Both the position numbers and the translations under genes were made by a program. Below the pieces are notes generated by a model, which did no database searches, had not been told where the DNA came from, and saw only the letters and a list, made by a program, of their open reading frames with translations. Positions 1 through 64,000 of a stretch of DNA of 64,000 bases are shown in pieces. The first letter of the stretch is position 1; every line of letters starts with the position of its first letter. The DNA comes from Bacilli bacterium (GTDB lineage Bacteria; Bacillota_I; Bacilli_A; RFN20; CAG-826): assembly GCA_022653695.1 (NCBI GenBank), contig JALCSW010000002.1, positions 124,001 through 188,000 of the forward strand, in the 5' to 3' direction.

Positions 1-1003
1 CAAAACGCCCCGTTCGTCCGGCGCGATGGAAATAGAACTCGCTTTCGGAAGGAAGGTCGAGCGAAACGACGTCCGAAACGTCCTCGATGTCAATGCCACG
101 GGCCAGCAAATCGCTGGCGACGATGACTTGATGCCGATTTTTTTTGATGTCGCGGATCGTTTTCTTGCGGGCCCGCTCGCCAAGGCTTCCGGTGAAGAAG
201 GCGGCGTCGATCCCGCTTTCCAAAAGGCGTTTATAGCACTTGTCGACCGTTTCTTTCTTCGAAGCGAAAACCAGGCAAAGATAGGGTTTGCGGATGAGGA
301 GGAAGGAAACGAGGGCGTCGTTGACGTCCTGATGCTTGATGTCGACGAGGTGGTGGCGGACCGTCGCGGCGGTCTCGGTCTTTTCCCCTTCGAACTCAAA
401 GTCGCCGCCGACGAAACCGCGAAGTTTGTCCCGGAGATTCTGCTTAAGGGTGGCGCTGAAGACCATGGTCTGCGGATCCTTAAGCAGCGCGAAAATTTCC
501 TCGATGTCGCCGAAATAACCCAAATCGAGAAGCATGTCGGCCTCGTCGAGGACGACGGAACGGACGCTTTGAAGATTCAAAACGTGTTTGTCGACGAGAA
601 GGTCCTTAAGGCGTCCAGGCGTGCCGACGATCATCTGAGGGGCTTCGCTAAGCCCCTCCTCGTTTTGGCTGACATCGGCCTCGCTCGTGAGGAGCCGGAC
701 TTTGAGCCTTGGCATGTAACGCGCGAATTCACGGGCGAAATCATAGGTCTGACGAGCGAGTTCGCGGGTCGGGGCGACGATAAGGGACTGAAGGCGGGGC
801 AAGGAAAAATCGGTTTTTTCGATAAGGGGCACCAAAAAGGCGTGGGTCTTGCCGCTGCCGGTCGCCGATTGGGCCAGGACGGATTGGCCTCGCAAGGCTT
901 TCGGGATGACGGCGCTTTGGACGGGGGAAGGCTCGAGGTAACCCATTTTGCGAAGGGCCGCGACCATCGGGGCGGATAAATTGAAGGCGCTAAATGAACT
1001 CAT
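1..1003 (-). CDS. DEAD-box RNA helicase (CshB-like), truncated by the left window edge
   Basis: Reverse complement from ATG at 1003 reads MSSFSAFNLSAPMVAALRKMGYLEPSPVQSAVIPKALRGQSVLAQSATGSGKT...SVVLDEADMLL...; Q motif, GSGKT and DEAD present. Not in the ORF track because it runs off the edge. Confidence 0.93.
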   Translation of the reverse strand, partial: MSSFSAFNLSAPMVAALRKMGYLEPSPVQSAVIPKALRGQSVLAQSATGSGKTHAFLVPLIEKTDFSLPRLQSLIVAPTRELARQTYDFAREFARYMPRLKVRLLTSEADVSQNEEGLSEAPQMIVGTPGRLKDLLVDKHVLNLQSVRSVVLDEADMLLDLGYFGDIEEIFALLKDPQTMVFSATLKQNLRDKLRGFVGGDFEFEGEKTETAATVRHHLVDIKHQDVNDALVSFLLIRKPYLCLVFASKKETVDKCYKRLLESGIDAAFFTGSLGERARKKTIRDIKKNRHQVIVASDLLARGIDIEDVSDVVSLDLPSESEFYFHRAGRTGRF

Positions 1004-1064
1004 GGCTGTTCTATTATATAGAAAAGCCTTCCCGGGTGCACTTTTTTCGCGCTATAGTGAATCC

Positions 1065-1937
1065 ATGGAAGTCTGGGCCTTGGAGCCTCACGGATTCTGT
1101 GAGGGCGTCAACCGCGCGTTTTCGATGGCCGAGGAAGCCATGAAAACGGCCACGCCCCTTTATTCGCTCGGCCTTCTGATCCATAACGAAAAAGTCATTG
1201 ATGCCCTTCGGGATCGCGGCCTGGTCGCCCTCGATGAGCGAAACTCCTCCTTAGAAAGCCTTCTTCGCGGCTTGCCCGATGGTTCTTCCGTCCTTTTCTC
1301 CGCCCATGGGCACGACCCGAAACTCGACGTCATCGCCAAGGAAAAACGAATAAAAGCCATCGACTCGACCTGCCCTTACGTCAAAGCCAACATGAATCGT
1401 ATCCTGTGGGCCCTCGAGCGCGGCAGTTCCGTGATCTACATCGGCAGGAAAGGCCATCTGGAATGCGAGGCCGCCCTGTCTTTAGGCGAGCGGGTCTATC
1501 TTTACGAAGAGCCGCGCGAAGGTTTTGCGCCCCGCTACTGCGCCATTAACGAGTCCAAACCCTATGTCATCGCCCAAACGACGATGGACGAAGACGAGGT
1601 CGATCGCGCCTATGGCCTTATCTCCGCACGCTATCCCGAAGCCGTTTACGCCGGTGGGCGCTGCCCTTCGACCGTAAGGAGGCAAACATCCCTCATTGAG
1701 GCCCCTCGCGACATCGACGTCTACGTGATCCTCGGCAGCGAGCGCAGCAACAACACGAACCGCCTCGCCACCCTCGTCAAAAAGCACCATCCCGGCGCCG
1801 CCCTCATCCGGGCGATGGATAAGCGCGGTCTCCTTTCCGTCGATTTCTCGAAATTCAGAAAAGCCGCCTTGGCCAGTGGGACGTCGACGGATCCGGAAAC
1901 ATACCAAGAAGCCTTGGCGTATCTTAAATCGCTATAA
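1065..1937 (+). CDS. ispH: 4-hydroxy-3-methylbut-2-enyl diphosphate reductase (IspH/LytB)
   Basis: MEVWALEPHGFCEGVNRAF..., IDSTCPYVKANM, GSERSNNTNRL; internal ATG at 1065 preferred over the ORF-track start at 948. Confidence 0.9.
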   Translation: MEVWALEPHGFCEGVNRAFSMAEEAMKTATPLYSLGLLIHNEKVIDALRDRGLVALDERNSSLESLLRGLPDGSSVLFSAHGHDPKLDVIAKEKRIKAIDSTCPYVKANMNRILWALERGSSVIYIGRKGHLECEAALSLGERVYLYEEPREGFAPRYCAINESKPYVIAQTTMDEDEVDRAYGLISARYPEAVYAGGRCPSTVRRQTSLIEAPRDIDVYVILGSERSNNTNRLATLVKKHHPGAALIRAMDKRGLLSVDFSKFRKAALASGTSTDPETYQEALAYLKSL

Positions 1938-1977
1938 AAGCAACCGCGACCCCCATCGACGCGTGGTTCTCTCGCCT

Positions 1978-2742
1978 CTATATGACTATTGGCGTTTTCT
2001 CGTGGTCGACCGTCTCCACGCGCAAGGTTGGGTCAAGGCGAAGGATCGTTTGCCGCATCCGCGGCATGAACGCCTTCTCGATTTCGTGCGGAAGGTCCAA
2101 ATAGTCATAATGGCGAAGCGTGACCTCGCGTCTCCCATGGTGGGGCATATCACCCGAGACGAAGATGTCGTAGCCAAGCCTTTGGGCCAGCTCGTTCCCC
2201 CGCCAGCCGCCGCCCCCGACGATGGCAACGCTTCTGACGACCGCTTTCCCGGCGGCGATGAGCAATCCATAATCGACGCCGAGCCTCTTTTTGGCGTAAT
2301 AGGCGAAGTCCGCGATGGGCAAGGGCATTGGAAGACGCCCTCCGCGCGCCATCGGGCAGCCTTCGAGGGGTTTGACGTCCAGCAACCCCAGGCGATCGGC
2401 CAAAGCGTCGTTCATACCTGGAGTACCCGCATCGAAGTTCGTGTGGAAACTATAAACCGCCAAACCTTCTTTTTCGGTCCGCTCATAAAGGCTCCTCTTA
2501 ATCGGATCGTGAGCCAAGACGGAGCCTTTCGGGCCGAAAACGAACGGATGGTGGGTGACAATGAGATCGGGATGGAGGCGCTTGGCCACAGGATAAACCT
2601 CGTCGTCATAGTCGAGGCAAAGCAGGATGACGTTGCTTTCTTCGGGCAGTTTCCCGCACATGAGGCCTCCGAAATCGCCTTTTTCCCTCAGGCGTTGCGG
2701 ATAGAAGGCGGCAAGTTCTCTGAGCAGCCGACGCGTCTTCAT
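1978..2742 (-). CDS. Nif3-like dinuclear metal centre protein (DUF34/NIF3 family)
   Basis: VILLCLDYDDEVYPVAKRLHPDLIVTHHPFVFG..., HTNFDAGTPGMNDALAD; follows trmK as in Bacillota. Confidence 0.9.
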   Translation of the reverse strand: MKTRRLLRELAAFYPQRLREKGDFGGLMCGKLPEESNVILLCLDYDDEVYPVAKRLHPDLIVTHHPFVFGPKGSVLAHDPIKRSLYERTEKEGLAVYSFHTNFDAGTPGMNDALADRLGLLDVKPLEGCPMARGGRLPMPLPIADFAYYAKKRLGVDYGLLIAAGKAVVRSVAIVGGGGWRGNELAQRLGYDIFVSGDMPHHGRREVTLRHYDYLDLPHEIEKAFMPRMRQTILRLDPTLRVETVDHEKTPIVI

Positions 2743-3410
2743 TCGATGGTCTCCTCGATGAGGCGAGCGCGCTGTAGCAGTTCCTCGCGCTTTGCGCTCC
2801 GCCCTCGCGGCAACGAAACGGCGATTCCCTCGAGCCGTTTGGCCTCCGCGCCCCAATAGGCGCGCCAAGGCGCCGGCTTCATCGAGAGCGGAAGCGGGCC
2901 AAAGGTCAGTTGCCTCTCGTCGTAGACGACCGCCAAAAGGCTCTTCTCCCAGCGCGAAACCTCGTAATAGAGCCCTCCTTCGACGAGGGAGACGCTCGCG
3001 CTTTCGCGGAAGCCGAGGTCCATGAGGGCCCTGTAGGCGGCGGGACGCTCGCTATGGGGATCGACGATGAGCGTTTTGATGCTGGGATGGGAGGGGACGT
3101 CGCGCCGCAAAATGGCGGCGATTAGCTTTCCTCCCAAACCAGCCAAAACGGCGCAGTCGATCCGCTCATTGACTTGGCTTAAACCGTCGCTTAGGGACAG
3201 AAGGCAAGAAGAGGCGAAAGGCGAGGCTTCCACCGCCCGTCTCATCTTGGCGAAAGGGCCCGGCTTGTTCTCGATGCCCATTGCGAAAGGAACCTTCCCC
3301 CTCCCCAAAAGCGAAAGCGGGACGGCGGCGTGGTCGCTCCCAACGTCGGCCACCGAAACGCCGAACGGCACAAGGCCGACGATGGCTTCGAGCCGTTCGC
3401 TGAGTCTCAT
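2739..3410 (-). CDS. trmK: tRNA (adenine(22)-N1)-methyltransferase TrmK
   Basis: [35 protein letters not shown]...[11 protein letters not shown]; rpoD-trmK-nif3 order. Confidence 0.9.
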
Positions 3411-4438
3411 CGGAGGGCCTTTCTCATCTTGGCGAGGGCGGCGTCGCGGATTTGGCGGATCCTTTCGCGCGAAAGGCCGTAGGTTTTCCCCACTTCCTCA
3501 AGGGATTTGGGATCGTTGTCGCCCAAACCGTACAACGAGGCGACGATGTCGCGTTCGCGCTCATTAAGGAGGCTCATGCCTTTGCGGATGAGGTTGTTTC
3601 GATCCTCGTCCTCGAGCCCGGCCGTCACTTCACGCTCGCTTTCGTCCACTTTCACGAAGTCGCCGACCTCGCCCGAACCGTCCTCGCCTACCGGGGCGTC
3701 GAGGGAAACGGTGTCAGAAGGGAGGGAGGCATAATAGGCGATGTCGCTTTCGGTGAGGCCCGGCAAGGCATCGGCCGTTTCCTTATCGTTCGGTTCGCGG
3801 CCCAAAGACTGGGCCAGCTTCGTTTTGGCGCGGTTGATCTTGCGGATGGTGTCGGTCACGTGGATCGGCAGACGGATGTTCCTGGATTGGTCGGCGATGG
3901 CCCGGCTCACGGCCTGCTTGATCCACCAAGTGGCGTAGGTGCTGAACTTGAAGCCTTTGGCGTAGTCGAACTTCTCGGCGGCCCGCGCCAAACCGATGTT
4001 GCCCTCTTGGATCAGATCGGCCAAAGGAACGTTGTTGTTCGAATAATGCTTGGCGATCGAGACGACGAGGCGAAGGTTCGAGTTGATAAGCTCATTCTTG
4101 GCCTCCTCGTCGCCTTTGGCGATCCGCTTGGCGAGCGCGGTTTCCTGCTCACGGCTCAAAAGGGGATACTTACCCATTTCCGACAGATAAAGCTTCAGAA
4201 TGTCGCTGCTCGAGACTTGGCTTGGGTTTATCGGGGCCTTCGAAAGCTCATCGTCGCGGATCACGACGCCTTTGGAAACGAGATAGTCCGTCAACGAGTC
4301 GTAGTCTTCTTCCGAAAGGCCGAGCTCATCGATTTGGTCGAGGATATCGTTTTGCTGCAACGAACCGTTGAGGCGCGCTTTTTTAAGAAAGCGCTCTTTG
4401 GCTTCTTCCAGAGGTTTCCGACGAGAGGTTTCGCTCAT
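3407..4438 (-). CDS. second RpoD-like group 1/2 sigma-70 factor
   Basis: Region 1.2-2 ([31 protein letters not shown]...[37 protein letters not shown]) and region 4 ([31 protein letters not shown]). Confidence 0.9.
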
Positions 4439-4449
4439 GCCTTCTCCTT

Positions 4450-5910
4450 TTATTTCGAATGGGTATCGGGTCCGGAGGCGAAGAGAGCCTCATGATAGTC
4501 GCCGAGTTTCTTGGCCCGGGTCGGATGGCGGAGTTTCTTGATGGCCTTGGCTTCGATTTGGCGAATCCGCTCACGGGTGACGCCGAATTCCTTGCCGACT
4601 TCCTCAAGCGTCCGCGGACGGTTGTCGTCGAGCCCATAGCGAAGGCGAAGAACCCGCTCCTCGCGATCGGTCAAGTCTTTCATGATTTCGTAAAGTTCGT
4701 CCTTAAGGAGCGATTTGGTCGTGTATTCCTCAGGGCTTTGAGCCTCCTTGTCCTCGATGAAATCGCCGAGATGGCTATCGTCCTCCTCGCCGATTGGGGT
4801 TTCAAGGGAAACCGGTTCAAGGGCGATGCGCTGAATCTCGCGGATGCGGTCCGGGGAAAGGACTCCCTCCATCTTTTGGCTGATCTCCTCGGCGGTTGGG
4901 TCGCGCCCAAGCTCCTGAACGAGAAGGCGCTGGACGCGGGTCATCTTATTGATGGTTTCAACCATGTGAACCGGAATGCGGATCGTGCGCGCTTGGTCGG
5001 CGATGGCCCGAGTGATGGCTTGGCGAATCCACCATGTGGCGTAGGTGCTGAACTTAAAACCTTTGGTGTAATCGAACTTCTCGACGGCCTTGATGAGGCC
5101 CATGTTACCCTCTTGGATCAAATCGAGGAAATGCATACCGCGGCCAACGTAGTGCTTGGCGATCGAAATGACGAGACGGAGATTGGCCGTGATAAGTTGG
5201 TTCTTGGCTATTTGCGCGTCATCGACGAGATACTGCTCGTCGGCCGCTTTCTTCTCATCGCCTTTGTTCTTGGCTTCTTCAAGGAGCTTGGCGGCGCCCG
5301 GTCCCTCGGCGATCCGCTTGGCGAGTTCGGTTTCTTCCTTGGCCGTCAGCAAGTCGACCTTGCCGATTTCCTTGAGGTACATTTTAACGGAATCGTTGAC
5401 CTTGACCTCGCCGCTTTGGATCTTGGAGAAATCGTCGATCGTGGCAACCTCTTCCTTTTCGGTCTCGTCGGCGACGTCGGTTTCGACGTCATCCTCGGCG
5501 ATTTCCTTGGCGGCGTCCACGATTTTGCTTTCGTCGACATTATCCTCGTCGAGATTGTCCTCATCGTCCTCGGAAATGACTTTTATCTCGTTCTCGCGAA
5601 AATAATCGATGAGACTTTCGAACTCGTCGTCGGTCAAGTCGAGTTTGCTGGTGGCGTCCATGACTTCGCCTTGGTCGATGGAGCCGACGGCCTTCCCCTT
5701 CTTAAGGAAATCCCGTTTGATGTTCTCAATGGTCTTAAGCGTTTCGGCGTCGAGGCCGCCGCCTTCCTCCTCTTCCTCGTCCGCCAAAATGAACGAATCA
5801 GCTCCATCCACCGCCTTCGTTTTCTTAGCCTTTGGGGATTTCCCTTGAGACATCATGGCTTTCTTGGCGGCTTCCTTTTCTTTCACAGAGAATCTCTTTT
5901 TCTTGTCCAT
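4450..5910 (-). CDS. rpoD: primary RNA polymerase sigma factor RpoD/SigA
   Basis: Region 1.1, acidic insert, canonical regions 2-4 ([62 protein letters not shown]); directly downstream of dnaG. Confidence 0.95.
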
Positions 5911-5932
5911 ACGCTTTTTCCTTTTCCTTTCT

Positions 5933-7750
5933 TCAATCGGCTTTCTTCTTGGCGCGCCGTTCTTTCTGGCGCTCGGCGAATTCTTTGATGAGGACGGCTT
6001 TTTCCTCATCGCTTTTGCCTTGGAAGGCCTTTTGGGTCTCCTGAGCATCGGATAGTCGGCTCTTCTCTTCGGCGATCGCCTTGGCGCAATCGGGCATCGA
6101 TCGCTCTGTGTAAGGGGGATGGTAATTGTCCTCCGCGACCTTCGTCACCTCGGATTGCAACTCGTCGCTATTGGGAGCGTCGCTCGCGGCGATGTCGTTG
6201 ATCAACGCCGAGATGTCGATGGGCCCGCTCCGTTTCCCCACGTATTCGCGGATGTAATTCGCGATCTCGTTGTAGGAGTCGGTGTAGAAGGAATCGATCG
6301 AACGGTCGAAGTACTTGACCGCGTCGACGTTCTCCATCATGTAGTAGAGGGCTTCCCGCTCGGCGAGGAATAGCCGCCTGACGAAGCGTTTTTCCGGATG
6401 GAGCCGTTCCGTATCGATCTGACTTCCATAACTGATTTCCTCGATGGAAGGCTGATCGGCGGGTTTGCTGTTGACTTGATCGCGAATGGCCTTTTCCTCG
6501 TACAGCGTGGCTTTCGAAAGCTTAACGATGTAGTTATCGCGGTCGATCCCCGCCGGAACGCTTCGTAAGAACGGGATGAAATACATCATCACTTTCCGCC
6601 GTTCCTCGGGCGTCTGCAATTTCTTGACGCTCGTGTAGTAGGAAATTTGGAAATCAAAGGCGTCGACGAGATGACCCATGCTTTCCTTGAGAGCCTCTGA
6701 TCCGCTTTCCTGCAGAATGTCGTCAGGATCGCGGAGGTCGCCGGGGTTCGAAACAAGGCGAAAAGAAAGGCCAGCCTTGTTAAGGAGCAAAATCATCTTC
6801 ATCATCCCCTCTTGACCGGGAGCGTCGCCATCGAGGCAAAGGCGGACTTCGCAATTCATTTTCCTTAGCAAAGCGATCTGATTGCTCGAAAGATTGGTCC
6901 CCATGAGGGCGACCGCCGAATTTATGCCGGCCTTCCCAAGGGCCATGACGTCCATGAAACCCTCCAAAACGTAGACGTAACCATCATGGTGGGCGGTCCG
7001 CTTCGCCACATCGTAGTTATAGAGGTTTTTGCCTTTTTGGAAGATCTTGGTCTCCGGGGAATTGACGTATTTGCTCGAGCCGTCATCGGCAAGCCGACGG
7101 GCCGAGAAACCCACGACCTGACCGTCGGGGTTCTTAAGCGTGAAAATGAGCCGCCCCGCGTTGCTGTCGGACATGCCCTCGAGTTTCGCCAAGGAAACGC
7201 CGATGTCCTCGATCGCTTTAAGCGAATGCCCTTTGGCCTGGAGGAATTGGATGGTCTTTTTCCCGTCCTTTGGGGCATAGCCCAAGGAGTATTTGGCGAT
7301 CTCTTCGGCATCAATGTGGCGTTTTTCAAGATAATCCGAAGCGATTTTACCCTCTTCGATCGACAAAGCGTACTGGTAGTACTTGTCCAAATCGTCGATG
7401 CAGGCATATAAGGGCGTCAAAGAAGCGTCAACGGGGGCATAATAGGACTTCTTTTCCAAACGGGAATCGTGGAAATTGACCATATCGGCCACTTTTCGAA
7501 TCGCGTCCTCAAAGGAAATTTTCTCGTATTTTTGAACGAAAGTGATGGCGTTGCCACCGGTGCCGCAGGAAAAACATTTGAAAATTTGCTTCTCCCGGCT
7601 GATGTTGAGCGAAGGGTGCTTATCGTCGTGAAAAGGACATAGGGCCACGAAGCTCCGCCCTTTTTTGATGACGGGGATGTACGAGGAAATGATCGTGACG
7701 ATATCCGCGGCTTTAAGAACGCTGTCGATCAAATCCTGTGGAAACATCAT
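5933..7750 (-). CDS. dnaG: DNA primase
   Basis: N-terminal zinc finger ([23 protein letters not shown]) and Toprim domain ([14 protein letters not shown]...[11 protein letters not shown]). Confidence 0.96.
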
Positions 7751-7810
7751 TCCCTCCTGATATTACAAAGTAATATAATCTACTGATTCACAACTTCTTA
7801 ACCACTAATG

Positions 7811-9190
7811 TCAGTAGAAGCACTTCACGCGGAAGTAATCGACCAGTTCCGTTATCGGAAGGCGAATTTGCTTCATGCTGTCGCGGTCGCGAACGGTGAC
7901 GGACTGATCGCTGGCCGTATCGAAGTCGACCGTGACGCAATAGGGCGTGCCAATCTCGTCTTGGCGACGATAGCGTTTGCCGATCGAGGCCGTCGAATCG
8001 GTCGTGCACATGAAATACTGACTGAGAATGGCCAAAACCTCGGCGGCTTTGCCCTCCAGTTTCTTGCTGAGCGGCAAAACGGCGATTTTATAAGGGGCTA
8101 ACGAGGGCAACAAATGCATGATGATCCGAGACTCGCCCCCCTCAAGCGTCTCCTCGTCATACGAATCGACGAGAGTCATGAGCATCAGTCGATCGAGGCC
8201 CATCGACGGCTCGATGACGAAAGGGATGTACCGTTCGTTGGTTTCCGGATCGAGGTAACTCATATCCTCTTTGCTGTGTTCCTGATGGCGTTTCAAATCG
8301 TAGTCGGTCCGATCGGCCACACCAAGGATTTCGCCCCAGCCAATGGTCGGGAAGTCATACTCGACATCAGTCGTGGCCTTGCTATAGAAAGCCAATTCGG
8401 CCGACTCATGGTCGCGAAAACGAAGGTTCTCGGCTTTCGGTCCGAGGCTCTCCACGAACTTAAGGCAGTAATTTTTCCAGTATTTGAACCATTCAAGGTC
8501 GGTTTCGGGCTTGCAGAAAAATTCCATTTCCATTTGCTCGAACTCGCGAGTGCGGAAGGTGAAATTCCCGGGCGTGATCTCGTTTCGAAAGGCCTTGCCG
8601 GCATTGCAGACCCCAAAAGGGATCTTTTTGCGCATCGTGCGCTGAACGTTCTTGAAATTGACGAAAACGCCTTGAGCGGTTTCCGGACGGAGATAAACCG
8701 TGTTCGCGGTGTCTTCGGTGACGCCAATATGCGTTTTGAACATCATGTTGAACTTGCGAATCGGCGTGAAATCGCTTTTCCCGCAAACGGGGCACACCAT
8801 CTTATGCGCCTTCATGAATTCGTCCATTTGGTCAAAACTCATGTTCTCAACGTCGGCGTCGGGATACTGGCTTTTGATAAGGTCATCGGCCCGATGACGG
8901 GCCTTGCAGGCTTTGCAATCGACCATCGGGTCGTTGAAAGTCGATACGTGACCTGTGGCCTCCCAAACTTTCGGGTTCATGAGAATGGAGGCATCCAAGC
9001 CGACGTTCGTGGGCGATTCCTGAACGAAACGCTTCCACCACATCGAACGGATGTTGCGCTTAAGTTCGGCCCCTAGCGGACCGTAATCCCAAGAATTGGA
9101 AAGGCCCCCGTAGATTTGTGAGCCTGGATAGACGTAGCCTGTCGTTTGCAAATGCGAAACGATTTTGTCGAATGGGAACTTGTTAGCCAT
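7811..9190 (-). CDS. glyQS: glycyl-tRNA synthetase, single-chain alpha2 type
   Basis: VYPGSQIYGGLSNSWDYGPLGAELKRNI, LRPETAQGVFVNFKNV, EFEQMEMEFFC. Confidence 0.96.
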   Translation of the reverse strand: MANKFPFDKIVSHLQTTGYVYPGSQIYGGLSNSWDYGPLGAELKRNIRSMWWKRFVQESPTNVGLDASILMNPKVWEATGHVSTFNDPMVDCKACKARHRADDLIKSQYPDADVENMSFDQMDEFMKAHKMVCPVCGKSDFTPIRKFNMMFKTHIGVTEDTANTVYLRPETAQGVFVNFKNVQRTMRKKIPFGVCNAGKAFRNEITPGNFTFRTREFEQMEMEFFCKPETDLEWFKYWKNYCLKFVESLGPKAENLRFRDHESAELAFYSKATTDVEYDFPTIGWGEILGVADRTDYDLKRHQEHSKEDMSYLDPETNERYIPFVIEPSMGLDRLMLMTLVDSYDEETLEGGESRIIMHLLPSLAPYKIAVLPLSKKLEGKAAEVLAILSQYFMCTTDSTASIGKRYRRQDEIGTPYCVTVDFDTASDQSVTVRDRDSMKQIRLPITELVDYFRVKCFY

Positions 9191-9248
9191 TGTTAGCGTC
9201 TCCTTTTAAGGAAAATAAGCCGCCCCTCTGCCGAGAAGCCGCTAGTGT

Positions 9249-9276
9249 ATTGTAAAGTTCATGCAAGCGATGTCAA
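9249..9276 (-). promoter_or_regulatory. sigma-70-type promoter for glyQS
   Basis: Reverse complement reads TTGACA-N16-TACAAT about 60 nt upstream of the glyQS start. Confidence 0.6.
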
Positions 9277-9294
9277 CCCACTTTTAGTGTACTT

Positions 9295-10026
9295 CTATAA
9301 CTTTTGGATGATGGATAGGCTTTTGAGCCGCACGCCCGTAAGGTCGTTTAGGTACTGGCATAATTCGGAAATAAGCCCGATGCATTCCTCTTTTTGAAAC
9401 GTTACTCGGGAAAAGTCGGAAAGTCCGCACCTAAAACAATATCGAATGATTTTAAGCTTTCGCGAATTGGCTTCGGTCGCGGACTCATTCAGGCATTTGC
9501 GGCACACGAACCCGCCATCCTGATAGGAAAGCCCGACGATTCCGGTTTTCGCGCCGCAATAGACGCATTCGTCGACGTTAAGGCCGAACCCTTCAAGCGC
9601 CAGATAATGGGCGAAAAGAACCAAAACCGAGGTCAAGGGATCGAACCCTTCGCGAATGGCTTCCACCGCCCGCGCCAACCATGGGTATTCTTTCCCTAAC
9701 CCTTCTCCTTGAAGGGTCTTGGAACTCAGTTCCGCGATGAAAGTGAGGCTCGCCATGGTGAGGAGATCCTCCTTTTCGGGGGCCGGGGCCAAACAAAGGC
9801 TTTCCCTTAGGCTGAAACCGCCCGCCTTTCCTTCGCTCAGCGAGAACTTCGAATGGGCCAAAAGACGGCAGGCTGGCCCGTTTTTGCTTGTCGGTTTGTT
9901 GACCCCGCGGGCCAAAAACGAAATCAAGCCATCGGAAGTCAAGGCCGATATCATCTGATCGCTGTCGCGGAAGTTCGCCGCGCGGATCACGTAGCCTTCG
10001 CGTTCAGTCAGCGTCGCCATCGCCAT
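9295..10026 (-). CDS. recO: DNA repair protein RecO
   Basis: OB-fold N-terminus (EGYVIRAANFRDSDQMISALTSDGLISFLARGV) and Cys4 motif CVYCGAKTG..GGFVCRKC; between era and glyQS. Confidence 0.9.
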   Translation of the reverse strand: MAMATLTEREGYVIRAANFRDSDQMISALTSDGLISFLARGVNKPTSKNGPACRLLAHSKFSLSEGKAGGFSLRESLCLAPAPEKEDLLTMASLTFIAELSSKTLQGEGLGKEYPWLARAVEAIREGFDPLTSVLVLFAHYLALEGFGLNVDECVYCGAKTGIVGLSYQDGGFVCRKCLNESATEANSRKLKIIRYCFRCGLSDFSRVTFQKEECIGLISELCQYLNDLTGVRLKSLSIIQKL

Positions 10027-10897
10027 TCCCGTAACCGAATTGGGCTAGTTTATCGGGATTGTCGCGCCAACCCTCGAGGAAACGCGCCTCAAGCAAAAGC
10101 GTAACGTGTTCATGGAACTGGGCCTCAAGTCGGTGGCGGGCGGACATCGAGATCTTTTTTATCATCGCCCCGCCTTTGCCGACCACGATGCCGACCTGGC
10201 TTTTCTTCTCGCAGAAAACGGTCGCCTCTATCTTGAGGTGGCCATTCTTTTCCTTGAAATCGTTTACGACCACCGCGCACTGGTGGGGGACTTCCTCATC
10301 GAGAAAGCGAAGCAGCTCAAACCGCACCGCCTCTTTAGCCTGAAAAGCCTTATCCTTGTCCGTCAAAGCGTCAGACGGGAAATACTGAGGGCCGTCCTTC
10401 AAAACGGCGCCAAGGCCGTCCTTGACTTCCTTAAGCCCGAAATTGGTGAGGGCCGACATCGGCATGACGACCGCTTTTGGGAAGCGCGCCTTAAAACGCT
10501 CCAGCAAAGCCTCGCCTTCAGGAGCCGTGATAAGATCGATTTTGTTGACGCAAATAAAGAGGGGGCACAACACGCCTAGCGAATCGATAATCCCTTCGTC
10601 TTCCTCGGCCGAAGCGGCCGAACCATCGATCAAATAGACGATGGCGTCGACTCCTTTGGCGCTTTCGCGGGCGCTATGAACCATGGCCTTGCCAAGCGCC
10701 TCTTTGGGAACGAAAAGCCCTGGGGTGTCGATGAAAACGATTTGCATCCCCTTCTCGTTAAGGATACCCATGATGGAATCCCGGGTCGTTTGCGCGCGAG
10801 GGCTCACGATGGAAACCGTCTTCGAAAGAAGGGCGTTCACGAGCGTGCTTTTGCCGGCGTTTGGCCGGCCCATTACCGCAACGAAGCCGGTTTTCAT
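10004..10897 (-). CDS. era: GTPase Era
   Basis: GRPNAGKSTLVNALL, DTPG, NKID, KH domain IVVGKGGAMIKKI. Confidence 0.97.
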   Translation of the reverse strand: MKTGFVAVMGRPNAGKSTLVNALLSKTVSIVSPRAQTTRDSIMGILNEKGMQIVFIDTPGLFVPKEALGKAMVHSARESAKGVDAIVYLIDGSAASAEEDEGIIDSLGVLCPLFICVNKIDLITAPEGEALLERFKARFPKAVVMPMSALTNFGLKEVKDGLGAVLKDGPQYFPSDALTDKDKAFQAKEAVRFELLRFLDEEVPHQCAVVVNDFKEKNGHLKIEATVFCEKKSQVGIVVGKGGAMIKKISMSARHRLEAQFHEHVTLLLEARFLEGWRDNPDKLAQFGYGNGDGDAD

Positions 10898-11292
10898 AAA
10901 TCGTCACCGGAAAAAGCGAAAGGCAACAGCTCCAAAACGGTGGTCTCCTTGACGTCGCCTTTGAGGTTAGCCATGTAGATCGGGGCGCTCTCCGGATAGA
11001 GTTCGCTAAGCACCTGACGACATGCCCCGCAGGGCGAGCAAGGCTCGGTTGAATCGGCAATGAGGGCGAAAGCGACGAAATCGTCGCGCGTCTTTCCGTC
11101 CATCATCGCGTTATACAAGGCGTTTCGCTCGGCGCACATGCAAAGCGGATAAGAACTGTTCTCGACGTTGGCGCCGGGATAAACCGATCCGTCGGCGCAT
11201 AAAACGGCGGCCCCGACGGCGAAGTGAGAATACGGTGAGTAAGAGAGTTCCCTCGCCTCTTTGGCGCATTCGATTAATTGGGTTTTATCCAT
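10894..11292 (-). CDS. cdd: cytidine deaminase
   Basis: YSHFAVGAAVLCADGSVYPGANVENSSYPLCMCAERNA, PCGACRQVLSEL. Confidence 0.96.
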   Translation of the reverse strand: MDKTQLIECAKEARELSYSPYSHFAVGAAVLCADGSVYPGANVENSSYPLCMCAERNALYNAMMDGKTRDDFVAFALIADSTEPCSPCGACRQVLSELYPESAPIYMANLKGDVKETTVLELLPFAFSGDDL

Positions 11293-11752
11293 TTTCGGTA
11301 CCCGTCCTTTCCAATATTCTCTCCTGAAGCGAAAACATGACGTCCTCGTCTTCTTTCTTCATATGGTCATAGCCAAGCAGATGCAGCAAACCGTGGACGA
11401 AGAGAAACGACAATTCCCTTTCAAGGCCGTTCCCAATCTCATTTGCCTGCCGCTTGGCTTGGGGCAGGCAAATGAGGATTTCGCCGAGGATGCGCTCAAC
11501 CGCGGGATCGTTGATTTGGTCATTGGGGTTCTTGTCGTCGTTGAAGGCGAAGCTAATGACGTCGGTGACCTTGTCAACCTTCCGATAATCGCGGTTTATT
11601 CGATGAATCGTCTCATCGTCAACAAGGGAAACGTCGATTTCATAATTTGTTTTCACCCCCAAAAGATCAAAGGCGGCTTTCGCGATGGCGGAATAGCGCT
11701 TCGCGAGATGCTCGTAAGCGGCCCCAAACGGGTTATCGAACGATACTTCCAT
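11285..11752 (-). CDS. ybeY: endoribonuclease YbeY
   Basis: RDYRKVDKVTDVISFAF..., HGLLHLLGYDHMKKED. Confidence 0.95.
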   Translation of the reverse strand: MEVSFDNPFGAAYEHLAKRYSAIAKAAFDLLGVKTNYEIDVSLVDDETIHRINRDYRKVDKVTDVISFAFNDDKNPNDQINDPAVERILGEILICLPQAKRQANEIGNGLERELSFLFVHGLLHLLGYDHMKKEDEDVMFSLQERILERTGTENG

Positions 11753-11787
11753 AGCGTGATTACTCTACCACGTCATAGCCTTAAAGG

Positions 11788-12996
11788 CTATTCACTATCA
11801 GCCTTTTTGGCGAAATATTCGCGAAAATACGCCTCGTCGCCCTCCCGCTCTGGCTCCGAGAAAATGAAGGAGAAGGTTCGATCGAAAGCCTCGCCCGCAG
11901 CCAAAACGCCGAAAAAATGAAAGAGATAGAAATTCAGGGAAGGCGTCCCCTGACCTAAAAAGCAAAAGAAAGTTATGGCAAGGCAAAAGACATAGAAGAC
12001 GATCTTCGAATAGCCGAGGCGATCGGCGATCCCATAGGTCTCATCGTTTATCCGCGCCAACTTCGAGAAGGCCTCTTGCGGCTTCAGCGCTTTGGCGAAG
12101 AGGGAATCCTCCATCGATTCGAGGGCCGATCTCCGCTTCCGAAGCCGCCAGGCAAAGAGGCTGGCGGTCACCCCTTCGTAGACTCCCACGGCCCCTAAGG
12201 CGATGAAGAACGAAGGATTGTTGGCCCCGACGAGAAAGCCAAGCGCGACGAGCAGGAACGCCGCCGAGCAGCAGTCGAGGGGAGAGGCGAGGAAGTCGCG
12301 CTTGTAGGAATTGTAGCGAACGTAATTCTCCCGAAAACGCGACGGATCACCATCATAGGTCGAGATAAGCCAGCGACCATCGAATTTCCTCATGATCCGC
12401 ACCGAAAGGAAACGGCGCAGAATCGTCAGGATCCCGAAAGCGGAGAAACAACCTATCGGGAAAAGAAACGATCCCTTCCCGTTCATGAAATAGAAGCCAA
12501 AAAGAAGGGCGGCGTTGGCGGCGAACTCGATCAGCGCGCTCACGAAGGACGGCCAAACCGGCTGGATTTTTCCCTTGCGGCAAGAGACTTTCTTCCTCTT
12601 GTAGGAAACGATTTCGCCAAAGAGGCAAGTCCACGCCTCTTCGAAGTCGGAAAAGGGGACGCGGCGCCTTCCCTCGGCGGGATCGAGCAGGACTATGCCG
12701 CGGCGATCGATCCTCTCGACGACAGCCATATGCTCACACCCATCGCGCTTTAGAAGAACGAGCATCGGCAGTTTGTCGGCCCCGCGGATGGCGGATGGGG
12801 CGAGGGCCCTTCGAAACTCGAGGCGGAGGCCTTCTCTTTGAGCCGCCTTGCTTAAAAGCTCGAGCGAGTAGGGAGGATGCCCCTCGATGGTCAGGAATCG
12901 GTAGTTTCGGTCATGGCTGAGATAGACGAGCAGCATCCTGAGCGCGGCGAGGCCGCAACCTTTCTCGCCCGGTTGCCGGATGGTTTTGATTCTCAT
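11788..12996 (-). CDS. C39-family cysteine peptidase fused to an ABC-exporter-like membrane domain, no ATPase domain
   Basis: C39 triad pattern: QPGEKGCGLAALRMLL (Cys), CEHMAVVERI (His), LLDPAEG (Asp); then several hydrophobic segments; ends without Walker A or LSGGQ. Confidence 0.75.
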   Translation of the reverse strand: MRIKTIRQPGEKGCGLAALRMLLVYLSHDRNYRFLTIEGHPPYSLELLSKAAQREGLRLEFRRALAPSAIRGADKLPMLVLLKRDGCEHMAVVERIDRRGIVLLDPAEGRRRVPFSDFEEAWTCLFGEIVSYKRKKVSCRKGKIQPVWPSFVSALIEFAANAALLFGFYFMNGKGSFLFPIGCFSAFGILTILRRFLSVRIMRKFDGRWLISTYDGDPSRFRENYVRYNSYKRDFLASPLDCCSAAFLLVALGFLVGANNPSFFIALGAVGVYEGVTASLFAWRLRKRRSALESMEDSLFAKALKPQEAFSKLARINDETYGIADRLGYSKIVFYVFCLAITFFCFLGQGTPSLNFYLFHFFGVLAAGEAFDRTFSFIFSEPEREGDEAYFREYFAKKADSE

Positions 12997-13030
12997 GCCA
13001 AAATTTAGGGCCGAAAACCCGAAAAGTACC

Positions 13031-13066
13031 AAGACAAAAACAAAACCCTGAGAGAACCCAGGGTTT
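13031..13066 (-). terminator. intrinsic terminator downstream of rpsU
   Basis: Minus strand AAACCCTG-GGTTCTCT-CAGGGTTT followed by TGTTTTTGTCTT. Confidence 0.8.
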
Positions 13067-13081
13067 ATCGCTATTTTTCAA

Positions 13082-13258
13082 TCACCACTTTTTGCGGCGG
13101 GCTAACTCGGACTTCCGTTTCCGCTTAAGTCCGGTCTTCAGGTAAAACTCGCGTTTGCGGCTTTCCATAAGGACGCCGCTCTTGTTGACGCTGCGTTTGA
13201 AGCGACGGAGGGCATCGTCCAAGGTTTCGCCTTCGTGCAAGACTGTTTTGATGGCCAT
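13082..13258 (-). CDS. rpsU: 30S ribosomal protein S21
   Basis: [58 protein letters not shown]. Confidence 0.95.
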
Positions 13259-13380
13259 GACAATCACCTCTTTTCGCCTTTGGCAGCGGGATAATTCTAC
13301 CTCTCGCGGCGTCGAATGCAAGAAAGAAACGAAGTTTTCGTCCAAGGCCCGGCAAACGATGGTATCATTGCCATTGTCAC

Positions 13381-14346
13381 ATGGATCCCGTCGTTTCCCT
13401 TATCGTTCCGGCCTATAACAGCGAGAAATACATTCTCGAAGCCTTTTCGTCGTTCGCCGCCCAAGACTTCAGGGAACCGTATGAGGTCATCGCCGTTATC
13501 GATCCTTCCACGGACAAAACGGCCGAGATGGCGGAAAACTTCGCCAAAACGCACCCCAACTTCAAAATCATCCTCAATGAGCCGAAACTGGGTTTGGGGA
13601 AGAGTCGCCTCAAGGCGATTTCGAAAGCGAAAGGCGAATACGTCGCCTTCGCCGACGCCGACGACGTCCTGTCCACTTGCGCTTTGCGAACCTTCGTCGA
13701 GGCCATGCGCAAAACGGGGGCGGACTGCGTCAACTGCTCTTTTAAAATCCTGCATAGCAAAAGCGACGGAACCGAAGTCAAACGCAGCAATCCGTTCGTC
13801 CTCCAAAAAACCCTCACGCGGGAACAAGCCGTCGGGGAATACTTGGCCGATCGGCGCATCCGCGGTTTCCTTTGGACCAAAATTTACAAGCGTTCAGTCC
13901 TGAATAGCCGTCCCATCCTCGTCCTCAACGAACCCACGGATATGTTTGAGGACGTCGCCATCAATTTCACGTTCATTTGCCATTGCCAAAGGGTCGCGGT
14001 CATCAAAGACGCCCTTTATTATTATCGCAAGGGAGTCCCCGGATCCAACACCACCATCAAGAGGACCGATAGGGCGATCCGTCACCTCATCGTGTTCGCG
14101 ATGATGCGATTGTTCCTTGAGAAATTCACAACTAAGAAGTTACTGAATATATACTATAAACATCTTGATGCCATGTCGCTTTCCCTCTTATTCGACGAGA
14201 TGCTCGACAAGAGGGCCGGAGGCGATGCCGCCGCCAACAAAAAACTCGTTTCGGAGCAATTCAAATTTCTTAAAGCCAAAGGGAAGCCCCTTCCTATCCA
14301 AGGCACCGTTTGGGAAGAAACTTCCAACCGTTGCTTCTTATTTTGA
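13381..14346 (+). CDS. family 2 glycosyltransferase
   Basis: [26 protein letters not shown]...[13 protein letters not shown]...[11 protein letters not shown]. Confidence 0.9.
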
Positions 14347-15360
14347 GGCTTTCCCCGAAGCGAGCACCTTCTCGTACACCGCCTTGAGTCGCTCGCCGAT
14401 TTTTGGCAAATCCCTTTCGGCGGCGACTTGGTAGCCGGCCTCAAGGATGCGTGGGTCCTCCCCCCGCTCGAGCAGCTCGCGGATCGCTTTCGCAAAACCC
14501 TCAACGTCGCTTCGGAGATGGCAGTTTATACCATCCTTCAGCCAAGGCTTATAAGCGCCGATGTCGCGGAGAACGGAAGGCGTTCGGCTCGCTAGAGCCT
14601 CCAAAACCACGATTCCCTCCGTTTCTTCGCGCGAAGGGAAGAAGAAGACGGAGGCCGCTTGGTAAGCGCCGCGAATCAGGCGTCCCTTCGCGTAACCGGC
14701 CATGACGACGTTGCTTGGCTTATGGCGAAGCGCTCTCTTGATCGGGAGGCTTATTGCGACGCGCATAAGGGATCCGAACCACATGAATTTGACATCGGGC
14801 ATCTTCTTGGCGACCCTAAAAAAATCGTCGAGGCCTTTTCGCTCAAAGGGGAATCCGACGCCGATCACGAGTTTCTCCCCTTCCTTGACCCCATACTTCT
14901 CGCGAAAAGCCTTTTTGGCTTCCTCGTCAGGGGCGTAAGATGGCAGATCGATGCCATTGCTGATCGCGTAAACGGGGCAATTAACGCCTTTGTAACGTTC
15001 GATCAGCCCTTTGGAATAAGGCGTTGGGGTAATAATGCAGTCGGCGTGACCATACATATAATCAAGCGCGCGATCGACATATGGCTCGGCCAGTTGCCAG
15101 CCAAAGAAGGAACGACGGAAATCCTCATGGGTGCTATGCCCATGGACGATAACCGGGACCCCTTTGCGGCGGCACTGCCGCAAAACGACGTGGCTTTTGA
15201 GCCAAACCGTGTTTATGTGAGCCAAATCGAACTTATCGAACGGATTCAAAGTGAAAGGGACCTTCGCGTCGCGAAGGGCGATCATCTGATGATTCTCGGC
15301 ATGGCCGATCCCACTCGACTGGATGGCCTTGCGATTCTCAAAGTAAAGAAAGACCTTCAT
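14338..15360 (-). CDS. family 4 glycosyltransferase, possibly glycolipid synthesis
   Basis: VIVHGHSTHEDFRRSFFG..., ISNGIDLPSYAP, GVGFPFERKGLDDF, FFFPSREETEGIVVLEALASRTPSVLRDIGAY. Confidence 0.88.
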   Translation of the reverse strand: MKVFLYFENRKAIQSSGIGHAENHQMIALRDAKVPFTLNPFDKFDLAHINTVWLKSHVVLRQCRRKGVPVIVHGHSTHEDFRRSFFGWQLAEPYVDRALDYMYGHADCIITPTPYSKGLIERYKGVNCPVYAISNGIDLPSYAPDEEAKKAFREKYGVKEGEKLVIGVGFPFERKGLDDFFRVAKKMPDVKFMWFGSLMRVAISLPIKRALRHKPSNVVMAGYAKGRLIRGAYQAASVFFFPSREETEGIVVLEALASRTPSVLRDIGAYKPWLKDGINCHLRSDVEGFAKAIRELLERGEDPRILEAGYQVAAERDLPKIGERLKAVYEKVLASGKASK

Positions 15361-15384
15361 GTTCTTTGGCTCCGCCGATGAAAG

Positions 15385-16032
15385 CTATTTCTCGTTCATT
15401 ATCTCGACGCTATGGGAGCAGCCAATGCGATTGGCTCCGGCGGCGATCATGTCGAGGACGTCTTTCTTCGTGTGGATGCCGCCCGCGGCTTTCACGCCGA
15501 GGAGCGGCCCGACCGCCCGACGCATCAGTTTGACGTCATGGGCCGTGGCTCCGCCTTTGCCAAATCCGGTCGAAGTTTTGACGAAATCGGCGCCGCCGCG
15601 CTTGCAAGCCTTGGCCGATTCGACGATTTCGGCCTCACTCAGATAGCAGTTCTCAAGGATGACCTTAAGAACGATGCCGCTTCCCACGGCCGCTTTGACT
15701 TTGCGAACCTCGGCCTCGATGAAACTGAAGTCGTGCTCCTTGGCCATGGAAATGTTCTGGACCATGTCGACTTCGCTGGCCCCTTTCTTCACCGCGAGCG
15801 AGGCGGCGTAGGCGATGGTGGCCGGTTCCTCGGCTCCGAGCGGGAACCCGACGACCGTGCAGACCTTGACGGAACTCCCCTTAAGAAGTTTGGCGCATAG
15901 CGGGACGTAAAACGGGTTGACGCAGACGGACATGAAATCGTACTCCTTCGCCTCGGCGCAAAGTTTGGTGATTTCGGCGATGGTGGCATCGGCCTTCAAA
16001 AGCGTGTGATCGAAGAACTTGTTGAACTGCAT
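15385..16032 (-). CDS. deoC: deoxyribose-phosphate aldolase
   Basis: FDHTLLKADATIAEITKLCAEA..., SVCVNPFYVPL, VKTSTGFGKGGAT, VKAAGGIHTKKD. Confidence 0.96.
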   Translation of the reverse strand: MQFNKFFDHTLLKADATIAEITKLCAEAKEYDFMSVCVNPFYVPLCAKLLKGSSVKVCTVVGFPLGAEEPATIAYAASLAVKKGASEVDMVQNISMAKEHDFSFIEAEVRKVKAAVGSGIVLKVILENCYLSEAEIVESAKACKRGGADFVKTSTGFGKGGATAHDVKLMRRAVGPLLGVKAAGGIHTKKDVLDMIAAGANRIGCSHSVEIMNEK

Positions 16033-16080
16033 TTGGCTAACCCTCCGAGTTAACAATAAACTATACGCTGCGCTCCTGCA

Positions 16081-16107
16081 TAAAAAAAGAAGCTCCAAGG
16101 AGTTTCT
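16081..16107 (-). terminator. intrinsic terminator downstream of rpmF
   Basis: Minus strand AGAAACTCC-TT-GGAGCTTCT then TTTTTTA. Confidence 0.7.
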
Positions 16108-16129
16108 TTTCCCTTTTTTTGGCCAGCTT

Positions 16130-16336
16130 TCACTTCTTTTTGGCCGGCTCGCCCTTCTCCTTCGAAAGGTGAAGAACGTCCTTGCCGTTATAGTAGCCGC
16201 ATTCCGGGCACACATGGTGGGCCTGGATGAGGGCGCCGCAATGCGGGCATGCGACCATGCCGGTCACATGAAGCTTAAAATGCCCACGGCGGAGTCTCTT
16301 CGCGGTTTTGCTGGTACGTCTGAACGGAACTGCCAT
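16130..16336 (-). CDS. rpmF: 50S ribosomal protein L32 (zinc-ribbon form)
   Basis: [22 protein letters not shown]...[26 protein letters not shown]. Confidence 0.95.
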
Positions 16337-16487
16337 TTTGCTATCCTCCGACTTCCCCTTAGGGGGAACCGTTACATTATAGATAAAAAGGAACGCAAGT
16401 CAACGAAACGCTATACAATGTCAAAAAAAGTCACGTTTGTTTCGATTAAACGAAAAAGCAAATTCGCCTTTTCAAAGTTTATTTTCC

Positions 16488-17771
16488 TCAGTCGGCGGCG
16501 TTTTCCCGCGAATAGACGACCTCGCGGATCCGCCCATGGAGCGGAACGGGGCTCACGCTTTTGACGTATAGGTAATTGCTCGAATGGCCATAGGCCAGTT
16601 TCCTCTCCGCGTCATAATCCTCGTAAAGAACGGAAAGGTTCCGGCCGTAAAAACGCTCTTCGTATTCGTGGCGGAGTTTCTTCGAAAGGGCAAGAAGCTC
16701 TTGAACGCGCCGTTGCTTCCTCACGGGGTCGATTTGGTCCTTCATGGCCGCGGCGGCCGTCCCCTGCCGGGAACTGAATGGGAAAACGTGGATTTCGGCG
16801 AAACGGGCCTTCTCGCAGAAAGATAGGCATTCCTTCCATTCCTCGTCGCTCTCGCCGGGGAAGCCGGCGATGACGTCGGTCGTGATGGCGATATCAGGCC
16901 GAATGGAACGGATTTCCTTGAGTTTGCGCAGGAAAAAATCGGTATCGTATTTGCGTTTCATCCGTCTGAGGACGCTCGAGCTGCCCGACTGAAGCGGAAT
17001 GTGGAGGTGATCGCAAACCGCCGCTTTGTCGCGCAAAAGGGAAAGGAAGGCATCACTGATCTCCGTGTCCTCGATCGAAGAGACGCGCAAACGGGGCAAG
17101 CCCGGATTGTCATCGATCGCCTCGCGCAGAAGATCGGGAAGACGATAAGAGCCATCCCCTAAATCTTTGCCATAACCGCCGATATGGATGCCGGCGATCA
17201 CGATCTCTTTGTAACCACGCTCCACCATTCGCCTTATTTCCTTCCTCACGGCGAGGGGATCGCGGCTCCGGCTGTTCCCACGGAGCGTCGGGATGAGGCA
17301 ATAGGCGCAGAAATTATCGCATCCATCCTGGATTTTCAAATAAGCGCGCGCATTCGTCTCGTAAGCCATGGGACCAAGTTCCTCGTAACGCTCATGGCGG
17401 ACGCTCGAAGAGACGTCGATGATCGGTTCGCGGTCCTTCAAAAACGCGGCCACGTAGGAGAGGAGTTTGCTTCTATGAGCCGTCCCGATGACGACGTCGG
17501 CGCCGATTTGACGCGCCTCGTGGACGTGAAGTTCGCTCCAGCAACCCATCACCGCGATGACGGCATGGGGAGCCAGGCGCCGGATGCGGCGGACGCGTTG
17601 CCGGCTTTTTTGGTCGGCCGTCGCCGTGACGCTGCAGGTGTTGACGATGGCAAGCTCGGCTTCCGCGATCTTCCTTGTTTCGCGATTCCCCGCGGCCAAA
17701 AGGGCTTCGCGCAAGGCCCCAAGCTCATAGAAGTTGACCTTGCAACCCAACCCCGAAAGATAGAATCTCAT
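16488..17771 (-). CDS. mtaB: tRNA (N6-threonylcarbamoyladenosine(37)-C2)-methylthiotransferase MtaB
   Basis: NTCSVTATADQKSRQRVRRI, radical SAM CDNFCAYCLIP, HIPLQSGS; conserved order after dnaK-dnaJ-rsmE. Confidence 0.93.
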   Translation of the reverse strand: MRFYLSGLGCKVNFYELGALREALLAAGNRETRKIAEAELAIVNTCSVTATADQKSRQRVRRIRRLAPHAVIAVMGCWSELHVHEARQIGADVVIGTAHRSKLLSYVAAFLKDREPIIDVSSSVRHERYEELGPMAYETNARAYLKIQDGCDNFCAYCLIPTLRGNSRSRDPLAVRKEIRRMVERGYKEIVIAGIHIGGYGKDLGDGSYRLPDLLREAIDDNPGLPRLRVSSIEDTEISDAFLSLLRDKAAVCDHLHIPLQSGSSSVLRRMKRKYDTDFFLRKLKEIRSIRPDIAITTDVIAGFPGESDEEWKECLSFCEKARFAEIHVFPFSSRQGTAAAAMKDQIDPVRKQRRVQELLALSKKLRHEYEERFYGRNLSVLYEDYDAERKLAYGHSSNYLYVKSVSPVPLHGRIREVVYSRENAAD

Positions 17772-18541
17772 TTTTTCTCCCCCTTGGGTTCGGAAACGCC
17801 TTTATGGGCGGCCTTGTGGATGAGGCGACCGGAAATGAGGCGATTGTCGAGTAAAGCCGAAAGCGTTTTTTCCTCATCGAAGGCGAAGAAAGCCTCCGCG
17901 ACGGGGCGCAGGCGCTGAATCATATGGGTTTTCTGCGGAAAATCGAGGTATTCGTCGAAAAGGGCGAGGCTCGCCTCCAACCGGCCCTGCCCGTTCACGA
18001 AATAAAGCCGTTCGGCGTCATAATCGTAAAAAGCGGCCTCCTTCCCCGCCCTAAGGACGGGGACAAGACGCGTGAAATTCGAATCGTAGACCCCTATGCC
18101 GTAGTAATCGAAGGGATCGATGATGAGAGGCTCGAAATCCTTTAGCAACGAAAGATATGGCGAAATCGTCAGTTTCGCCCATTCCTTGGCGTAAAGGGAG
18201 TTGAGGGACGAAGGAAAAAGGGGGACGTATATCTTCTTATCGCCAATGGTGAAGGAGGGCAACTCGGAAAGCCGCTCGCGCATGAATTCCTCCATCGAGA
18301 TCCCCTTACGTCCGAGGCGAAGCTTCTCGCGGTAAGCCCGCTCGATCGCCCTTTTGGAGAGGAGAGAGCGAATTATGACGTTCGCGCGGACGATGTCGAA
18401 GGGATCGCCGGCCTTGAGGTAACGGGCGAAGCAATCGAAATTCGCCATCACGCCGGCGTTGGCTCGGTAAAAAAGAGCCTCGGCGGAGTTATAGAAGGCC
18501 GTTTTCCTTTGGTGAAGCGCCAATTCGTGGTAGAGGCCCAT
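17768..18541 (-). CDS. hypothetical protein, no family recognised
   Basis: 257-aa ORF between rsmE remnant and mtaB; 4-nt overlap with mtaB and 1-nt gap from upstream ORF. Confidence 0.75.
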   Translation of the reverse strand: MGLYHELALHQRKTAFYNSAEALFYRANAGVMANFDCFARYLKAGDPFDIVRANVIIRSLLSKRAIERAYREKLRLGRKGISMEEFMRERLSELPSFTIGDKKIYVPLFPSSLNSLYAKEWAKLTISPYLSLLKDFEPLIIDPFDYYGIGVYDSNFTRLVPVLRAGKEAAFYDYDAERLYFVNGQGRLEASLALFDEYLDFPQKTHMIQRLRPVAEAFFAFDEEKTLSALLDNRLISGRLIHKAAHKGVSEPKGEKK

Positions 18542-18542
18542 C

Positions 18543-19058
18543 TTAGCGTCCCTCCTTGCGGAAACTAAAGACGGGGGCTAAGCGAAGCGAGGCCGCGTTT
18601 TCCTTTTCGCCTTCGTAGGCGGTGGCCTTGACCTCGGCCTCTTCTTTCAGAGTCGCGCTTAAAAGACGAATCGCCGCCATCATCGGCACGACGGCGCGCT
18701 TACTTCGCTTGGCCCCTTTCTCGACGATTCTACGGAACCGGAGCCGGCGCTTCTCCCGCTGCCATTCCTCAAGGCGAATAACGGTCCGTTCCGAAAGGAA
18801 GGGAAGGAAGCCGGCGACGCCGAACTTCGTTCCTTTTAGAGGCGTCGGTTCGTCGTGCCCGCCTTTGAGAAGGGAAAAGCCGAAATAGAGGGACGATGGG
18901 AACTGGTCGTCCTCGCGCAAAGGGCGCAAAAGAAGGGCCTTAAGCGGTTCGCGGGAGACGAGGCGCGCCAAATAAACCTCGCCTCCTTCGGCGGCCACCG
19001 CCTCCGAAGGTGAAAAAAACGCCTCTCCGCCGCATGTTTTGGCGAAAAAGCGTTGCAT
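18543..19058 (-). CDS. truncated, divergent RsmE-like protein lacking the C-terminal SAM-binding knot
   Basis: MQRFF start; SSLYFGFSLLKGGHDEPTPLKGTKFGVAGFLPFLSERTVIRLEEWQREKRRLRFRRIVEKGAKRSKRAVVP matches the RsmE SPOUT N-half; YEGEKENAASL then stops with no GPEGG; dnaJ...rsmE-mtaB synteny. Confidence 0.65.
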   Translation of the reverse strand: MQRFFAKTCGGEAFFSPSEAVAAEGGEVYLARLVSREPLKALLLRPLREDDQFPSSLYFGFSLLKGGHDEPTPLKGTKFGVAGFLPFLSERTVIRLEEWQREKRRLRFRRIVEKGAKRSKRAVVPMMAAIRLLSATLKEEAEVKATAYEGEKENAASLRLAPVFSFRKEGR

Positions 19059-19061
19059 GGG

Positions 19062-19502
19062 TTACCTCAGGAATTCCCCGTTCCCGTCCTTAAGCGAGTC
19101 CTTAAAAAAGAACACGAGGCTGCCTAGCATATAGAAGAGCCAGTCGGCCGCGAAAGGGATGAGGAAGGCCCAGACGTTGGCAAGCGAAGGCACGAGGAAG
19201 AAAAGCGCGCATCCGATCCCGCCGACCGCCAAAAGCGTGACGATGAGCGAGACGACCCCGGCGCGAAGTTTCTCAAGATAGAAAAACTGAGCGCCGGAAA
19301 AGCCGATGAACAGGCAAAGAAGACCGGCCGCCTTGCGGGTTTTGCTCTTGTAAAGTTTGTAATTCCCAGTGACGGGATCGACGAATTGGGTCATGTCCTT
19401 CGTCCGGTAGTTCTCGTCGATTGGGTGCGGAGTCCCGCAATAGGGGCATACATCCTTGTCAAAGGCGCTGATCTCTTTGTGGCAATTGCGGCATGTTGGC
19501 AT
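19062..19502 (-). CDS. zinc-ribbon plus TM2-like membrane protein
   Basis: CRNCHKEISAFDKDVCPYCGTPH and hydrophobic hairpins LLCLFIGFSGAQFFYLEKLRAGVVSLIVTLLAVGGIG. Confidence 0.8.
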   Translation of the reverse strand: MPTCRNCHKEISAFDKDVCPYCGTPHPIDENYRTKDMTQFVDPVTGNYKLYKSKTRKAAGLLCLFIGFSGAQFFYLEKLRAGVVSLIVTLLAVGGIGCALFFLVPSLANVWAFLIPFAADWLFYMLGSLVFFFKDSLKDGNGEFLR

Positions 19503-19510
19503 ATATATGG

Positions 19511-19891
19511 TTATCTCCTTATCGCTTTTGAGCCCTCTTTTAGGAAACCGTCGTAGATCCTGAGGCAATCGTCTTCGTTCAGCTCCCGAAATGAGCCGTC
19601 GAGATCGAGATAGACGACTTTCCCGATATGGGCCCAAAGCACGGCCCCGAGGCACATCGGGCAAGGCTTCCCGCTCACGTAGAGCGTCGAAGACGCCAAA
19701 TCGAAGCTTCCGCTCGCCAAGGCGGCCTCATGGATGGCGGCGATCTCGGCATGGGTCGAGGGAAGAGAGGCCCCATGCGCCTTGGCGCAAGCTCGGGCGA
19801 TGATGCGTCCGCCCCTTTCGATGACGGCCCCTTCGCCGATGCCCTTCCCTAGCGCCTTCTCGGCAAGGGCGGCTTTCATGAATTCGTTCAC
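19511..19891 (-). CDS. cytidine-deaminase-fold enzyme, guanine deaminase-like
   Basis: HAEIAAI and PCPMCLGAVLWAHI zinc motifs. Confidence 0.8.
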   Translation of the reverse strand: MNEFMKAALAEKALGKGIGEGAVIERGGRIIARACAKAHGASLPSTHAEIAAIHEAALASGSFDLASSTLYVSGKPCPMCLGAVLWAHIGKVVYLDLDGSFRELNEDDCLRIYDGFLKEGSKAIRR

Positions 19892-19969
19892 GCGCGGCCT
19901 CGCGAGACTACTTTAGCACAAAAAAGAGAACGGCAATAAACATCATGGGCGAATTCGCTTCCTTGAAGG

Positions 19970-19993
19970 AAAAGGCGGCCCTCAAGGGCCACC
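19970..19993 (-). terminator. intrinsic terminator downstream of dnaJ
   Basis: Minus strand GGTGGCCCT-TG-AGGGCCGCC then TTTTCC. Confidence 0.65.
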
Positions 19994-19994
19994 T

Positions 19995-21146
19995 TCAACT
20001 CCATTTCTTCTCTTTCCAACGTTGGAAGGGGCCGCTCTTCTTATGGGACTCCTGGCTTTGGAATTCCTTGAGGAGGGTTTTTTCGCCTTCGGTTAGGTTG
20101 GTTGGGGTCTTCACTTGGATATGGACGAATTCGCTGCCGGGACGGCCTGAGCGGAGGTCCTTCACCCCGCGTTCGCGAAGTTTAAGGATTTGGTTGGGTT
20201 GCGTGCCGGAAGGAACGTCCATTGTGACGATGCCGTAGACCGTAGGAACGTCGATTGAGGTTCCTAAGGCGCAATCGACGAAACTGAGAGTCACGTCGAT
20301 ATGGATGTCGTTGCCCTCCCGCCGGAAGGTATCGCTCGGCTGAACGATGACTTCGACGTAGAGGTCCCCGTTGGGGCCGCCGTTCACGCCGCGCTGCCCC
20401 TTTCCCGAAACCCGGATCTGCTGACCGTTATTGATGCCCGCGGGAATGTTGACGTCGAGGTCCTTATGGACCCTCGTGTAGCCGCTTCCGCCGCAAATGT
20501 GGCAGGATTTGCCGACGACTTTTCCGGTGCCGTGGCAGCGGGGGCAGACGCCCTCGCTTTCCATCATGCCGAAGATGGTCTGGCGGCGTTGGCGCACGTA
20601 ACCCGTGCCGCCGCAGGCGGGGCAGGTCGAGACATCGCTCGGGCTTTCGGCGCCGGTGCCATGGCAATGGGGGCAGGGTTCGTCATAGGTGATGGGGATG
20701 CTCACGTGGCGGCCGGCGATGGCCGCCATGAAATCGATCTTGACCCGATAGAGGGTGTCCTCGCCCTTGGCGGGGGAACCGTCGCTGCGGGCCCTTTGCT
20801 GGCCGCCGCCCCCGAAGAAAGAGGCGAAGATATCGTTGAGGTCGACGTCCCCGAAGCCTTGGCTCGAGAAGCCGCCGCCAGCGAAGGGGTTGCCCGCCCC
20901 GCCCGTGGAGGCGCCTTGCTCGAAAGCGGCCATGCCGTACTGATCGTACATTTTGCGCTTATTGTCGTCGTAAAGGACGTCGTAAGCCTCCTGAATCTCC
21001 TCGAATTTCTTCGGGGCGTCAGGCGACTTGTTGAGGTCGGGGTGATATTTCTTGGCCAGTTTGCGATAAGCCGATTTGATCTCATCCTTGCTGGCGGATT
21101 TGTTGACGCCCAGCACCTCGTAATAGTCGCGTTTGCTCGTTGGCAT
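19995..21146 (-). CDS. dnaJ: chaperone DnaJ
   Basis: J domain with HPD; four CxxCxGxG zinc repeats. Confidence 0.97.
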
Positions 21147-21230
21147 GAAGGAACCTCCTCTCTTTAGAATATGGCAACGCGCCGCCCCCTAAGGAGCGGC
21201 GCCGCCATCGCGATCGCCGACCGGACCGTC

Positions 21231-23096
21231 CTATTTCTTGTCGGTGAAATCCGCATCGACCACGTCGTCGGGCCCTTCCTTGCCCTCGCCCGAGGCTTTG
21301 GCCCCGGATTCGGGATTGGGGTTGGCGCCGGCTTGCTGAGAGCCCGCGTTCGAACCAGCCCCGGTCTGCTGCGTCTGGGCGGCTTGGCGAGCGGCGTCCT
21401 CGAGTTTGCCGACGATCTCGCGAAGCTTATTGATGTCGTTTTGCTGAATGGCGGCGTTGGCCTCGTCCCGAAGGGCGGTGAGTTGCTGCTTCTCGTTGGC
21501 GTCCATCTTGTCGCCCTTATCGACGAGCACCTGATTGATCTCGTCGACGTAAGTCTGGGCCTTGTTCTTGACTTCGATGTCGTCTTTGCGCTTCTGGTCG
21601 GCTTCCTTGTTCTCCTCAGCTTCTTTGACCATGCGGTCGATGTCGGTTTTGGAGAGCCCGTTGCTGCCGGAAATCGTGATATTCTGCTCTTTTTGGCTGT
21701 CAAGGTCTTTGGCGTTGACTTTGACGATGCCGTTAACGTCGATGCTGAAAGTGACCTCGATGCGAGGCTGCCCCCGATGCGCCGGCTTGATGCCGCTGAG
21801 CGTGAAATGCCCCAGCAGTTTATTGTCGTGCGCCATTTGGCGCTCGCCTTGGTAAACCATGATGTCGACGGCCGGCTGGTTGTCCTCGGCGGTCGAGAAA
21901 ACCTGGCTCTTGGTCGTCGGGATCGTGGTGTTCCGCGGAATGAGCGGAGTCATGACGCCGCCAAGGGTTTCGATGCCGAGGGTAAGCGGGGTCACGTCAA
22001 GGAGGACGACGTCTTTGACGTCCCCGGCGATGACGCCGCCCTGGATGGCCGCGCCGATGCTGACGGCCTCATCCGGGTTGACGGAAAGGTTGATCGCGTG
22101 GCCGCTGATCTTCTTGACGAGATCCTGAACGGCCGGCATGCGGATCGAGCCGCCGATCATGAGGATGTCGCCAAGGTCGCTGTACTTGAGTTTGGCGTCG
22201 GCCATGGCTTTTTCCATCGGGGCGCGGCAACGGTCGAGCAAACCCTTCGTGAGATCCTGGAATTTGGCCCGGGAGAGTTTGCCTTCCCAGTTGATCGGGC
22301 CGCTCTTGCCCATGCCGATGAACGGCAGGCTGATGGTGGTCTCGAGTTGGCTCGAAAGCTCGATTTTGGCCTTTTCGGCCGCGTCGATGAAGCGCTGCCC
22401 GGCCATTTTGTCGGTCAGGTCGGCGCCGGTGTCGATCTGAATTTGCGCGTGGATCCATTCGGCCACCGTGCGATCCCAGTCGTCGCCGCCGAGTTTGGTG
22501 TCGCCGCTCGTCGAGAGAACCTGGAAGGTTCCGTCGCCGATGTCGAGGATCGAGACATCGAGGGTGCCGCCGCCGAGGTCGAAGACGAGCACTTTCTCGG
22601 ATTTGTTGGTGTCGATGCCGTAGGCAAGGCAGCTCGCGGTCGGTTCGTTGATGATCCGGACGACGTCGAGTCCGGCGATGGTGCCGGCGTCCTTGGTCGC
22701 CTGACGCTGCGCGTCGTTAAAGTAAGCCGGAACGGTGATGACGGCCTTCTTGACGGGCTGCCCAAGGGCCTTCTCGGCGTAGCTCTTCATATAAGCGAGG
22801 ACCTTCGCGCTGATTTCCTGCGGGGTGAAGTCCTTGTTGATGCAACCTATATGGAATTTGTCGGCGCTGCCCATGTGGCGCTTGGCGCTGCGGACGGTGT
22901 CGGGGTTCGTGATCATCTGACGCTTCGCGGCGTTGCCGATGATTTCCTCCCCGTCGGCCTTGAAGGCCACGACGGACGGGGTGGTGTTCGTCCCCTCGGG
23001 GTTCGGGATGACCTTGACCTTCCCGTCGGCCTGCAGATAACTGATGACGCTGTTGGTCGTACCTAAGTCGATGCCAACGATGATTTCCTTCGCCAT
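21231..23096 (-). CDS. dnaK: chaperone DnaK (Hsp70)
   Basis: [50 protein letters not shown]. Confidence 0.98.
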
Positions 23097-23113
23097 AATT
23101 CTTTGTTTCTCCT

Positions 23114-23785
23114 TTAAGCCTTATTGACTTCTTTATTATCGCTAAGCGGCTTGTCGCCGCTCGGTTCCTTTTTTTCGTCCGCTTTCCTCTTGGTGACGAT
23201 TACCATGGCCGGACGGACCATGCGATCCTTGAGGCGATAGCCCTTGGCGACGACCTTGGCGACGAGCCCTTCGGCCTCCGCCTCCACCGTATCCACCGCG
23301 TGCATGTCGGAAGGATCGAACTTATCGCCTTCTTTCGGAAGAATCTGACTCACGCCCTCCTCCGCCAAGACCGATGTGATCTGGTTATAGATGAACGTGA
23401 ACCCGACCTGATAGTTCTTCGCCTCGGGGCTGCTAGGCGTCGCCTGAAGGGCGATGTAGAAGCTGTCAAGGGCGGGGAAGAGGTTCGCAAGGAACCCCTC
23501 AGCCCGATACTTAATGGCGTCGCGATGGTCTTTCTCGAGCCCCTTGCGGAGGTTGTCGAGATCGGCGTAGGCCATGTAGTAGGAATTCTTCCATTTGGCC
23601 GCTTCGGCGTTGGCCTCGGCGAGCTGTTCGCGAAGTTTGTCCTCCCTGGAGGAGGCTTTTTGCTCCTTCTTCGGGGCCTCTCCGCTTTCGTTTTTCATTT
23701 CTTTTTCGCTTTGGCCGGGGTTTTCGTCGGCTTTTTCCTTTTCGGATCCGGGCACGGCGCCGGCGGCATTATTTTGGTTTGGCAT
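23114..23785 (-). CDS. grpE: nucleotide exchange factor GrpE
   Basis: [45 protein letters not shown]...; strong SD AAGAAAGGAGG upstream of 23785. Confidence 0.93.
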
Positions 23786-24819
23786 AAGACGAGTTGGCCT
23801 CCTTTCTTTTGATTCGAGAAGTATTTGTCGATCGCGGCCGTGGCGTATTCGAGCGTCGCGACCACGGATTCGTAGTCCATTCGGGATGGGCCTAATAGAG
23901 TCAGCAAGGCGTCGCTCGCCCCCGGAACGTTCAGCCGGGCGCTCACAAGGGAGACGTCTTCCATCCCGTCCTCGAAGCTGCCGATGTGCACTTTGACGCC
24001 CGTCGGGGTCGCCTTCGAATCCTTGACGGCTTTTCGCAATTCGGCCGGATTGTCAAGCAGCGAGAGGACTTTCTTGAGTTTCTCGGCGCTCTTGGCGAAA
24101 TCGGGCTGATTGAAGAGGGCGTCTTTCCCATAGAGGGCCATCCGTTCGCCCGTGAATTTCACAAACGCTTCCAAGAGGGCCTGATAGAGCACTTTCTCGC
24201 CCACCATATAATCGGTGATGGCGGGCTTCATCGCCTCCATTTTCGCGACGAGCTGACTTATCGGCGTGCCGACCAAGCGATCGTTGAGGAAGGAGACGTT
24301 CTTTTCGACTTCGGCCATCGCGACGTTGTCGGGGATGACGAAGGTTTTGTTCTCGACGTAGCCTTTGTCGGTGACGAAGACGGCGGTCGCCGTGTTGGCG
24401 CCGAGGGGGATTATCTGCACCTTTTGCAGCCGTTCCTCGTCGACGGCCGCCCCGAGGACGACGGAGGCGAGGTTCGTCATGTGCGAAAGTATCTCGCAAC
24501 TCTCCTTCATGACTTCCTCGACGGATTTGGCGCGCTCGCTCAAGACGGCCTGCAAAGCGTTCTTGACGCCCTGATCGACCGAGCCTTCGCGAAGATGCTC
24601 GACGTAATACTGATAGCCCTTTTCGGAGGGAACGCGGCCGCTTGAGGTGTGGGTCTTTTCGATATAGCCAAGTTTCTCAAGCGCGTTCATCTCGTTGCGG
24701 ATCGTGGCGGAACTGTAGGCAAGCCCGTAGGCTTCCATCAGCGTTTTGCTGCCGACGGGCTCGGCCGTCTTGATGAAATACTCGACGATGTATTTGAGAA
24801 TCTCGTCTTGACGAGTCAT
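23695..24819 (-). CDS. hrcA: heat-inducible transcription repressor HrcA
   Basis: MTRQDEILKYIVEYFIKTAEPVGSKTL...YSSATIRNEMNALEKLGYIEKTHTSSGRVPSEKGYQYYVEHL. Confidence 0.96.
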   Translation of the reverse strand: MTRQDEILKYIVEYFIKTAEPVGSKTLMEAYGLAYSSATIRNEMNALEKLGYIEKTHTSSGRVPSEKGYQYYVEHLREGSVDQGVKNALQAVLSERAKSVEEVMKESCEILSHMTNLASVVLGAAVDEERLQKVQIIPLGANTATAVFVTDKGYVENKTFVIPDNVAMAEVEKNVSFLNDRLVGTPISQLVAKMEAMKPAITDYMVGEKVLYQALLEAFVKFTGERMALYGKDALFNQPDFAKSAEKLKKVLSLLDNPAELRKAVKDSKATPTGVKVHIGSFEDGMEDVSLVSARLNVPGASDALLTLLGPSRMDYESVVATLEYATAAIDKYFSNQKKGGQLVLCQTKIMPPAPCPDPKRKKPTKTPAKAKKK

Positions 24820-24864
24820 GGCACCCCCTCCTTTTAGCAACCCACACCCAGAGGTGCTAGTTTC

Positions 24865-24892
24865 ATTATAGATAACGTTTTAGCACTGTCAA
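24865..24892 (-). promoter_or_regulatory. sigma-70 promoter of hrcA, -35 inside CIRCE
   Basis: Reverse complement TTGACA-N16-TATAAT. Confidence 0.9.
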
Positions 24893-24906
24893 CCTCAAAG
24901 TGCTAA
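24880..24906 (-). promoter_or_regulatory. CIRCE element (HrcA operator) upstream of hrcA-grpE-dnaK-dnaJ
   Basis: TTAGCACT-N11-AGTGCTAA. Confidence 0.95.
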
Positions 24907-24947
24907 AAAGCGGGAAGAGGCCCTATAGGGTCTCTTGCCGGAAAGCC

Positions 24948-26036
24948 TCAGATAAGATCGAGCAGGATTTGGTCAAGGATGAGAAGCCCTCGATCGCTGC
25001 AACGAACGCTCATTCCGTCGACAAGAAGGAGCCCTTCTTTGACGAGGGGGGCGACCTTTTCCTTGTACTTGGGAAGAAAAGGAAAACCGAAACGCCTCTC
25101 GAAGCGGGCCAGCTCGAACCCCTTCTCGAGGCGGAGGTTCGTGAGAAGGAAATAGGTGAGGTCGCTTTCGGGGGTGATTTTTTCGTCCTTCATCCGCGGA
25201 TGGCCCCCTAAATAGAGCCCGAGGCTCCGCGTGTTGTCGTAGCGGACCCCGTCCACGTAACCGCTCGCTCCCATGCCGAAACCATAATATTCCTCGTCTC
25301 GCCAATAAATCACGTTATGCCGGCTTTCAAAACCGCGACGGGCGAAATTGCTCACTTCGTAGCGGTCGTAGCCGGCGCCGCGAAAGGCCGCGAGGATCCG
25401 CTCGTACTGATCGGCGGCGAGGTCGTTGTCCGCTTCGACGAGGCCCCGATTGAAAAAAGGCGTGCCCTTATGGATCGAGAGGCAATAGGCCGACAAGTGG
25501 GGCACGTCGAGCGAAAGGAGGGCGGCGATGTCCTCGTCAAGTTCCTTTGCGCTCTCCCTCGGCAAAGCGTAAATGAGGTCGCAGTTGATGTTCGAAAAAC
25601 CGCTCTTCCTAGCGAGGCCAACCGCTTCCACCGCGTCCGCGAACGTGTGTTTCCGCCCCATGAGGGACAGGTATTTCCCATGCGCGCTCTCCACCCCGAT
25701 GGAAAGGCGGTTGACATGGTGGCGTCTCATGGCTTCGAGTTTGCTCCGGCTCAGGCTCTCGGGGTTGGCCTCGACGGTGAATTCGGAAGCGGGCGCAAGA
25801 TGCGGCTCAACCATCCGGAGGACTTCCTCGAAGAGGGGATCGGGCAGACTCGTCGGGGTGCCCCCGCCGATGTAGGCCGTGTCGACCTCCCCGACGTTTC
25901 CGGCCTCGAATTCCTCCCGGAGGGCTTTCACGTAAGAAAAAGCCCACTTCGCGTTGAAGAGGACTTTCGGGAAATCGCAGTACCCGCAAAGGCGTTCGCA
26001 AAAAGGGATGTGGACGTATACGGCGCGGGGAGGCAC
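24948..26036 (-). CDS. hemW: HemW (coproporphyrinogen III oxidase-like radical SAM protein)
   Basis: YVHIPFCERLCGYCDF, YIGGGTPTSL, INCDLIYALP; next to hrcA. Confidence 0.93.
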   Translation of the reverse strand: MPPRAVYVHIPFCERLCGYCDFPKVLFNAKWAFSYVKALREEFEAGNVGEVDTAYIGGGTPTSLPDPLFEEVLRMVEPHLAPASEFTVEANPESLSRSKLEAMRRHHVNRLSIGVESAHGKYLSLMGRKHTFADAVEAVGLARKSGFSNINCDLIYALPRESAKELDEDIAALLSLDVPHLSAYCLSIHKGTPFFNRGLVEADNDLAADQYERILAAFRGAGYDRYEVSNFARRGFESRHNVIYWRDEEYYGFGMGASGYVDGVRYDNTRSLGLYLGGHPRMKDEKITPESDLTYFLLTNLRLEKGFELARFERRFGFPFLPKYKEKVAPLVKEGLLLVDGMSVRCSDRGLLILDQILLDLI

Positions 26037-26037
26037 G

Positions 26038-26451
26038 CTACTCGTCTTCCTTTTTTGCGGCTTTTTCGGCGGCGGAGGCCTCCTCTTCCGGATGGGTCTC
26101 GGCGTATTTCGCCATCTGCTTGACGGCTTCCTCGTCCTCGACCGGGCGGACGGCCCGCTCGACGGCGTCGTCCTTCCTGTCGGCGGAAACGGCTTTGGCT
26201 TCCTTGTGGGGTTCTTTCGCCGATTCCTCCATCTGACGGGCGGTCTCCTCGTCCTCGACCGGGCGGACCATGCGGTTCACCTCTTCCTCGGCGATCTCTT
26301 TGTCGCTCTTGGGCTTCTCGTCGCTTTTGAACGCCGGAGCGTAGCGTTTGACCATGATGACGGCGAAAACGATGAGTCCGAAGACGGCGAGCAGCATGAC
26401 GATGATGAACCATGGCTGCTCATAAAAAGCGCTTAAGATGACGTCTTTCAT
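26038..26451 (-). CDS. small single-pass membrane protein with acidic/lysine-rich tail and internal repeat
   Basis: N-terminal hydrophobic segment FIIVMLLAVFGLIVFAVIMV; VRPVEDEE repeated twice; 4-nt gap from upstream ORF. Confidence 0.75.
   Translation of the reverse strand: MKDVILSAFYEQPWFIIVMLLAVFGLIVFAVIMVKRYAPAFKSDEKPKSDKEIAEEEVNRMVRPVEDEETARQMEESAKEPHKEAKAVSADRKDDAVERAVRPVEDEEAVKQMAKYAETHPEEEASAAEKAAKKEDE
26130..26267. repeat. 21-bp exact direct repeat cctcgtcctcgaccgggcgga (26130-26150 and 26247-26267), 117-bp period
   Basis: Read directly; encodes the VRPVEDEE repeat. Confidence 0.9.
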
Positions 26452-26455
26452 AATA

Positions 26456-28045
26456 TTACTTGCTCCCTCCCTGCCTCACAGGGGTGTAAACGAATTTGTT
26501 TTTGCACTGCTTCTTCTCGTAATAGCCTTCTTTGGCCAACTTGTCCATGGACGTGCGGGCGGTCTCGTAGGCGCACCGGGTGGCGCGCTTGAACTGCTGG
26601 ATGGTGTAATAATGCCCCATTGTGCAGTGAGATGAAAGAAAAGCCGCCTGATTTTTGTTGAGATTGGGATTGCTCTCGAGGAGATACTGGACGTATTCCT
26701 TGATTTCCTTGTCGGAGAGGGGGACCTCCGGAGTCGAAAGCGCCCTTTCGGCGACTTCCGTTTCCTCAGAAGCCGACTCGACGAGAGGCGCGGCCCTTTC
26801 GACGCTCAAGGGCGTCAAGGGCGCTTCAGGCACCGGCCGCGGCTCTTCCGCGTCCGGCTTGGGCGTCTTCTCAGGCGGCGTCTTGGCGACAAAGGGCTGA
26901 GGAACCGGCCGCGGCTCCGGCTCCGGAACGGGTTCGGGGGCGCAGGGCTCCTTAAGGGCCTCTTCGGGCTCCGGCTCCGGGCCTTCCTCAAGCAACGACA
27001 TTTGGGCGGGCTCGCGCGGCTCCTTGACGATTTTCTCTTCGCTTGGGCTAAGGGGCCGCATGTCGTTCCGATAGGCCTCGATGCGGATCCGCTTGATCTC
27101 CTCGTCGAGGGAAAGGAGGAGCGGAGCCATGGCTTCGATCGCGTAAGTCACGATATAGGTGAGGTCGCCCGAATGCTGGGTTTCGATATAAAGGCTTTGG
27201 TAACGCGGCGACGGCTCGAGGATGGCTTCGAAAGGAAGGAGGAAGGCGAGGGGGCTTCCGCTTTCCTTCGCGACGATGGCTTTGGCCAAAAGGCAGGCCA
27301 ACTCAAGGTTTTTCTCCAAAAACGGCTTGACGAGATCGAGGAAATAGAGGGCGCCGATGGCGCGAGGGGCCACCGAAACGCCGGTATCGAAGACGAAGGG
27401 GAAGAACTCGTTCATGAGCGGTTCCACCGTCTCGAAGGGGGCATAATGGAAATCGCCGCCCGTCATGAAACGGATCCGGGAAGCCGTGTGATCGAAATCC
27501 CTCGTCCGATAGAACGTCGTGAGTTCCTCCTGATTGAGGAGCGAACCATAGGCAAGCCCAAGGAAATCGGCGTCCGGGCTCATGGGTTTCTTGGCAAGGA
27601 ACCTCCGGATGGTGGCGAGGTAGGCGATAACGGGGGCGTGAGCCGGGTTATCCTCGTGATAGGTCCCGTTGAGGAGCGCCTTCAGGGACAAAGGCGAAAT
27701 GTCGACTTTCGCGAAGGAAGCCTCCGCGGTCAGGCACCGAAGCAAAAAGGCGCGCTCCACCTCTTCTTTTTGCTTTCCATCGTCGATTTTCCCAATCGCG
27801 CCGACGATGTGCGACAACTGGCCTTCGAAAGAGGCTATTTTGGCTTTCACGCCCGGGCTTAGGCACAGCCAAAAACGCTGGTTGGAAATCGTTCGGTGCG
27901 GCAAGGGGTGCGCGGAGCGGCCCCGGTAGTTGCGGACGTCGAGCCAATACCCGTCGACCAAAGAGGTGTGCATGGCCTGAGCCAGCTCCTTTTTCGTGAG
28001 ATAGCGTTCGTCCGTGTATTGGATAGCCCATTCCTTATCGTTCAT
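26456..28045 (-). CDS. Fic-fold-like protein without catalytic motif, Pro/Glu-rich linker and C-terminal winged-helix-like domain
   Basis: FYRTRDFDHTASRIRFMTGGDFHYAPFETVEPLMNEFFPF...AIGALYFLDLVKPFLEKNLELACLLAKAI resembles the Fic core; linker EPEPEEALKEPCAPEPVPEPEPRPVPQP. Confidence 0.55.
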   Translation of the reverse strand: MNDKEWAIQYTDERYLTKKELAQAMHTSLVDGYWLDVRNYRGRSAHPLPHRTISNQRFWLCLSPGVKAKIASFEGQLSHIVGAIGKIDDGKQKEEVERAFLLRCLTAEASFAKVDISPLSLKALLNGTYHEDNPAHAPVIAYLATIRRFLAKKPMSPDADFLGLAYGSLLNQEELTTFYRTRDFDHTASRIRFMTGGDFHYAPFETVEPLMNEFFPFVFDTGVSVAPRAIGALYFLDLVKPFLEKNLELACLLAKAIVAKESGSPLAFLLPFEAILEPSPRYQSLYIETQHSGDLTYIVTYAIEAMAPLLLSLDEEIKRIRIEAYRNDMRPLSPSEEKIVKEPREPAQMSLLEEGPEPEPEEALKEPCAPEPVPEPEPRPVPQPFVAKTPPEKTPKPDAEEPRPVPEAPLTPLSVERAAPLVESASEETEVAERALSTPEVPLSDKEIKEYVQYLLESNPNLNKNQAAFLSSHCTMGHYYTIQQFKRATRCAYETARTSMDKLAKEGYYEKKQCKNKFVYTPVRQGGSK

Positions 28046-28187
28046 TGCCCCAATTATAAATTCCCGGCGGACGCCTATCAAGACAGCACTGCTAAAAAAC
28101 TACTAATTCGGCTCGAGGGAGAAGAGGAAACCTCCAAACGGACGCTCCTATTGGCCTCGTTTTGCGGAACTCACAACGCGCGCGTGA

Positions 28188-29378
28188 TCAATAGGAGACG
28201 CCGACGGTCGTCGGCTTCACGTAATCGCTTCGGTCGGCGAAGACGGCGCCCCACCCGCCGCTATAGTTATAGTATTCGCTGAAAGTGCCGTAATGGTCGG
28301 ACGTGTAAAAGATGACCGGATCGGCGCCGTACTGAACGAGCCCATAGGGCATACCCACAAGGCGAAGCGCCCCGCGGCTGCCGTAATAAGAGCTCCACGA
28401 AGAGGCGATGTCGATCTCGTAATAGGTCGGCTTCGACCCATCGGGATTGTATTCCGGGACCTGAGTCATGTAACCGTCGTCGCGATGGTAGGTGAACCAA
28501 AGGCGCGTGCTTTCCCCGTATATCTCATAGCCCTTGTCTTTCGTGTCTTGGCAACTGGAACTATGGTCGCCGTCCGCGTTCACGTAGTTCGCCGGCAACT
28601 CGCCGAATCCGATCCAGTAGGCCGCGACGTCCTCGCGGTCAGTGTAGTAGGTTCCTTCCGTGAGGATTTTCGTAAGCGTGCTCACGTAGGAACCCCCGCT
28701 TAGGGCGACGCTGTAGACGCCGAGGGAAGAGGAACCGCTTTCGGCCGTCTTCGGCTCGACCCGATAGGCTTTTTTCCCTTCGATGGCTTTGGGGTCGTGG
28801 CGGTAAAGGGCGAGTGTCCGCGGCGCCGCGAAGCACCGCCAATCGTAGTTGACCGCATCGTAGCCGATATAATAGCCCGTGACGGCGTTCTTGACGGTGA
28901 ACAGACCGTCTCCGAACTCTGCCACCGACCACTCATCGGCGGACGAGGAGACAATGAGATCGGACGGATAAGCGCTTTTGGAACCAAGGTATTGGCCGGT
29001 TTTGTATTTGGTGGTCCTGAAAGTGCGCGCCGCGACGGAGCCACCCAAAACGAACTCCTCGAGGGAATCGGCGCCAAGAAGGCCCGTTCCGGAGAAAGAG
29101 GCGATCTGGCTTTGGAGATAATAGGAGTCGGAGGAACCCGACCCGATGACGCGTCCGCTCGAAAGCGAGGAGGCGATCATATAGAAATCCCCATCCGTCA
29201 GCTCCGAAAGCGCGCCGACCGGCGTGAAGGCGCCGACGGCCACGGAGGAGGAAGAGGACGATTCCAAAACGACGGACGAAGAGGAGCGACCTGGAATGTC
29301 GACGAACGAGCAGGAGGCGACGACGAAAACGGCCGATATGGCCAACGCGATTCCTTTCAAGGCGCCTCTTTCTTTCAT
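28188..29378 (-). CDS. surface lipoprotein with Ser-rich stalk and C-terminal guanyl-specific RNase (RNase N1/Sa/barnase-like) domain
   Basis: Lipobox AVFVVASC; RSSSSVVLESSSSSS; C-terminal YYEID...SRGALRLV...FYTSDHYGTFSEY matches RNase Sa YYHEYTV..TRGTRRII..YYTGDHYATFSLI. Confidence 0.65.
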   Translation of the reverse strand: MKERGALKGIALAISAVFVVASCSFVDIPGRSSSSVVLESSSSSSVAVGAFTPVGALSELTDGDFYMIASSLSSGRVIGSGSSDSYYLQSQIASFSGTGLLGADSLEEFVLGGSVAARTFRTTKYKTGQYLGSKSAYPSDLIVSSSADEWSVAEFGDGLFTVKNAVTGYYIGYDAVNYDWRCFAAPRTLALYRHDPKAIEGKKAYRVEPKTAESGSSSLGVYSVALSGGSYVSTLTKILTEGTYYTDREDVAAYWIGFGELPANYVNADGDHSSSCQDTKDKGYEIYGESTRLWFTYHRDDGYMTQVPEYNPDGSKPTYYEIDIASSWSSYYGSRGALRLVGMPYGLVQYGADPVIFYTSDHYGTFSEYYNYSGGWGAVFADRSDYVKPTTVGVSY

Positions 29379-29503
29379 GGCAGGAAACATTCTGACGTGA
29401 GGGCAAGCCGTTGTCAAATCGGCGGTTTTTTCGCCTTTCCTTATTGAAATAAGGAAGAAAGGCAACAATACTAATGGCATCAGTTGCCTTTGGAGGCACC
29501 GTT

Positions 29504-30118
29504 ATGGGAGAACTCACGATCCGCCACGAGAGCGAAGACGATTTTTTCGAGAGCGAATGCGTCATCCGGCTGGCTTTTTGGAACGTCTTCCGGCCCGGGT
29601 GCTGCGAGCACTATTGCCTGCATCGGCTTCGCGAGGACCCCGATTATTTGCCCGCCTTATCCTACGTCGCCGAGAAAAACGGCTACATCGAGGGGGCGCT
29701 TTACGCCTTCAAGGCCTATTTGGAGATCGGCGGGCTCGCCCACGAGGTCCTGTCTTTCGGGCCGCTCGGGATCGATCCCTCGTTCCAGCGTCAGGGTCTA
29801 GGAACCCTCTTGGTTCAAAAGCTCATCGAGGAAGCCGCGGCTCAGGGAAGCGAAGCCATCGTCGTCGTCGGCTGGCCCGACTATTATTCCCGTTTCGGTT
29901 TCAAGCCGGGAAGCGAGTTTGGCCTGACGATGGGGGAAGGCGCCGCGAACCCGGCCCTTCAGGCCCTTGAGATAAAGAAGGGGGCCCTCGCCGGATACGA
30001 GGGGGCCGCTTTGCGGGAACCGGCGGCCATGGAAGTGCCCGATCCCTACGATTTGCATATGTTCGACCGGAATTTCCCGCACCTTGATAAGAAGGACCCC
30101 TCGGAAGAATCCGATTAG
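29504..30118 (+). CDS. GNAT family N-acetyltransferase
   Basis: FGPLGIDPSFQRQGLGTLLVQKLIEEAAAQGSEAIVVVGWPDYYSRFGF. Confidence 0.92.
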   Translation: MGELTIRHESEDDFFESECVIRLAFWNVFRPGCCEHYCLHRLREDPDYLPALSYVAEKNGYIEGALYAFKAYLEIGGLAHEVLSFGPLGIDPSFQRQGLGTLLVQKLIEEAAAQGSEAIVVVGWPDYYSRFGFKPGSEFGLTMGEGAANPALQALEIKKGALAGYEGAALREPAAMEVPDPYDLHMFDRNFPHLDKKDPSEESD

Positions 30119-30183
30119 GCAAGGGAAAGGGGTCATTGAGGAAAGCCGCCCCGAATCGCGGGGCGATGAACCTGAACGATGGA

Positions 30184-30217
30184 AAAAGGCGGGCTTTTGC
30201 AAAGGAGCCCGCCTTTT
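30184..30217 (-). terminator. intrinsic terminator downstream of lepA (probably bidirectional)
   Basis: AAAAGGCGGGC-loop-GCCCGCCTTTT. Confidence 0.85.
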
Positions 30218-32036
30218 ATTTGCCGTCTTTGTCCTCGTCGATCGCCAAGACGCTCATGAAGGCTTCCTGGGGAATCTCGACCGAGCCGATGGACTTCATC
30301 CGTTTTTTGCCTTCCTTTTGCTTTTCCAGCAGTTTCTTCTTCCGGCTGATGTCACCGCCGTAGCACTTGGCCAGAACGTCTTTGCGGACCGCCTTGATGT
30401 CGCAGCGGGCGATGATTTTCCCGCCGATGGCGGCCTGAACCGGCACGGTGAACTGCTGGCGCGGGATGATTTCCTTGAGGCGCGAGGTGATCGCGCAGCC
30501 GCGCTTATAGGCCTCGCCCCGGAAAACGATCGTGCTCAAGGCGTCGATGGGCTCGCCGTTAAGGAGGATATCCATCTTCACGAGGTCGCCTTTGCGGTAA
30601 CTGTCGAAATCGTAATCGAAACTCGCGTAGCCCTTGGTCTGGCTCTTCAGGGTGTCGAAGAAGTTGAAGACCACCTCGCTGAGGGGCAGAAGGTACTTGA
30701 CGACGACGCGGGTCTCGTCGAAATAGGCAAGGTCCACGTAGGTCCCCCGCCTCTCCTGGCACAGTTGCATGACCGGGCCGACGAATTCCTTTGGGCACAT
30801 GATGGAGGAGCGGACGTAGGGCTCCTCGACCGAATCGATGGATGAGGGGTCGGGAAGCGAGGAGGGGTTGTCGATCACCCTCGTCCCGCCGCCCGTGAGG
30901 TTGACCCGGTACTTGACCGAAGGGGCCGTGAGAATGAGGTTGAGGCCGTACTCCCGCTCAAGGCGCTCCTCGACGACGTCCATGTGGAGCAACCCCAAAA
31001 AGCCGCACCGGAAGCCGAACCCGAGGGCTTGCGAGCTTTCGGGCTCGTATTCGAGCGAGGCGTCGTTCAAGGATAGTTTCGCGAGCGCGTCCTTGAGTTC
31101 GGCGTATTTGTCGTTATCGACCGGATAGAGGCCGCAATACACCATCGGGTTGATCTTGCGGTAGCCAGGCAACGGCTCCTGGCACGGATCGCCCGCCAAG
31201 GTGACGGTCTCGCCCGGGAAGACGTCGCGGATGTCCTTGATCTGGGCCGTGAGGTAGCCGACCTCGCCGCAATCGAGCTCGGAAGCCGGGATTTCCTTGG
31301 GCGTTCTGAAACCCACCTCGGTGACGACGTATTTCTTGTCGGCCGCCATGAGCAGGATCTCGTCGCCCACCTTGACGTGCCCGTTCTTGATCCTTACAAG
31401 CAGAACGACGCCGCGATAAGAATCGTAGTAACTGTCGAATATCAAGGCTTTCAAAGGCCCGTCGTTGTCCCCTTCGGGAGGGGGGACGAGCTCGACGATC
31501 TTCTCAAGGACCGCCGGAACCCCGACGCCGGTCTTGGCGCTCACGAGGCAAACGTCGCCTATGGAGAGCCCGATCCGCTTTTCGATTTCCTCCTCGGTTC
31601 GTTTCACGTCCGCGCTCGGAAGGTCGATTTTGTTGATGACCGGGACGATCATGAGGTCGTTGTCGATCGCCAGATAGACGTTGGCCAGCGTCTGGGCCTG
31701 CACGCCTTGGGTCGCGTCCACCACAAGCAAGGCGCCTTCGCAGGCGGCCAGGGAGCGCGAGACCTCGTAGGTAAAATCCACGTGCCCTGGCGTGTCGATG
31801 AGGTTGAAAATGTACTTTTCACCGTTCTTCGCCGTATAACTCACGGTCACGGCGTTCAGTTTGATCGTGATGCCGCGTTCCCGCTCCAAAGGCATCGAAT
31901 CGAGCATCTGCTGCTTCAGCTCGCGCTTCTCGACGGCGCCGGTCGATTCCAAAATGCGGTCGCACAAAGTGCTCTTGCCATGGTCGATATGGGCGATCAC
32001 CGAGAAGTTGCGTATTTTCTTTTGGTCAAAAGACAT
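30216..32036 (-). CDS. lepA: elongation factor 4 (LepA)
   Basis: [79 protein letters not shown]. Confidence 0.98.
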
Positions 32037-32059
32037 AAATCACTGGGTAGGATTATATC

Positions 32060-34420
32060 CTATTTCGCCTTCCTCTTATAGAAGTAGCGAAGGTTCTCGC
32101 TCACGTCGGCGGGGCTCGTGGCCACCGCGTAGCCGGTCCACGTCCTTTCGAAAAGACGCTTATAGTCCTCGCGGAGGTAACGGTCGTCGATGAGGAGGGC
32201 AGCCCCTTTGTCCTTCTCCCCGCGGATGAGGCGCCCCACGGCCTGCATCACCTTGTTCATGCCCGGATTCATGTAGGCGTACTCGAAGCCCTCGCCGTTG
32301 ACTTTGGCGTAATACCCCTTTATGAGATCGCGCTCATGGGACAGCTGAGGCAGCCCGATGCCCACCACGGCGACGCCGTTAAGGCGGTCCCCCGCGAGGT
32401 CGATCCCTTCCCCGAAAGTGCCGCCGATGATAAGAAGGGCGACGACGCTCTTCTTCGGATGGGCGACGAAGCGCGCCAGCAAAGCTTCTTTGCCTTCGGG
32501 GGGCATATCGCGTTCCTGCTTATAGACGTCGGCGTGCGGAAAGCTTAGGAAAGAGGCCACGTTATCGAGATATTCGTAGGATGGGAAATAAAGGAAATAA
32601 TTGCCTTTCCTAGCTTCGACGAAGGCGCTTAGGTAGGATGCGACCTCCTCGTAAGTGGCCGCCCGATCCCGGTAACGGGTCGAGACCATGGGGGCGAGGA
32701 TGAGGTCGAAATTCGCCTTCGGGAAAGGCGAGGGCAAAAGAAGGTAGGGATCGTCGTGACGGCCCGAGAGGGCGTCCATGTAATACTCGATCGGGGACAG
32801 CGTCGCGCTGAAATACACCCGCCCTTTCAAAAGCGAGGACGAGGCGCTCAAGTATTCTGAAGGGTCGGGGCAATAGAGGTGGATCTCGGCCCGATCCCCC
32901 CTCTTCTCGAAATAGAGCCGCGAATGTTCCGGGTAGTTTTCGAGAAGATACTCGAACCGATGGCATTCGCGGGAGAAGTCCTTATAGGCCGCCCCGAGGG
33001 AAGGGTGGCTCTTTTTGATGAGTTCCTTATGGGCCCGCGAAAGGCTGGCAAGGGCCTTCACGAGCTCCTCGGGCGGCTCGTCGTAGTCACGGACGCCCCC
33101 TTCGAAAGCCTTGGCCTCGTCAAGGAAAAAAGACTCGATTTTCGTCAGGGCGCGCTTCACTCCGGGAACCTTGAAGCGGCGGAGGCTGCGCCGCGCCAAA
33201 GCGGCTTCGTAAAGCGAGAGGCGGCTCGAATACATGTCCCGGCCCCGCTCCACGAGATTATGGGCCTCGTCGACGAGAAGGAGGCTGTGCGAAGGATCGG
33301 CGGGCGGATCGAAAAAACGCTCCAGATGGACCAGGGGGTCGTAGACGTAATTGAAATCGCCGATCACGACGTCGCTATATAGGGAAAGGTCCAGTTGCGT
33401 CTCAAAGGGGCAAATCGCGTGTTTCCGCGCCAAGGAAGCGACGTAATCGGGGTCGAATCTTTTCCCCGAATCGAGAGCCTCCTCCACCACGTTTCTGATT
33501 TTGGCGTAATAGTCCTTCGCGAAGGGGCACTCATCCGGATTGCAGGCCGCCCCGGGGCGAAAGCAAAGCCGGTCTTTGGCCCGCAGAAGGGAGTCGCGTC
33601 CTTTGAAGCCCTTTTCGTAAAGCCGCCCCAAGGCCGCGGAAGCCGCCTCGGCCCCCGTCGACTTGGCGGTGAGATAGAAAACCCGGTCGAGCTTGCCCTT
33701 CGCGAAAGCCTTCACGGCCGGAAAAAGCGCGGACATCGTCTTCCCGATGCCCGTCGGGGCCTCGCAATAGAAAGTGCCGCCCTGCGTGGCGACGCTATAG
33801 ACGTAACGGGCCATCTCACGCTGACCCCGCCGGAAAGAGGCGAAGGGGAAGGCGAGGTTCCCCGCCGATTCGTTCCTCTCGTCGACGTGGGCGAATTGCC
33901 GTTCGTGGAACCTAAGGTAATCGTCCATGTAGGCGCTGACCGCCTCTTCGAGTTCCGCGAGGGAATATTTCCTTTCGTGGACGGCCCTCTTGTCGTCGAT
34001 CTGACTGATGTAAGTCAGGCGGACGCCCACCAAGTCGAGTTTTTTCTCATGGGCGTACATGAGGGCGTAGCACTGGGCCTGGCCCAGATGCCACCTGCCC
34101 TGCTGCTCATGGAACTTTTCAAGGGGCAGCACGGTGCTCTTGATCTCGTCGATCACCGGAAAAGGCCCGCCCGTCACGATGCCATCGGCCCGCCCTTCGA
34201 GGCGAATCGTCCCTAGCGGCCGCTCGAAAGTCTCGGCCAAAGCGTATTCGCTTAGGTATTCGCGGCCCTGCTTCTTTTGGAACGAGGCGTGGATTTTCGT
34301 CCCCGCCAGCATGGTTTCCTGGTTGTAGACGCGGTTATCGATGTCGCCCGAACGCAAAAGATAGTCCACCAGTTCGTGGACCGACAGCCGCAGATAGCGT
34401 TTGCTCTTCGTCTCAGGCAC
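32060..34420 (-). CDS. Rad3/XPD/DinG-type DNA helicase with N-terminal PD-(D/E)XK nuclease domain
   Basis: Walker A APTGIGKT, DEAH, iron-sulfur Cys set; N-terminal EGRADGIVTGGPFPVIDEIKST and GQAQCYALMYA. Confidence 0.88.
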   Translation of the reverse strand: MPETKSKRYLRLSVHELVDYLLRSGDIDNRVYNQETMLAGTKIHASFQKKQGREYLSEYALAETFERPLGTIRLEGRADGIVTGGPFPVIDEIKSTVLPLEKFHEQQGRWHLGQAQCYALMYAHEKKLDLVGVRLTYISQIDDKRAVHERKYSLAELEEAVSAYMDDYLRFHERQFAHVDERNESAGNLAFPFASFRRGQREMARYVYSVATQGGTFYCEAPTGIGKTMSALFPAVKAFAKGKLDRVFYLTAKSTGAEAASAALGRLYEKGFKGRDSLLRAKDRLCFRPGAACNPDECPFAKDYYAKIRNVVEEALDSGKRFDPDYVASLARKHAICPFETQLDLSLYSDVVIGDFNYVYDPLVHLERFFDPPADPSHSLLLVDEAHNLVERGRDMYSSRLSLYEAALARRSLRRFKVPGVKRALTKIESFFLDEAKAFEGGVRDYDEPPEELVKALASLSRAHKELIKKSHPSLGAAYKDFSRECHRFEYLLENYPEHSRLYFEKRGDRAEIHLYCPDPSEYLSASSSLLKGRVYFSATLSPIEYYMDALSGRHDDPYLLLPSPFPKANFDLILAPMVSTRYRDRAATYEEVASYLSAFVEARKGNYFLYFPSYEYLDNVASFLSFPHADVYKQERDMPPEGKEALLARFVAHPKKSVVALLIIGGTFGEGIDLAGDRLNGVAVVGIGLPQLSHERDLIKGYYAKVNGEGFEYAYMNPGMNKVMQAVGRLIRGEKDKGAALLIDDRYLREDYKRLFERTWTGYAVATSPADVSENLRYFYKRKAK

Positions 34421-34495
34421 TCATCCATTATAAATAATAGGAAGAGGCGGGACACCCAAAATCGCGGAATCGGAAGAGCGGCCGGAAAAGCTTTT

Positions 34496-35446
34496 CTATT
34501 TGAGCGCGGCGTGGTCGCCAAGATGGGCCCCGTTCAGGAAATCGGCGCCCGTCATCTTTTTTTTGCCCTCGAGCTGAACGACCTGCAATTCGATGGCCCC
34601 ATCGTAAAGCTGAAGCAGGAAGCGCCGGCGGTCCGGGATGATCTCCCCGACGGCGCGGATGGCGTCGTGGCTTGCCACCGTGGCATGGTAAACCTTGAGC
34701 TTTTTGCCCCCGAGAAGGAAATAGCCGCCCGGCTCCTCGCTCAGCCCGCGGAGGTAATCGACGGTTTTATGGGCCGACATATGGAGCGGCACTCTTTCGT
34801 CCTCGGGCTTGATTTTGTTCGCGAAAGTGACTTGCCTCTCGTCCTGGGGCCGGCCCGTAAGTTCCCCGTTGGCGTACTTGAGGAGGTCTTTGGCGATCAA
34901 ATCGGCGGCCGCCTGGGCCATTTTCCCGCATAGAATCGTGTATGTGTCATTGCTCCCGATGGCGATGGTTTCCTTGTCGTACATGCTCCCGGCGTCCATC
35001 GCCGCCACCATCTCCATGAGGGTGACGCCGGTTTCTTTGTCGCCTTCCATGATGCTGCGCTGAATCGGGGCCGCACCGCGCAGCTTCGGAAGCAAAGAGC
35101 CATGGAGATTCACGCATCCGACCTTGGGAAGGTCGAGCAAGCCCTGCGGGACGATCTGGCCAAAGGCCATCGTCACGATGACGTCGACGTCGAGTTTCTT
35201 CGCGAATTCGTAGTCGAGGCGGATCCGATGGGGCTGGAAAACCGGGGTGCCATGGGAAAGGGCCACCGCTTTGGTGGGGGGGACGCCCAATTCTTTTTTC
35301 CGCCCAACTTCCTTATCCTCTTGGCAGACGACTCCGACGATGGGGAACCCCTCCTCGTAAAGACGCGAAAGCACCGTCGCGCTCATCGCGGGCGTGCCCA
35401 TGAAAAGGACCTTGACGTCTTTGTTTGCCGAAAATCTTGCGCTCAC
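34496..35446 (-). CDS. fmt: methionyl-tRNA formyltransferase
   Basis: VLFMGTPAMSATVL, NLHGSLLPKLRGAAPIQRSIMEGDKETGVTLMEM. Confidence 0.95.
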   Translation of the reverse strand: MSARFSANKDVKVLFMGTPAMSATVLSRLYEEGFPIVGVVCQEDKEVGRKKELGVPPTKAVALSHGTPVFQPHRIRLDYEFAKKLDVDVIVTMAFGQIVPQGLLDLPKVGCVNLHGSLLPKLRGAAPIQRSIMEGDKETGVTLMEMVAAMDAGSMYDKETIAIGSNDTYTILCGKMAQAAADLIAKDLLKYANGELTGRPQDERQVTFANKIKPEDERVPLHMSAHKTVDYLRGLSEEPGGYFLLGGKKLKVYHATVASHDAIRAVGEIIPDRRRFLLQLYDGAIELQVVQLEGKKKMTGADFLNGAHLGDHAALK

Positions 35447-35511
35447 TTTGATTGCCTGTCCTTCTTTTGACTGCTAAATTATAACTCTAGGAACAATTCC
35501 TCACTAACAAA

Positions 35512-36408
35512 ATGATATACGATTCCCTGCTCGAGACCATTGGGAGAACCCCGGTGGTCCTGCTCAAGAAAGAAAACGGCAACGCCATCTACGTCAAGCT
35601 CGAAGGCGCCAACCCCGCCGGCAGCGTCAAAGACCGGGTCGCTTTCGAGATGATGGGCGAACTGAGGGAAAAGGGCCTTCTTAAGCCCGGGGCCAAGTGC
35701 GTCGAAGGCACGAGCGGAAACACCGGGATCGGATTGGCCTTCGTTTGCGCGTGCATGGGTGTTCCCCTCGTCATCGTGATGCCGGAAGGCATGTCGCGCG
35801 AGCGCATCGAGCTCATGAAGGCCTATGGGGCCGAGGTCCTGCTGACCCCGAAGGAAAAAGGCATGGCCGGGGCCGAGATGAAGGCCGCCGAGATGGGTCG
35901 GAACGGATATGTCTTCCTCAACCAATTCGAGAACCCCGCCAACCCGAAGGCCCATTACCTCACGACCGCCGAGGAAATACTCGAGGACTTCCCCAAGGGC
36001 CCCGATTTCCTCGTGGCGGGAGTCGGCACGGGCGGAACTATCGCGGGCATCGCCATGAAACTGAAGGAAAAAGGATGTCATACGAGAATCGTCGCCGTCG
36101 AGCCGGAGGAAAGCGAAGTCCTCGAAGGGAAAAAAGCGGGGCCGCACGGAATACAGGGCATCGGCGCCAACTTCGTTCCGCCTCTCTATCGGAGCGACTT
36201 GGTGAACGAAATCGTTCCGGTAGCGACCGCCGACGCGCTTAAAAAAGCCGGGGCGCTCGCTAAGCGCGGCTGGTTCCTCGGAATCAGTTCGGCGGCCGCG
36301 GTTCTGGCCTCCGAAAAAATCGGCGAAAGGACGAAAGGGAAAACCATTTTGGCCATCGCGCCGGATGGCGGCATGAAATACATGTCGACGGGAATCTATG
36401 GGAAATAA
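35512..36408 (+). CDS. cysK: cysteine synthase (O-acetylserine sulfhydrylase)
   Basis: [51 protein letters not shown]. Confidence 0.95.
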
Positions 36409-36928
36409 AAGGAAAAAGGAAGGCTATTACGCCTCGATTCTGCGGCGGGACCCAGCCGCGCGGGGCAAATGGAGCGTCTTTTGGCTCTATCCCTCCGTCA
36501 AAGCCATGCGCTGGCACCGCGTCTCCGCTTTCCTATGGGCCCACGGCCTGAGGTTCCTCGCCGAGATGACGATGCACCATTGCGCCCGGGCAACGGGCAT
36601 CGAAATCCACCCCGCCGCCAAAATCGGCCGCAATTTCTTTTGCGATCACGGAGGCGGGGTCGTGATCGGGGAAACCTGCGAGATCGGGGACGATTGCACG
36701 ATTTACCAAGCCGTGACTTTAGGCGGTCTCACCAGCGACAAAGTCAAGCGCCATCCCACTTTGGGGAACAATGTAATGATCGGCGCCGGAGCCAAAGTCC
36801 TCGGCCCGATCCATATAGGCGACAACGCCCGCATCGGCGCCAACGAGGTCGTGCGCGTGAATGTGCCCGCCAACGCGACCTTCGTTGGTGGTAAAATCAA
36901 AATTCGGGAGCAAACCAAAGGAAAATAA
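36398..36928 (+). CDS. cysE: serine O-acetyltransferase
   Basis: [59 protein letters not shown]. Confidence 0.92.
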
Positions 36929-36931
36929 ACC

Positions 36932-38938
36932 ATGTCATACACATTAGCCCAAGCGCAGACGTTCGTCGATCCGGCCGCCGACCTCCTCAAAGGGTCCCAA
37001 ACCCTCAAGGACATCTATGAGCAGTCCACTTCGCGCCACCTCAATGAGCGCGCCTGCTCCTTCTTCGACGAGGACGGGAAGATGGATGGATACACCTACG
37101 AGAAATACAAATCCATCACGTTCAATTTCGCGACCCATATGTCGACGGCCCTAAGCGCCATGGGCGCCGGCTCGATCGTCGGCCTCAAACTCAAGAACAG
37201 CCAAAACTGGGCTCACGTTTTCTGGTCGATCCTGATGACGGGGCACGTCCCCCTTCTCATCGACGCCAAACTCCCGCACGACAACACCGAGAACCTTCTT
37301 CAGCAAAGCAAGGCCACGGCCATAATCGCCAACGAGGAAGCCCCGTATTCGGTGCCTTTGTTCCGCATCAACGAAATCCGCAACGCCGAGGCCGACTACC
37401 AGTTCGCGGCCAGTTGGGCCAATCAGGTCATCTTCTGCTCAAGCGGCACCACCGGCGCCGTCAAAATGATGGTCACCGACGGAAAGGCGCTGTGCCACCA
37501 GATCTGCGGATCCCTCGACATGCCAAAGGAATCGCCGACCATCCTCCACCCGGGGAAGACGAACATCCTCGCGATGATCCCTTTCCACCACATCTTCGGC
37601 TTCACCGCCGTCTTCCTTTGGTACACCTACTATGGCAAGAACATCGTCTACCCCTCCTCGATGGCGAGCACCGATTTGCTTAACGCCATCCGCAAAGGGC
37701 GCGTCACCCATATCTACAGCGTCCCTTTGTTTTGGGATTCCATCGCCCAAACTGTTCTTCGAAGCGCGGCCCAAGGGGGGCAGAAAAGCGAGGCCATCCT
37801 TCAGAACATGATCGCTTACAACTGCCACCAGATCACCAAGAAGGAAGCGGGTTTCGCCTCCTGGGGGATCGTGGGCGACAAAATCCGCAAAAAGGTCTTC
37901 GGCAGCCAAGTGGAATACTGCATCAGCGGAGGGGGCTACCTCTCCAGCCGCACCCTCACCGTCATCAACGGCTTGGGCTATCCTCTCTACGACGGCTTCG
38001 GCATGACCGAGGTCGGCGTCACCTCCGTCGAGCTTTCCCCGCGCGTCGAGGACCGCCTCAAAGGCTCCATCGGCCACCCCTTCCACGGGATGGAATACAA
38101 AATCGAGCCCATCAAGGGCGGCAACCCCGGCCAGGGTGAGCTCCTCATCAAAAGCCCGACGGTCCACGTCGAGGAGATCATCGGCGGAGTGCGGGGAAAG
38201 ACCAAACTCGACAACGGCTACTTCCACTCGGGGGATATCGTCGAGAAAGACTCTTCGGGCGAATATTACGTCAAGGGCCGCGTGAAGGACGTCATCATCT
38301 CCAGCAACGGCGAGAACGTCTACCCCGACGAAATCGAGTTCTACTTCCGGAACGTCCGCCACGTGGTCAACGACGTCGTCGTCGGCGTCAAAACCGGCGA
38401 GAGCCAAGAGAAAATCGTCCTCGTGCTCGAACTCGACAACCTCATCAAAGACGAGGAGCTTGAGAAACTGATGAAGGACATCGAGGCCATCAACGCCACC
38501 CTTCCTAACGAGAAGCGGGTCGGGGAGACCCTCATCTACAAAGGCACGCTCCCTCTCGCTAACAACATGAAGGTCAAACGATTCACGATCAAGGAAGCCC
38601 TGAAGAACGACCGTTCGCAATTCGTCTCGTTTAGCGGGGAGACGGCGGAGGAGAGCGACTCTCTCGCCGCTTTCGATCCGAAGGACGTCGCCCCGACCCG
38701 GGAGAAAGTGAAAGCCATCTTCTCGAAGACCCTGCTTTTGCCCTCCTTCAAAATCGATGACAAAGCCACTTGGACGGAACTTGGGGGTGACTCCATGAGT
38801 TACGTCGCCATGGTGAGCGACCTCAACGACGGCTTCGGCCTCGAAATCCCGACCGAGAAATACGGGCACCTTTATTCCGTCAACGACTTCGTCGCCGAAG
38901 TGCTGACCTTGCAGGGCAAAGGAAAGGACGGAAAATAG
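36932..38938 (+). CDS. AMP-binding adenylate-forming enzyme fused to a C-terminal acyl/peptidyl carrier domain
   Basis: VIFCSSGTTGAVKMM, YDGFGMTEVG, HSGDIV..YVKGRVKDVIISSNGENVYPDEIE; carrier motif ELGGDSMSYVAMVSDL. Confidence 0.88.
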   Translation: MSYTLAQAQTFVDPAADLLKGSQTLKDIYEQSTSRHLNERACSFFDEDGKMDGYTYEKYKSITFNFATHMSTALSAMGAGSIVGLKLKNSQNWAHVFWSILMTGHVPLLIDAKLPHDNTENLLQQSKATAIIANEEAPYSVPLFRINEIRNAEADYQFAASWANQVIFCSSGTTGAVKMMVTDGKALCHQICGSLDMPKESPTILHPGKTNILAMIPFHHIFGFTAVFLWYTYYGKNIVYPSSMASTDLLNAIRKGRVTHIYSVPLFWDSIAQTVLRSAAQGGQKSEAILQNMIAYNCHQITKKEAGFASWGIVGDKIRKKVFGSQVEYCISGGGYLSSRTLTVINGLGYPLYDGFGMTEVGVTSVELSPRVEDRLKGSIGHPFHGMEYKIEPIKGGNPGQGELLIKSPTVHVEEIIGGVRGKTKLDNGYFHSGDIVEKDSSGEYYVKGRVKDVIISSNGENVYPDEIEFYFRNVRHVVNDVVVGVKTGESQEKIVLVLELDNLIKDEELEKLMKDIEAINATLPNEKRVGETLIYKGTLPLANNMKVKRFTIKEALKNDRSQFVSFSGETAEESDSLAAFDPKDVAPTREKVKAIFSKTLLLPSFKIDDKATWTELGGDSMSYVAMVSDLNDGFGLEIPTEKYGHLYSVNDFVAEVLTLQGKGKDGK

Positions 38939-38996
38939 TTGTTTTGTCTAGTCTACAAGGCTAAAATCTAACTCGCGAAAAGAAAAGGAAACAAAC

Positions 38997-39260
38997 ATGG
39001 CAAACATCAAGTCACAAATCAAGCGCGACCGCACGAACGAACTCGCCCGCGAACGCAATAACGCCGCGAAGGCGACCGCCCGCACCGCAATAAAAAAGGT
39101 CGAGGTCCTCGTCGCCGCCGGAAAGAAGGAAGAGGCTGAGAAGGCCCGCCGCGAAGCGGTCGCCCTTCTTGACCAGCTCGCCCAAAGCGGAGCCGTCTCC
39201 GCCAATTCGGCCGCCCGCAAAAAGGCGCATCTCGCCCGGATCGTCGCCACGGTCAAATAA
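38997..39260 (+). CDS. rpsT: 30S ribosomal protein S20
   Basis: MANIKSQIKRDRTNELARERNNAAKATARTAIKKVEVLVAAGKKEEAEKA...; SD AGAAAAGGAAAC. Confidence 0.93.
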   Translation: MANIKSQIKRDRTNELARERNNAAKATARTAIKKVEVLVAAGKKEEAEKARREAVALLDQLAQSGAVSANSAARKKAHLARIVATVK

Positions 39261-39277
39261 ACTCGGAACCGTCAATC

Positions 39278-39305
39278 AAAAGCCTCGCGGATTCGAGGCT
39301 TTTTT
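39278..39305 (+). terminator. intrinsic terminator of rpsT
   Basis: AAAAGCCTCG-CGGATT-CGAGGCTTTTTT. Confidence 0.88.
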
Positions 39306-39307
39306 CG

Positions 39308-39754
39308 TCATTGCGCAATCTGTTTGAAGGTGGGTTTGACCTCTTGCGGGGAGACCTCAAGGACCAGATACGTCCCCAGCGCGCTGTCCTCAGGCAAAAC
39401 GAGGGACCCCGGACAAAAGACCTTGAGCCCGCCCACTTCGGTTTCCTCGCGAACGTGGGTGTGGCCATGGATGAAAATCCGGACCCCGTCTTGAAACAAA
39501 GAGGGCGCCGCCGAACCATAAAGTGGGTAATGCTCGATCTGAAGTTTCCCATACGGGGTTCCGTAAACCCTTCGGAACGGGAATTCGAACATCCCGTCGC
39601 AATTCCCCTTGACCGCCTGAAAGGGCCAAATCTCGGCTTGGGGAGCCTCGACGTCGCCCGCGTGAAGCCATAGGTCGGCGTCTTTCTCGATAAGGCGAAC
39701 CCGACGCAAGGCGCCTAAATCGCCATGGGTGTCGCTCACGATGACGATTCTCAT
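39308..39754 (-). CDS. YfcE/MJ0936-type metallophosphoesterase
   Basis: MRIVIVSDTHGDLGAL...LWLHAGDVE...VKGNCDG...FIHGHTHV. Confidence 0.93.
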   Translation of the reverse strand: MRIVIVSDTHGDLGALRRVRLIEKDADLWLHAGDVEAPQAEIWPFQAVKGNCDGMFEFPFRRVYGTPYGKLQIEHYPLYGSAAPSLFQDGVRIFIHGHTHVREETEVGGLKVFCPGSLVLPEDSALGTYLVLEVSPQEVKPTFKQIAQ

Positions 39755-40740
39755 AAACTGAAGGTCGAGAGGAAAAGCGTGAAGGCCAGTTGCGGCGACG
39801 TCTTCCCCGTCATGATGGAAAACTCGCATCGATATAGTTGCTCAAGCCCTTCGTTCAGGGTTTCCCCGCCCATCCGGCGCAGGTTGCTGAGCGAGACGTT
39901 GACGCGACCCGTCGAAGCGAAAAGGGTGTGCCCGATGTCCTCGGGGGAAACGCCGCGATCGTGAAGGTAACGGACTTCGTTGAGGAAACGGAATTGGTTG
40001 GCGACGAGGCGGATGAGGCTCACTTCGTCGACGCTGCGGAGTTTGAGATCGCGATAGATCCTAAGGGCCTTTTTGTTGTCGCCGACGCAAAGGGCGTTGG
40101 CCAAATGGTAGGAATCCTCCTCGAGCGGCTCGGCGACGAGGTCTTTCACGTCCTTGAGGGCCACGCGCTTGGTCTCAAGGCAATAGGAGACGAGCTTTTG
40201 GGCCTCCGAAAGGAAACGGGCGTAATCCCCGGCGATCCGTTTGCTCAGTTCGGAAACGGCGGGACCCTCGATGACATAGCCCCGTTTCTCGAAAAAGCGC
40301 GGAATGTAGGCACGCCACTGCTCGGGGGTGAAGACGCTGACGAGCGAGAAAACGGCTTTGGCTTTCCTTAACGGCTCGAAATAAGGGCTCCGCTCATTGA
40401 GCGATTCGCTGTAGACGAGGAAAAAGAGGTCGACGCTCTCGTCGGGATGGGACAAATACTCAAGGAATCCGGAATCGGCCTTGGCGGGCTTTTTCCGCCC
40501 CCGGCCGCGGCTTTTTCCCTCGCCGCTGCCCAAAAAAGCGGCGTTATCGACGATCACGCATTTCCTCTCTTCGCCCAAAGGAAGGTAAGAGCATTCCGCA
40601 GCGACTTCGGAAAGGTCGCTCTCGCCAAGGTCGATCTTCACGCAGTTCAAGCCGTTCCGCTCCGGCATCACGCTCTTAAGGATTTTCCGCAAAGCGCCTT
40701 GGACCATCCGGGGTTGGGGGCAATAGATAACTTGGATCAT
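39751..40740 (-). CDS. holA: DNA polymerase III subunit delta (HolA)
   Basis: CVIVDNAAFL..., FFLVYSESLNERSPYFEPLRKAKAVFSL; comEC-holA-rpsT order. Confidence 0.85.
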   Translation of the reverse strand: MIQVIYCPQPRMVQGALRKILKSVMPERNGLNCVKIDLGESDLSEVAAECSYLPLGEERKCVIVDNAAFLGSGEGKSRGRGRKKPAKADSGFLEYLSHPDESVDLFFLVYSESLNERSPYFEPLRKAKAVFSLVSVFTPEQWRAYIPRFFEKRGYVIEGPAVSELSKRIAGDYARFLSEAQKLVSYCLETKRVALKDVKDLVAEPLEEDSYHLANALCVGDNKKALRIYRDLKLRSVDEVSLIRLVANQFRFLNEVRYLHDRGVSPEDIGHTLFASTGRVNVSLSNLRRMGGETLNEGLEQLYRCEFSIMTGKTSPQLAFTLFLSTFSL

Positions 40741-42835
40741 CGTTTTGATTATAGGATAGTAACGCGCTTATCCCTAAGCAATTCGTGGTTATGGCCCCTT
40801 TAAGCCACCGCCGATACCATATCGTCCCCTCCTCGTCGGTCCTCCGCAGCGGCACGCCGCATTTGGCGAAACGCTCCAAAGTCTCCTCGTCGGGATGGCC
40901 ATAGGGGTTGTTCTTCCCCACCGAGACGATGCCGACTTCCGGGGTGAGGGTCCTGATCCAGGCGTAGCTTGAGCTCGTTTTGCTCCCATGGTGGCCGACT
41001 TTGAGGATGTCGGTGTCGAGATCGGGATGGTCGAGGAGGATCAGACCCTCGATGCTGGTGGGGGCGTCGCCGGTGAACATCCACTTCTTGCCCATGAAAT
41101 CGAGGGAAAGGACCAGGCTTTTCTCATTCTCGCTCGTGAGGTCGTAGACATTGTAGTTCGTGAAGGAGAGCCTTCCGACCCGAAGGGGGAAACTTGAGGC
41201 GGAATCGACGTATTTCCTGACTTTAAAATGCCTCCTGAGGCTAGGGGCCGCCCCGATGTGGTCGAAATCGCCGTGGCTCGCGATAAGGCAATCGACCTCA
41301 TAGATCCTCCGCTTGCGCAAAAAGGGGATGTCGACTTCCTGGGCCATGTCGAAAGAGACGTTCCCGCCGGTGTCGATCATCGCCGTCGTGTACCCGTCGC
41401 GAATCACGATGCAATCGCCTTGCCCCACGTTCACGAAATCCACCTCTTGGCTGAAGGCGTTCCCTAGAGGGGCGGCGTTCACGACGAGAAGAAGCGACAG
41501 CGCCATGGCCACGATCGAGCGCATGCGGGTGAGCCCGCAGTCGGAAAGGAAAAGGGCGAGGGCGAGCAAAAGGTAATAGAGGGCGATGACGGCTTCGCTC
41601 GAGGGGCCTAAGGGCACCACCACGTCTATCTCCTCGAAGAAGGCGACCATTCGGACAAAGAGGGCGGAGAACCCGTTCAGGAAACTCACGGGCGGCAGCG
41701 TGAGGAAACCGAAGAAGGCCACGAGGGAGAACGTGAGCGAGAAAGGCAGGAGGAGGAGCGCGTAGGCGAAACTGAGAAGGTGAAGGCCGCCGGAACTGAC
41801 GAGCGAAGGCAAAAGCAAGGCATAGAGAAGCGCCCTGCCCCCAAGGCGCCCCTTCCTTCCGGGGCGCCGAAGCAAAAGGCCGCGCGACAGACTCATCGCG
41901 ATCGCCAGCCCATAGCCCAAAAGGAAGCCGACGTCGAGCGCAGCGTAACGGTTGGCCGCCATGATCGCGATCCCGCTTAGGGAAATCACGTATAGACGCG
42001 GCGGCTTTTTCCCTCCGCGCGAAAGATAAGCGTAGATGGCCTTCGAAAGGAAAACCCGCCAAAGGCCGATCTTCAGAACGTTGAAGGGCAGGAAAAGGGC
42101 GCCGCAGCAAAGCGTCGCGATTCGCGTTTTCCTCTCGTCCAACTTAAGCGAGACGACCTTCTCCGCAAGGCGCAGGAACGTGGCGTAAAGAAGGCCGCTC
42201 GCCGAGAGGAAATAAAGGCACCCAAGGCTGCTCGCTTCCTGGATGAAATCCTGGCTATAATCCTTTCGTGAGAAAAGGAGCGCGTCGATAAGAGCCTTGG
42301 CTTCCGGCCCGAAGGCCTTCAGATAGCTTTTTTCGTAACTTCGTAGCCGCAACGGCATCCGAAGGCGGCTCTCGATTGAGGAGGCGAACAAAGAATCGGA
42401 TATCCCCAGCGTTTTGAGATACGCGCCAAAGTCGAAACGGCTTTCGTAGGCAGCCCCCTCGTATGGGTTGGCGTATCCATGTATCAAAAGGACGTCGCCC
42501 ATCTCCCGTTCCGTGGCTTTCTCGTAGACGTAGTACCGGGCGCCTCGCGACCAGTAGACGAAATAATTACTCCGGACGGCGATGACGATCCCCTCGTAAT
42601 CGTTCTTCCCTTCAAGGGGCGGGAAGCGGATGAGCAACGCGCCGAAGCCGATCACGCACCCAAGGATGTAAAACAGCAGGGTTTTGCCTTTTCTACGAAA
42701 GGCCCAATACCCAAAAAGGAGGCCCGCGGAAAGGACGATAAGGGTCCGAAGGCTAGCCAAGGAGAAAGAAAGCCAAGCCCCGGTCGCCAAACCGAGGAAA
42801 AGGAAAAAGAAGGCGTCGCGGCGGGCTGGATACAT
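40676..42835 (-). CDS. comEC: ComEC/Rec2 DNA uptake channel with C-terminal metallo-beta-lactamase domain
   Basis: FFLSASGLLYATFLR competence domain; VDFVNVGQGDCIVIRDGYTTAMIDTGG, SHGDFDHIG, KVGHHGSKTSSS. Confidence 0.93.
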   Translation of the reverse strand: MYPARRDAFFFLFLGLATGAWLSFSLASLRTLIVLSAGLLFGYWAFRRKGKTLLFYILGCVIGFGALLIRFPPLEGKNDYEGIVIAVRSNYFVYWSRGARYYVYEKATEREMGDVLLIHGYANPYEGAAYESRFDFGAYLKTLGISDSLFASSIESRLRMPLRLRSYEKSYLKAFGPEAKALIDALLFSRKDYSQDFIQEASSLGCLYFLSASGLLYATFLRLAEKVVSLKLDERKTRIATLCCGALFLPFNVLKIGLWRVFLSKAIYAYLSRGGKKPPRLYVISLSGIAIMAANRYAALDVGFLLGYGLAIAMSLSRGLLLRRPGRKGRLGGRALLYALLLPSLVSSGGLHLLSFAYALLLLPFSLTFSLVAFFGFLTLPPVSFLNGFSALFVRMVAFFEEIDVVVPLGPSSEAVIALYYLLLALALFLSDCGLTRMRSIVAMALSLLLVVNAAPLGNAFSQEVDFVNVGQGDCIVIRDGYTTAMIDTGGNVSFDMAQEVDIPFLRKRRIYEVDCLIASHGDFDHIGAAPSLRRHFKVRKYVDSASSFPLRVGRLSFTNYNVYDLTSENEKSLVLSLDFMGKKWMFTGDAPTSIEGLILLDHPDLDTDILKVGHHGSKTSSSYAWIRTLTPEVGIVSVGKNNPYGHPDEETLERFAKCGVPLRRTDEEGTIWYRRWLKGAITTNCLGISALLSYNQNDDPSYLLPPTPDGPRRFAENP

Positions 42836-42839
42836 AAAA

Positions 42840-43391
42840 TCAGGATGAAGTCAGGCGGATATAGTTCTTGCACTTCTCGAAGGTGGCCGTCCCGATTCCG
42901 CTCACGTTCTTGATTTCCTCGATCCGCCTATAGGGCCCGTTGGCCGTCCGATAATCGATGATGGCTTGGGAAATGGCGGACCCGAAGGCGCTCACGCTCA
43001 TGAGGGTTTCCTTGTCGTCGCTATTGATGTTGACCTTGCTGATCGGGGTCGAGGCGCAAACGTCCTCATTGTCGAATATCGGGGCAATGTAGAAACTTTG
43101 CTTGTTCTCAAGGACGAAACCCGTGTCGAAAGCCCCCGCGTCGGCGTTGGTCGTGGCCCCGCCCGCCGCGGAGATCAAGTCCCCCAAAGTGCTATTAAGA
43201 GGAACGTAGTAAGTGCTGGGGCGGGCAACCTCGCCCGAAATGGTGACGTAAAGTTGGCTGACGCCGCTGGAATAGGCGACTTTTGAGGATGCATCGTCTC
43301 CTGAGATGGTGTTCGTGACCCGGTCGACGACGCTGAAGACGATAAGGCCGACCACGGTGGCGACGATGACGCCGATGATGATTTTAAACAT
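42840..43391 (-). CDS. comEA: ComEA-like protein: membrane anchor, SLBB, helix-hairpin-helix
   Basis: VTISGEVARPSTYYVPLNSTLGDLISAAGG; NINSDDKETLMSVSAFGSAISQAIIDYRTANGPYRRIEEIKNVSGIGTATFEKCKNYI. Confidence 0.9.
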   Translation of the reverse strand: MFKIIIGVIVATVVGLIVFSVVDRVTNTISGDDASSKVAYSSGVSQLYVTISGEVARPSTYYVPLNSTLGDLISAAGGATTNADAGAFDTGFVLENKQSFYIAPIFDNEDVCASTPISKVNINSDDKETLMSVSAFGSAISQAIIDYRTANGPYRRIEEIKNVSGIGTATFEKCKNYIRLTSS

Positions 43392-43454
43392 AAGACCCCC
43401 CTCACCCATTGGATAGGGAAAAAGGAAGGAAAAGTACCCATAGCTTTTCTTGAA

Positions 43455-43484
43455 GAAGAAAAAAGCCAGAACGCGTCTGGCTTT
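43455..43484 (-). terminator. intrinsic terminator
   Basis: Minus strand AAAGCCAGA-CGCGT-TCTGGCTTT TTTC. Confidence 0.75.
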
Positions 43485-43824
43485 AAAGGCCCGCCTTCGT
43501 TATGGGTATTTTAGGATATAAGATACCCGATCGGCTCGACCATCGAAAGATAGGCGATGCTTTCGCCCCTCGAAGAACGTTCGTATAAACCGACGATTCC
43601 GTAGCACTCGGTATTCGAGGCGTAATAAACGAACCCACTGATCATTATCCAATGAACGCGATGGGCGATTTCCGAAGTCGGCAAATCGAAAGCGACCGGC
43701 ACCAGGAAGGTGAACTTGGCGGAAAAGGGCATCCAAATAGCTTTCCCGCCGCGCGGCCTCATTGCGGCCGTCCGTTAAGGTCGCTTGAAGCCCCGCTTCT
43801 AAAATATTCTCCGTCAAATCTCAC

Positions 43825-43850
43825 AAAAAAGAGCCCCATCGACGGGGCTC
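43825..43850 (-). terminator. intrinsic terminator downstream of greA
   Basis: Minus strand GAGCCCC-GTCGAT-GGGGCTC-TTTTTT. Confidence 0.88.
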
Positions 43851-43873
43851 GGTTTTTCGTTTTGGCGTGAGCC

Positions 43874-44359
43874 TTATTTTCCGGATTCGGCCTTGACGAT
43901 TTCAATTTCGTAAGGATCGTCGCACTCGACCATGACCTTCTCCCCCGGAACGTGACCGATGAGGGCTTTGCCTAAGGCGCTTTCGTTGCTGATGAGCGGA
44001 TAGGGCTCCGCCATCGGGTTGGCCTCGACGGTGCCGACGATCTTGACCTGCTCAAGGCCTTTCTCGCCTTTCTCGCGATAGGTGACGACGTTGCTGAGGA
44101 AAATCTTCTTGCCGCCTTTGGGCGCCTCGACGATCTCGGCGATGTCCTTGATGTGCTCGATCTCGGTGATGCGGTCCTCGATCTCGGCCTGCCGGTTGCG
44201 GGCGGCGTCGTAGTCGGCGTTCTCGCTGAGGTCGCCTTGGGCGCGGGCCTGACGGAGGGCCTCGATGACGTCCGGACGCTCCACGTCGATGAGATGGCGG
44301 TATTCTTTTTCGAGCTTGTCCATGCCCTCGCGGGTCATGATCATTTTCTGTTCTGGCAT
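43874..44359 (-). CDS. greA: transcription elongation factor GreA
   Basis: MTREGMDKLEKEYRHLIDVERPDVIEALRQARAQGDLSENADYDAARNRQAEIEDRI. Confidence 0.97.
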   Translation of the reverse strand: MPEQKMIMTREGMDKLEKEYRHLIDVERPDVIEALRQARAQGDLSENADYDAARNRQAEIEDRITEIEHIKDIAEIVEAPKGGKKIFLSNVVTYREKGEKGLEQVKIVGTVEANPMAEPYPLISNESALGKALIGHVPGEKVMVECDDPYEIEIVKAESGK

Positions 44360-44423
44360 TGTTTGCTACCTCGTTTAACGGATTAGATTATAGGCGGATT
44401 TTCCCTTCACGGGAAGCGAAAGC

Positions 44424-44687
44424 CTATTTGATTCGCCCGATTTTGGGATCGGACTCGTAAGTCTCGAGCATTTCCTGGGCTTCGGCGAACTCCTCATCGC
44501 TCACGTCGAGGAGCTCTTCCCCATCCTTTGAGGCCATGACCACGAGGTTATCGGGATCCTCCTCCTTGTAGATGAAATAGAAATCCTTGCCCCGTTCCTC
44601 GTTATGGTAATAGAAGTAAATCCTCCAGGATTCGACGGAGCCGTCGTCCTTCGTGATCTCGATGCCGTTGTCGTTTATTTCGAGCAT
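44424..44687 (-). CDS. DUF1292-family protein (YrzB-like)
   Basis: Small acidic protein YFIYKEEDPDNLVVMASKDGEELLDVSDEEF; next to ruvX. Confidence 0.8.
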   Translation of the reverse strand: MLEINDNGIEITKDDGSVESWRIYFYYHNEERGKDFYFIYKEEDPDNLVVMASKDGEELLDVSDEEFAEAQEMLETYESDPKIGRIK

Positions 44688-44688
44688 A

Positions 44689-45123
44689 TCAGTCGCCCTC
44701 CTTGGGAAGATTGTTCAGATAGCTTTCGAGGATGAGGCAGGCCGCCTCCTCGTCGATATGGGACTTTTGCTCCCGCCAATCGGTGATCCCCATCTCATCG
44801 AGAAGGGAGGAAGCCTCCACCGTCGTGAGCCGTTCGTCCACGAGATGAACGCGAAGCGAGGGGTCCTCCTCGAGAAGCTCGTCCCTAAAACGCTCGCTCC
44901 GGGCGGCGCTGTCGCCCTTCGACCCATCCATATTATAGGGGAGGCCTAGGGCCACTTCGGCGATTTTCTCCTTATGGAGGAAGTCGACGGCGTGGGCGAT
45001 GGCGCGCCGATAGGCTTTCCGCGGGAAGCGGTATTCCTCGCGCGGATGGACGATCCCGAGGCCGTCGCTCACCGCGATGCCAAGGCTCGCCTCGCCGAGG
45101 TCGAAACCCGCCACCCGCTTCAC
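44689..45123 (-). CDS. ruvX: Holliday junction resolvase RuvX/YqgF
   Basis: VAGFDLGEASLGIAVSDGLG...ALGLPYNMDGSKGDSA...LVDERLTTVEA. Confidence 0.93.
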   Translation of the reverse strand: MKRVAGFDLGEASLGIAVSDGLGIVHPREEYRFPRKAYRRAIAHAVDFLHKEKIAEVALGLPYNMDGSKGDSAARSERFRDELLEEDPSLRVHLVDERLTTVEASSLLDEMGITDWREQKSHIDEEAACLILESYLNNLPKEGD

Positions 45124-47726
45124 TTAAGCGACTCCTTGAGGGCGCCGATGGCCGCCTCGAGCCCTTCCTTGGCCACGAGTTGCCCGCTCGCCATCTCCGA
45201 TCGTCCGCCGCCGCCGCCCCCGAGTCTTTTGGCGAGGGTCCTGACGATGTCGCCGGCCTTGGCTTTCCTTAGCCCTTCCCCGCCGACCATGGCGATGAGC
45301 GGGCGGCGGCCCGTTTGCCCGCCGAGAAGGACGAGGACGTAATCCGTCCGTCCCGCCTTCAGGGTGTCGGCCAGCCGCAGCAAATCGTCTCTGGAGGCCC
45401 CTTCCTTGAGGCAATAGAGGAAATCGAACGCGCCGATGCGCTCGGCGCTTTGCGCGAGTTTTCTGGCGTCGAGGGCGGCGAGGCGGCCCTTGAGGGACTC
45501 AATGTCTTTCTTGGCTTGGGCGAGTTCCTCCCCTTCCGCCTCGAGGCGGGGGAGGAAATCGACGTCGGTCGAGACGAGGCGGCCTTCCCCTTCCTCGAGA
45601 AGGGCCTGTCGGTTGCGGGCGTATCGGTAGGCCCCCAGCGAGGTGAGCGCCTCGATCCGACGGACCCCGGAAGCGATGGCCTCCTCGGAGGTTATGAGGA
45701 AAATCCCGATGTCGCCGCTGTTCCTTACGTGGGTGCCGCCGCAGAACTCCTTCGAATAGCCGTCGAAGCTCACGACGCGGACGGTCGCTCCGTACTTCTC
45801 GGCGAACTCCATCTCGGCGCCGAGTTTCCGGGCCTCCTCGATCGGAAGGACCTCGGTCCGTTCCGGAATCGCCTCGGCGATCTTCTCGTTCACCTCTTTC
45901 TCAAGGGCGGAAAGCTCTTCTTTCGTGAGTTTGCGGTTGAAGCGGAAATCGAAACGAAGCCGATCCGGATCGACGTAGGAGCCCATCTGATCGACGTGCT
46001 CGCCCAAAACGCGGCCAAGAGCCGCGTGGAGAAGATGCGTCGCCGAATGGTTGCGCTCGGTGAGGCGACGGGCCCTTCGATCGATCGAAAGGGTGAGTTT
46101 GTCGCCGACTTTGAGGGTTCCGTACCTTACCTGAATGGCGTGAAGGTGCTGGCCCGAAGGGGCTTTGCCGACCATCGTGACCTCGGCTTCGAAATCCTTG
46201 TTCCCGATTTTGCCGCGATCGGATGCCTGGCCGCCCATCTCGGCGTAGAAGGGGGTTCGGTCGAAAGCCGCCTCGCCTTCCTCGGAAATCTCGTTGACGG
46301 CGGCCCCGTCGACGAAGAGGCCCGTCACGACGGCTTCGCATTCGTCTTCGCCGTAAAGGAACTCGCTCGGGGCCTTGAAGGCCAAAAGGTCCTTCGATTG
46401 CTTATGGAAGGATTCGATCTCCCCTCGGGCCTTCCGGGCCCGCTCCCGCTGGGCGCCCATTTCTTCCTCGAACCCCGCCTCGTCGACGGAAACGCCTGAT
46501 TCGGCCGCGATTTCCTTCGTAAGGTCAAGCGGAAAGCCGTAGGTGTCGTAAAGCCGGAAGGCCTCCGCTCCCGAAAGGGCCTTCTTCCCGACGAGCATCC
46601 CCCGGAGCATCTCCTCGCCCGAAGTGAGGGTCCTTAAGAATTTCTCCTCCTCGCCCTTCACCATCCGGGAGACGGTTTCGACGTGGCCTTCCAGTTCCGG
46701 ATAGAAACCCTTGTAATTGTCGGCCACCACCTTCACGAGCTCGTGCATGAACGGTTCCCTGATGCCGAGTTTCTGGCCGTAGCGCATCGCCCGGCGGATG
46801 ATGCGCCGCAAAACGTAGCCGCGGCCCTCGTTGGAGAAGCTCGCCCCGTCGCTCAGGGCGAAGGTGAGGCAACGGGCGTGGTCGGCGATGACGCGGAAAC
46901 TCATTAGATTGGGCTCTTCGTATTTCTTGCCGCTGATCGCCTCCGTGGCCTTGATGATCGGCATGAAGAGGTCGGTCTCGAAATTCGTCGGGGCGCCTTG
47001 GAGGATGCAGGCGATCCTCTCTAGGCCCGATCCGGTGTCGATGTTTTTGGAAGGAAGCTCCTTGTACTGGCTCCTCGGCACGCCGTTAACGGCGTTGAAC
47101 TGGCTGAAGACGATGCCCCAAAGCTCGATGTAGCGGTCGTTCTCGACCTCATCCTGAAGAAGCTTGACCCCGAGGCGCTGGGGGTCCCACTTCTCCCCGC
47201 GGTCGTAGAAAACCTCGGTGTTGGGTCCGCAGGGCCCTTCGCCGATCTGCCAAAAGTTGCTTTCAAGCGGCACCAAGTGATCCGCTTTCACGCCGTTTTC
47301 CAGCCAATACCGACGGCTCTCCAGGTCGCTTGGGTTATAGGTCATGTACAGGTTCTCGAGCGGCATCCCAAAACCTTCATTGGGATCGGTCAGGATCCGG
47401 GCGGCCCAAGCGATGGCTTCCTTTCGGAAGTAATCCCCGATCGAGAAATTGCCCAGCATCTCGAAAAAAGTGTGATGGCGGGCCGTGTGGCCGACGTTCT
47501 CGATGTCGTTCGTGCGGATGGACTTCTGAACGTTCACGATCCGCCGGCACGGCGGCACTTCACTGCCGTCGAAATACTTCTTGAGCCCGCTCACCCCGGC
47601 GTTCACCCACAAAAGGGACTTGTCCCCGCGGGGGATAAGCGAGACGCCCGGAAGCCACTTATGGCCCCGCGCCTCGAAGAATTCGATCCACGTCTTTCTG
47701 ATTTCCGCTCCGGTCAATGGCTTCAT
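45120..47726 (-). CDS. alaS: alanyl-tRNA synthetase
   Basis: MKPLTGAEIRKTWIEFFEARGHKWLP..., NHSATHLLHAAL, FCGGTHV; start moved to 47726 because the ORF-track extension lies in the T-box leader. Confidence 0.97.
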   Translation of the reverse strand: MKPLTGAEIRKTWIEFFEARGHKWLPGVSLIPRGDKSLLWVNAGVSGLKKYFDGSEVPPCRRIVNVQKSIRTNDIENVGHTARHHTFFEMLGNFSIGDYFRKEAIAWAARILTDPNEGFGMPLENLYMTYNPSDLESRRYWLENGVKADHLVPLESNFWQIGEGPCGPNTEVFYDRGEKWDPQRLGVKLLQDEVENDRYIELWGIVFSQFNAVNGVPRSQYKELPSKNIDTGSGLERIACILQGAPTNFETDLFMPIIKATEAISGKKYEEPNLMSFRVIADHARCLTFALSDGASFSNEGRGYVLRRIIRRAMRYGQKLGIREPFMHELVKVVADNYKGFYPELEGHVETVSRMVKGEEEKFLRTLTSGEEMLRGMLVGKKALSGAEAFRLYDTYGFPLDLTKEIAAESGVSVDEAGFEEEMGAQRERARKARGEIESFHKQSKDLLAFKAPSEFLYGEDECEAVVTGLFVDGAAVNEISEEGEAAFDRTPFYAEMGGQASDRGKIGNKDFEAEVTMVGKAPSGQHLHAIQVRYGTLKVGDKLTLSIDRRARRLTERNHSATHLLHAALGRVLGEHVDQMGSYVDPDRLRFDFRFNRKLTKEELSALEKEVNEKIAEAIPERTEVLPIEEARKLGAEMEFAEKYGATVRVVSFDGYSKEFCGGTHVRNSGDIGIFLITSEEAIASGVRRIEALTSLGAYRYARNRQALLEEGEGRLVSTDVDFLPRLEAEGEELAQAKKDIESLKGRLAALDARKLAQSAERIGAFDFLYCLKEGASRDDLLRLADTLKAGRTDYVLVLLGGQTGRRPLIAMVGGEGLRKAKAGDIVRTLAKRLGGGGGGRSEMASGQLVAKEGLEAAIGALKESLK

Positions 47727-47737
47727 GAGAAACCCTC

Positions 47738-47930
47738 CTGAAAACAAATAAAACACCCCGTCGAAGGAACGCGGATTCGCGCGGTACCATCCTTCTTCAC
47801 CAAAGGTGCTCTCGATTTCCCCCTTAACGCGAGGGGACGGCGGCATTGCCCGCGGCTAGACCAGAGAAGCGGCGCATCCTTCGGGCTTTTCCATCATGAG
47901 GCCCTCTCTTGAAGAAGGATTTACTTCTTA
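47738..47930 (-). promoter_or_regulatory. T-box riboswitch (tRNA-Ala) upstream of alaS
   Basis: Minus strand AGGATGGTACCGCG T-box sequence; Stem I AGAAGUAAAUCC / GGAUGCGCCGCUUCU with GCC (Ala) in the specifier-loop position (47871-47873). Confidence 0.88.
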
Positions 47931-48170
47931 GCGCCCATATTCTAGCACCCTCATCGCGCCAAACAAAAGACAATGCGACGCAAGGAAAGCGAAATCGTCC
48001 TTATAAAGCGGGATCGCAAAGGAAGGATCCCAGCCCCCCTTCCGGCGAAAACGACCCGGCGTTCGGGGAATGGGGTTTTGGCGCCGCCCTTTTCGATAAG
48101 GGGAGAGTGCACGGCGAGAAACGAGCGCGCAACCGTTTTTAGCGACGCCGCTAGCGCCGGCTGAGGAAAT

Positions 48171-48199
48171 GCGGAAAAGCGTTTATCCCCATTTTCCGC
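48171..48199. promoter_or_regulatory. 8-bp perfect inverted repeat, candidate operator
   Basis: GCGGAAAA-N13-TTTTCCGC just upstream of a TATATT -10-like hexamer (48211-48216). Confidence 0.4.
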
Positions 48200-48243
48200 C
48201 TCGCAAATGCTATATTGGTAATAAACAAGGAGGAAATTCTTTT

Positions 48244-48543
48244 ATGCCATCTTTTGCCGATCCATTCGTCGCCAACGTGGCGCGGAAAATGAACGAAGCC
48301 GAGCTGATGCAGGCCCTTCGGCTCGACATCGCCGGGGAACTTGAGGCCATCTACCTTTACGATGCCCACTTCCAGGCAACGGACGATCCGCGCGCCAAAG
48401 CGGTCCTCGCGGACATCAGGGACGAGGAAAAAATCCATATGGGAGAGCTCATAACCCTCATGCGGTCCATCGACCCCAAGGAGGCGGAGCAGTTCCTGAA
48501 AGGCAAGAAAGAAGTCGAGGAACTTTTGAAGACCATTAAATAA
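48244..48543 (+). CDS. encapsulated-ferritin-like (EncFtn-type) ferroxidase
   Basis: LRLDIAGELEAIYLYDAHFQATDDPRAKAVLADIRDEEKIHMGELITLMRSIDPKEAEQFL; SD AAGGAGGAAA. Confidence 0.7.
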   Translation: MPSFADPFVANVARKMNEAELMQALRLDIAGELEAIYLYDAHFQATDDPRAKAVLADIRDEEKIHMGELITLMRSIDPKEAEQFLKGKKEVEELLKTIK

Positions 48544-48555
48544 AGAACGAGGATT

Positions 48556-48597
48556 GAAAAAAGCCATGCCAATCCGCTTGGACATGGCTTTTTTATT
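48556..48597 (+). terminator. intrinsic terminator, probably bidirectional
   Basis: AAAAAAGCCATGCC-loop-GGACATGGCTTTTTT. Confidence 0.85.
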
Positions 48598-48606
48598 ATG
48601 CCCAGC

Positions 48607-49728
48607 CTATCTGTTGTAGCAGGCCAGAAGGACTTCGCGCTCCTCTTTCGTCGCCCCGGCGTGATGGCCGATATGGACGCATGAGACGGGGTGATCCTTG
48701 CTATTGACGAGAAGGTCCTTTCCCGTGGCCACGGCGAGGAAGTCCCCTAAGAACTTGAGGGCGAACCCCGGAGCTTCCCCTTCGCCGAAGTAGCCCTTCT
48801 CGAGCACTTCTTGGCGCCTCAGCAAAACGAAGTTCTCGCCGAAGCGTTTCTCGAAAAGGGCGGGAAAATCTTTCTTTTTGTCCTCTTTGACGAACATATT
48901 GCAGGTCCTTCCTTCGAAGGTCAGCGGCCGACTTAGGCAGGCGGTGAGCTCCGGGAAGGCGGCCATATCGCGGTATTGCACGTCGATAAGGCCATGATCG
49001 GCGAAGGTGAAAACCTCGACGTCGGGGTGTTTTCTGACGAATTTTTTGACGAAGCGGACGATTTCCGCGATTTGGTGGCGGACATGCCAGTTGCGGACCC
49101 CGTACTCATGGAGGCTCTTGTCCGGCTGGTTCCAATAGCCATAGAGAAACTGGCCGCCCTCCGCGAAGAACCGATCCGACATCCTCCGCATTTCGCCGAA
49201 CGTTTTCGGGCCTTGGGCGTCCTCCACCGGATAGCGAAACATATTGAGGCTCTTGACGCCCCGTCCGTCAAGGATGCTCGCGATGCTTTCGTAGGGATGG
49301 AGGCTCTTCATGACGTTAGGGCCTTCGACTTTCTCGTCGGTCCCGCTCCGCTCGTTCGTGAAAACGTCGATCGGAAAGCCGTATTCGTCGAAATAGAGGC
49401 TCCACCCGAACCACCCGTCCTCGATCGGGAACTTGCCGCTCAGGAAGGCCGTCGTGCAGGCGACCGTGGTCGCGGGGTTCACCGAATGGATCGTGGCGAG
49501 CTTATGACTCACCATGAATTTGGTGAGACGGGGGTATATCCCGAGATTGTATTCGCTTAAGCCGTCGAAAAGGAAAACCGCGATCTTCTTGTGGCCCTCC
49601 ATGGCCTTCGTGACCGCGGGGATGCCCGGGTGAAAAGGTTTCGCGCCGAAATGCTCGAGAACGCTCGAAGAGAAGTTCACGAGCGTGGTTTTCTTATCGT
49701 AGACGGAAGGATCCAATTGGTTTTTCAT
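48607..49728 (-). CDS. alkaline-phosphatase-superfamily phosphodiesterase/nucleotide pyrophosphatase
   Basis: IAVFLFDGLSEYN, NPATTVACTTAFLSGKFP, FTFADHGLIDV, HIGHHAGATKEER. Confidence 0.85.
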   Translation of the reverse strand: MKNQLDPSVYDKKTTLVNFSSSVLEHFGAKPFHPGIPAVTKAMEGHKKIAVFLFDGLSEYNLGIYPRLTKFMVSHKLATIHSVNPATTVACTTAFLSGKFPIEDGWFGWSLYFDEYGFPIDVFTNERSGTDEKVEGPNVMKSLHPYESIASILDGRGVKSLNMFRYPVEDAQGPKTFGEMRRMSDRFFAEGGQFLYGYWNQPDKSLHEYGVRNWHVRHQIAEIVRFVKKFVRKHPDVEVFTFADHGLIDVQYRDMAAFPELTACLSRPLTFEGRTCNMFVKEDKKKDFPALFEKRFGENFVLLRRQEVLEKGYFGEGEAPGFALKFLGDFLAVATGKDLLVNSKDHPVSCVHIGHHAGATKEEREVLLACYNR

Positions 49729-49849
49729 AGCCGTGTATTATATTCCGCCCTCCGCGAAGAAGCCACCAAAAACGCCACTTTCCTTTGGTGAGGCGATGAA
49801 CATCAGATTCCATCGAATGTTTGTTTTCCTAAAAACCACCAAAAAGGCC

Positions 49850-50416
49850 TCACTGGAGAAAGGAAACGACCAGTTTTCGTAACCCGGAAGTGGTCACGAA
49901 TTTGGGGGAAAAGCAAACCGCGGTCGGGGCGTACCCGAGCGGGGCCTTCCGGCACGCGGCCAACTCGCTTTGCCTAGCGAGGTCGCTCTTCGTGTAAACG
50001 AGAAGATAAGGAACGCGGTTCCCCTTCAGAAAGGAGATGAGCAAAAGGTCGTCTTGGCTCGGGCCCCTTCGGCTGTCGATGAGGACCACCGCCCCCTTAA
50101 GGAGGGGATTGCCGCCGAAATAGCCTTCCATCATGTCGCGGAAGGAGACGTCCTCGCGGGTGCCGTATTCGGTGTAGCCGTACCCGGGGCTGTCGACGAG
50201 ATAGAAAGACGAGTCGACGAGAAAATAATTAAGCAACCGGGTTTTGCCGGCCTTTTTGCTGGAATAGGCGATTTTTTGGCCCGTCAGGGCATTCAGAAAA
50301 GTGCTTTTGCCGACATTGCTCTTGCCCAAGACGACGATCTCGGGGAGTTGGTCCTTGGGCCGATATTCCTTGCTCGGGCAGCTGATAACGTAAGAAACGC
50401 TTTTGAAATCGAACAT
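49850..50416 (-). CDS. engB: ribosome biogenesis GTPase EngB/YsxC
   Basis: LPEIVVLGKSNVGKSTFLNALTGQKIAYSSKKAGKTRLLNYF, DSPGYGY; downstream of lon. Confidence 0.95.
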   Translation of the reverse strand: MFDFKSVSYVISCPSKEYRPKDQLPEIVVLGKSNVGKSTFLNALTGQKIAYSSKKAGKTRLLNYFLVDSSFYLVDSPGYGYTEYGTREDVSFRDMMEGYFGGNPLLKGAVVLIDSRRGPSQDDLLLISFLKGNRVPYLLVYTKSDLARQSELAACRKAPLGYAPTAVCFSPKFVTTSGLRKLVVSFLQ

Positions 50417-50496
50417 AGGGCTATTATACCTTTTGCGGGGCCTGTGGCAATCGGGCCCGGTTGGTTTTCCCCGCGTGGGGCCCGCCCAGCCAACGA

Positions 50497-50528
50497 AAAA
50501 GGGCGGGAAGCCTAAACCTCCCACCCTG
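50497..50528 (-). terminator. intrinsic terminator downstream of lon
   Basis: Minus strand GGGTGGGA-loop-TCCCGCCC-TTTTT. Confidence 0.75.
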
Positions 50529-50538
50529 ATAAATCGTC

Positions 50539-52890
50539 CTATTTCGGCTGATAGTCCTTGAAAATCGCGTGCTTCACCGCGTCGTCGACGTTCCTAATGA
50601 AGATGATCTTGAGATCTTTCCTCACCTCGGCGGGCAGCTCGCCCACGTCCTTGCGGTTGGCTTCCGGAACCAAGATGGTCTTGATGCCGCTGCGAAGGGC
50701 CGCGAGGCTCTTCTCGCGCAAACCGCCGATAGGAAGCGCGTTGCCGCGCAAGGTTACCTCGCCCGTCATCGCGACGTTGTTGTCGCAATAGCGGCGCGTG
50801 AGGCAGGAGATGATGGCGCACGTGATGGCGACCCCGGCCGAGGGGCCGTCTTTCGGCACGGCGCCTTCGGGGACGTGGATATGGATGTCGTTCTTCTGGA
50901 AAAGCTCGTCGGGGATCCCGTATTTGCTGGCGTTGGCCCGCACGTAGTCGACCGCGATCTGGGCGCTTTCCTTCATGACGTCGCCGAGTTTGCCCGTGAG
51001 GACGAGCCCGCCCTTCCCTGGGAAGAAAGTCACTTCCAGCGGGAGGATGTCGCCGCCGAATTCGGTATAGGCCAAACCGGTGATGACGCCGACCTGCGGG
51101 GCTTTTTCCTTCTTCGTGTCCTCGAAAATCTCGACCCCGAGGAGCTCGCGCACCTTTTTGGCGTCGATTTTGATCGGGCGGACGGTCTTGGGGTGACGGA
51201 TCAGCTCCACCACGGCCTTCCGGCAGATGCTGGCGATAAGGCGCTCAAGCTCGCGCACGCCGGCCTCCCGGGTGTAGAACTCGATGATCTCCTTGATGCC
51301 GCTCTCCTCAAAGAGGATGTCCTCGGCCTTAAGGCCGTTGGCCTCTTCCTGCTTATGGACGAGGAAGCCTTGGGCGATCTTGATCTTCTCGAGCTCGGTG
51401 TAGCTGGGCACCTCGATGAGCTCAAGGCGGTCCCGCAGCGGGGCGGGCACGTTCTCCAGGTAGTTGGCGGTCGCGATGAAAAGGACGTTCGACAGATCGT
51501 AGGGCTCCTCGAGGTAATTGTCGTTGAAGGCGAAATTCTGCTCCGGATCGAGGACCTCGAGAAGGGCGCTCGAGGGATCGCCTTTGTAGTTGGCGCCCCC
51601 GACTTTGTCGATCTCGTCGAGCAAAAAGACCGGGTTCACCGTGCCGACGCGGGTCATGCCTTGGATGATGCGCCCCGGCATGCTGCCGACATAGGTCCGG
51701 CGATGGCCGCGGATCTCCGCCTCGTCGCCGATGCCGCCCAAAGAGGCTTTGTAGAACTTCCGCCCAAGGGCGCTCGCGATGGATTTGCCGAGGCTCGTCT
51801 TACCGCATCCCGGAGGGCCATAGAAGCACAGAATCGGGGCTTTGAGGTTGCCCGTCGACTGTTTGACGGCCAGATATTCGATGATTCTTTTCTTTACTTT
51901 CTCCAAGCCATAATGGTTCTTGTCGAGGATTTTTTGGACATTGTCCAAATCGTCGTTGTCATCCGACTTCTGATACCAAGGGACGTTCATGAGGACGTCG
52001 ATGTAATTCATGATGAGCGAGGCCTCGAGCGAGGCTTCCGGCATCATCTCGTAGCGATGGAGCTCGCTCCTGACCTTGGCCTTCACGCTCTCGGGGTAAG
52101 GGTTCTTCTCGAGTTTCTCCTTGATGCTGTCCTCGCTCTCGCCGCCGTCCTGCCCTTCGCCGAGCTCGTCCTTGATGGCCTTCATCTTCTCGCGAAGGAA
52201 GTACTCCTTCTGCGACTTCTCGGCCCGCTCACGGACGGTGTCGTTGAGCTTCTCGTCGATGTCGGCGATTTCCTTCTGCTCGGCGATCGCGCCCAGAATC
52301 TCGGTGAGGCGGGCGTTGACCTTCGGCTCGGCGAGGAGTTTTTGCTTCTCTTCGAGCGACAAGGGGAGATAAGCCGCCAAGGTATCGCCCAAATCCAAGG
52401 CGGAGACGCCTTTGCCGAGCGTGTTGATGGCGCTTTTGGGGATGTCGCGCCCGACCGCGGGGGATTTCTCGAGGCTCTCCACCACTTTGCGGACGAGGGC
52501 GACCTCTTCGGTCCGGTCGCCGAGAACGTCCTCGATGATGGTCCCATCGGCCAGGAACGAGCCGCCTTCCATGCGGATGCGGTTCAGGCGAACGCGCTTC
52601 GAGCCGATGACGCGGATGCGATAGAGCTTATCCTGAGCCACGTAGTTGACGATGCGGCAAAGGGTGCCGAAAAGGCAGATGTCCTTCTCGCCGATGTCAT
52701 CGACCCGCGGCTTGAGCTGCGAGCCCACGAACAAAAGGGAGTTCGTGACTTTGCGGGCCTGATCGACCGCGGCGAGGCTATAGGCCCGCCCGCATTCGAT
52801 CGACTCCGTCACATTAGGGAAAACTACGAGCCCGCGCGTGACGAGCAGGGGCAGGCTCAGCGAATTTTCTTTTTTGGCGACTTCTTCCAT
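50539..52890 (-). CDS. lon: endopeptidase La (Lon protease)
   Basis: CFYGPPGCGKTSLGKSIASALGRKFYKASLGGIGDEAEIRGHRRTYVGSMPGRIIQ; DGPSAGVAI Ser-Lys dyad region. Confidence 0.98.
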   Translation of the reverse strand: MEEVAKKENSLSLPLLVTRGLVVFPNVTESIECGRAYSLAAVDQARKVTNSLLFVGSQLKPRVDDIGEKDICLFGTLCRIVNYVAQDKLYRIRVIGSKRVRLNRIRMEGGSFLADGTIIEDVLGDRTEEVALVRKVVESLEKSPAVGRDIPKSAINTLGKGVSALDLGDTLAAYLPLSLEEKQKLLAEPKVNARLTEILGAIAEQKEIADIDEKLNDTVRERAEKSQKEYFLREKMKAIKDELGEGQDGGESEDSIKEKLEKNPYPESVKAKVRSELHRYEMMPEASLEASLIMNYIDVLMNVPWYQKSDDNDDLDNVQKILDKNHYGLEKVKKRIIEYLAVKQSTGNLKAPILCFYGPPGCGKTSLGKSIASALGRKFYKASLGGIGDEAEIRGHRRTYVGSMPGRIIQGMTRVGTVNPVFLLDEIDKVGGANYKGDPSSALLEVLDPEQNFAFNDNYLEEPYDLSNVLFIATANYLENVPAPLRDRLELIEVPSYTELEKIKIAQGFLVHKQEEANGLKAEDILFEESGIKEIIEFYTREAGVRELERLIASICRKAVVELIRHPKTVRPIKIDAKKVRELLGVEIFEDTKKEKAPQVGVITGLAYTEFGGDILPLEVTFFPGKGGLVLTGKLGDVMKESAQIAVDYVRANASKYGIPDELFQKNDIHIHVPEGAVPKDGPSAGVAITCAIISCLTRRYCDNNVAMTGEVTLRGNALPIGGLREKSLAALRSGIKTILVPEANRKDVGELPAEVRKDLKIIFIRNVDDAVKHAIFKDYQPK

Positions 52891-52929
52891 TGCTTTTTCC
52901 TCCTAACGAGCGAAAAGGCGATTGCCTTC

Positions 52930-52957
52930 ATTATAGAAGACCCTTTAGCACTGTCAA
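52930..52957 (-). promoter_or_regulatory. sigma-70 promoter of lon, -35 inside CIRCE
   Basis: Reverse complement TTGACA-N16-TATAAT. Confidence 0.9.
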
Positions 52958-52971
52958 GCAATGAGTGCTAA
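52945..52971 (-). promoter_or_regulatory. CIRCE element upstream of lon
   Basis: TTAGCACT-N11-AGTGCTAA. Confidence 0.95.
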
Positions 52972-52975
52972 AAAG

Positions 52976-53007
52976 GGCAAAAGCCAAGGCGGATCAGACC
53001 TTGGCTT
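52976..53007 (-). terminator. intrinsic terminator downstream of tig
   Basis: Minus strand AAGCCAAGG-TCTGATCCG-CCTTGGCTT-TTGCCCTTTTT. Confidence 0.8.
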
Positions 53008-53024
53008 GTCAAAGAACGGACGGA

Positions 53025-54314
53025 TTACTTGCTGACGGAGACGATGAAATCGTGGACCTTCTTGTCCTGAAGGTTGTTGCGGAAGCCGTCCATGTTCTTG
53101 GCGAGGTAGCCCTTGACGTCCTCTTCCTTGAGTTTGTACTCGGCGGCCATGCGCTTGATCTCGGCGTCGACGTCCGCGTCGGTGACGACGATCTTCTCGG
53201 CGAGGGCGATCTCGCTTAAGACCGCGAATTCCTTGATCTCGTTCTCGGCCTGAACGGCGAACTTCCCCTTGAGGTCATCCTCTTTCTCGCCCGTGATCTG
53301 AAGATACTGCTCAAGGGTGAGGCTTTGTTGCTCGAGGCGTTTCTTGAGGTTGTCCTCGAGCGAGGCGGCCCCGGCCTTGATGACCTCGGGGTCGATCGTG
53401 ACTTTGGCGTTCTTGACGATCTTCGCCACGATGGCGGAGTAGTATTTCTGCTCGCTTTCGCGGACTTTCTGGGCGAGGAGGGTCTTTTTCTCGTATTCCT
53501 TGAGCTGGTCGACGTTAGCGACGTCGGCGATCTTGAGGGCCTTGACGCTTTCCTCGTTTAGTTCGGGGACCCGCTTCTCCTTGATCTCGTGGACCGCGAC
53601 TTTGAAGGTGGCCTCTTTCCCCGCGAGCTGCTTCACGTAATTCTCGGGGAATTTCACTTTGATATCCTTGCTCTCGCCCGCTTTGAGGCCCACGATGGCT
53701 TCCTCGAAGCCCGGGACGAAGCTGTGGCTGCCGAGCTCGAGCGCGTAATTATCGGCTTTGCCGCCCTCGAAGGGGGCCAAGGCGCCCTTCTCGTCGGGCA
53801 GGAAACCTTCGAAATCGAGCGTGACGGTGTCCCCGTCCTTGGCGGGACGGTCCACGAGGGCGAGGGTGCCGTTGCCGGCGAGAAGCTTCGCGATGGCCTC
53901 GTCGACTTCCTTGTCCGTGAGGGCGGGCGCTTCCTTCTTCTCGCTTAGCCCCTTGTACTCGCCGAGGGTGACGCTCGGGACGAGGATAAGCTCAAAGACG
54001 ATCTGAAGCTCGTCGGCGTCGATCTTGCTCACGCTGACGTTGGGGCGGAAGTACGGCTGAAGCTTCTCTTCCTTGAGAACCTCGGCGAAAACGGTCTGAA
54101 GCAAACCTTGGATGGCGTCGTCCCAAATATCGCTTTGGCTGACGTGCTCCCGAAGGAGCTGCTCCGGGGCTTTGCCGGGACGGAATCCCGGGACGGAAAC
54201 TTTGGCGGAGAGTTTTCTGAAGCTCTTCTCCTGCCCGGCCTTCCAAGCCTCTTTGTCGACGTCAACGGTGACTTTGACGCGGCTTTCGCTTACTTTCTCA
54301 ACGGAATGTTTCAT
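53025..54314 (-). CDS. tig: trigger factor
   Basis: VPGFRPGKAPEQLL, DFEGFLPDEKGALAPFEGGKADNYALELGSHSFVPGFEEAIVGLKAGE; tig-lon-engB order. Confidence 0.95.
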   Translation of the reverse strand: MKHSVEKVSESRVKVTVDVDKEAWKAGQEKSFRKLSAKVSVPGFRPGKAPEQLLREHVSQSDIWDDAIQGLLQTVFAEVLKEEKLQPYFRPNVSVSKIDADELQIVFELILVPSVTLGEYKGLSEKKEAPALTDKEVDEAIAKLLAGNGTLALVDRPAKDGDTVTLDFEGFLPDEKGALAPFEGGKADNYALELGSHSFVPGFEEAIVGLKAGESKDIKVKFPENYVKQLAGKEATFKVAVHEIKEKRVPELNEESVKALKIADVANVDQLKEYEKKTLLAQKVRESEQKYYSAIVAKIVKNAKVTIDPEVIKAGAASLEDNLKKRLEQQSLTLEQYLQITGEKEDDLKGKFAVQAENEIKEFAVLSEIALAEKIVVTDADVDAEIKRMAAEYKLKEEDVKGYLAKNMDGFRNNLQDKKVHDFIVSVSK

Positions 54315-54410
54315 AAATGCATGGACTCCTATCCTGTGAAGTTACGGCTACCAATATACTCTATCTATAGATAGTTGCCTAGCAAAAGGGCCTATTTTCG
54401 GCCCCAACGG

Positions 54411-55340
54411 CTAAATCGAAAGGGGCGGGGCCGCCTTCAGGGTCCGCTCAATCTGGCTTTGAAGGGCCTCCACGGCCTCTTTCTTCAGCGAAAAGCGCTC
54501 CAGATAGCCTTCGATGCCGAGGGTGCTATGAAGGTAGGTTTGGGCGAGCCCAAGAAGGGCGGTCAGAAGCAAGGGATCCTCCGCGTCATGGATCACTTCC
54601 TCGGGGTAAACGTCGAGGATGTAGTCGTTGAGGATCGAAAGGGCGGCGTTATAAACGCTCGGGTCGCGGGCTAGATTCGACATGTTCCGGGCGAAGGAAT
54701 CGAACGGCTCCCCGGAATAAGGGGGCTTCAAATCTTTCGGAATAAGCCGATAGACGTTCCCGTTTTTGTTGAAAACGACCTCCTGATCGTATTTATGGGC
54801 CACGAAAAGAAGCAGGGCGTAGGTCTTGACGGAAGGGTGCCGCTCGCTGACGAGGATGTCCTTCAGGATGTCGTAATAGACGGGCGTCGCGGGGCCTTGG
54901 ATGTAGTTGAGGAGCGAAAGGACCTCGTAATCGTCCTTGCTTTCCTTCAGGAGGCGACGGATTTCCTCGGGGCTTCGGCTCACGGAAAGTTGAGCGTTCC
55001 TCTCGTTGGTTCGGATGAGGCCCGGCAAAGCGCGAAGGTATTCCTCCACTTCCTGGGAGACATAAGGCTGGTTTTGGTAATGCTCAAGGTCGGCGTAAGC
55101 CCCGTCGAAGTCCTTGAGGATGAAACGCATCTCGAAATCGCTTTTCATCGCGAGGGCGAAGTTGGCCTTCTCCATCGCCGGGCGGTTCGCTAAAAGGGTG
55201 TCGAGGGCCTCTTTCGGCTTCGAAAGGGCCAAAAACGCGCTGCAGCGATAAAACAAATGGGAGGGGTCGGGATCTTTTTCGGTGAGGTCAAGCGCCAGTT
55301 GGTATTGCCCCTTGTCAAGAAGGGTTTTCAAGGAATCCAT
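54411..55340 (-). CDS. TPR-like helical repeat protein of unknown function (possibly DUF3196-like)
   Basis: LKTLLDKGQYQLALDLTEKDPDPSHLFYRCSAFLALSKPKEALDTL pattern. Confidence 0.6.
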   Translation of the reverse strand: MDSLKTLLDKGQYQLALDLTEKDPDPSHLFYRCSAFLALSKPKEALDTLLANRPAMEKANFALAMKSDFEMRFILKDFDGAYADLEHYQNQPYVSQEVEEYLRALPGLIRTNERNAQLSVSRSPEEIRRLLKESKDDYEVLSLLNYIQGPATPVYYDILKDILVSERHPSVKTYALLLFVAHKYDQEVVFNKNGNVYRLIPKDLKPPYSGEPFDSFARNMSNLARDPSVYNAALSILNDYILDVYPEEVIHDAEDPLLLTALLGLAQTYLHSTLGIEGYLERFSLKKEAVEALQSQIERTLKAAPPLSI

Positions 55341-55423
55341 AATGTTATCATAGCATGTTGCCAAGCCCGGACGGAACAACCCGATCCCAGCGGAAGCCTG
55401 CCATGCCATAGAAGGGACATTTT

Positions 55424-55846
55424 ATGACGGATTTCTCAACCATCATCACATCCATCCAAGAAGCGACGGGACTGAGCAACAAGGACTTCGCGAAGCAAAT
55501 GGGGGTCAGCGCCAAAACCCTGTGGGCTTACGAGCATCGAGGCGCCAACCCCCGTTGGGACCGAGCCGAGGCGATCTTCGATAACCTCGGCCTCGATTTG
55601 CCCGGCCTCCTCCTTTCGGGGTCAAGCGACAAATGGGAGAAGATTCTGCGCGTCGAAGCCTCGCTTTTCTGCCGCGAGGCGCGAATCGACGAAGAGGAGG
55701 CCTATCGGATCGCGAAACGGACGTCGATCGTCCTCAAAGTGCTGTCGAACCACGCCAGCGCGACCGTAAGGCGGATCCGCAAAAAGGCGTTCGAGGAAAA
55801 AAGAAGGGCCGACGCGGCCCCGTCGGCGAAAAAAGCCGCCCATTAG
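55424..55846 (+). CDS. small XRE-type helix-turn-helix protein
   Basis: TGLSNKDFAKQMGVSAKTLWAYEHRGANPRWDRAEAIFDNL. Confidence 0.75.
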   Translation: MTDFSTIITSIQEATGLSNKDFAKQMGVSAKTLWAYEHRGANPRWDRAEAIFDNLGLDLPGLLLSGSSDKWEKILRVEASLFCREARIDEEEAYRIAKRTSIVLKVLSNHASATVRRIRKKAFEEKRRADAAPSAKKAAH

Positions 55847-55984
55847 CTAGCGGCCGGCGACGACATTGATGACGTAACAGACGTCTCCGCAGCCATGACC
55901 CCCGGACTTGGCGCTCGAAGAGCAGGCTTCCAAAGCAAGGGACAGGGCAAGCAGCAGCAAGGCGCGGACGACGCTTTTCCTCAT
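55847..55984 (-). CDS. 45-aa micro-lipoprotein overlapping the TetR stop codon
   Basis: MRKSVVRALLLLALSLALEACSSSAKSGGHGCGDVCYVINVVAGR; lipobox LEAC; ATGA overlap with upstream gene. Confidence 0.6.
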   Translation of the reverse strand: MRKSVVRALLLLALSLALEACSSSAKSGGHGCGDVCYVINVVAGR

Positions 55985-56535
55985 AGGGCTTGCCCTTCCG
56001 CGAGCGCGGCGATCGCCTCGACCCCCTTTGAGGCGACTTCGGCCGGGCTCTGGCGGAAATCGTCGTCCACCCATTCCTCCAAAAGTCCGCACGTCAACGA
56101 GGCGACGATGAGGCAGAAAGTGCCTTCGAACCCTTCGCTTTGATGGCGGGCGACGACCGATTGGATGTAATGGGTATTCGGCAGGTATTTGACGCCAAGC
56201 CCCTCCAAAAGGGAGAACTGGCTCTGCTTTTTGGCCATGAGCAAAACGTCTTTGTGCTCCGAGGCGAAAGCCAAGGTGCTGAGAACGAAATCGTAATAAG
56301 TGTCGCAATGGGGATTTTGGTAAAAGGGCAGGATAAACGAGTAAAACCCGTAATCCAAGACATCGATGACATCGCCGAAATTGCGATAAAATGTTTTTCG
56401 GGTCACGCCGGCCTTCGTGGCGATGGCGGTCACGGTAAGGTCGCGGAGGTCGGCGTTCCGCAAAAGCTCATAAGTGGCCATGGTGATTTTGACGAGCGAG
56501 CGCTTGACCCGCGGGTTTTTCGATTGGTTGAACAT
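55981..56535 (-). CDS. TetR/AcrR family regulator
   Basis: VKITMATYELLRNADLRDLTVTAIATKAGVTRKTFYRNFGDVIDVL. Confidence 0.88.
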   Translation of the reverse strand: MFNQSKNPRVKRSLVKITMATYELLRNADLRDLTVTAIATKAGVTRKTFYRNFGDVIDVLDYGFYSFILPFYQNPHCDTYYDFVLSTLAFASEHKDVLLMAKKQSQFSLLEGLGVKYLPNTHYIQSVVARHQSEGFEGTFCLIVASLTCGLLEEWVDDDFRQSPAEVASKGVEAIAALAEGQAL

Positions 56536-56633
56536 AGTGGTATCTATTTTAGCGAGCCTTTGCCCGAATGACACGTTTTTCGGATAATGAGGCAAAAAAC
56601 AGACCGCCGACCCGAATCAAAGGGCTTGCAAAA

Positions 56634-57170
56634 TCATGGCTCGGGGGTTTCCCCGACGATCGAGACTTCCCCAACCGGGATGGGGTCGGGGGTTTCCTTT
56701 GGCGCCAAATGGGTATGGGAAAGGCGCCAATCGCGGAGCTTCTTCGGAACCCAAAAGCCGAAGACGCCCCCCGTGACGAGGAAAAGGAAGACGTAAAGGA
56801 GCCAGCGGAGGATGATCTCGCCGCCATGTCCGTCGAAAACGAAGCGCTTCCCGTCGATCACGGTGCGCTTGCTTTGATAGGAAGCGACCCAGCCGTAGCA
56901 CCAGGGAACCATGACGGAAAGGGTCGCGACCGAGAGCAAGCCGCAGCCGACAAGCAGCCAAAAATAGCAAAAACCGCAGCCCTCGAACCGCGAGGGGTTG
57001 AGGGGTTTTGGCTTTGCCTTCTTTTCCTCACGGGCGGACCCGCTCGCCTCTTCGAGGGGCTTCGGCGCATCCGCTTCCGTGGGCGCAGGTTGCCCAACGA
57101 GGGGCGAAGGGGCGGGTTCCTCGTTCCGCTCAGGCTCATCGTTCACGACGTAAAGAGTTCTTTCATCCAT
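56634..57170 (-). CDS. membrane protein with DUF898-like segment
   Basis: YQSKRTVIDGKRFVFDGHGGEIILRWLLYVFLFLVTGGVFGFWVPKKLRDWRLSHTHL. Confidence 0.7.
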   Translation of the reverse strand: MDERTLYVVNDEPERNEEPAPSPLVGQPAPTEADAPKPLEEASGSAREEKKAKPKPLNPSRFEGCGFCYFWLLVGCGLLSVATLSVMVPWCYGWVASYQSKRTVIDGKRFVFDGHGGEIILRWLLYVFLFLVTGGVFGFWVPKKLRDWRLSHTHLAPKETPDPIPVGEVSIVGETPEP

Positions 57171-57245
57171 GGCGATACCTCATATCCTTATGCTTTCTTA
57201 ATTATACGGGATGGCGGGAAAGGAAAGAAAGCGCCTGATCCAGGC

Positions 57246-57860
57246 TTAGCGAAGACCCTTTTTGAGCCTGATCGAGTCCTGGGCGGTTATCTTCCTGATG
57301 ACCCTGCAGGGGTTGCCGGCCGCCAAAACCCCCGACGGGATATCGCGAACGACGACCGAGCCCGCCCCGATGACGGAGCCGCTTCCGATTGTGACCCCGC
57401 CGCAGACGGTGACGTTCGATCCGAACCAACAGTCGCTCCCGATCGCGATCGGCTTGGCGTATTCCTCGTCCGTCAGGACCCCCTTTTCGTTAAGGAACAT
57501 CTCCCTCTCTTCGCTTAACAAGGGGTGCATCGGGGTGACGAGGGAAACGTTCGGGCCCATAAAAACGTTATCCCCGACCGTGATGGGGCAAACGTCGAGG
57601 ACCACGAAATTGAAATTGGCATAGCTATGTTTCCCGAATTTGGCGTTGATTCCGTAATCGAACTGGATCGGCCCCTGCAAATAGGGAACATCATCCTCGC
57701 CCAAAAGGTCCGCCAAAATAAGCCGCCGCTTGGGGTCGCCCTCGCCAAGAAGATTGTATTCGCGGCAAAGGTCGTGGGCCTTTCCCCGCAAAGCGACCAA
57801 TTCCGAATCGGAGGCATCGTAGATTTTCCCGGCGATCATCCGTTCGTATTCCTTTCCCAT
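57246..57860 (-). CDS. maltose/galactoside O-acetyltransferase (hexapeptide repeat)
   Basis: MGKEYERMIAGKIYDASDSELVALRGKAHDLCREYN..., IGSDCWFGSNVTVCGGVTIGSGSVIGAGSVVVRDIPSGVLAAGNPCRVIR. Confidence 0.93.
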   Translation of the reverse strand: MGKEYERMIAGKIYDASDSELVALRGKAHDLCREYNLLGEGDPKRRLILADLLGEDDVPYLQGPIQFDYGINAKFGKHSYANFNFVVLDVCPITVGDNVFMGPNVSLVTPMHPLLSEEREMFLNEKGVLTDEEYAKPIAIGSDCWFGSNVTVCGGVTIGSGSVIGAGSVVVRDIPSGVLAAGNPCRVIRKITAQDSIRLKKGLR

Positions 57861-58207
57861 GAAAAGGCTCCTTCTTAAAAAACTATTATCGCACAAGCCA
57901 AGCCGGACCGCTCCTAATCTTCGCGAGACCGGGGGAACCTCGGCGATCGAAACCGCTCCTCTTTTTTTCATCTCTCTTCCATGGCTTTTTTAGAGACCGA
58001 CCCAGCCAAAGCGTTCCTCTCCTCAAATCTTTTGCGCTTTCATTATAATAGCGATGTTTACTGGCTTTTTTTCAAATCTTCAGAAACGAATCCTCACCCA
58101 AAACAAAAATTCGATAAGCAACCGGAAGTTTACATAAAGAAACGCCGGGTTGGTGGCGGACCCAGGAAGAATAAACTACTATATTCAACGTCAAAAGGAG
58201 ACTGCAT

Positions 58208-58921
58208 ATGACAACAGGCCAAAAGATAACGAAACTGCGAAAAGCGAACGACATCACCCAGGAAGAGCTCGCGGACAAGCTCGGCGTGTCCCGCCAATCG
58301 GTGTCCAAATGGGAATCGGATCTCGCCTATCCCGAGACCGACAAGCTCATTGCTCTCGCCACCCTCTTCAATTGCTCCGTCGATTATCTATTGAAGGATG
58401 GGGAGGCGGAGAAGCAAGCGGATAAGCAGGCGGACGATCGCGCCCGCGGCGAGGCGCCCAAAGCCAAGAAAAAGGCCGCGGACATCATCAACATGAAAGG
58501 GATGCCGTTAGCGATCTCCACATTGGCTTTCGCCGTCCTCGGCTTCATCGTCCTCGCCGTGAGCCGCCTTGATATCCCCTATGGATACTACGGCTACAGC
58601 CTCACGCTTTCCCCCAATTTCTACGATCTGTCCTTCTACAAAATCACGGTCAACGACAATCCGGCGATCAACCTCTTCGCCCTAATGAGCTTCCTCCTCA
58701 CCTTCGCGGTCCTCGCCCTCGGGGGGTTCTATTTCTTCTTCAACCGCCGAAAGCTCGCCCTCGCCTGCAAGATCGTGGGCGCGACCCTCGCCGGCTTCTA
58801 TATCCTGACCGTTCTTTTCGGGGTCGAATACGCGGCCGCCCAGGATTGGTTCTTCGCCGTCCTCGTCCTCGCCTACGCGATCGCCATCTGGTTCATCAAG
58901 CCGTTCCGTTACCACGAATAG
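58208..58921 (+). CDS. XRE-family transcriptional regulator with C-terminal transmembrane region
   Basis: ITKLRKANDITQEELADKLGVSRQSVSKWESDLAYPETDKLIALATLFNCSVDYLL then four hydrophobic segments. Confidence 0.9.
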   Translation: MTTGQKITKLRKANDITQEELADKLGVSRQSVSKWESDLAYPETDKLIALATLFNCSVDYLLKDGEAEKQADKQADDRARGEAPKAKKKAADIINMKGMPLAISTLAFAVLGFIVLAVSRLDIPYGYYGYSLTLSPNFYDLSFYKITVNDNPAINLFALMSFLLTFAVLALGGFYFFFNRRKLALACKIVGATLAGFYILTVLFGVEYAAAQDWFFAVLVLAYAIAIWFIKPFRYHE

Positions 58922-58934
58922 GGGCTCTTGAGCG

Positions 58935-58961
58935 AAGGCCGGTTTTTGCCGGCCTTTTTTT
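58935..58961 (+). terminator. intrinsic terminator
   Basis: AAGGCCGG-TTTTTG-CCGGCCTTTTTTT. Confidence 0.9.
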
Positions 58962-59171
58962 CTTTTCTCGCGAGGCGGCCGCGCGAGGCCCCAAGCCCTT
59001 AGGCTGGTCAAATCGGGCCACGAATGGGAAAATGGGGCCATGGACGCCATCTTTGCCAAGCACCACGCCGCTTCCTCAGCGAATGGGGCGATTTTCCTTT
59101 CGCCGGCCAAAACGAACCTTCATCCTTTTCGCCCAAAACAAGGAGCATCGACCCCGCGGAATCGGAAAAAC

Positions 59172-59203
59172 CCAATAAAAACGGAAGGGCGACTGTATTG
59201 ATT
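59172..59203 (+). promoter_or_regulatory. candidate ECF-sigma promoter, copy 1
   Basis: CCAATAAAAACGGAAGGGCGACTGTATTGATT, shared with 60761-60792. Confidence 0.6.
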
Positions 59204-59740
59204 ATGGTGGACCAAGAAAGGCTCAGCCAACTCGCGAAAGAACTGAAGGGCGGCGATTTGTCGCGCTTCGAGGAATTTTACGAATCCACCAAACGGATCA
59301 TCCTCGCGAACATCTATGGCTACGTGGGGCAAAAGGAGACGGCGGAGGATCTAGTTCAGGAAACGTACGTGAATTTCCTGAAAACGCTCCCCAAATTCGA
59401 TCCCGACAAACCCGCCATCGGCTACCTTCTCACGATTTCCCGGAACCTGAGCCTCAACTACCTCAAGGGTTCCTCCCGCATCCGCGGGTTCAAGGAACGC
59501 GAGGAGGAAAGCATCTCCCAAAACGACCGTTACCGTTACGACGAAGACGACCTTCTTCAAAAGATGCGGCGAATCCTCAAACCCAGAGAGTTTGAGATCG
59601 TCTACCTCAAAGTCGTGGAGGATTATTCCCACCGCGAGATCGCCACGCTGCTGAAACGGCCCCTGGGAACGGTCCTGTGGGCCTATAACAACGCGATCAA
59701 AAAGCTTCGGAAAGGACTGGAAAAAGACTATGGACGATAA
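59204..59740 (+). CDS. ECF-type RNA polymerase sigma factor
   Basis: FYESTKRIILANIYGYVGQKETAEDLVQETYVNFLKTLPKFDP...LKPREFEIVYLKVVEDYSHREIATLLKRPLGTVLWAYNNAIKKLRKGL. Confidence 0.92.
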   Translation: MVDQERLSQLAKELKGGDLSRFEEFYESTKRIILANIYGYVGQKETAEDLVQETYVNFLKTLPKFDPDKPAIGYLLTISRNLSLNYLKGSSRIRGFKEREEESISQNDRYRYDEDDLLQKMRRILKPREFEIVYLKVVEDYSHREIATLLKRPLGTVLWAYNNAIKKLRKGLEKDYGR

Positions 59741-60767
59741 AATGCGTTCCGACATCCGAAAAGCCTTCGCTTCCCTCAAAACGGAAACCACCGCCGAAAC
59801 GGTTTTGGCGTCCTTTCGCCAGGAGCAAGCCCTTGAAGGGGCGCGGAAGGAAAAACCCGCGCGCCATCCGTTTCGTTTCGCTTTCGGGGGATTGGCCGCG
59901 GCCGTCGCGGTCGTCGGCCTTTCCCTCGGGCTTTATTTCGGGATCGGCCAAAGCGAGTCCTACGCCCCCGTCACGCTGGAAAACGGCGAAGAGCAGGTCG
60001 CCTTCGAACTCCTGACCGGAGCTTCGTTCCTCGATGGGGGGGAGGCGGAAGCGCCTTCGCGGGCCTTTTTGGAGGGGCTCCGCGAGAACCCTTTTAGTGG
60101 GAACCTTAGGCGGGCCTCTTCTTTAAGCGAGGAGGAGTTCGGCGACATCGTCGACCATTACCACGAGAATTATTGGACCTACTCGAGCCTTCTTAGCGAA
60201 GGGTTGGAGGTCTCTTTCGACTTGGAAAGCGGTTCCTTCGAAGGCGTTTTCGAGGATCGATACAGCCACAAAATGACGCTCGGGGGGTCGCGCGCCTTCT
60301 ATTATGATGCCAGCGTCGGCGAAGGGGGCTCTTACGCCGGCGAGCTTCATGAGGGGGCGCAATGCCATAAGGTCCTCTTCACCGTCGGCGGGGACGCGAA
60401 AGGCGCGGACGTGGAAATGAGGATTTACGAAAGCGGCGAGAGCGACGATTATCTTGAAATCGAGTACGGGACCGCCCGCCACGAGACGGCTTACCGCTTC
60501 ACCTCCTTCGCCGGAGGGGAGACGGAGAAAACCGTCGAGTTCCGCGTCCTTGAAAGGAAACGCTCCTATAAGTTGGAACTCAGCGTCGAGGAAGGCGCCT
60601 TCGCCTGCCAATACGGCGTCAGATTGTCCGAGAAAGGGAAAGATTTCCAGATCGATTACGATTACATGGGCGAACTTCAGGGCGTCATCTTCTTCTACGC
60701 GCACGACGAGGTCGTCACCTACGTTGAGCGGAACGCCCGCTACGAAAGCGAAAAGAATATCCAATAA
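59730..60767 (+). CDS. probable membrane anti-sigma factor with large extracytoplasmic domain
   Basis: Overlaps the sigma gene by 11 nt; about 48-aa cytoplasmic N-terminus, one TM (FAFGGLAAAVAVVGLSLGLYFGIG), long C-terminal domain. Confidence 0.75.
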   Translation: MDDKMRSDIRKAFASLKTETTAETVLASFRQEQALEGARKEKPARHPFRFAFGGLAAAVAVVGLSLGLYFGIGQSESYAPVTLENGEEQVAFELLTGASFLDGGEAEAPSRAFLEGLRENPFSGNLRRASSLSEEEFGDIVDHYHENYWTYSSLLSEGLEVSFDLESGSFEGVFEDRYSHKMTLGGSRAFYYDASVGEGGSYAGELHEGAQCHKVLFTVGGDAKGADVEMRIYESGESDDYLEIEYGTARHETAYRFTSFAGGETEKTVEFRVLERKRSYKLELSVEEGAFACQYGVRLSEKGKDFQIDYDYMGELQGVIFFYAHDEVVTYVERNARYESEKNIQ

Positions 60768-60792
60768 AAACCGAACGGGCCTTGTATTCATT
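60761..60792 (+). promoter_or_regulatory. candidate ECF-sigma promoter, copy 2
   Basis: CCAATAAAAACCGAACGGGCCTTGTATTCATT, same length as copy 1. Confidence 0.6.
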
Positions 60793-60825
60793 GGTGTAAG
60801 CGCCAAAAGGCGCGGAGGAAACAAT

Positions 60826-61884
60826 ATGAAAAAGACGCTATGGTTTGGGGGCTTGGCCCTCGCCGCCGGAGTCGGGCTGGCCGCCGGTTGCTCCCTCTCG
60901 GGCATCGGCTCGGACGGGGCGATAGGAGAAGAGGGGGAAACCGCTTTGGCCGCGGAATCCCTCGCCACATTCGGCCTCGTCGACTATGCCTATCCGAGCG
61001 GCCTCAATCCCGTGAAGGCGGCCTTGCAGAACGAAGTCGCCTCGCTAAGCGAGGATCGCCTCGCCGATGTCAGGGCCCTGCTCGGACAGATGGATTCCAT
61101 CATGGCCAACTACACCGGCATTTCGACCCAAACGATCGAATCGGCCTACGAGGAGTTCCCCAATGGGCTCGAGGTCACCTACACCGATGCCTTCGGGGAG
61201 TCCTCTTCCTACGAGCTCTTCTATAAGGAACTCGTTAAAGGCGACGATGACATCACCCCGACGGAAGACCCAACGGAAGAAGCTTCCCTTTCCCCGAGCG
61301 GGGAGTACGCGTATAGCCACGAATACGAGTGGAACCGCCAGAACGGAAACGGCGAGGGAAGCGGATCGAAAAACGGAAACGGCCGCTACCACTACCCCAG
61401 CGAATGGGGAAAGAACGGCTCGAAAGTCAGTTTCGCTTACCTAGGCGGGATTCTCGTCGACGGGGAGGATACCTACGACTTCCACGCGACGCAAATCGAG
61501 CACATCCGTAAGGAACGGACGAAGACGCACGTCAACTTCAAACTCTATAACGACTCCGGCTTCTACGTCACCGCCAACCAAATCCTGATGGAGGACGACG
61601 AGGAAAGCCTCAGCCGCATCGGCTACGCGGTCTTCGATAACGGCGAATGCCTCACTTCCTACCATCTGAGCGTCGTCACAAACGGCGAGGATGAAGGCCG
61701 AATCGACCTCAGCCTCAACGGCGTCACCTTCCATTTGCAAACCGAAACCGTCGACGGGACGACCTACATCCGCGTCCGTTACGATGACGGGGATGAAAGC
61801 GGAACCCTCCTCTTCGAAAAAGTCCTCGTCACGGATGAGGAAAGCGGGGAGACGACAGTGACATACGAACTGGTCGACGAATAA
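60826..61884 (+). CDS. lipoprotein associated with the ECF sigma/anti-sigma pair
   Basis: MKKTLWFGGLALAAGVGLAAGCSLSG lipobox; SD GGAGGAAACA. Confidence 0.85.
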   Translation: MKKTLWFGGLALAAGVGLAAGCSLSGIGSDGAIGEEGETALAAESLATFGLVDYAYPSGLNPVKAALQNEVASLSEDRLADVRALLGQMDSIMANYTGISTQTIESAYEEFPNGLEVTYTDAFGESSSYELFYKELVKGDDDITPTEDPTEEASLSPSGEYAYSHEYEWNRQNGNGEGSGSKNGNGRYHYPSEWGKNGSKVSFAYLGGILVDGEDTYDFHATQIEHIRKERTKTHVNFKLYNDSGFYVTANQILMEDDEESLSRIGYAVFDNGECLTSYHLSVVTNGEDEGRIDLSLNGVTFHLQTETVDGTTYIRVRYDDGDESGTLLFEKVLVTDEESGETTVTYELVDE

Positions 61885-61901
61885 AGGCCCCCAGTTTAAA
61901 G

Positions 61902-61927
61902 AAAAGCCCCATTCGTTTGGGGTTTTT
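61902..61927. terminator. bidirectional intrinsic terminator
   Basis: AAAAGCCCCA-TTCGT-TTGGGGTTTTT. Confidence 0.8.
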
Positions 61928-61928
61928 C

Positions 61929-62696
61929 CTATTCCTTGGGCAGGAAATCCTCGATTTTGATCGGATCGATGACTTCTTTGCCCAAGATGGTGATGGCCCT
62001 TTGGGGGCAATGGACCACGCAGCGGTAGCACATGGCGCATCGGCCGCTTGGGACGGCTTTCCCTGCGACGAGGGAGAGGTTGTGCGTCGGGCACGATTCG
62101 ACGCACAGGCCGCATCCTTCGCACGCGGAAGACACTTTGAGTCGGTCCGAGTATCCGCGGGTGCGCCCGAGAAACCATAGGCGTTGGCCAAATAGCCCCG
62201 CCATATGAGCCCATAAGCCAAGGCCTTGCTGAGGATAGCGGCCCTCCTTTATGGAAAGGGCGGTCGCCTCGATTTCCTTTTCCGCCGCCCTGACGATGGC
62301 TTCGTTCCGCTCATGGCTCTTTTTAAGGGCCTTCACGTCGGCGACCGAATCCGGCATCTTGAGGAAAAGGCCGCCCAGTATTCTCGCGCCCCGTTTCTTC
62401 AATAGGCGGGCGGCCACGCCCGTCCCGTCGCCGCTGAAAGCCCCCATGGTATTGAGAAGGAAAACGGATTTCCCAGCCCACGAACCCCCGTTCCTCAGGA
62501 TGAAATCCCGCACGAAATAGGGGATATTCGAAAATTGGGTCGGATAAGCCAAAAACACGGTCTTCTCCTTCTTTAGGAGAGCGGCCGCCGCGAGATCCTC
62601 AAGCGGGACGATGGGGGCGGAGGGGTCAAGGCGACGAACCAATTTCCTCAAGCAGTAACGGGTGTTGCCCGTCCCGCTGAAATATAACGCGATCAC
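61929..62696 (-). CDS. EFR1-family flavodoxin-like/ferredoxin fusion protein
   Basis: YFSGTGNTRYCLRKL; two 4Fe-4S motifs CEGCGLCVESCP and CAMCYRCVVHCP. Confidence 0.9.
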   Translation of the reverse strand: MIALYFSGTGNTRYCLRKLVRRLDPSAPIVPLEDLAAAALLKKEKTVFLAYPTQFSNIPYFVRDFILRNGGSWAGKSVFLLNTMGAFSGDGTGVAARLLKKRGARILGGLFLKMPDSVADVKALKKSHERNEAIVRAAEKEIEATALSIKEGRYPQQGLGLWAHMAGLFGQRLWFLGRTRGYSDRLKVSSACEGCGLCVESCPTHNLSLVAGKAVPSGRCAMCYRCVVHCPQRAITILGKEVIDPIKIEDFLPKE

Positions 62697-62767
62697 TAGA
62701 AAAGGCCTCCTTCTGATTCTAGGCCATCGTCGGGGCCCAGGAAAGAGGCGGAGACCTTCATGGCCCT

Positions 62768-63607
62768 TTATTTGCGCTTCACGGGAAGCCAGATGGCGAA
62801 CTCATAGTCGGGGGAAGAGGGATCCCCCTCCGTGTAGCATTCGAATTCCGGGGCGTCGAGGAGCTCGTACTTGGAGTTAGGGAGCCACTCGGTGAGGACG
62901 CTCTTCCACAGGCGCTGGATCGCTTCCGGGATGACTCCGTGGCTCGTGAATTTGGCGTATGTCTGCCGAGGGATCTCGAGGGTTTCGAAGCCCTCGGGTA
63001 TTTCCCCGCAGCATTCGGCGGTCGACCCAATGCCATAGACGAACGAATCCTTCTCTTGGCTGGGAAGGCAGACGCCGAGCATCGGCGGAACGTTTTTCCG
63101 GTAGCCTTTCGCGCAGAACTCATCCCAAGCCTTGGGGCATTCCTCATCGCCCTTCCCGCAGGCGATCGTCTTGGGCAGCACGACGATCGTATAGCTCTTG
63201 TCTTCGACGATTTCGTAGTTCATCATTTTTCCTCCTGTGATGGAAACGACGATCTCGAGGCGGGGATAGAACGCAAGATGGGCCTTCCCTCGTTTGGCTT
63301 CGCTCGGAAGGCAACCATGGAAAGCGCGGAAGGCGCGCGAGAAACTCTCGAGGGAGTCGTAGCCGTACTTGAAGGCCAGCTCCGTCACCTGCGCCTCCTT
63401 GCGCCCCACAAGCTCCTTGCCCGCGAGCGAGAGCCTTCGGTTGCGGATGTACTCGGAGACGCCGACGCCCGCCAGAACGCCGAAGATCCTCTGAAAGGAG
63501 GAGGGGGAGAGATTCACGCTCTCCGCCACCTCCCCGTTCGAAAGATCGTTAAGAAGGTTGCTCTCGATGTAGTCGATGCCTTGCCTGAAACAATCCAAAA
63601 CGTTCAT
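62768..63607 (-). CDS. AraC-family regulator with GyrI-like effector domain
   Basis: GEVAESVNLSPSSFQRIFGVLAGVGVSEYIRNRRLSLAGKEL...FKYGYDSLESFSRAFRAFHGCLPSEAKRG; C-terminal GyrI-like sequence. Confidence 0.92.
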   Translation of the reverse strand: MNVLDCFRQGIDYIESNLLNDLSNGEVAESVNLSPSSFQRIFGVLAGVGVSEYIRNRRLSLAGKELVGRKEAQVTELAFKYGYDSLESFSRAFRAFHGCLPSEAKRGKAHLAFYPRLEIVVSITGGKMMNYEIVEDKSYTIVVLPKTIACGKGDEECPKAWDEFCAKGYRKNVPPMLGVCLPSQEKDSFVYGIGSTAECCGEIPEGFETLEIPRQTYAKFTSHGVIPEAIQRLWKSVLTEWLPNSKYELLDAPEFECYTEGDPSSPDYEFAIWLPVKRK

Positions 63608-63835
63608 TCCCTTACCTCGCCATAACGATACTTCCCTTGTCTGCCGTTTCCTTGACCTTTTGCGCTTAAAAATGTCAGTTCCAGCCTTTCTGGAACCATT
63701 CTACCCTCGCGCTTATCGGCAAGGAAGGCGCAAGCCCCGAAAGGACCCCCCCGACGGCTATTTCCCCGCGCGCGCCGCCATTTGGGCTTGACTGCGGTCC
63801 CGCAAGGAATAAAATGTCGCTTGTTATTAAACGAT

Positions 63836-64000
63836 ATGGCACGCAAAAGGATCCTGAGTGAGAAACAAGTCATCGTGGCGGCGTTCGCGCTCGTCCGGGA
63901 AGGCGGGGCCGAGGAGCTCAACAGCCGAAGCCTGGCGAAGCGGCTCGGGACCTCGACCCAGCCGATCTTCACCCTTTTTAAGACAATGGACCCGATCGTC
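63836..64000 (+). CDS. TetR-type regulator, truncated by the right window edge
   Basis: MARKRILSEKQVIVAAFALVREGGAEELNSRSLAKRLGTSTQPIFTLFKTMDPIV; not in ORF track. Confidence 0.75.
   Translation, partial: MARKRILSEKQVIVAAFALVREGGAEELNSRSLAKRLGTSTQPIFTLFKTMDPIV

Follow-up and report, generated by a model that had tools for sequence, protein, structure and literature searches.

ECF sigma factors of uncultured gut Bacilli are mostly without a known signal or regulon. The window analysed here, a 64,000-nucleotide stretch of contig JALCSW010000002.1 from a Bacilli bacterium, carries a cassette for such a sigma factor, a putative anti-sigma factor and a lipoprotein, with a 32-nt block that stands upstream of the first gene and recurs upstream of the third. 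This locus raises the question of what the sigma factor controls, and why a lipoprotein gene with its own copy of the block belongs to the cassette. We consider it probable that the three genes form an autoregulated ECF circuit with two promoters, in which the induced lipoprotein is a copy of the sensor and binds the inducing agent. The cassette itself, the dual promoter across relatives, the paralogy of lipoprotein and sensor, and the lack of further sites in the genome are supported by computation. The features of this three-gene, plus-strand cassette are as follows:

58934-58957, plus strand: intrinsic terminator 5′ of the cassette (10-pair stem, then a T run)
59172-59203, plus strand: predicted promoter copy 1, of the sigma gene (-35 CCAATAA at 59172-59178, 15-nt spacer, -10 TGTATT at 59194-59199)
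59204-59740, plus strand: ECF sigma factor, 178 aa (Pfam and NCBIfam matches)
59730-60767, plus strand: putative anti-sigma factor, 345 aa (position, topology and charge)
60761-60792, plus strand: predicted promoter copy 2, of the lipoprotein gene (-35 CCAATAA at 60761-60767, -10 TGTATT at 60783-60788)
60800-60813, plus strand: small leader hairpin GCGCC-AAAA-GGCGC (RNA fold -9.8 kcal/mol, weak z of -2.04)
60814-60818, plus strand: Shine-Dalgarno GGAGG of the lipoprotein gene (sequence)
60826-61884, plus strand: lipoprotein, 352 aa, with lipobox LAAGC and Cys22 (lipobox, charge, and paralogy with the anti-sigma ectodomain)
61901-61928, plus strand: intrinsic terminator 3′ of the cassette (11-pair stem)

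A preliminary description made from the sequence had bounded the cassette by terminators, both of which were found, and the two 32-nt blocks that it quoted are present exactly as given. The stop codon of the anti-sigma gene sits inside the -35 heptamer of copy 2. The leader hairpin, directly 5′ of the lipoprotein GGAGG, could be a stabiliser of the mRNA end or a chance structure.

The sigma protein matched Pfam Sigma70_r2 (2e-13) and r4_2 (4.7e-07) above the curated cut-offs, with sigma2 and sigma4 as its only domains, and also exceeded the cut-off of the NCBIfam sigma70-ECF superfamily model (TIGR02937); its small size fits ECF (group IV) sigma factors. As noted in the preliminary description, only 4 nt separate the TGTATT of copy 1 from the sigma ATG, and there is no usable Shine-Dalgarno sequence, the sole similar string near the start (AAGG) being too far 5′ of the ATG for a normal one. 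The ATG lies 4-6 nt past the -10 box in the window and several relatives, and 10-25 nt past it in most relatives. Judged by this geometry, the sigma mRNA could plausibly be leaderless in the window and in a minority of its relatives; this is no conserved rule. The lipoprotein gene has a 37-nt leader, with its GGAGG at a spacing common to other lipoprotein genes of the genome.

The second gene encodes a protein with a cytoplasmic part of about 49 residues, one transmembrane segment (residues 50-68) and a 277-residue ectodomain of net charge -30. Searches against Pfam and NCBIfam returned no family match for this protein, including its cytoplasmic part of about 50 residues. Orthologues keep the same layout, being encoded directly 3′ of the sigma gene and consisting of a cytoplasmic N-terminus, one transmembrane segment and an ectodomain; from this synteny and topology we infer that the membrane protein is an anti-sigma factor. 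In one relative (L075, G120:C151), the anti-sigma frame is split into 223 aa and 66 aa with both promoters and the lipoprotein intact, reflecting either a frameshift or an assembly error. With regard to a release of sigma by proteolysis, a homologue of site-2 protease is present; PrsW was looked for and not found.

The third gene product is, as judged from sequence and profile comparisons, a paralogue of the anti-sigma ectodomain that lacks the sigma-binding and transmembrane parts. Using hhalign, profiles of 20 anti-sigmas and 19 lipoproteins aligned collinearly over 269 columns with a probability of 99.2% and a score of 146, compared to 33.5 for the reversed lipoprotein profile and at most 14 for ten column-shuffled profiles; a second pair of alignments gave a probability of 99.5%. 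The neighbouring pair in a Clostridia MAG (L101) was 44% identical over 317 aa by BLASTP (E = 2e-63). An HMM built from the lipoprotein alone picked up the adjacent anti-sigma genes in many genomes (e.g., 2e-25), and some anti-sigmas fit this HMM very well (2e-51 in L282). The preliminary description had suggested comparing the two outer domains, and had not itself seen their homology; its statement that they match no known family holds for Pfam and NCBIfam.

Both domains are strongly acidic. The mature lipoprotein of the window has a net charge of -43; it is the most acidic of the 24 candidate lipoproteins encoded in 464 kb of its genome. The range in relatives is -21 to -52 for the ectodomain and -24 to -65 for the lipoprotein, one truncated protein aside. 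In two Clostridia relatives (L101 and L102) the anti-sigmas end in long C-terminal Asp runs and are even more acidic; the end of the L101 lipoprotein is also Asp-rich, and shorter. A lipobox Cys was present in every complete orthologue examined. The AlphaFold models were built with homologues from the genome search left out. That of the lipoprotein had a mean pLDDT of 61, with N-terminal helices followed by a better C-terminal part of long strands (about 80), and that of the ectodomain was unusable (mean pLDDT 44). Foldseek against the PDB returned nothing below E = 0.08. Given the poor models and the lack of a matching PDB fold, no ligand site is suggested. A likeness to the VtrA/VtrC fold was non-significant (Foldseek E 0.18, prob 0.33) and was rejected, as were weak PDB and Pfam matches (8z3i, 1xou, Ribophorin and others) that look like signal-peptide, composition or chance matches.

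By HMM search, the lipoprotein family occurs in 98 of the 245 genomes of the order and in 29 of its 54 genera. Named relatives with homologues include Candidatus Onthovivens merdipullorum, an Acholeplasmataceae MAG and MAGs labelled Bacilli or Clostridia. Lipoprotein genes that stand alone, with neither a sigma/anti-sigma neighbour nor the promoter element, were seen at L278, L279, L280, L285 and L287, in other families of the order.

Of the known arrangements, the closest is sigmaV (CsfV)-RsiV-LbpA of Clostridioides difficile. Encoded in the csfV operon, LbpA is orthologous to RsiV and lacks the sigma-binding domain; it is membrane-bound, binds lysozyme and gives low-level resistance (PMC9044953). 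Both systems have an ECF sigma factor, a single-pass anti-sigma factor and a copy of the outer domain without the sigma-binding part. Unlike in C. difficile, the sensor copy here is a lipoprotein with a sigma-type promoter of its own, and the cassette contains no peptidoglycan-modifying enzyme. What the window shares with LbpA is thus the presence of a predicted sigma-controlled ectodomain paralogue, devoid of a sigma-binding domain and provided with its own promoter copy. No RsiV-type Pfam domain was detected at E values up to 0.05 in 20 anti-sigmas and 20 lipoproteins, and the PDB profile search matched no RsiV structure; on these searches, an assignment to the RsiV/LbpA family was rejected. 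Since the window proteins fail this family test by sequence, the likeness to LbpA concerns the way of working, membership is unsupported, and the scavenger role is an analogy.

Other systems resemble the cassette in part. RsgI/sigma-I systems, whose anti-sigma factors carry extracellular sensing modules, likewise relate the sensor module to the induced products, but their sigma factor is SigI and the one here is of ECF type. Neither the anti-sigma nor the lipoprotein of the window matched RsgI_M (PF23750), and an assignment to the RsgI family was rejected on profile searches; the domain was found in the output lipoproteins of L104 (E = 9e-27) and L227 (E = 4e-20) only. L104:5001-7746, from Acholeplasmataceae bacterium UBA5769, shares the arrangement of sigma and anti-sigma genes and has CCAATAA promoter elements 5′ of both the sigma gene and the third gene, and there the RsgI_M lipoprotein, with a long charged helical-looking tail, replaces the ectodomain paralogue. 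In Streptomyces coelicolor, sigE-cseA also places a lipoprotein gene beside that of an ECF sigma factor, and this lipoprotein is thought to modulate signalling (PMC6767563). Unlike the present cassette, however, sigE, which has no anti-sigma factor, is controlled by a two-component system, and sigmaE does not target the sigE promoter, whereas the sigma factor here is predicted to drive itself; no paralogy of sensor and output is described for sigE-cseA.

In the circuit that we propose, an envelope signal would act on the ectodomain of the single-pass anti-sigma factor and free the sigma factor, plausibly by regulated proteolysis; the anti-sigma activity and this mode of activation are both presumed. 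The freed sigma factor would read copy 1, giving positive feedback on sigma and anti-sigma, and copy 2, at the end of the anti-sigma gene, giving a separate and well-translated lipoprotein output. By analogy with C. difficile LbpA/RsiV, the lipoprotein would then bind and scavenge the inducing agent at the cell surface, which would protect the cell and damp the signal. The inducer may be an envelope agent that is perhaps cationic, as the strong acidity of the domains suggests. The different third gene of L104 and the stand-alone lipoprotein copies speak against this circuit as a general scheme. Because the output duplicates the sensor, a ligand of the easily purified lipoprotein would be a strong candidate for the signal.

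Autoregulated ECF sigma factors that come with an anti-sigma factor and an induced binder resembling a receptor are a known kind of circuit. Judged against the databases searched, what appears to be new is the family of the receptor, the variant -35 element, the promoter that the receptor copy has to itself, and the spread across the order; full-text literature searches found no description of such a circuit. The idea of an induced receptor decoy, known from RsiV/LbpA, would hereby be extended to a new protein family, across the order and into Clostridia.

The homology of sensor and output could also mean that the two proteins bind each other. The lipoprotein would then dock on the anti-sigma ectodomain through the shared fold and stabilise or cap it, serving as a shut-off device or as an obligate sensing partner. 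Homology extends over the full exported length of the two proteins, which face one compartment, hetero-oligomers are common among paralogous domains, and feedback of the lipoprotein on the anti-sigma was proposed in the preliminary description. However, both surfaces are strongly negative, which makes direct pairing less likely unless a cationic ligand or a metal takes part, and the output lipoprotein of L104 is unrelated to the L104 anti-sigma ectodomain. RseB-RseA and VtrC-VtrA offer a comparison for such docking, but neither pair is known to show homology between sensor and output. We regard docking, the main alternative, as unlikely, though deserving of weight.

A less probable explanation, to which we give little credence, is that the lipoprotein serves the envelope as a structural component or an enzyme, and resembles the ectodomain only because both bind the same envelope ligand, for instance a polymer or a metal. 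BlaR1 with beta-lactamase and RsgI with cellulosomal modules are sensor-effector pairs that could serve as models. A domain shared by sensor and output is known from RsgI systems, in which the anti-sigma factors are reported to detect substrates and to regulate the genes of the cellulosome (PMC12203970, PMC4711584), and the stand-alone lipoprotein copies in related families would also suit an envelope component. Against this, the lipoprotein matched no family in Pfam or NCBIfam, searches revealed neither a catalytic motif nor an enzyme family, and across its alignment only Met1, the lipobox Cys and a single Gly are invariant.

Allowing up to 3 mismatches, the 32-nt block was found in 2 copies only within the window (0 expected from 100 shuffles) and in the same 2 copies only within the 1.29-Mb assembly, which is estimated to be 79% complete. 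The genome-wide motif search that the preliminary description had put forward likewise returned the two cassette copies as the only correctly spaced sites. Looser matches in this genome have a short spacer of 13-14 nt and fall mostly within reading frames, and for these reasons look like chance. The sole other sigma homologue found in the genome (G000:C1:373274-373792, L097) is 28% identical; a CCAACAA-N15-AGTTAATA string occurs about 136 nt upstream of it, and the second gene there encodes a long protein of a different type.

The family search covered 146 genomes, with sigma homologues in 78, and the sigma profile used on genome contigs came from a 5-row alignment. The element recurs in relatives as CCAA(T/C)AA-N15-(C/T)GTNTT, 5′ of the sigma gene and again 5′ of the lipoprotein gene. 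Among 43 deduplicated sigma loci with a lipoprotein downstream, copy 1 was present in 36, copy 2 in 34 and both in 32; the chance expectation is about 1 match per place, and the reverse strand gives a background of about 0.01 per 135-nt stretch. In the aligned sites (19 and 18 for the two places), CCAATAA is almost invariant, the spacer is essentially fixed at 15 nt with an unconserved sequence, and the -10 element is CGTNTTTAT, of which GT, TT and A are invariant. The preliminary description had seen conserved ends around a variable middle; the ends hold, as CCAATAA and TGTATT are kept, but the rest of the block is spacer in relatives, including AAAACNGAANGG, which is alike in both window copies and is not kept elsewhere. 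In a second subgroup, both copies combine CCAACAA with TGTTAAT or CGTTAAT. The nearest relative of the window (G013, sigma 53% identical) has GGTATT and TGTATT as its -10 boxes, compared to TGTATT twice in the window. In other families of the order, L282 has AGTATTAAT and L283 has TGTATTA at both sites, and the element also reaches the Clostridia relative L101. Paired -10 boxes within a genome were alike at 7.1 of 8 positions vs 5.7 after shuffling (0 of 20,000 shuffles), and the spacer showed a weaker effect in the same test (p = 0.002), both uncorrected for phylogeny.

The hallmarks of ECF promoters are AAC at -35 and CGT at -10 (PMC8103513). Most members of the family have the CGT core at -10 and the window has TGT; at -35, AAC is found in one subgroup and AAT in the window and most members. 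Measured by these hallmarks, the -10 element is nothing out of the ordinary, and a -35 element with AAT is unusual. As in generic ECF operons with class I anti-sigma factors, the sigma factor would transcribe its own operon, from a promoter that in most members has a CGT core at -10. The cassette differs from those operons in its -35 element (CCAATAA/CCAACAA, with AAT in most members, instead of the usual AAC-centred one), in having a sensor paralogue as its conserved output, and in a predicted regulon that consists of the cassette alone.

The suggestion that the blocks are chance or recent local repeats, or ordinary housekeeping promoters, could draw on the alike spacers of the two window copies, which might reflect a recent duplication, but it is contradicted by the phylogenetic footprint and is highly improbable, as placement and bipartite layout are kept in dozens of genomes with varying spacers, the genome holds no further copy, the -35 CCAAYAA differs from the vegetative TTGACA, ECF hallmarks (PMC8103513) are seen in the CGT core at -10 and, for some relatives, in AAC at -35, and no vegetative-type promoter was predicted on the cassette strand. 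The presence of the element before both genes in 32 of 43 cassettes instead gives good support to the view, already taken in the preliminary description, that a two-part promoter is read by the sigma factor, which would drive its own gene and, separately, the lipoprotein gene. Autoregulation is indicated, by sequence only, by the bipartite ECF-type element before the sigma gene in 36 of 43 cassettes. That both motif copies behave as real promoters is thus a well-supported prediction, and the motif, whose absence from relatives would have spoken against it, is present across several families and in the Clostridia relative.

In most of the cassette-bearing relatives, matches to the exact pattern are chiefly the two sites of the cassette, indicating that the conserved output is the cassette itself; many of the looser matches in relatives are also intragenic. 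For the window's genome, the regulon is predicted to comprise nothing beyond the cassette, and can here be read from the DNA as two promoters that both lie inside it. The set of sigma factor, anti-sigma factor and promoters is compact and offers an unusual -35 element. More broadly, and with less confidence than for the circuit itself, we tentatively suggest that gut Bacilli may harbour an order-wide, undescribed class of ECF circuits, with a soluble lipoprotein copy of the sensor domain as sole conserved output, acting as a receptor-scavenger for a probably cationic agent from host or competitors; this class would be marked by a new acidic, beta-rich receptor fold, the unusual CCAAYAA -35 element and, in some members, leaderless sigma mRNAs.

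Extra copies of the element were seen in a few relatives. In L227:2525-2552 (G020:C8), CCAATAA-N15-CGTATTTATAGTG lies just 5′ of the RsgI_M lipoprotein gene; from this site, the gene is predicted to be a likely third target of sigma there. In three genomes of one genus (L216:2729-2756, L217:3154-3181 and L218:2604-2631), the element is equivalently placed 5′ of a gene for a membrane protein that we take to be CvpA-like from its sequence, and this gene is a possible additional target there.
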